Assembly: GCA_031274115.1 (NCBI GenBank)
Contig: JAISQP010000072.1
Span: 1-20,969 of the forward strand
DNA from: Synergistaceae bacterium
GTDB lineage: Bacteria; Synergistota; Synergistia; Synergistales; Synergistaceae
DNA length: 20,969 nt
Direction: 5' to 3'
Positions 1 to 20,969 of this stretch are shown in pieces (positions within the stretch are counted from its first letter, which is position 1; each line of letters opens with the position of its first letter). A program made the position numbers and the translations under genes. The notes under the pieces are model-generated. The model had not been told where the DNA came from, made no database searches, and saw only the letters and a program-made list of their open reading frames with translations.

Positions 1-458
1 GTCGAAGCCCGGCTCTTCGACGTGTCCGCTATTCCCATGGCGTCCATGATGGCAAGCGCCGTCCCGCGGGCGCTTCTCTCCGCGTCTCTCACCGTTTTCG
101 TTCGGAAGAACGCCGGAACCGGGCTGTACACGCCTCGCGCGAAGAGGGGCGTCATGACGTTTTCGAGGCAGGTCATGCGGTTGAACAGACGGATGTTCTG
201 AAACGTCCGCGAAACGCCGGCCCTCGCCACCTCGTGAGGGCGTCTGGCGGCAATATCGGCGCCGTCAAGGCGGATCGTCCCGGAGGACGGGCGATACACC
301 CCGGTGATGAGGTTGAACACCGTCGTCTTGCCAGCGCCGTTGGGGCCGATCAGACCGGTTATGCCGCCCGGAGCGGCGTCGAAAGAAAGGCCGTCGACAG
401 CGCGGATTCCGCCGAACGACCTGGACAGACCGCGAACCTCTAGCAGCGCCGCCGTCAT
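1..458 (-). CDS. livG: Branched-chain amino-acid ABC transporter ATP-binding protein LivG (partial, 3' end beyond the window)
   Basis: This is the first of the two cytoplasmic ATPases that power a Liv-type amino-acid importer. Reading the minus strand from the ATG at 458 gives 152 codons before the left edge. An intact Walker A, GPNGAGKTT, lies at about residues 38-46, followed by the Q-loop region RTFQNIRLFNRM, which is typical of LivG. The signature and Walker B motifs lie outside the window. The start overlaps the livM stop by 4 bases (ATGA), so the two are translationally coupled. A LivF partner would be expected further left but cannot be seen. The family call is firm from the motif set and operon position; the substrate is not determined. 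Confidence 0.93.
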   Translation of the reverse strand, partial: MTAALLEVRGLSRSFGGIRAVDGLSFDAAPGGITGLIGPNGAGKTTVFNLITGVYRPSSGTIRLDGADIAARRPHEVARAGVSRTFQNIRLFNRMTCLENVMTPLFARGVYSPVPAFFRTKTVRDAERSARGTALAIMDAMGIADTSKSRAS

Positions 459-1297
459 CTCTCTTTGCGCCCTTTCAGCAGATCGGAGACCTCGCGGTAA
501 CCCAGCAAGCCCTGAGGCCTGTAGATCATTATCAACACGAGCAGAAGGCCGTACGCGGGCAGACGCCACATGTTGAGGCCGCGCAGGGCCTCCGGGAGGG
601 CTGTGAAGACGAACGAGACGATGAGCGGCCCTGACATGCTGCCCATCCCGCCCGCGATGACGGACGCGAGAAGCTGGGTGGATTGAGTGAGGGTGAACAT
701 CACCGGTTGAATAAAGGCTATTTTGTGCGCCAGAAGCGCCCCGGACGCGCCGCACAGGACGGCGCTCACCACGAGCGAAAGCAGACGCGTCCTGAAGAGG
801 TCTATTCCGGCCATCTCCGCCGCTATCGGGTCCTCGCGTATGGCGACGCACATGGCCCCGAAGCGGGATTTCATAAAATTTCGCGCCGCCGCGACGCAGA
901 CGATGAGCGAGCCCAGAACCCACACCGGCCCGCTCAGTTCGTCGACCGAGAGACCCCTCGCCCCGTTCGTTATGGAGAGGTTTTCGAGACAGACGCGGAG
1001 CGCCTCGCCGAAGCCGAGAATCGCTATCGCGAAGTAGTCGCTCCGCAGCTTCGCCCGGAGCGTCGGAATACCGATGATGAGGCTGGAGAGGCCCGCTGCG
1101 GCCATCCCAGCGATTATCGCGAGGATAAACGGGACGTTCCAGTGATAGGTCAACACCCCGGACGCGTAGGCGCCTATGCCGACAAAGGCGGCGTGTCCCA
1201 GGGAGAAAAGCCCCGTAAAGCCCGTGAATATGGAGAGACCGAGCACCGCGATCATGTTGACGCAGGCCAGCATGGCGATGTTGACGACGTAATCCAT
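455..1297 (-). CDS. livM: Branched-chain amino-acid ABC transporter permease LivM
   Basis: Integral membrane permease that pairs with LivH to form the translocation channel. The 280-residue product is almost entirely hydrophobic segments. It carries the conserved cytoplasmic coupling loop AIREDPIAAEMAGIDLF, which contacts the ATPase, and a C-terminal Y-R-P-Q-G-L-L-G motif common in LivM. The frame stays open further upstream, but those codons overlap livH in another frame and read as low-hydrophobicity arginine-rich sequence. I therefore chose the ATG at 1297, where the first transmembrane helix begins (MDYVVNIAMLACVNMIAVLG). It starts five bases after the livH stop and ends in a 4-base overlap with livG. 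It is shorter than the E. coli protein, as in many anaerobes. Confidence 0.93.
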   Translation of the reverse strand: MDYVVNIAMLACVNMIAVLGLSIFTGFTGLFSLGHAAFVGIGAYASGVLTYHWNVPFILAIIAGMAAAGLSSLIIGIPTLRAKLRSDYFAIAILGFGEALRVCLENLSITNGARGLSVDELSGPVWVLGSLIVCVAAARNFMKSRFGAMCVAIREDPIAAEMAGIDLFRTRLLSLVVSAVLCGASGALLAHKIAFIQPVMFTLTQSTQLLASVIAGGMGSMSGPLIVSFVFTALPEALRGLNMWRLPAYGLLLVLIMIYRPQGLLGYREVSDLLKGRKER

Positions 1298-1302
1298 CCC
1301 GG

Positions 1303-2175
1303 CTAGACCTTTTCCTCGGTCTCCAGCCCCAAGAGGCCGTTCGGGAGACAGATCAGAAGCGCTATCAGCGCCGTGAAGCTGAAGACGTCCCTCATAACGC
1401 TTGAGACGTACGTGGAGACCAGCGTTTCGAGCACGCCAAGGATCAAACCGCCTATAAGCGCGCCGGGCAGACTGCCGAGCCCTCCGATAACCGCGGCGAT
1501 GTAGGCCTTGTTCGTCACCCATCCCATCGTAGGATAGACGAGGTACTTTATCCCCAGAAAAACTCCGGCCACCCCGGCGAAAGCGCCGGCGAGGAAGAAG
1601 ACGATTGAGATCAGCCTGTCGGTGTTGACCCCCATGAGGGAGCACATCGTCATATCCCCCACACCGGCCCGGATCGCGATGCCGGTCTTTGTGCGCGTGA
1701 TGAAGATGTGAAGCGCGAATATCGCGCCTATCGACACGGCGAAGGCAAAGAGGTCCAGCAGGCTCACCGAACTGCCGCCGACCTGAACGACCTGCCTCCT
1801 GAAAAACTCCGGGAAGGCGTAAAAACGGGAGCCTATCGTCGCGTAGACCATGTTCTCCAAGAACATGGAACAACCCATGGCGCTTATCATCAAAAAGAGC
1901 GACGGGGCCTTCCTGCGGCGCAGCGCCGCGTACGCGACGCGCTCATTGAAGACCGATATGATCCCAGCGCCGACGACGCCGCCAGTCACCACCAGGCCAA
2001 GCCCCAGGTGGAGCTGAGTCGCCAGCGCGAGGCCGATATACGCCCCAAGCATAATAACCGCTCCGTGCGCGAAATTGCTGAAGGACAGCACGCTGAAGAT
2101 CAGGGAGTAACCCACCGCCATCAGTGAATATATGCCACCGATCGAAAGACCGGTGACAATGGTCTGCAAAAACAC
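1303..2175 (-). CDS. livH: Branched-chain amino-acid ABC transporter permease LivH
   Basis: Second membrane permease of the Liv importer, 290 residues and about eight hydrophobic segments. The N-terminus (QTIVTGLSIGGIYSLMAVGY) and the later FSNFAHGAVIMLGAY segment are typical LivH landmarks. The coupling loop reads GIAIRAGVGDMTMCSLMGVN. It keeps the S-L-M-G-V-N core but differs from the usual acidic 'Q-D-x-x-x-A' version before it. The start is a GTG at 2175 with GAGG about ten bases upstream, 34 bases after the livK stop. It lies between livK and livM on the same strand and is almost certainly co-transcribed with both. Confidence 0.93.
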   Translation of the reverse strand: MFLQTIVTGLSIGGIYSLMAVGYSLIFSVLSFSNFAHGAVIMLGAYIGLALATQLHLGLGLVVTGGVVGAGIISVFNERVAYAALRRRKAPSLFLMISAMGCSMFLENMVYATIGSRFYAFPEFFRRQVVQVGGSSVSLLDLFAFAVSIGAIFALHIFITRTKTGIAIRAGVGDMTMCSLMGVNTDRLISIVFFLAGAFAGVAGVFLGIKYLVYPTMGWVTNKAYIAAVIGGLGSLPGALIGGLILGVLETLVSTYVSSVMRDVFSFTALIALLICLPNGLLGLETEEKV

Positions 2176-2209
2176 TTACGACGTCCTCAGTGCTGTCCCG
2201 GTCATTCGT

Positions 2210-3367
2210 CTACTGCCCCTGATACTTTTCGACGAAGACGAACGCCTTTTTAGCCACGTCTACCTTCTGGATGACCGCGGGCTTGTCCAGCGGGTTATGG
2301 TTGGTCGGGTCCATCGTCAGAACGCCGCTCGTCACCTTGATGTCCTTCAGATTAGCCAGCGCCTGCGCGAGCTTTGCCCCCTCGAACGACCTTGCGGCTT
2401 TGGCGGCCTCGACTATCATGATGAGGGCGTCCTGCGCCATGACCGGGTTCGGGAGCACGGGGTCCGCTCCGAAAGCCGCGCGGTATCCCGTTACAAAGTC
2501 ACGGATATCTGGGTCGTCAAGGTCGGCGAGGTTCACGAAGAAAGCGCCGTCGACAGCCTCTCCGCCAAGGTCGATCAGGTCCGGGCTCCCCCAGTTGTCC
2601 GTCCCCAGGAAAGCGGCGTTGATCCCGAGATCGCGAGCCTGTTTGGCGGCCATCGCGGCCTCCTTCTGGCTGGTGGGGATAAATATGACGTCGACGTTGA
2701 GTTCCTTGATCTTTCCGAGCTGAGCGCGATAGTCCAGCTCCTCAGAGCGGAAGGCCTCCTTGGTCAGAACCTTGCCGCCGCGCGCGGTGAACGCGTCCTC
2801 GAAATATTTCGTGAGCCACTGCCCGTAGTCGGAGCCCACGTCATAGAGCACGGCCGCTCTCCTCGCGTTCATCCTGTCCGCGGCGAAACGCGCGGCGACC
2901 GTCCCCTGGAAAGGATCGATGAAGCAGGGGCGGAAGGCGTAGGGGCGGGTCTTCTCCGTCTTCTGGTCGATGGTCACATAGGGGTTGGTGGCGGTGGTCA
3001 CTATCATGGGGATACGCCCGCGCTCCAGCACAGGCGCCGTCGCGATAGCGTTTCCGCTCTGCGCGGGGCCTATCACAGCGACAACCTTCTCGCCGGCTAA
3101 CCTGCGGGCAACATTGACCGATTCAATCGCGTCTCCGCGATTGTCGTAGCGCACGATCTCGATCTGCCTGCCCAGGACGCCGCCATTGGCGTTGATGACC
3201 TTCACCAGCATATCGATCGCGTTCGCCTCGGACTGCCCCCACATGGAGGCGCCCCCGGTCAGTGAGACAGTGTGCCCTATCTTGACGGGAGCGGCTGCGA
3301 AGACGGCGCCGGAGAGCGCCAGGAGGACAGCTGCGGCAATACAAAGGACAACAGACTTTTTCAACAT
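2210..3367 (-). CDS. livK: Amino-acid ABC transporter periplasmic substrate-binding protein (LivK/type I)
   Basis: Extracytoplasmic binding protein that delivers the substrate to LivHM. The 385-residue product begins with a Sec signal peptide: basic MLKK, a hydrophobic core and an A-x-A type site, probably cleaved after VFA at residue 24. The mature protein starts VKIGHTVSLTGG, the usual opening of the periplasmic binding fold type I family (Peripla_BP_6). Other family landmarks are VIGPAQSGNAIATAPV, the N-Y-x-T-type segment written here as NPYVTIDQ, and the AAVLYDVGSDYGQ strand. It is the first gene of the operon. The AAAGGAG Shine-Dalgarno lies about ten bases before the ATG. The ligand could be leucine/isoleucine/valine, another amino acid, or an amide; sequence reading cannot decide. 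Confidence 0.92.
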   Translation of the reverse strand: MLKKSVVLCIAAAVLLALSGAVFAAAPVKIGHTVSLTGGASMWGQSEANAIDMLVKVINANGGVLGRQIEIVRYDNRGDAIESVNVARRLAGEKVVAVIGPAQSGNAIATAPVLERGRIPMIVTTATNPYVTIDQKTEKTRPYAFRPCFIDPFQGTVAARFAADRMNARRAAVLYDVGSDYGQWLTKYFEDAFTARGGKVLTKEAFRSEELDYRAQLGKIKELNVDVIFIPTSQKEAAMAAKQARDLGINAAFLGTDNWGSPDLIDLGGEAVDGAFFVNLADLDDPDIRDFVTGYRAAFGADPVLPNPVMAQDALIMIVEAAKAARSFEGAKLAQALANLKDIKVTSGVLTMDPTNHNPLDKPAVIQKVDVAKKAFVFVEKYQGQ

Positions 3368-3419
3368 TACAGAACAACTCCTTTAAATTAGAATGGCATT
3401 TAAGAAACGCTATCTCGCA

Positions 3420-3449
3420 ATTCTAACATAAAACGCGGTTAATTGTCGG
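3420..3449 (-). promoter_or_regulatory. Probable sigma-70 promoter of the liv operon
   Basis: On the minus strand a -35 CCGACA (3449-3444) is separated by 18 bases from a -10 TAGAAT (3425-3420), which is preceded by TG one base away (extended -10). The predicted start is near 3412, giving a leader of about 45 bases before livK. No operator or attenuator is obvious. Confidence 0.6.
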
Positions 3450-3527
3450 AAAATCCACAACTCCCTCAATCCGCGCGCGGCGTCGGCTTTCGGACGAGGC
3501 AGCGCATAGCCAAAAAGCAAGAACGCG

Positions 3528-3536
3528 TGTTATAAT
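3528..3536 (+). promoter_or_regulatory. Extended -10 promoter facing right
   Basis: TGTTATAAT is a perfect TATAAT hexamer with an upstream TG one base away. There is no recognisable -35 at 16-18 bases, as is usual for extended -10 promoters. Transcription should begin around 3541-3543, exactly at the left arm of the inverted repeat, and would produce the structured RNA described next. Confidence 0.5.
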
Positions 3537-3540
3537 TAGC

Positions 3541-3687
3541 GAGGCCCCGGTAATGGGACGCCCGGTCGAGCTTCCGACTCGACCGGGTCTTACAACCAAC
3601 CTCGGCCTATCGAGTCACCACTCGAATAAGCGTTTTGAAGAGCTTTACGAAGAGGGCCGCCCATACAAGTGGGCGGTTCTTCTTTTT
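3541..3687 (+). ncRNA. Candidate small structured RNA, possibly antisense to the 39-codon ORF
   Basis: A transcript starting near 3541 would be about 147 bases and contain several helices. AGGCC (3542-3546) pairs with GGCCT (3604-3608) and encloses a 10-bp hairpin (3561-3570 with 3578-3587). A small hairpin follows (3610-3614 with 3621-3625), and then a strong terminator ends it at 3687. The terminator stem includes G-U pairs that exist only in plus-strand RNA, favouring plus-strand transcription. It does not match 6S RNA, tmRNA, SRP RNA or RNase P as far as I can see. From 3607 to 3687 it is fully complementary to the 3' two thirds of the minus-strand small ORF. Confidence 0.42.
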
Positions 3688-3726
3688 ACACTTTTTTCTG
3701 TGCTTTTTGCGCTTCTTCTCGCTCAC
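3607..3726 (-). CDS. Small basic membrane-type peptide (39 codons), candidate type I toxin
   Basis: Starts with GTG at 3726 and stops with TAG at 3607-3609. A near-perfect Shine-Dalgarno (GGGAGGAGG) ends about seven bases before the start, the best ribosome binding site in the window. The product has a very basic N-terminal half (VSEKKRKKHRKKCKKKNRP) followed by a hydrophobic, probably helical segment (LVWAALFVKLFKTLIRVV) and ends TR. It has no recognised family. It has its own extended -10 promoter about 70 bases upstream, and a strong candidate antisense transcript overlaps it. Small size, cationic plus membrane-seeking character and a folded leader fit a type I toxin, but an ordinary small basic protein is possible. 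The lysine-rich half could also be a chance translation of a purine-rich tract. Confidence 0.42.
   Translation of the reverse strand: MSEKKRKKHRKKCKKKNRPLVWAALFVKLFKTLIRVVTR
3653..3687 (+). terminator. Strong rho-independent terminator
   Basis: The 3653-3663 arm pairs with 3670-3680 (core CCGCCCA / TGGGCGG, extended by two G-U and two Watson-Crick pairs) around the loop TACAAG. A TCTTTTT tail follows. On the minus strand the G-U positions become mismatches, so it works mainly rightward. Confidence 0.75.
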
Positions 3727-3742
3727 GATTCTACCTCCTCCC

Positions 3743-3774
3743 GCTCTCGCGTTTGGAGGTTTCCTCCCGAGAGC
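3743..3774 (-). promoter_or_regulatory. Leader hairpin with an alternative partner for the small ORF's ribosome binding site
   Basis: In the minus-strand leader, GCTCTCG and CGAGAGC (plus positions 3768-3774 and 3743-3749) form an outer stem around an inner GGAGG-AAA-CCTCC hairpin. The CCTCC could instead pair with the GGAGG of the true ribosome binding site just downstream (3733-3741). Two mutually exclusive folds controlling the start codon would be typical of type I toxin messengers. Confidence 0.4.
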
Positions 3775-3801
3775 CCTGTATTTCTCCGGGGCCTCTGGGA
3801 C

Positions 3802-3810
3802 ATTATAGCA
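3802..3810 (-). promoter_or_regulatory. Extended -10 promoter facing left
   Basis: On the minus strand, TGCTATAAT is a perfect -10 with the extended TG. There is no convincing -35. The predicted start is at about 3795, the right arm of the inverted repeat, leaving a roughly 70-base structured leader before the GTG of the 39-codon ORF. Confidence 0.5.
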
Positions 3811-3825
3811 AGAGGTAATTTATAA

Positions 3826-3847
3826 CGCCCATCAGGGGCGATTTTTT
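3826..3847 (+). terminator. Short rho-independent terminator
   Basis: CGCCC (3826-3830) pairs with GGGCG (3836-3840) over a five-base loop, followed by A and six T's. It insulates the downstream transposase promoter from anything transcribed rightward through the small-RNA module. Confidence 0.6.
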
Positions 3848-3897
3848 ACGAGGAGGAATACCACGCTTCCCGAAACTAACGATAATTTTAAATTCCA

Positions 3898-3926
3898 TTG
3901 ACCTCGCCATGAGCAATTATTATAAT
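3898..3926 (+). promoter_or_regulatory. Near-consensus sigma-70 promoter of the transposase-like gene
   Basis: TTGACC at 3898-3903, exactly 17 bases, then a perfect TATAAT at 3921-3926. The predicted start is at about 3933. That lies downstream of the first in-frame ATG (3928), so translation must begin at the later ATG at 3955. Confidence 0.75.
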
Positions 3927-3954
3927 TATGACAATAATCATGGGGGGTTGCCAA

Positions 3955-5559
3955 ATGTCCATAGTTTACCTCAGGAACAAGAAGAACGGGGTCACTTACG
4001 TCTATGAATCAAAGGGATATTGGGACAAGGAAAAAAAACAAGCCCGCAATCAGCGGAAATACATCGGTAAGATCGACCCCGCCACCGGAGAGATAATCCA
4101 CTCGAAGAAATATCAGGGCGCCGCCCAGCAGTCGGCGGAGCAGGGGCTGTTGTCCTGCCAAGAGCTGCGGAGCAGCTTCTACGGGGCAACGTATCTCTTC
4201 GACACAATAGGCGAAAAACTGGGCGTCACGGAGGATCTCAAAAAATGCTTTCCCGATTCCTATCGGCAGATAATGTCCATCGCCTACTACCTGATAATGG
4301 AGAACTACAATCCGTTGAGCCGGTTTCCCAAATGGGCGCGGACACACGCGAACCCATGCGGCAGAATCATCCCCTCGCAGAGGGGAAACGAGTTCTTCGC
4401 CGCGTTCAAAGAGGAAGAGATACATAAATTTTTTCAGCTTCAGCACAAGCGCAGGTCCGAGAACGAATACCTCGTCTACGGCGTCGCCTCGGTGGCGTCG
4501 TTCTCCAAATCGCTCAAGCGAGCCAGGCTCAACCTGGACAAAGGCCCGGATCCTCTGTCGCACGTCAATCTCGCCGTGGTCTTCGGGGAATCCTCCAGAT
4601 TGCCCGTTTACTTCAAAACGCTGCCGATTAACATCACGGACGCCAAGGCGGTTCCCGGCATACTTTCCGACATAGGCTTCCTCAGCAACGAAAACACGAA
4701 GCTCGTGATGGGCCGGGGGTTCTACAGCGAAAAAAACGTCAACGAGCTGTACAAGGATCGCCGTAACTTTCTGATCGCCGCCAAGATGGCAACTAAGCCG
4801 GTCAGGGAAAAACTTGACGAGGCGCGCGACAGGATGACGTACCAAAACCACTACAGCACCAAGTACGGCATATACTACGATTCGTTCCTCATGAATTGGG
4901 ATTACAGCGAGACAAGACCGCGAACGGGGGATGTTTTCAAGGACGCCCGCAACATGTACCTGCATCTTTTCTATAACGACCAGAGGGCCGCGGACGATAA
5001 AATAGCGCTGAACAAGCTGCTCGACAATCTGGAGGAGGAGTTGGCCTCCGGATGGCTGATTCCGGAATACGAAAAGTTCTACGCCAGATACTACGAGATA
5101 TTGAACAACCACCCAGAGAGAAGGCTCTCCATAACCCAAAAACAGGACGCCGTCGCCGGCGACAGGAAAAATTACGGATACTTCGCGTTCATATCCAACG
5201 ATATCAAGGAACCGCTGCAGGCTCTCGACGTCTACTGCGCCAAATCAATGATAGAGACGGCGTTCGGGAACATCAAGGAGCGCGTTAACATGCGGAGGAC
5301 CTCCGAATATTCGGAGGAAAACATCGAGGGACGGCTGTTCGTGCAGTTCGTCGCCCTGATCTACATGTCGTACATAAAAAAAACGATGAACGAGAACGAC
5401 CTTTACAGAAGGTATACCATGCATGAGCTGCTGGACGAACTCGACGTGATAGAGCGCTTCGAACAGCACGGGAAGAAGCCTTTTCTCGGAGAGATCACCA
5501 AAAAACAGCTGTATCTGTACGAACGCCTGGGAGTCCGCCCGCCGCATTGGTATAATTAA
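3955..5559 (+). CDS. IS4/IS1634-like transposase with both catalytic aspartates apparently replaced
   Basis: The 534-residue protein follows the IS1634/IS4 DDE transposase layout. It has an N-terminal domain (MSIVYLRNKKNGVTYVYES), the region EYLVYGVASVASFSKS, the strand HVNLAVVFGESSRLPVYFKTLP, the strand KLVMGRGFYSEKNVNELY, and a C-terminal AKSMIETAFGNIKERVNMRR. In active relatives the first and second motifs normally read VYD-x-T-S and VMD-K/R-GFYS. Here the aspartates are glycine (G176 and G253, both GGC), while the glutamate (E434) remains. The ORF has no stop or frameshift. I chose the ATG at 3955 because GGGGGG lies seven bases upstream and the predicted transcription start lies between the two ATGs. 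I found no terminal inverted repeats or target duplications. It may be a recently dead copy or a retained DNA-binding protein. Confidence 0.8.
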   Translation: MSIVYLRNKKNGVTYVYESKGYWDKEKKQARNQRKYIGKIDPATGEIIHSKKYQGAAQQSAEQGLLSCQELRSSFYGATYLFDTIGEKLGVTEDLKKCFPDSYRQIMSIAYYLIMENYNPLSRFPKWARTHANPCGRIIPSQRGNEFFAAFKEEEIHKFFQLQHKRRSENEYLVYGVASVASFSKSLKRARLNLDKGPDPLSHVNLAVVFGESSRLPVYFKTLPINITDAKAVPGILSDIGFLSNENTKLVMGRGFYSEKNVNELYKDRRNFLIAAKMATKPVREKLDEARDRMTYQNHYSTKYGIYYDSFLMNWDYSETRPRTGDVFKDARNMYLHLFYNDQRAADDKIALNKLLDNLEEELASGWLIPEYEKFYARYYEILNNHPERRLSITQKQDAVAGDRKNYGYFAFISNDIKEPLQALDVYCAKSMIETAFGNIKERVNMRRTSEYSEENIEGRLFVQFVALIYMSYIKKTMNENDLYRRYTMHELLDELDVIERFEQHGKKPFLGEITKKQLYLYERLGVRPPHWYN

Positions 5560-5597
5560 GCCTATATCCAAACATTCCGCGCGATTTTCAAAACACG

Positions 5598-5638
5598 CCC
5601 GAGAGTACCGCCGCGAGGCGGCCGCCCTCGGGTTTTTT
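5598..5638 (+). terminator. Rho-independent terminator after the transposase-like gene
   Basis: CCCGAG (5598-5603) pairs with CTCGGG (5627-5632). An inner CCGCC/GGCGG hairpin (5608-5612 with 5617-5621) sits on top, and six T's follow at once. Confidence 0.8.
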
Positions 5639-5650
5639 CCTCCGCCGAAC

Positions 5651-5685
5651 GCCCTCCGGTCCCTCTTTACCGGCAATCGGAGGGC
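5651..5685. other. Second hairpin without a T-tract
   Basis: GCCCTCCG (5651-5658) is the reverse complement of CGGAGGGC (5678-5685), with a 19-base loop. It lacks a U-run on either strand. It could be a backup stop, an RNA-stabilising stem, or the edge of the former mobile unit. Confidence 0.35.
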
Positions 5686-5727
5686 CGGTCAAAAACGCGC
5701 GCGGGATTACCCTCAAAACATACCTAG

Positions 5728-5744
5728 TTGGCGCTGAAATTGTT
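5728..5744 (+). promoter_or_regulatory. Sigma-54-like -24/-12 element upstream of the E1 operon
   Basis: TTGGCGC, then GAAA after one base, then TTGTT has the spacing of the RpoN consensus (TGGCAC, five bases, TTGC). It differs by A to G in the -24 box and C to T in the -12 box. Acetoin dehydrogenase operons are classically sigma-54/AcoR dependent, which makes the position meaningful. No AcoR-type activator gene is in this window. Confidence 0.35.
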
Positions 5745-6042
5745 ATAACCGACAAAATCCATTGATCCCATTGATTAACGATTAAACTTGCTGTAAGGTA
5801 ATTAAACTTAACTCATCTTAACAGTTTGTTAGAGCCTTCCATGGCTCAAATTATAACAACGAAAGGAGCGTGGCTTCCGGCGCGAAAATACTTCGTCGTG
5901 CCCTTGCGGCAGCAGCGGAATGGATGGCGTTTGGGGAAATTTCTGACGGGACCGGCAGTTTATACCGCTTCGCCTAATCGGGCGTGGGTGGAACCCACGG
6001 TGTTGAAATGGTATTACAAGTCTTAATCTGGGGGGCGAAATA
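5745..6042 (+). other. Long untranslated leader of the E1 operon, partly structured
   Basis: About 300 bases separate the sigma-54-like element from the first gene. Visible pieces are a small GAGCC/GGCTC hairpin around 5831-5846 and a perfect 7-bp stem CGTGGGT/ACCCACG (5983-5989 with 5993-5999) over a three-base loop shortly before the ribosome binding site. I do not recognise a riboswitch class; specifically, TPP-box sequences are not seen. The weak 62- to 66-codon ORF in it lacks a ribosome binding site. Confidence 0.3.
5759..5822. repeat. Cluster of short direct repeats, possible operator
   Basis: CCATTGAT occurs at 5759-5766 and 5768-5775, ATTAAACTT at 5781-5789 and 5801-5809 (20-bp period), and CTTAAC at 5807-5812 and 5817-5822 (10-bp period). 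The helical-turn spacing in an otherwise AT-rich strip upstream of an operon suggests regulator or RNA-polymerase contacts. The regulator is unknown. Confidence 0.35.
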
Positions 6043-7038
6043 ATGCATCTCTCTAAAGAGCAAATGTTGGATGCGCATGAAAAGCTTGTATTTTCCAGAA
6101 CCATGGGAGACAAAATCGTCGAGTACATATTGGGCGGAAGGATCAGCGGCGCCATCCATCCCAGCCTCGGACAGGAGGCCATAAGCGCGGGCATACTGCT
6201 GGCGGTCGAAATGTCCGGCCTGGACGTCTACGTGCACTGCACTCACAGACAACAGCCTCTGATCGCGAAAATCATAGGGAACGACCCGTTTCTGGGCGAG
6301 CTGATGAACAAGCGAACCGGCTTATTGCACGGCTGCTCGGGAGAATATCACCTCGTATCGCTCAAAGACAAACTTCTGCCCATGTGCGGAATCCTCGGCG
6401 CCGGTTTGCTTTCGAGCACCGGTTACGCCTGGACCATAAAGGACAAGGGCCTGAAAGACACCGTCGCGCTCTGCTCCATAGGCGACGGCGCCATGAGCCA
6501 GGGGTCAGTCTACGAGGGAATGAATCTGGCGTCCATCCTGAAATTACCCATATTGTACGTGATCGAAAACAACGGAGTGGCGATGACGACCCCCGTCAAG
6601 GAACAGGCGCCGATAGCGGATCTGTACCTGCGGGCCGAAGCCTCCGGGATGCGCGGCTGCAGCGTGGACGGGAACGACGTCGAGGCTGTTATAGAGGCGC
6701 TGCTCGAGGGCTTAAAACTCGCGGAGAACAACGAGCCCAACGTCATCGAACTGAAGACATGGCGCTGGCACGGGCATTACGTGGGCGACGATCAGTCGGC
6801 TTACAGGGACACCTCGTTCCTCAATAACCTCGACGCATTGGACCCGGTCAAACGTTACGAGAAGAAGCTGCTTGAACGCGGAGTGGCGACCGACGCGCTG
6901 TTCGAAAAAGTCTGGGCCGAGCAGAAGAAGATTCTCTCCGAAGCCTTCGAGAGAGCTGTGGCCGCCGAACACCCGAGCAGAGAGGAAGTGCTCGATTATA
7001 ACTGCCTGTATTCGAATGATGCCGGAGGTGCGATCTGA
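6043..7038 (+). CDS. acoA: Thiamine-diphosphate-dependent dehydrogenase E1, alpha subunit (acetoin/2-oxoacid type)
   Basis: E1-alpha binds thiamine diphosphate and, with E1-beta, carries out decarboxylation or C-C cleavage of a 2-oxoacid or of acetoin. The 331-residue length suits the family. The TPP motif is clear: GDG at residues 147-149, ending at IENN about 28 residues later. The N-terminal segment ISGAIHPSLGQEAISAG and the C-terminal WRWHGHYVGDD are also family landmarks. The loop after the conserved H-R pair reads RTGLLHGCSGEYHL instead of the common G-G-S-M-H version, so the substrate may differ from pyruvate or acetoin. The start follows a G-rich ribosome binding site. The stop overlaps acoB by one base (TGATG). 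The acetoin assignment rests on similarity and on the following MDR dehydrogenase. Confidence 0.8.
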   Translation: MHLSKEQMLDAHEKLVFSRTMGDKIVEYILGGRISGAIHPSLGQEAISAGILLAVEMSGLDVYVHCTHRQQPLIAKIIGNDPFLGELMNKRTGLLHGCSGEYHLVSLKDKLLPMCGILGAGLLSSTGYAWTIKDKGLKDTVALCSIGDGAMSQGSVYEGMNLASILKLPILYVIENNGVAMTTPVKEQAPIADLYLRAEASGMRGCSVDGNDVEAVIEALLEGLKLAENNEPNVIELKTWRWHGHYVGDDQSAYRDTSFLNNLDALDPVKRYEKKLLERGVATDALFEKVWAEQKKILSEAFERAVAAEHPSREEVLDYNCLYSNDAGGAI

Positions 7039-8021
7039 TGAGCGAAATGATGGGATTGCAAGCGTTAGCTCTCGCGCTGCACGAATTGATGGCCGCCGAT
7101 GAAAAGGTGATATGCCTCGGCGAAGACATAGGCCCCAAGGGCGGCTGTTGGGGGTATTTCCGAGGTTTGTACGACAAATACGGACGAAACCGGGTCATTC
7201 AGACTCCGATCTCGGAGGCGGGATATGTCGGCATCGCAAACGGAATGGCTTATGGCGGGTATCGCCCGATCGCGGAGCTAATGTTCGCCGATTTCGCGAC
7301 GATCATATTCGACGGAGTCGTCAACATGGCCGCAAAAGCGCGTTTCAACTCTAACGGCAATATAAGCCTTCCAGTCACCTATATACTGCCGGAAGGCGGC
7401 GGCGGCAAGAGCGGAAGCCAGCATTCCCAGAGCGTCGAGGGCTGGTTCGCGAATATTCCGGGACTCAAGATCGTCGCGCCCACCGCTCCCAGCGACCTGC
7501 GCTATTTCCTGAAGGCGGCCGTTATGGACGACGACCCTGTTGTCTTCATCTTCGCCCGCATGGCCGCTATGAGCGTGAAGGAAGAGGTGGACGAATCCGA
7601 CAAGAGCATACCGCCGCTCACGCGAGCCGCGAAAATCGTGAAAGAGGGCTCGGACCTCACGGTAATAGCGTGGCACAGATCTCTATTCCGCGCCGTCGAG
7701 GCGGCGAAAGAGGCGGAGGCCGAGACGGGCAAGACCATTGAAATAATAGATCCACGGGTGCTAGCGCCTTTGGACGTCGAAACGATTTTCGCCTCGGTGA
7801 GAAAAACCGGCAGGGCGCTCATCTCCCACGAGGCGCCCGGACGGGGCGGGTTTGGCATGGTTATTTCGTCGCTGATCGGAGAGAATTGCCTCGGCGATCT
7901 GAAGGCGCCGGTCCTGCGCGTCTGCGGATATAACACCTGCATTCCCTTCGGCGCGGTCGAGGAATACGCCTTTCCGCAAGCCGCCGAAATCAAGGCCGGA
8001 ATGCTCAAATTGTTAAAATAA
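7038..8021 (+). CDS. acoB: Thiamine-diphosphate-dependent dehydrogenase E1, beta subunit (acetoin/2-oxoacid type)
   Basis: Partner of E1-alpha that completes the active site of the alpha2-beta2 enzyme. The 327-residue protein has the usual two transketolase-like domains. The N-terminal one includes VICLGEDIGPKGG, TPISEAGYVGIANGMAYGGYRPI and a glycine-rich G-G-G-G-K-S-G-S-Q-H-S-Q-S loop. The C-terminal one includes SDLTVIAWHRSLFRAVEAA, IIDPRVLAPLD and ALISHEAPGRGGFG. The conserved glutamate in SEAG and the Q-H-S-Q-S histidine are present. It overlaps acoA by one base and is followed 19 bases later by the MDR dehydrogenase. Equal subunit dosage by coupling is expected. Confidence 0.82.
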   Translation: MSEMMGLQALALALHELMAADEKVICLGEDIGPKGGCWGYFRGLYDKYGRNRVIQTPISEAGYVGIANGMAYGGYRPIAELMFADFATIIFDGVVNMAAKARFNSNGNISLPVTYILPEGGGGKSGSQHSQSVEGWFANIPGLKIVAPTAPSDLRYFLKAAVMDDDPVVFIFARMAAMSVKEEVDESDKSIPPLTRAAKIVKEGSDLTVIAWHRSLFRAVEAAKEAEAETGKTIEIIDPRVLAPLDVETIFASVRKTGRALISHEAPGRGGFGMVISSLIGENCLGDLKAPVLRVCGYNTCIPFGAVEEYAFPQAAEIKAGMLKLLK

Positions 8022-8040
8022 CACAGAGGAGGTCCTTTTA

Positions 8041-9069
8041 ATGAAAGCGTTGATAATCGAGAAAGATTATTCACGTTCCGTGAAAGAGATTCCCGACCCG
8101 AAGATCAATGAGTGCATGGCCCTCGTGAAGACAAAAGTGTGCGGAATTTGCGGAAGCGATATGAAAATCCTGCACGGCGTTCTGAAGGGCACTCCGCCCG
8201 AAATGTATCCGCTCGTGATAGGCCACGAGGCAGTAGGAGAGGTTGTGGAAGTCGGCGCCGCTTGTACCAGCTACAAAATCGGAGACATCGTTTCGCTTCC
8301 GTTCAACTTTGGCATAGAGGGCTACGGCTCGGCCTGGGGATCCATGGCCGAGTACGGCGTCGTCTTCGACCGCGCGGCCTGGAATGTGGGGAAATACGGC
8401 CCGCCGCCGGGAGTCAGCCTTGTGCAGACGATAGTCCCGGACTGGATGGACCCCATTGACGCTTCGATGTTCAACACTCTGCGCGAGCCTCTGGGCACGA
8501 TGCGGGAGTTCAAGCTGGACGCGAATGAAAGTATAGTGATCTACGGCATGGGGGCAATCGGGCTCTCCTTCGTCAAATTCGCGAGCCTGTTCGGACTTCG
8601 GCCGATCATCGCCGTCGATATCTTCGACAACAAGCTCGAGGAGGCGAAAGCGCAGGGCGCGGATTTCACAGTCCGGGCGGACGACCCCGACCGCATAAAG
8701 AAGATTAAGGAAATATGCCCGGGCGGGGTTCAAAACGTCCTCGACGCAGTTGGCCTCACGTCGATATACAACGAGGCCATGCACCTGCTGGTGGACCACG
8801 GCAAGCTCTGCTGCTTCGGCGTGCCCGGGGTCACTAACGCTAACATCGACTGGACTCCGGCGCATTACAACTGGACGATGATCTTCCATCTGATGATACG
8901 CAAGGAAAACGAGTACTGGGCGCACCCGCAGCTGCTCTCTATGGTGAAAAACGGCGCCGTAAACCTGAAGGACTATATATCCGACTACTTCCCGTTCAGC
9001 GACATTCTCAGCGTCATGGACCGTTTTGAAAAGAAGGAATTTCAGAAGAAAGTTCTGATAACGTTTTAA
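8041..9069 (+). CDS. Zinc-dependent MDR alcohol dehydrogenase (butanediol/threonine dehydrogenase type)
   Basis: NAD(P)-dependent oxidation of a secondary alcohol is the expected activity. The 342-residue protein has the MDR fold. Catalytic zinc ligands are C37 (in VCGICGSD), H62-E63 (GHE) and E149 (REPLGT), as in sorbitol/butanediol dehydrogenases. The Rossmann motif G-M-G-A-I-G covers residues 169-174. The four closely spaced cysteines of the structural zinc lobe are absent from the expected region (residues 88-105). Its place between E1-beta and E2 suggests it prepares the E1 substrate, for example 2,3-butanediol to acetoin, but another diol or hydroxy acid is possible. The ribosome binding site GAGGAGG lies just before the ATG. 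Confidence 0.75.
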   Translation: MKALIIEKDYSRSVKEIPDPKINECMALVKTKVCGICGSDMKILHGVLKGTPPEMYPLVIGHEAVGEVVEVGAACTSYKIGDIVSLPFNFGIEGYGSAWGSMAEYGVVFDRAAWNVGKYGPPPGVSLVQTIVPDWMDPIDASMFNTLREPLGTMREFKLDANESIVIYGMGAIGLSFVKFASLFGLRPIIAVDIFDNKLEEAKAQGADFTVRADDPDRIKKIKEICPGGVQNVLDAVGLTSIYNEAMHLLVDHGKLCCFGVPGVTNANIDWTPAHYNWTMIFHLMIRKENEYWAHPQLLSMVKNGAVNLKDYISDYFPFSDILSVMDRFEKKEFQKKVLITF

Positions 9070-9092
9070 CCCAGGCAAAGGAGGCCTCTGGC

Positions 9093-9800
9093 ATGGACAA
9101 ACCCGCAGATGATATGAGAATAAAGACAAGAAAGAAGTTAAACTCCGTCCGACGTTTTATCGGCGCCAAAATGAGCGAGAGTCTTCAAACCATGCCACAG
9201 GCCAGTCCTTACTTCGAACTCGAAACGGACGCCCTCTTCGCTCTGAAGGACGAGCTGAAGGCAAAAAACGACAAAGTCACCGTCACATCCATGTTTGTAC
9301 GAATCATGGCCACGGTACTGCGGGAATATCCCCTGCTCAACTCCGCCGTGATCGGAGAAGAGCTGATTACCTATGAATCATGCAACGTGGCCGTCGGCGT
9401 CGGTCTGGAGAGCGGGATTATGACGGCGGTGATAAGGGAAGCGCAGGACAAGGACATATTCGCCGTCAGCGAGGAGCTGCGTGAGAAGACTGACCTCGTC
9501 AAGCAGGGCAGACTGCCGCTCGCCGATATGAAGAACTCCACCTTCACCATCAGCAGCATCGGAGTGCAGGGCATACGTTTTTCCACCGTCATCCTGAACC
9601 CGCCCGAGTGCGCGATGCTTGCGATCGGAGTGACGGAGAAACGACTGGTCGTCCTGGACGACGACTCGACCGCCGTACGCCGCGTCACGGGCTTCGGCCT
9701 CACTCACAACCACGCCGTATTAGACGGCTATCACATAGGGGCGGCCATCGAGCTGATGCGGCAGCGTCTGCAAAACCCGGCGGCTTATATGGGCCTGTGA
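9093..9800 (+). CDS. acoC: Lipoyl-less E2: dihydrolipoamide acyltransferase catalytic domain only
   Basis: The E2 core transfers an acyl group from a lipoyl arm to CoA. This 235-residue protein is only the catalytic domain: RKKLNSVRRFIGAKMSESLQ at the start, SCNVAVGVGLESGIMTAVIREA in the middle, and the active site N-H-A-V-L-D-G with H207 and D211 near the end. The N-terminal lipoyl domain (D-K-A type) and the E3-binding domain of normal E2 proteins are missing. Only 23 bases separate it from the MDR gene, so they were not lost to a nearby frameshift. The ribosome binding site AAAGGAGG lies nine bases before the ATG. A lipoyl carrier must come from elsewhere, or the chemistry is different. 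Confidence 0.8.
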   Translation: MDKPADDMRIKTRKKLNSVRRFIGAKMSESLQTMPQASPYFELETDALFALKDELKAKNDKVTVTSMFVRIMATVLREYPLLNSAVIGEELITYESCNVAVGVGLESGIMTAVIREAQDKDIFAVSEELREKTDLVKQGRLPLADMKNSTFTISSIGVQGIRFSTVILNPPECAMLAIGVTEKRLVVLDDDSTAVRRVTGFGLTHNHAVLDGYHIGAAIELMRQRLQNPAAYMGL

Positions 9801-9853
9801 GGCGGTCGCCCAATATTCCGTAAATCGATGTAAGCTCGAGGAGGAAGAAAACA

Positions 9854-11011
9854 ATGAATATGGTCAAGCTCGGCTGCAACAACATTCATTACGGCGAGAA
9901 CGCGACAAGCGCATTGGAGGAGCTGCCATCGGAGAAAAAACGGGCCATGATCGTCATGACCGGGACGGTCATGGAAGATCTCGGGCTTTTAAAGCCGGTC
10001 ACGGACGCGCTCGAAAAGGGCGGCTTCAAATGGGAGAAGTATACGGACATAGAGGAAGACGCGACATTCGCGTCGATCAGCAGGGGCATCGCCGCGATAA
10101 AGGCCTTCGAACCGGACTGGATAATCGCCTTCGGGGGCGGGTCGGCCATAGACGCCGCGAAGACTTTGTGGGTCATGTACGAGAACCCGGAGGTCTCGAA
10201 GCTGAAGGAGATCGCGCTGCCGAACTTCTTCAAGAAAATAAGGGAGAGGGCGCGCCTCTGCTGCATACCCACCTCCGCCGGCACCGGCAGCGAGTGCACT
10301 ATAGCGGCCATGGTAAAGGACACGGAAAAACTCAGGAAGGTCGTCGTGGTAGGCACAAAGAAGAGACTTATCCCCGACGTCGCGATTTTAGACCCGCTGT
10401 ACTCGGCGTCGATGCCAAAGGGGCTGACAGCCGGTTCCGGGATGGACGTCATCACGCACATCGTCGAGGCGTACGTTTCGGTCTCCGCAAACCCGTTTTC
10501 GGACGGTCTCGCCATCTCCGCGTTCATTCAGGCGCGCAGCGCCCTGCCGATAGCCTACGAAAACGGTAAGGACCTCGCCGCCAGGGAGAAGATGCTCCTC
10601 GCCTCGTGTATGGCGGGCATATCCTTCGCAAACTGCGGGCTCGGGATCAACCACAGCATAGCTCACTCTTTCGGCGCTGAATTCGGGGTACCTCACGGGT
10701 TGGCGAACGCGATCATACTGCCGCATACCATCAAATTCAACGAGACCGACGCGAAGGTCTCCGCGCGTTACCGCGAACTGGCTTCCTTCGTGGGAGAGAA
10801 CTCGCTGCTCGGCGTAATAGAGGACCTGAACGCCAGGCTCGGCATACCGAAGACGATGAGGGAGTTTATAAAGGACGACGCGGCGTTCGAGAAAAAATTT
10901 GAAGACGTCTCGAAAAAATCGACCGAGGACGTAAACAATTACTCGAGCCCGGTCAAACCGACGCCGGAACAGATGAAGGCGCTGGTAAAAGAAGTATACT
11001 ACGGCAAGTGA
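9854..11011 (+). CDS. Iron-containing alcohol dehydrogenase, possible 4-hydroxybutyrate dehydrogenase
   Basis: Group III alcohol dehydrogenase of 385 residues, NAD(P)-dependent. The nucleotide-binding GGGSAID lies at residues 94-100 and the family signature IPTSAGTGSECT at 138-149. The predicted metal ligands are D198, H202, H267 and H281. Placed directly before 4-hydroxybutyryl-CoA dehydratase, it is a good candidate for interconverting succinate semialdehyde and 4-hydroxybutyrate. Sequence alone also allows butanol, 1,3-propanediol or acetaldehyde/ethanol activity, the last fitting acetoin cleavage upstream. It follows E2 by 53 bases with a GAGGAGGAA ribosome binding site and precedes the dehydratase by 34 bases. 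Confidence 0.8.
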   Translation: MNMVKLGCNNIHYGENATSALEELPSEKKRAMIVMTGTVMEDLGLLKPVTDALEKGGFKWEKYTDIEEDATFASISRGIAAIKAFEPDWIIAFGGGSAIDAAKTLWVMYENPEVSKLKEIALPNFFKKIRERARLCCIPTSAGTGSECTIAAMVKDTEKLRKVVVVGTKKRLIPDVAILDPLYSASMPKGLTAGSGMDVITHIVEAYVSVSANPFSDGLAISAFIQARSALPIAYENGKDLAAREKMLLASCMAGISFANCGLGINHSIAHSFGAEFGVPHGLANAIILPHTIKFNETDAKVSARYRELASFVGENSLLGVIEDLNARLGIPKTMREFIKDDAAFEKKFEDVSKKSTEDVNNYSSPVKPTPEQMKALVKEVYYGK

Positions 11012-11045
11012 AGCTTACGACAATACGCGCGGGAGGACTGAAGTT

Positions 11046-12497
11046 ATGGCATTGATGACAGGCGAACAGTACATAGAGAGCATTCGTAAAATCAGTATGG
11101 AGGTGTATCTGCTCGGTAAAAAAATAGACTCCCCCGTTGACAACCCCATGCTGCGACCGTCTCTCAACTCCGTCCGGGCGACTTACGATCTGGCCCAGGC
11201 GCCCGAGTACGAGGATCTCATGACCGCCGTCGATCCGGAGACCGGCGAGAAGGTCAACCGATTCAATCATATACACCGCAGTTCGGACGACCTGGTCAGG
11301 AAGGTAAAGATGCAGCGGCTTCTCGGCCAGCATACGGCCTCGTGTTTTCAGCGCTGCGTCGGCATGGACTCCGTCAACGCTCTCTGGAGCACGACATACG
11401 ATATCGACAAGAAATACGGTACCCAATATTTCAAGAACTTCAAAAAATTCCTGAAATACGCCAGGGAGAACGACCTGACCATCGACGGAGCGATGACCGA
11501 CCCGAAGGGCGACAGATCTCTCGCCCCCCATGAACAGCCCGACCCCGACATGTACCTCCGGGTCGTCGAGCGCAGACCGGACGGCATCGTGGTGCGGGGA
11601 GCGAAGGCCCATCAGACGGGCGCCCTCAACTCGCACGAAATTATCGTCATGCCCACGATCTCGATGACGCCGGAGGACAGGGATTACGCCCTGTCGTTCG
11701 CGGCGCCGCTCAACGCCGGGGGGCTCTTTATGATAATCGGCCGCCAGGCTTCCGACACGCGAAAACTGGAGGGAAGCAACATAGACGTCGGCAACGCCGA
11801 GTTCGGCGGGGTCGAGGCGCTTGTCATATTTGACGACGTGTTCGTGCCGAACGAAAGGATATTCCTGAACGGCGAGACGGAATTCGCCGGGATTCTCGTG
11901 GAGCGCTTCGCCGGGTACCACCGTCAGAGCTACGGCGGGTGCAAGGTGGGCGTCGGAGACGTGCTGATAGGCGCCGCGGCTCTCGCGGCGGACTATAACG
12001 GCACGGCCAGGGCCTCTCACATCAAGGACAAGATCATCGAGATGACGCATCTGAACGAGACGCTTTACTGCTGCGGCATAGCGTGTTCCGCCGAGGGGAA
12101 GCGGACTGAATCAGGGAACTACATAATCGACCTCCTGCTGGCGAATATCTGCAAACAGAACGTCACCCGCTTCCCCTATGAAATTGCCCGTCTCGCCGAG
12201 GATATCGCGGGCGGCGTAGTGGTCACGGCGCCCTCCGAGAAGGACCTGCGCGATCCAAAGCTGGGGCCCTACGTCGATAAATACCTCAAGGGCGTATCAG
12301 GCGTCTCAACCGAAAATAGAATCCGCATCCTGCGGCTCATCGAAAACCTCACGCTTGGCTCGGCCGCGGTGGGCTACAGGACTGAATCGATGCATGGCGC
12401 GGGCTCTCCGCAGGCTCAGAGGATAATGATATCGCGCCAGGGTAATCTCTCCGCAAAAAAAGAATTAGCCAAGAAGATAGCCGGCATCAAGGAATGA
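11046..12497 (+). CDS. abfD: 4-hydroxybutyryl-CoA dehydratase / vinylacetyl-CoA isomerase
   Basis: [4Fe-4S]- and FAD-containing enzyme that converts 4-hydroxybutyryl-CoA to crotonyl-CoA by a ketyl-radical route. The 483-residue protein closely follows the Clostridium aminobutyricum enzyme in my memory of it. All four cluster ligands are present: C100 and C104 in [13 protein letters not shown]292 in [10 protein letters not shown], and C299. Long conserved stretches such as [29 protein letters not shown] and [12 protein letters not shown] confirm the family. The conserved ending ([15 protein letters not shown]) is intact. This oxygen-sensitive enzyme marks an anaerobe. It sits between the iron alcohol dehydrogenase and thiolase, both reasonable neighbours for a 4-hydroxybutyrate pathway; no 4-hydroxybutyrate CoA-transferase lies alongside. 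Confidence 0.96.
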
Positions 12498-12520
12498 CCC
12501 GCCTGAGAGGAGATCAGGGG

Positions 12521-13708
12521 ATGAAAAGAGAGGTTGTTTTAACCGGAGCGACGCGCACGGCAATAGGCAAATACGGCGGCTCTCTCTCCTCCGTTTCCGC
12601 CGCGAAACTTGGGGCGATAGTCATAGAAGAGGCGTTGTCCAGAGCCGGCGTCGCTCCGTCTGAAGTCGACGAGGTCTTCATGGGGTGCATTCTCCAGTCC
12701 GCGCAGGGCCAGAACGTTGGCAGACAGTCAGCGGTGATGGCTGGGATACCGGTCGAGAAACCTGCGCTTACCCTGAACAACGTGTGCGGCTCCGGCCTGA
12801 AGTGCGTCAACCTGGCCGCGATACAGATCGCCGCCGGCGAGGCGGATGTGATCGTGGCGGGCGGGGTCGAGAACATGTCCGGCGCCCCCTACGCGCTGAG
12901 CAAAGCGCGGTTCGGCTACAGGATGAACGACGGCGAAATCGTCGACGTGATGGTTCGCGACGCTCTTTGGGACGCTTTCAACAACTGTCACATGGGGATG
13001 ACGGCGGAGAACGTCGCGGAAAAATTCGGCGTCACGCGCGAGGCGCAGGACGCGTTTGCCGCGGAGAGTCAGCGGAAGTGCGAAGCCGCCAGGAGGGCAA
13101 ATAAATTCGCGGACGAGATCGTGGCGGTTCCCCTGAAAACCAGGGGTGAGCCGGAGCTGTTCAAGGACGACGAGTTTCCGCGCGACGGAGTCACCGTTGA
13201 GTCGCTGGCGAAACTTAAACCCTCTTTCAAACAAGGCGGAACCGTCACGGCCGGAAACGCGTCGGGCATAAACGACGGCGCCGCCGCCCTGATAGTCATG
13301 AGCGCGGAAAAAGCCGAAAAGCTGGGGATACGGCCGATGGCCCGTTTCTCGACCGGGGCGTCCGCGGGCGTGGATCCAGCGATAATGGGAATAGGCCCTG
13401 TCTACAGCACTCGAAAGGCGCTGGAGAAAGCGGGATTGTCCCTCGCGGACATCGACCTCATAGAGGCGAACGAGGCTTTCGCGGCGCAGTCGGAGGCCGT
13501 CGGGAAGCTGCTCGAATGGGACAGAGCGAAGGTCAACGTCAACGGCGGCGCGATAGCGCTGGGACATCCCGTGGGAGCGGCCGGAGCGCGCATATTGGTT
13601 ACTCTCCTGCACGAAATGCGCCGCAGAGCCGCAAGGTACGGGCTTGCCACGCTTTGCGTCGGAGGCGGCATGGGAGTCTCGGCGATAGTGGAGAACCTCG
13701 GGGGGTAA
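12521..13708 (+). CDS. thlA: Acetyl-CoA acetyltransferase (thiolase)
   Basis: Reversible cleavage of acetoacetyl-CoA to two acetyl-CoA. The 395-residue product has the nucleophile C89 in [10 protein letters not shown], the catalytic H349 in [17 protein letters not shown] and C379 in CVGGGMG. The frame is open from an ATG at 12494 that overlaps the abfD stop. The ATG at 12521 is the better start: the protein then begins [20 protein letters not shown] like its relatives, and AGGAG lies eight bases upstream. It is the last step if the operon runs from 4-hydroxybutyrate to acetyl-CoA, or the first if it builds C4 acids. Confidence 0.95.
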
Positions 13709-13712
13709 ATCT

Positions 13713-14483
13713 ATGTACGTAAAGTATGAGCAGCGCGGCTATGTAGGAATCATCACCATCGACAGACAAAAGAGCTTGAACGCCATGAACTCGGATGTGC
13801 TGACGGAGCTGGGCGAGGTATTGGACGGCATAGACCCCGGCGCCGTGAGGTGCGTTATCGTCACGGGCACCGGAAAGTCATTCGTCGCCGGCGCTGATAT
13901 CGGGGAGATGGTTTTTTTGAAAGAACCCGAATGCCGGAACCTGGCAAAAAAGGGCAACGACGTCTTCAGCAAGCTGGAGAAACTGGCCGTGCCGACAATC
14001 GCCGCCGTGAACGGATTCGCTCTCGGAGGCGGCTGCGAACTGGCCATGGCGTGCGACATACGGGTTGCGTGCGAGAGCGCCTCCTTCGGCCAACCCGAGA
14101 CTACGATAGGCATTATCCCCGGATTTGGGGGAACTCAGCGGCTGCCGCGCATCGTAGGGATGAGCGCGGCAATGGAGCTATTGTTCACCGGCCGCGTCAT
14201 AGACGCGGAAGAAGCCCTTCGCATCGGGCTTGTCAATCACGTTTATCCTCGGGAGGAGCTTATGAATGAGGCCATCGGGCTTGCCGAAAGGATAGCGTCC
14301 TCCGCTCCGATCGCCGTAAGAGCCGCGAAAGCGGCGGTCTCGAAGGGGATGGATCAGCCTATCGGCGACGGCATAGCCATCGAGACCGATGAATTCGCAG
14401 GCTGCTTCGGGTCGAAGGACCAGATAAACGCAATGACCGCCTTTATAGAGAAACGCGAACCTGAACCATTCATAGACGGCTGA
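13713..14483 (+). CDS. crt: Enoyl-CoA hydratase (crotonase)
   Basis: Hydrates crotonyl-CoA to 3-hydroxybutyryl-CoA, or the reverse. The 256-residue protein shows the oxyanion-hole segment [10 protein letters not shown] and both catalytic glutamates, E109 ([12 protein letters not shown]) and E129 (FGQPETTIG), followed by [13 protein letters not shown]. The start codon follows the thiolase stop by four bases with a G-rich ribosome binding site inside the end of thiolase. It directly uses the product of AbfD and supplies the dehydrogenase encoded next. Confidence 0.94.
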
Positions 14484-14499
14484 GACGGGGATGACGATC

Positions 14500-15342
14500 A
14501 TGAAAGTAGGCATTATCGGCGCCGGCGTCATGGGAAGCGGCATAGCGCAGACGTTCGCGTCAGTTGACGGATTCGAAGTGAAACTGTGCGACATAAGCGA
14601 AGAGATCGCGGAAAAGGGAAAGCAACGGATATCGGCTGGGCTCGAAAAATTGATCTCCAGGGGAAAAATAACGGCGGACGAGGCCGCCGCCGTCACCGCC
14701 AGGATAACGACGGGCGCCGCGGACGACGTCGGCGATTGCGGCCTGGTGCTGGAAGCGGTTCTGGAGGATATGGCCGTAAAGAAGAAGATATTCGCCCGAC
14801 TCGACGATATTTGCGAAAAAGACGTCATATTCGCGTCAAACACGTCCTCCTTGTCCCTGACGGAGTTATCGCGCGGCCTGAAGCGGGAGGTGGCCGGCAT
14901 GCACTTTTTCAACCCGGCGCCGGTAATGAAGCTGGTCGAGATAATTTCAGGGATAAATACGCCTCGCGCGCAGGCTGAGCGATTGAGGGATATCGCGGTC
15001 AATATCGGGAAGACCCCCGTAATGGTCAGCGAATCCCCCGGCTTTATCGTAAACCGCATACTGATCCCTCTCGTGAACGAAGGCGTCGCCATCTACGCGG
15101 AGGGCGCCGCTTCGGCTCAGGACATAGACGCCGCAATGAAGCTCGGAGCGGCGCATCCGATGGGCCCATTGGAGCTTGGCGATTTGATAGGCCTCGATGT
15201 CTGTCTCGCGATAATGGAAGTCTTATACCGCGAATTCGGCGATCCCAAATACCGCCCTCACCCGTTGCTTACAAAAATGGTAAGAGGAAACCTCCTGGGG
15301 CGCAAAACCGGAAAGGGATTCTACGACTACAAAACAAACTAG
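14500..15342 (+). CDS. hbd: 3-hydroxybutyryl-CoA dehydrogenase
   Basis: NAD(P)-dependent oxidation of 3-hydroxybutyryl-CoA to acetoacetyl-CoA. The product is 280 residues, the normal length of the short bacterial Hbd. It has the Rossmann motif [14 protein letters not shown] at the N-terminus, the catalytic histidine in [15 protein letters not shown], and [17 protein letters not shown] plus a C-terminal dimerisation domain ending [10 protein letters not shown]. An ATG nine bases earlier (14491) is in frame, but GGGG abuts it. The same GGGG is well placed for the ATG at 14500, where homologues begin (MKVGIIG). It is the last gene of the tightly spaced run; the following 82 bases hold no obvious terminator. 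Confidence 0.95.
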
Positions 15343-15424
15343 CGGCGGCCGGCGCTGATGTCACTCGCCAAATTCAAGCGTTTGTTGTATCCTTGTTTTC
15401 TTAAAGGAAGGCGGTGGCTGTAAA

Positions 15425-16345
15425 ATGACGCGTGAAGACGAATATGTACGCCGCGAACTGCCGGCGGGTTTACGGTTGCTGGATCTTCCGCAGGCTATGA
15501 CAGGATTCAGGCAATTCATCGCGTCCTGGTTTTTTGTGGACCCGTCGGGGCGGAGAATTCTGGTCGACCCCGGGCCGGCGAGCAGTATAGATCTGCTTCT
15601 GGATAAGCTCTCAGAGGTGACGGACGGAGTCGACCTCGTTCTGCTGACTCACATCCACCTGGATCACTCCGGCGGAATCGGCCAGTTTTGCGAGCGGCGC
15701 AGAGAGGCGAAGGTCCTTGCCCACCCGAAGGCGCGCAGACATCTGCTGGACCCTGGCAAATTATGGTCAGCCTCCATTCATACGCTCGGAGACATAGCGA
15801 AAATGTACGGCGAGCCGGCGCCGCTCGACCCCGGCGCTCTGCTGGAAGGATGCGAGGTCCCCGGCGTAACGACGATCGAAACGCCGGGGCACGCTCCGCA
15901 CCACCTGTCGTTCATAGCTCCATTCGAAGGCGAAAAACTCTTTTTTGCGGGGGAGGCGGCCGGGCTTTGCATCCCGATGGAGACGGCGAGCTCTCCGTAC
16001 ATCCATCCCACGACGCCGCCAAAATACGACCACGCGACAGCGCGCGACTCTCTCTGCAAACTCGAAGCGGCAATCTCCGGCGATGAGCTCCTGTGCTACT
16101 CGCATTGGGGCCTCTCCCGAGACGCCAGAACCATGATCTCTCTGGCGAAAAAACAGATCGATGAATGGCTGAAGATCATTTCCGGCATGGCGGATCAGCC
16201 GGAAGACGCCATAGTCGACCGGCTGCTGTCCGAAGACCCTCTCCTTAGCGGATACGCCGATCTCCCCGACGACCTGCGGGAAAGAGAGCGCATATTCATT
16301 CGAAGCAGCGTCACCGGCTTCCTGATGTATATAGCTGAAGGTTGA
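15425..16345 (+). CDS. Metallo-beta-lactamase-fold hydrolase
   Basis: A 306-residue MBL-fold hydrolase with unknown substrate. The dinuclear metal motif is THIHLDHSGG (H76, H78, D80, H81), with H156 in PGHAPHH. The bridging aspartate of the usual F-x-G-D motif is glutamate here (FFAGEAAG, E177). A C-terminal YSHWG holds a further histidine, and a helical tail of about 70 residues follows. AAGGAAGG lies about a dozen bases before the ATG. It is 82 bases after hbd, so it may be the last operon gene. Given the 4-hydroxybutyrate context, a lactonase (gamma-butyrolactone) or acyl-CoA thioesterase is conceivable, but the sequence does not establish this. Confidence 0.8.
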   Translation: MTREDEYVRRELPAGLRLLDLPQAMTGFRQFIASWFFVDPSGRRILVDPGPASSIDLLLDKLSEVTDGVDLVLLTHIHLDHSGGIGQFCERRREAKVLAHPKARRHLLDPGKLWSASIHTLGDIAKMYGEPAPLDPGALLEGCEVPGVTTIETPGHAPHHLSFIAPFEGEKLFFAGEAAGLCIPMETASSPYIHPTTPPKYDHATARDSLCKLEAAISGDELLCYSHWGLSRDARTMISLAKKQIDEWLKIISGMADQPEDAIVDRLLSEDPLLSGYADLPDDLRERERIFIRSSVTGFLMYIAEG

Positions 16346-16370
16346 CACGGGGGCGTGAGAGCTGTAGCAT
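16342..16370 (+). promoter_or_regulatory. Sigma-70 promoter of the ABC-F gene
   Basis: TTGACA (16342-16347), exactly 17 bases, then TAGCAT (16365-16370). The -35 overlaps the stop codon of the preceding hydrolase gene. The predicted start is at about 16377, giving a leader of about 258 bases before the ABC-F start codon. Confidence 0.7.
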
Positions 16371-16394
16371 TGCGTCATGCGGTAAAATTTTTTC

Positions 16395-16454
16395 ATGAGG
16401 TGTATTTACTGGTATGAAGAACTAAAACCGAATATTTATGAAGCAGGGGCATGA
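16395..16454 (+). CDS. 19-residue leader peptide of the ABC-F attenuator
   Basis: ATG at 16395 to TGA at 16452-16454, encoding MRCIYWYEELKPNIYEAGA. It begins about 18 bases after the predicted transcription start. Its stop codon forms the first bases of a hairpin, a typical geometry for a translated attenuator in which a stalled ribosome changes RNA folding. Against it: there is no good Shine-Dalgarno sequence before the ATG. A second short ORF of 19 codons (16438-16497) overlaps it and is an alternative. Confidence 0.45.
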   Translation: MRCIYWYEELKPNIYEAGA

Positions 16455-16480
16455 CCGCCTTTTTGCGGTCAGGTTATTTT
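16452..16480 (+). terminator. First leader hairpin, terminator-like
   Basis: TGACCGC (16452-16458) pairs with GCGGTCA (16465-16471) over CTTTTT, followed by GGTTATTTT. The U-run is imperfect. It begins on the leader-peptide stop codon, so ribosome position would decide whether it forms. Confidence 0.5.
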
Positions 16481-16598
16481 GTGAAGGCTTATTTTGATAT
16501 TAAGCGATTTAAATGGGCTTTTATGTGTTCCTTGCTCGTTCGGTTGAGTTCTTGAGATTTATCTGTTCTCTGATACTTCGCTTTGCGCGTCATATTTG

Positions 16599-16634
16599 CG
16601 CCTTCCGGACGACTTGGGTTCGGGAGGCGTTTTT
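16599..16634 (+). terminator. Attenuator hairpin containing the ABC-F ribosome binding site
   Basis: CGCCTTCCG (16599-16607) pairs with CGGGAGGCG (16621-16629) with one U-G pair, followed by TTTTT and immediately the ATG at 16635. The GGGAGG used to start ABC-F translation is in the 3' arm, so folding would both stop transcription and hide the ribosome binding site. GCGC at 16585-16588 could pair with GCGC at 16598-16601, an alternative fold that would open the stem. Confidence 0.65.
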
Positions 16635-18125
16635 ATGAGTTCATCATTTCTTCTCAAAGCCGTGAATATTTATAAAGCTTACGGTGACAGAGTTATATTC
16701 AAAATCAGTAATTTAGAGCTTTTTAGCGGAGACAAGATAGGGCTCGTCGGATACAACGGCGCGGGGAAGAGCACTCTGCTCTCGGCGCTGGCGGGAGAGA
16801 CGGAGTTGGACGGAGGACGCGTCGACGTCCGGGGGAAAGTTACGATGATCCGTCAGGAGCAGGACTCTGACGAGCTCAGAAAATTTGCTGCCCCCGGCGC
16901 GCGCTGTGGCAGGCGCGTGTTCGAAGCTCCTTCGCTCTCAGAGCGCCCCAGCGGAGGGGAACTGACCAGAGCCGCGATAGCCGAGGCGTTTGCGGGAAAA
17001 CCGGACGTGATCTTCGCGGACGAGCCTTCCACGAACCTCGACTGGCAGGGAGCGGAGGATCTGCGCCGGACGCTCCATTCGTTCAAGGGCGCTCTCGTGC
17101 TGGTCTCTCACGACAGGGACCTTCTGGACTATCTATGCGGCAGGATTTGGGAGCTCGAGGACGGAGATCTCAGGGTCTTTCCGGGGAATTACTCGGCGTG
17201 GCGGCTTCAGGAGGAGCGCGAGCGAGACTTTGCGGCGTTCGAGTACGAGGAGTACAGGCGGGAGCGGAAGCGTCTCCGGGAAGCCGCGAGAATGGCGAGC
17301 GACCGGGCGGCGAGGGCGGCGAAGCCCCCTTCTCGGATGTCGCCGAGCGAAGCGCGAATTAACCCCGGCAAGGGTCTCAAGGCGCAGGGCGTTTTGAAGG
17401 CAACCGCCAGGGTCATCTCGAAGCGCGCGGATATGCTCGAAAAAAAAGACCGCCCGATGGATCTGCCGGAGATAAAGATGACGCTGGGCGTATCCGAGCG
17501 AGTCGCCTCAGACGCGGTAATCAGGGCGTCCGGGCTCACTGTCGCGTTCGATGACAGGGTGATTCTGGACGACGCGAGCTTCGAGGTAAAAACCGGCAAG
17601 CGCACGATCCTGCTCGGCCCGAACGGCAGCGGCAAGACGACGTTATTCGGCCTGATCGAATGCGGGGAACCTCCTATAAAGAGGGCTTCGGGCGCGAGAA
17701 TCGGGTATTTCAAACAGGGACACGAATCTATCGACCGATCGCGCACAATCCTCGAGAACGTGAGATTGACGTCGGACCTGCAAGAACACGAGGTTCGGAC
17801 GATATTGGCGCGCCTGGAGATAAAGGGCGACGCGGTTTACAAAAAATGCGGACTGCTCTCCGGAGGCGAGCGGGCCAAGGTCGCCTTCGCCGCGCTCTTT
17901 GCCTCGAACCTCAACACACTGCTGTTGGACGAGCCGACGAATCACATAGACCTCTACACGACGGAAGCGCTCGAAGAGCTTCTCCTGGCGTGGAAGGGCG
18001 CTCTCCTGCTGGCGACGCATGACAGGAGACTCGCAGAAAGGGTCGGAGACCGCCTCCTGATAATTGAGAACGAAAAAATCAGGACATTCGAGGGAACGTT
18101 AGCGGAATACGCGGATATTGGTTAA
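16635..18125 (+). CDS. ABC-F ribosomal protection protein, antibiotic-resistance (Vga/Lsa/VmlR-like) type
   Basis: Soluble twin-ATPase protein of 496 residues that is expected to bind the ribosomal E site and displace peptidyl-transferase antibiotics (lincosamide, pleuromutilin or streptogramin A classes in the known group). Domain 1 has Walker A GYNGAGKST (39-47), a shortened region with signature PSGGELTRAAIAEAF, ADEPSTNLD and VSHDRDLLDYL. A basic linker with PSRMSPSEARINPGKGLK and DMLEKKDRPMDLPEIKM follows. Domain 2 has GPNGSGKTT, LSGGERAKVAFA, LLLDEPTNHID and ATHDRRL. There is no long arm insertion and no C-terminal extension. The frame is open from a TTG at 16596, but that lies in the attenuator; the ATG at 16635 has the GGGAGG site. 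The first roughly 100 bases are visibly richer in A and T than the rest. Confidence 0.85.
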   Translation: MSSSFLLKAVNIYKAYGDRVIFKISNLELFSGDKIGLVGYNGAGKSTLLSALAGETELDGGRVDVRGKVTMIRQEQDSDELRKFAAPGARCGRRVFEAPSLSERPSGGELTRAAIAEAFAGKPDVIFADEPSTNLDWQGAEDLRRTLHSFKGALVLVSHDRDLLDYLCGRIWELEDGDLRVFPGNYSAWRLQEERERDFAAFEYEEYRRERKRLREAARMASDRAARAAKPPSRMSPSEARINPGKGLKAQGVLKATARVISKRADMLEKKDRPMDLPEIKMTLGVSERVASDAVIRASGLTVAFDDRVILDDASFEVKTGKRTILLGPNGSGKTTLFGLIECGEPPIKRASGARIGYFKQGHESIDRSRTILENVRLTSDLQEHEVRTILARLEIKGDAVYKKCGLLSGGERAKVAFAALFASNLNTLLLDEPTNHIDLYTTEALEELLLAWKGALLLATHDRRLAERVGDRLLIIENEKIRTFEGTLAEYADIG

Positions 18126-18171
18126 TGTAAGACAAGCCCTACACTCACATTTTATCGATAATATCGCGGGC

Positions 18172-18216
18172 AAAAAAGAGCGACGGCCGAAATAACCGAT
18201 TATTTCGACCGTCGCT
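18172..18216. terminator. Convergent-gene terminator
   Basis: A long stem: AGCGACGG-C-CGAAATAA (18179-18195) pairs with TTATTTCG-A-CCGTCGCT (18200-18216) with one mismatch and a four-base loop. On the minus strand a six-T run follows directly (18177-18172), ending the ATPase transcript. The plus-strand tail is weaker but may serve the ABC-F transcript. Confidence 0.85.
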
Positions 18217-18246
18217 TCATGACTTTTATCGCAAAAGACGCCCTTT

Positions 18247-19617
18247 TTACTCCTTGATGTGCTCCTTTATCTCGTCCAGCGAGACTCTTGTCAGTTCTCC
18301 TCTTGGAAGAGTCGAGAGTATATCCCACGCCATATCTAGGGAGTAGCCTATCTCACGGTCCTCGTCCTTGCCCTGCTTGAGAAATCTTTTCTCGAAGAAC
18401 TCGCCAAACGTGATGGACTGTTTATCGGTCTTCGAGAGCTCGTCCTCGCCTACTACGCCGGCAAGAGAGCGGACGTCCTGCACCCTGCTGTACGACGCGA
18501 AGAGCTGGCTCGCGAGGTTCGGGTGATCGTCCCGTGTGTAGCCCTTCCCAATGCCGTCTTTCATGAGGCGCGACAGACTTGTGAGAACGTCTATGGGCGG
18601 GTAGATCCCCTTCCCCTCCAGTTCCCGGCTCAAGACTATCTGTCCCTCGGTTATGAAACCGGTCAGATCCGGAATAGGATGGGTTATGTCGTCGTTCGGC
18701 ATCGTCAGGATCGGCAATTGCGTCACGCTCCCGCTGATCCCGCGAACGACGCCGGCCCTCTCGTACAAGGACGCCAGATCGCTGTAAAGATACGCGGGGT
18801 AACCCTTGCGGCTCGGGACCTCTCCGGCGGCGACGCCAAGCTCTCGCAGCGCCTCGCAGTAGCTTGTCATATCCGTTATCACGACGAGCACGTGCATACC
18901 CAGCTCGTACGCCATATACTCAGCCGCGGAAAGAGCCATGCGCGGGGTGGCGATGCGTTCGATGACGGGGTCGTCCGCCAGATTGAGGAACGTGACGATG
19001 TTGTTGGATCGCCCCTTCTCTGACAGCTCTCTTTGAAAGAACTCCGCGTCGTCGTGCTTTATTCCTATGCCGGCGAACACCACGGCGAAGTTCTCGGAGG
19101 TCATCAGCCGGGATTGGGTCGCGATCTGCACTGCAAGCTGATTGTGAGGAAGCCCGTTGCCGGAGAAGATGGGCAGCTTCTGTCCGCGTATCAGCGTCGT
19201 GAGCGTATCGATGGCCGAAATCCCTGTGTGAATGAAGTCCTTAGGGTACTGGCGCGCCATCGGGTTCAGCGGCATTCCGTTCACGTCAACGCGTTTGCCG
19301 CCGAAGACCGGACCGCAGCCGTCGGCGGGTTCCCCGAGGCCGTTGAAAGTGCGGCCGACGATGAAGGGAGAGAGCTGGACCTCCAGAGACTTGCGAAGGA
19401 AACGTATCCTGGTCTTGCTCGGGATGAGGTCGTCCGTCCCGGCAAAAACCTGAATCAAAGTGGCTTTGTTCGAGAGCGAGACTACCCTGCCGCGGCGGAT
19501 TTTTCCGCCGGCGACCCGCACGTCGACCAGCTCGCCGTAAAAGGCGTCCGGAGTGTTCTCTACCAGGATAAATGGGCCGTTTATTTGGGTTATTCCAATA
19601 TATTCGGACTGAGGCAT
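18247..19617 (-). CDS. ntpB: V/A-type ATP synthase subunit B
   Basis: Non-catalytic nucleotide-binding subunit of the V1/A1 headpiece, alternating with subunit A. The 456-residue length is standard. As expected for B, the P-loop is degenerate (FSGNGLPHNQLAVQIA). Other landmarks are PLNPMARQYPKDFIHTGISAID, the Y-P-A-Y-L-Y-S-D-L-A-S-L-Y-E-R-A-G stretch and GSVTQLPILTMPNDDITHPIPDLTGFITEGQI. The ATG overlaps the subunit A stop by one base (TAATG). Normally subunit D follows B in such operons; here a strong terminator comes 30 bases after B instead. Confidence 0.96.
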   Translation of the reverse strand: MPQSEYIGITQINGPFILVENTPDAFYGELVDVRVAGGKIRRGRVVSLSNKATLIQVFAGTDDLIPSKTRIRFLRKSLEVQLSPFIVGRTFNGLGEPADGCGPVFGGKRVDVNGMPLNPMARQYPKDFIHTGISAIDTLTTLIRGQKLPIFSGNGLPHNQLAVQIATQSRLMTSENFAVVFAGIGIKHDDAEFFQRELSEKGRSNNIVTFLNLADDPVIERIATPRMALSAAEYMAYELGMHVLVVITDMTSYCEALRELGVAAGEVPSRKGYPAYLYSDLASLYERAGVVRGISGSVTQLPILTMPNDDITHPIPDLTGFITEGQIVLSRELEGKGIYPPIDVLTSLSRLMKDGIGKGYTRDDHPNLASQLFASYSRVQDVRSLAGVVGEDELSKTDKQSITFGEFFEKRFLKQGKDEDREIGYSLDMAWDILSTLPRGELTRVSLDEIKEHIKE

Positions 19618-20969
19618 TATTTTGCGCCCTCCTGTTCACGGGTTCGCTCAGTTTCAACCCTGTTAAGGTGGCTGTCCAGATTCGCGCGCGCCTTTTCGAA
19701 CGCTTCCGCGTCTTCAGCGGGTATCTCGCGAAGGTGAGTAAGATCGGCCACGGCGTCGCTGTCGCGTATGAGCGAAATCGGAACGCCCTGCCTGACGAGC
19801 GAAAGTCCTCTGTCGTAGAAGTACATTATCAAATCCAGTATCGCAAAACCCTTCGACGGGGACGAATAGGAGTCAGAGCCGAACGCCGCCTGCTGGAGAT
19901 AGCCATTTTTTACAAGAAACGCGGTGTACGCCAGAAGCCTCTGATCGTCGGGGAGAACGTCCTCTCCGACCAGCCTTATTACCTGCTGAATCTTTTCGTC
20001 CTCCATGAGTATCGCGCGGGATTTCTCGCGCAGTTCGCCCCATCTGGGCTCCACGTTGCTCTGGAACCAGGTCTCCACCTCCTGCGCATACTCGCTGTAC
20101 GAGTCGAGCCAGGATATCGCGGGAAAGTGGCGGGCGTTCGCGAGGTTCTTATCTAGCCCCCAGAAACAACGAATGAAGCGCTTCGTGTGACGGGTAACCG
20201 GTTCCGTGAAGTCGCCGCCGGGCGGCGATACCGCGCCGATTATGGAGACGCTGCCGTTCTCGCCGTACTCAGTCACCACGCGCCCGGCGCGCTCGTAGAA
20301 CTCAGCCAGACGCGACGGGAGATAGGCGGGGAAGCCCTCTTCCGCGGGAATCTCTTCGAGGCGCCCGGATATCTCGCGCAGCGCCTCCGCCCAACGGGAG
20401 GTCGAGTCGGCCATCAGCGCGACGTCATAACCCATGTCCCGGAAGTACTCAGCTATGGTGATGCCGGTGTATATTGACGCCTCCCGCGCCGCTACGGGCA
20501 TGTTCGACGTGTTGGCAACCAGTATGGTTCTTTCCATAAGCGGTCTGCCGGAGCGAGGATCCTCTAAGACCGGGAACTGCTCGAGGACGTCGGTCATCTC
20601 GTTGCCCCTCTCCCCGCAGCCAATGTAGACGACGATCTGAGCCTCGCTCCACTTGGCGAGCTGATGCTGCGTCACGGTCTTTCCTGTTCCAAAGCCGCCG
20701 GGAATAGCAGCGGTTCCGCCTTTGGCAAGCGGGAAGAGCCCGTCTATCACCCTCTGCCCAGTCACTAGAGGTTCATCCGGCAGAAGGCGCTCTCTGTAAG
20801 GACGGGGGGTTCGAACGGGCCAGCGCTGCGTAAGCGGCACGTCTATCACACGACCGGGTCCGGTCTCGACTTTCGCGACTATTCCATCGCTCGATATCTT
20901 TCCGTTCGGGGCAACCCATGTTATCTCCCCCTCCACGTTCGCCGGACATATAACGCGATGAAGGACAAG
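19617..20969 (-). CDS. ntpA: V/A-type ATP synthase subunit A, catalytic (partial, N-terminus beyond the window)
   Basis: Catalytic ATPase subunit of the rotary V/A-type enzyme. The frame stays open to the right edge (reading ...[20 protein letters not shown]), so about the first quarter is missing. Visible landmarks: [33 protein letters not shown], the P-loop GGFGTGKT, the catalytic glutamate in [49 protein letters not shown] and [12 protein letters not shown]. The C-terminal helical domain ends at a TAA that shares one base with the subunit B start codon. Such enzymes work as ATP-driven H+ or Na+ pumps or as synthases in anaerobes; the ion cannot be judged without the K and I subunits. Confidence 0.96.

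Follow-up and report, generated by a model that had tools for sequence, protein, structure and literature searches.

A putative type I toxin-antitoxin cassette in Synergistota with an antisense terminator inside the toxin reading frame

The window, a stretch of 20,969 nucleotides from a Synergistaceae bacterium, carries two short overlapping predicted genes on opposite strands. The minus-strand gene encodes a 39-residue cationic and hydrophobic peptide, a putative type I toxin, in an open reading frame (ORF) running from GTG to TAG (3726-3607, stop included). Within a Shine-Dalgarno (SD) stretch, GGGAGGAGGT (3733..3742, minus strand), GGAGG lies 7 nt upstream of the GTG. An extended -10 element, TGCTATAAT (3810-3802, minus strand), is separated from the start codon by 75 nt, and a transcription start near 3795 would be reasonable for the peptide mRNA. 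This promoter is absent from a consensus promoter scan of the window, which demands a -35 match, and the window scan called no terminator for the peptide mRNA. The leader contains an anti-SD motif (ACCTCC, 3755..3760, minus strand) that could pair with GGAGGT at 3738-3733. An earlier note, made from the letters of this DNA, had described a 39-codon minus-strand ORF with a good ribosome binding site, an extended -10 about 70 bases upstream and a leader able to fold over the ribosome binding site; all three were located at these positions.

On the plus strand, the promoter scan identifies a -10 hexamer at 3531-3536 that is preceded by TG (an extended -10, TGTTATAAT) and followed by GAGG at 3541. 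The hexamer lies beyond the peptide stop codon (3607-3609) and hence outside the toxin ORF. An antisense RNA, the putative antitoxin, is predicted from 3541 to 3687 on the basis of this promoter, a terminator and its fold. It would overlap 81 of the 120 bases of the coding sequence, in agreement with the facing transcript that the earlier note had drawn against two thirds of the ORF. The scanned terminator hairpin (3652..3681, plus strand) lies over the codons for KNRPLVWAAL, with its T tract over Lys codons, such that a candidate antisense gene with its own promoter and terminator overlaps the toxin gene. A covarying hairpin with a perfect 10-bp stem (3561..3587) is common to both strands, serving as the 5' hairpin of the antisense RNA and the 3'UTR hairpin of the mRNA. 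A 90-aa plus-strand ORF also overlaps the cassette (3553-3825).

Single hairpins are cheap in this window: the scan returned 3 terminators against 2.3 expected, which is near expectation, and 6 promoter-like sites against 0.9 expected. The predicted antisense RNA (z -5.4) and the predicted mRNA (z -6.0) each fold better than 200 of 200 shuffled sequences. The locus does not appear to be a chance arrangement because the same anatomy is conserved in diverged copies. A known RNA family was considered and rejected at this threshold: the plus-strand RNA matched no Rfam family at gathering score, in line with the earlier note, and seven low-threshold matches (rimP, IMES-5, ES173 and others) fell far below the cut-off.

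Copies of the cassette were sought in related genomes. The best matches of livK, a neighbouring gene, are from Synergistaceae metagenome-assembled genomes (MAGs; for example L001, 85% identity over the full length), and the window is therefore placed in this family. Conserved synteny beside livK was rejected, as blastn and tblastn found no clear copy at 34 livK loci. At a threshold of 1e-4, blastn likewise matched none of the DNA upstream of eight of these loci to the window (just 247 bases are present there in L007). A DNA search of 14 livK-relative genomes located two copies elsewhere, L036 and L035 (the latter with its 5' part replaced), and a family-wide search gave a match at E<=0.001 in 8 of 52 genomes. 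R1, a covariance model of the antisense 5' half, was then built from nine copies. It produced matches at E<=0.05 in 26 of 185 Synergistota genomes. At E<=1e-4 the matches numbered 28, spread over 16 of the 185, with up to four per genome; eight of the 28 were model-building copies and 20 were new. On this check for further copies, made in related genomes, the earlier proposal came out favourably. In a control of 398 genomes from the phylum of a Eubacteriaceae MAG, the best E was 5.9e-4 and five genomes had matches at E<=0.01; first-look candidates, scored per genome, numbered 11 in this control against 25 in the Synergistota scan.

An obvious intact family ORF is kept in 15 of the 28 R1 matches, eight of these being from the model set. 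One match belongs to a second, hydrophobic-peptide family described below, and the other 12 are cut by contig ends, frameshifted, decayed or lack an assignable ORF. Two more intact ORFs were found in L081 (E 0.0021) and the IMG/VR contig L109. At L060:1469-1530 (the same place as L078), a remnant retains both -10 boxes and both of the mRNA arms described below, with the ORF lost. Four copies of one genome, G154 (L072, L091, L094, L096), have by eye the C-terminal half of the peptide in frame with no clear start, and by the same judgement are decaying or start elsewhere.

The window peptide has a net charge of +15. Its first half is rich in Lys/Arg and its second half hydrophobic, with a Pro/Trp hinge between them, so that translation confirms the two halves previously described. 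Net charge is +9 to +15 in 28-40 residues for 16 of the 17 family peptides (L081 is +2), which is extreme at this length. AlphaFold2 modelled the single sequence as two helices (residues 3-17 and 19-38) with a mean pLDDT of 85.5 and a pTM of 0.34. No match was found for six family peptides in Pfam at cut-off or NCBIfam, nor for the window peptide in PHROGs. Profile A3 matched no PDB chain at E<=10, the peptides being very short, and the protein database held no candidate for L071, a 40-aa relative.

Conservation of the frame in relatives was a preset test of the earlier proposal. Seventeen ORFs of the family, including that of the window, can be aligned as peptides. In eight disjoint ORF pairs, differences at codon positions 1/2/3 number 66/57/90 (p 0.017). 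BLOSUM similarity is 724 compared to 500 +/- 35, a value reached by none of 500 redistributions of the same substitutions, with the caveat that codons were aligned along the protein alignment, a procedure biased towards similarity. Both tests favour a coding frame. The product is a small peptide (<60 aa) with a conserved frame and, in the single-sequence model, a hydrophobic helical segment.

The anatomy of the locus is conserved alongside the frame. Alignment A5 comprises 16 copies, window included; L067, in which the 5' part has been replaced, L077, whose 3' arm is cut by the end of its contig, and L094 were kept out of it. For the antisense -10, 14 of the 16 copies have an exact TATAAT; L068 retains five of the six bases and L081 four, and the scan calls no antisense -10 in L081. 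Among the 15 copies that reach far enough, the -10 of the peptide promoter is exact in 13 and keeps five of six bases in the other two. The antisense terminator is present in 15 of 16 copies, with none in L070. In all 14 copies examined for its position (L109 and L070 left out), it lies inside the ORF, where the stem coincides with the hinge codons and the T tract with Lys-rich codons. As read from these alignments, the same basic stretch specifies protein on one strand and a predicted terminator on the other. The terminator could itself account for some of the Lys conservation, given that the Lys codons are the complement of its T tract.

This double use bears on whether the locus instead encodes a non-coding regulatory RNA pair or a non-toxic small protein under antisense control, for example a phage or membrane accessory peptide. 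Such readings gain from the complementarity of Lys codons and T tract in every copy examined, and the toxicity of the peptide is itself putative. However, the hydrophobic half, which lies C-terminal to the terminator, is also alike among the aligned peptides. Their similarity also exceeds that of all redistributions, even if the protein-guided alignment favours this outcome, and layered self-inhibition of the kind proposed below has been described for toxin mRNAs (PMC6733600). We consider these readings unlikely.

A further feature, absent from the text of the earlier note and added here, is a 10-nt complementarity between the 5' end (3795-3786) and the 3' end (3550-3541) of the window mRNA, both on the minus strand. 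The arms are GAGGCCCCGG and CCGGGGCCTC, the latter being the complement of the antisense 5' end, and their duplex energy of -25.2 kcal/mol was equalled by none of 200 shuffles. The arms change together between copies, with GAGGTCCCGG/CCGGGACCTC in L070 and GCGCGGCCCC/GGGGCCGCGC in L069. Across 16 copies, a 12-pair arm helix is 90.6% paired and five pairs are changed on both sides, which 3 of 500 shuffles reach; there are eight such both-sides-changed cells compared to 2.0 in shuffles. Sliding the partner arm by one column lowers pairing to about 50%. The arm duplex outperforms mononucleotide shuffles (at most 1/200) in 13 of 15 copies tested, among them L094, whose ORF is not clearly of the family. 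The exceptions are L090 and L071, whose arms are matched by 37/200 and 14/200 shuffles respectively. Mean pairing energy is -27.3 kcal/mol with a copy's own arm versus -21.8 kcal/mol with those of other copies, and the own 3' arm is the best partner of the 5' arm in only 5 of 15 rows. When the 15 mRNAs were folded, arm pairing was predicted with a probability close to 1.00 in 13 and close to 0 in the other two, L090 and L071.

Two local elements were assessed in the same way. The 3'UTR hairpin covaries, with 5 of its 10 pairs changed on both sides and 96.9% of cells paired. The leader helix between anti-SD and SD is 91.7% paired in 16 copies, with one compensatory pair, a number reached by 292 of 500 shuffles. 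Occlusion of the SD by the long-distance pairing itself was unsupported by the folding of 15 mRNAs: removal of the 3' arm raised predicted SD accessibility by >0.1 in only one copy (L090) and lowered it in L077 and L097. In these models, it seems to be the local leader hairpin that hides the SD, whether or not the 3' arm is present. The covarying helices support a structured toxin mRNA, for which self-inhibition is putative, and we infer the role of the long-distance pairing by analogy.

The low-scoring R1 matches include four loci (L100, L103, L104, L105) with a GAATCACC...GGTGATTC leader helix over the SD. These loci have a similar 3'UTR hairpin and a terminator loop that pairs with the mRNA 5' end, and three of them encode a different, strongly hydrophobic peptide. 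A model of their leader, R2, was built from the four; at E<=0.001 it recovered eight loci, half of them new, spread over 7 of 185 Synergistota genomes. In six of the eight, the SD is followed by a peptide of 33-38 residues (L103:2887-3000, L104:441-542, L100:581-691; also L114, L115, L116), and the scan for a peptide behind the SD found none in L111 and L117. The 5'-3' pairing is complete in 8/8 copies and compensatory in 3/7 pairs. It looks like an RNA feature rather than the ends of a transposable element, as the 3' arm is inside the terminator loop. These loci may represent a second type I family, with a peptide unrelated to the first and a similar RNA scaffold. The second-family leader pattern matched no viral contig. 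Two matches of another pattern, L118 and L119, were set aside as chance, having no model matches and, for L118, a site within a long ORF. Separately, L084:489-575 (minus strand) encodes a third peptide type of 29 aa, with a GTG start, an SD before it and an R1-like hairpin after it; its R1 match is weak (E 0.02).

The cassettes occur in varied genomic surroundings. In the window, a DDE_Tnp_1 transposase gene (3928-5559, plus strand) begins 0.1 kb from the cassette, and the L071 copy adjoins a similar DDE transposase fragment. Judging from translations, several other copies sit beside what we take to be ordinary chromosomal genes. The phage-like contig L109 contains an intact first-family cassette beside an ORF that, judged by its sequence, probably encodes a tail sheath protein. 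Two genomes share a stretch of homologous DNA in which different cassettes occupy one position, with 68% identity on both sides: a first-family cassette in G037 (L063) and a second-family one in G046 (L103). That in G037 is flanked by genes for a tail baseplate hub protein and a tape measure protein. This suggests exchange of cassettes in prophages. The L063 copy had no match in annotated phage records and the window copy none in annotated plasmid records.

Copies at unrelated places, the adjoining DDE transposase sequences of the window copy and L071, and a pair from one genome (L089/L066) that is 94% identical over just the cassette would all suit a small MITE-like mobile element. The arms would then be terminal inverted repeats for a transposase, with the -10 boxes and ORF incidental, and the ORF-less remnant L060 does keep both ends. 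We nevertheless regard this as very improbable. Genomes hold at most four copies at E<=1e-4, and aligned ORF pairs other than L089/L066 differ by at least 13% of bases. The spacing from -10 to arm is unequal at the two ends (6 versus 4 nt in the window and most of nine copies), the internal ORF, anti-SD, terminator and hairpin are all conserved, and in the second family the 3' arm sits in a terminator hairpin loop.

We conclude, with a probability of roughly 85%, that the cassette represents a new family of type I toxin-antitoxin modules, its toxicity, transcription and antisense control being putative. At the level of sequence, the analysis demonstrates a conserved ORF, both -10 boxes, a terminator, covarying helices and copies at unrelated sites; we infer that the locus is transcribed, that the peptide is toxic, that the full-length mRNA is inert and is processed at its 3' end, and that the antisense RNA acts on it. 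The type I proposal of the earlier note is thus supported by the conserved frame, the R1 copies and the negative Rfam result, with toxin and antitoxin as provisional terms. In the proposed mechanism, the peptide encoded by the minus-strand mRNA would be small and strongly cationic, have a hydrophobic C-terminal half and probably act at the bacterium's own membrane. Two layers would silence the message: a leader hairpin in which the anti-SD covers the SD, and pairing of the first and last mRNA bases, which would close the transcript at full length. Once its 3' end was lost, the mRNA would open. The plus-strand RNA would pair with the 3'UTR and with all but the first third of the ORF, blocking or destroying the opened message.

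Several known systems share parts of this design. TxpA/RatA, BsrG/SR4 and Fst/RNAII, to which the locus was originally likened, have convergent genes in which the antisense RNA overlaps the 3' part of the toxin gene, as in the Synergistota cassette. That convergent 3' overlap fits. The charge order of TxpA, BsrG and Fst differs from that of the Synergistota peptide, and we know of no covarying 5'-3' arm pair of this type in these systems; nor did the locus match any Rfam RNA at gathering score. The hok/sok mRNA also folds back 5' to 3', as here; unlike the Synergistota cassette, its peptide is of another class and size and its antisense RNA lies over the leader region.

By virtue of the 5'-3' mRNA pairing, AapA is closer in mechanism than the systems originally proposed. 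As published, full-length aapA3 mRNA is closed by a 5'-3' long-distance interaction whose 3' arm itself traps the SD (PMC6733600), transient local hairpins cover the SD in aapA/IsoA systems, several copies of which occur per genome (PMC6733600, PMC8309996), and AapA1 is a 30-aa peptide whose helix is flanked by two positively charged ends (PMC8309996). The Synergistota cassette resembles aapA/IsoA of Helicobacter pylori (Epsilonproteobacteria), as described there, in its short cationic helical peptide (the helix here modelled), its multiple copies, a local leader hairpin predicted over the SD and its 5'-3' mRNA interaction, seen here as complementarity with covariation. It differs in the position of its antisense RNA, which would begin past the stop codon and overlie the gene's 3' part. 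The IsoA3 promoter, by comparison, probably lies inside the toxin frame, since its -10 box was mutated with the toxin amino acids kept (PMC6733600). In addition, the 3' arm here pairs with the first leader bases, with little predicted effect on the SD. No sequence relation to AapA was found in Pfam at cut-off, NCBIfam or the PDB profile search with these very short peptides. By analogy, AapA3/AapA1 is the closest described mechanism, and the Synergistota cassette is not aapA/IsoA itself. The basic-first topology, once taken as the mark of a new family, is not new in itself given the published description of AapA1 (PMC8309996); what does stand out is the extreme charge.

According to a 2025 paper, type I systems were known only from Proteobacteria, Firmicutes and Tenericutes, to which that work adds Cyanobacteria, and it gives search bias as the presumed cause of so narrow a range (PMC12390103). 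The Synergistota cassette would resemble MsoT1/MsoA1 of Microcystis, a type I system reported from a cyanobacterium, in lying outside the three classical phyla (PMC12390103). A search of full-text literature, with subscription papers mostly outside its reach, turned up no report of a type I system in Synergistetes/Synergistota; one paper that it listed concerns polymorphic toxins. As the present family was found through RNA anatomy with testable covariation, this suggests a search route in other phyla. The occurrence of two peptides on similar scaffolds also makes it possible to ask whether the toxin or the RNA is the unit of selection. We tentatively propose, while thinking it rather less probable than not, that one RNA scaffold (5'-3' arms, anti-SD leader and 3'UTR/antisense hairpin) is shared in Synergistota by at least two unrelated toxins and that phages carry and exchange such cassettes at a fixed tail-gene position. 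If so, the RNA part, not the toxin, would be the conserved unit, and the cassettes may serve the phages that carry them, for example in competition or in controlling the host.
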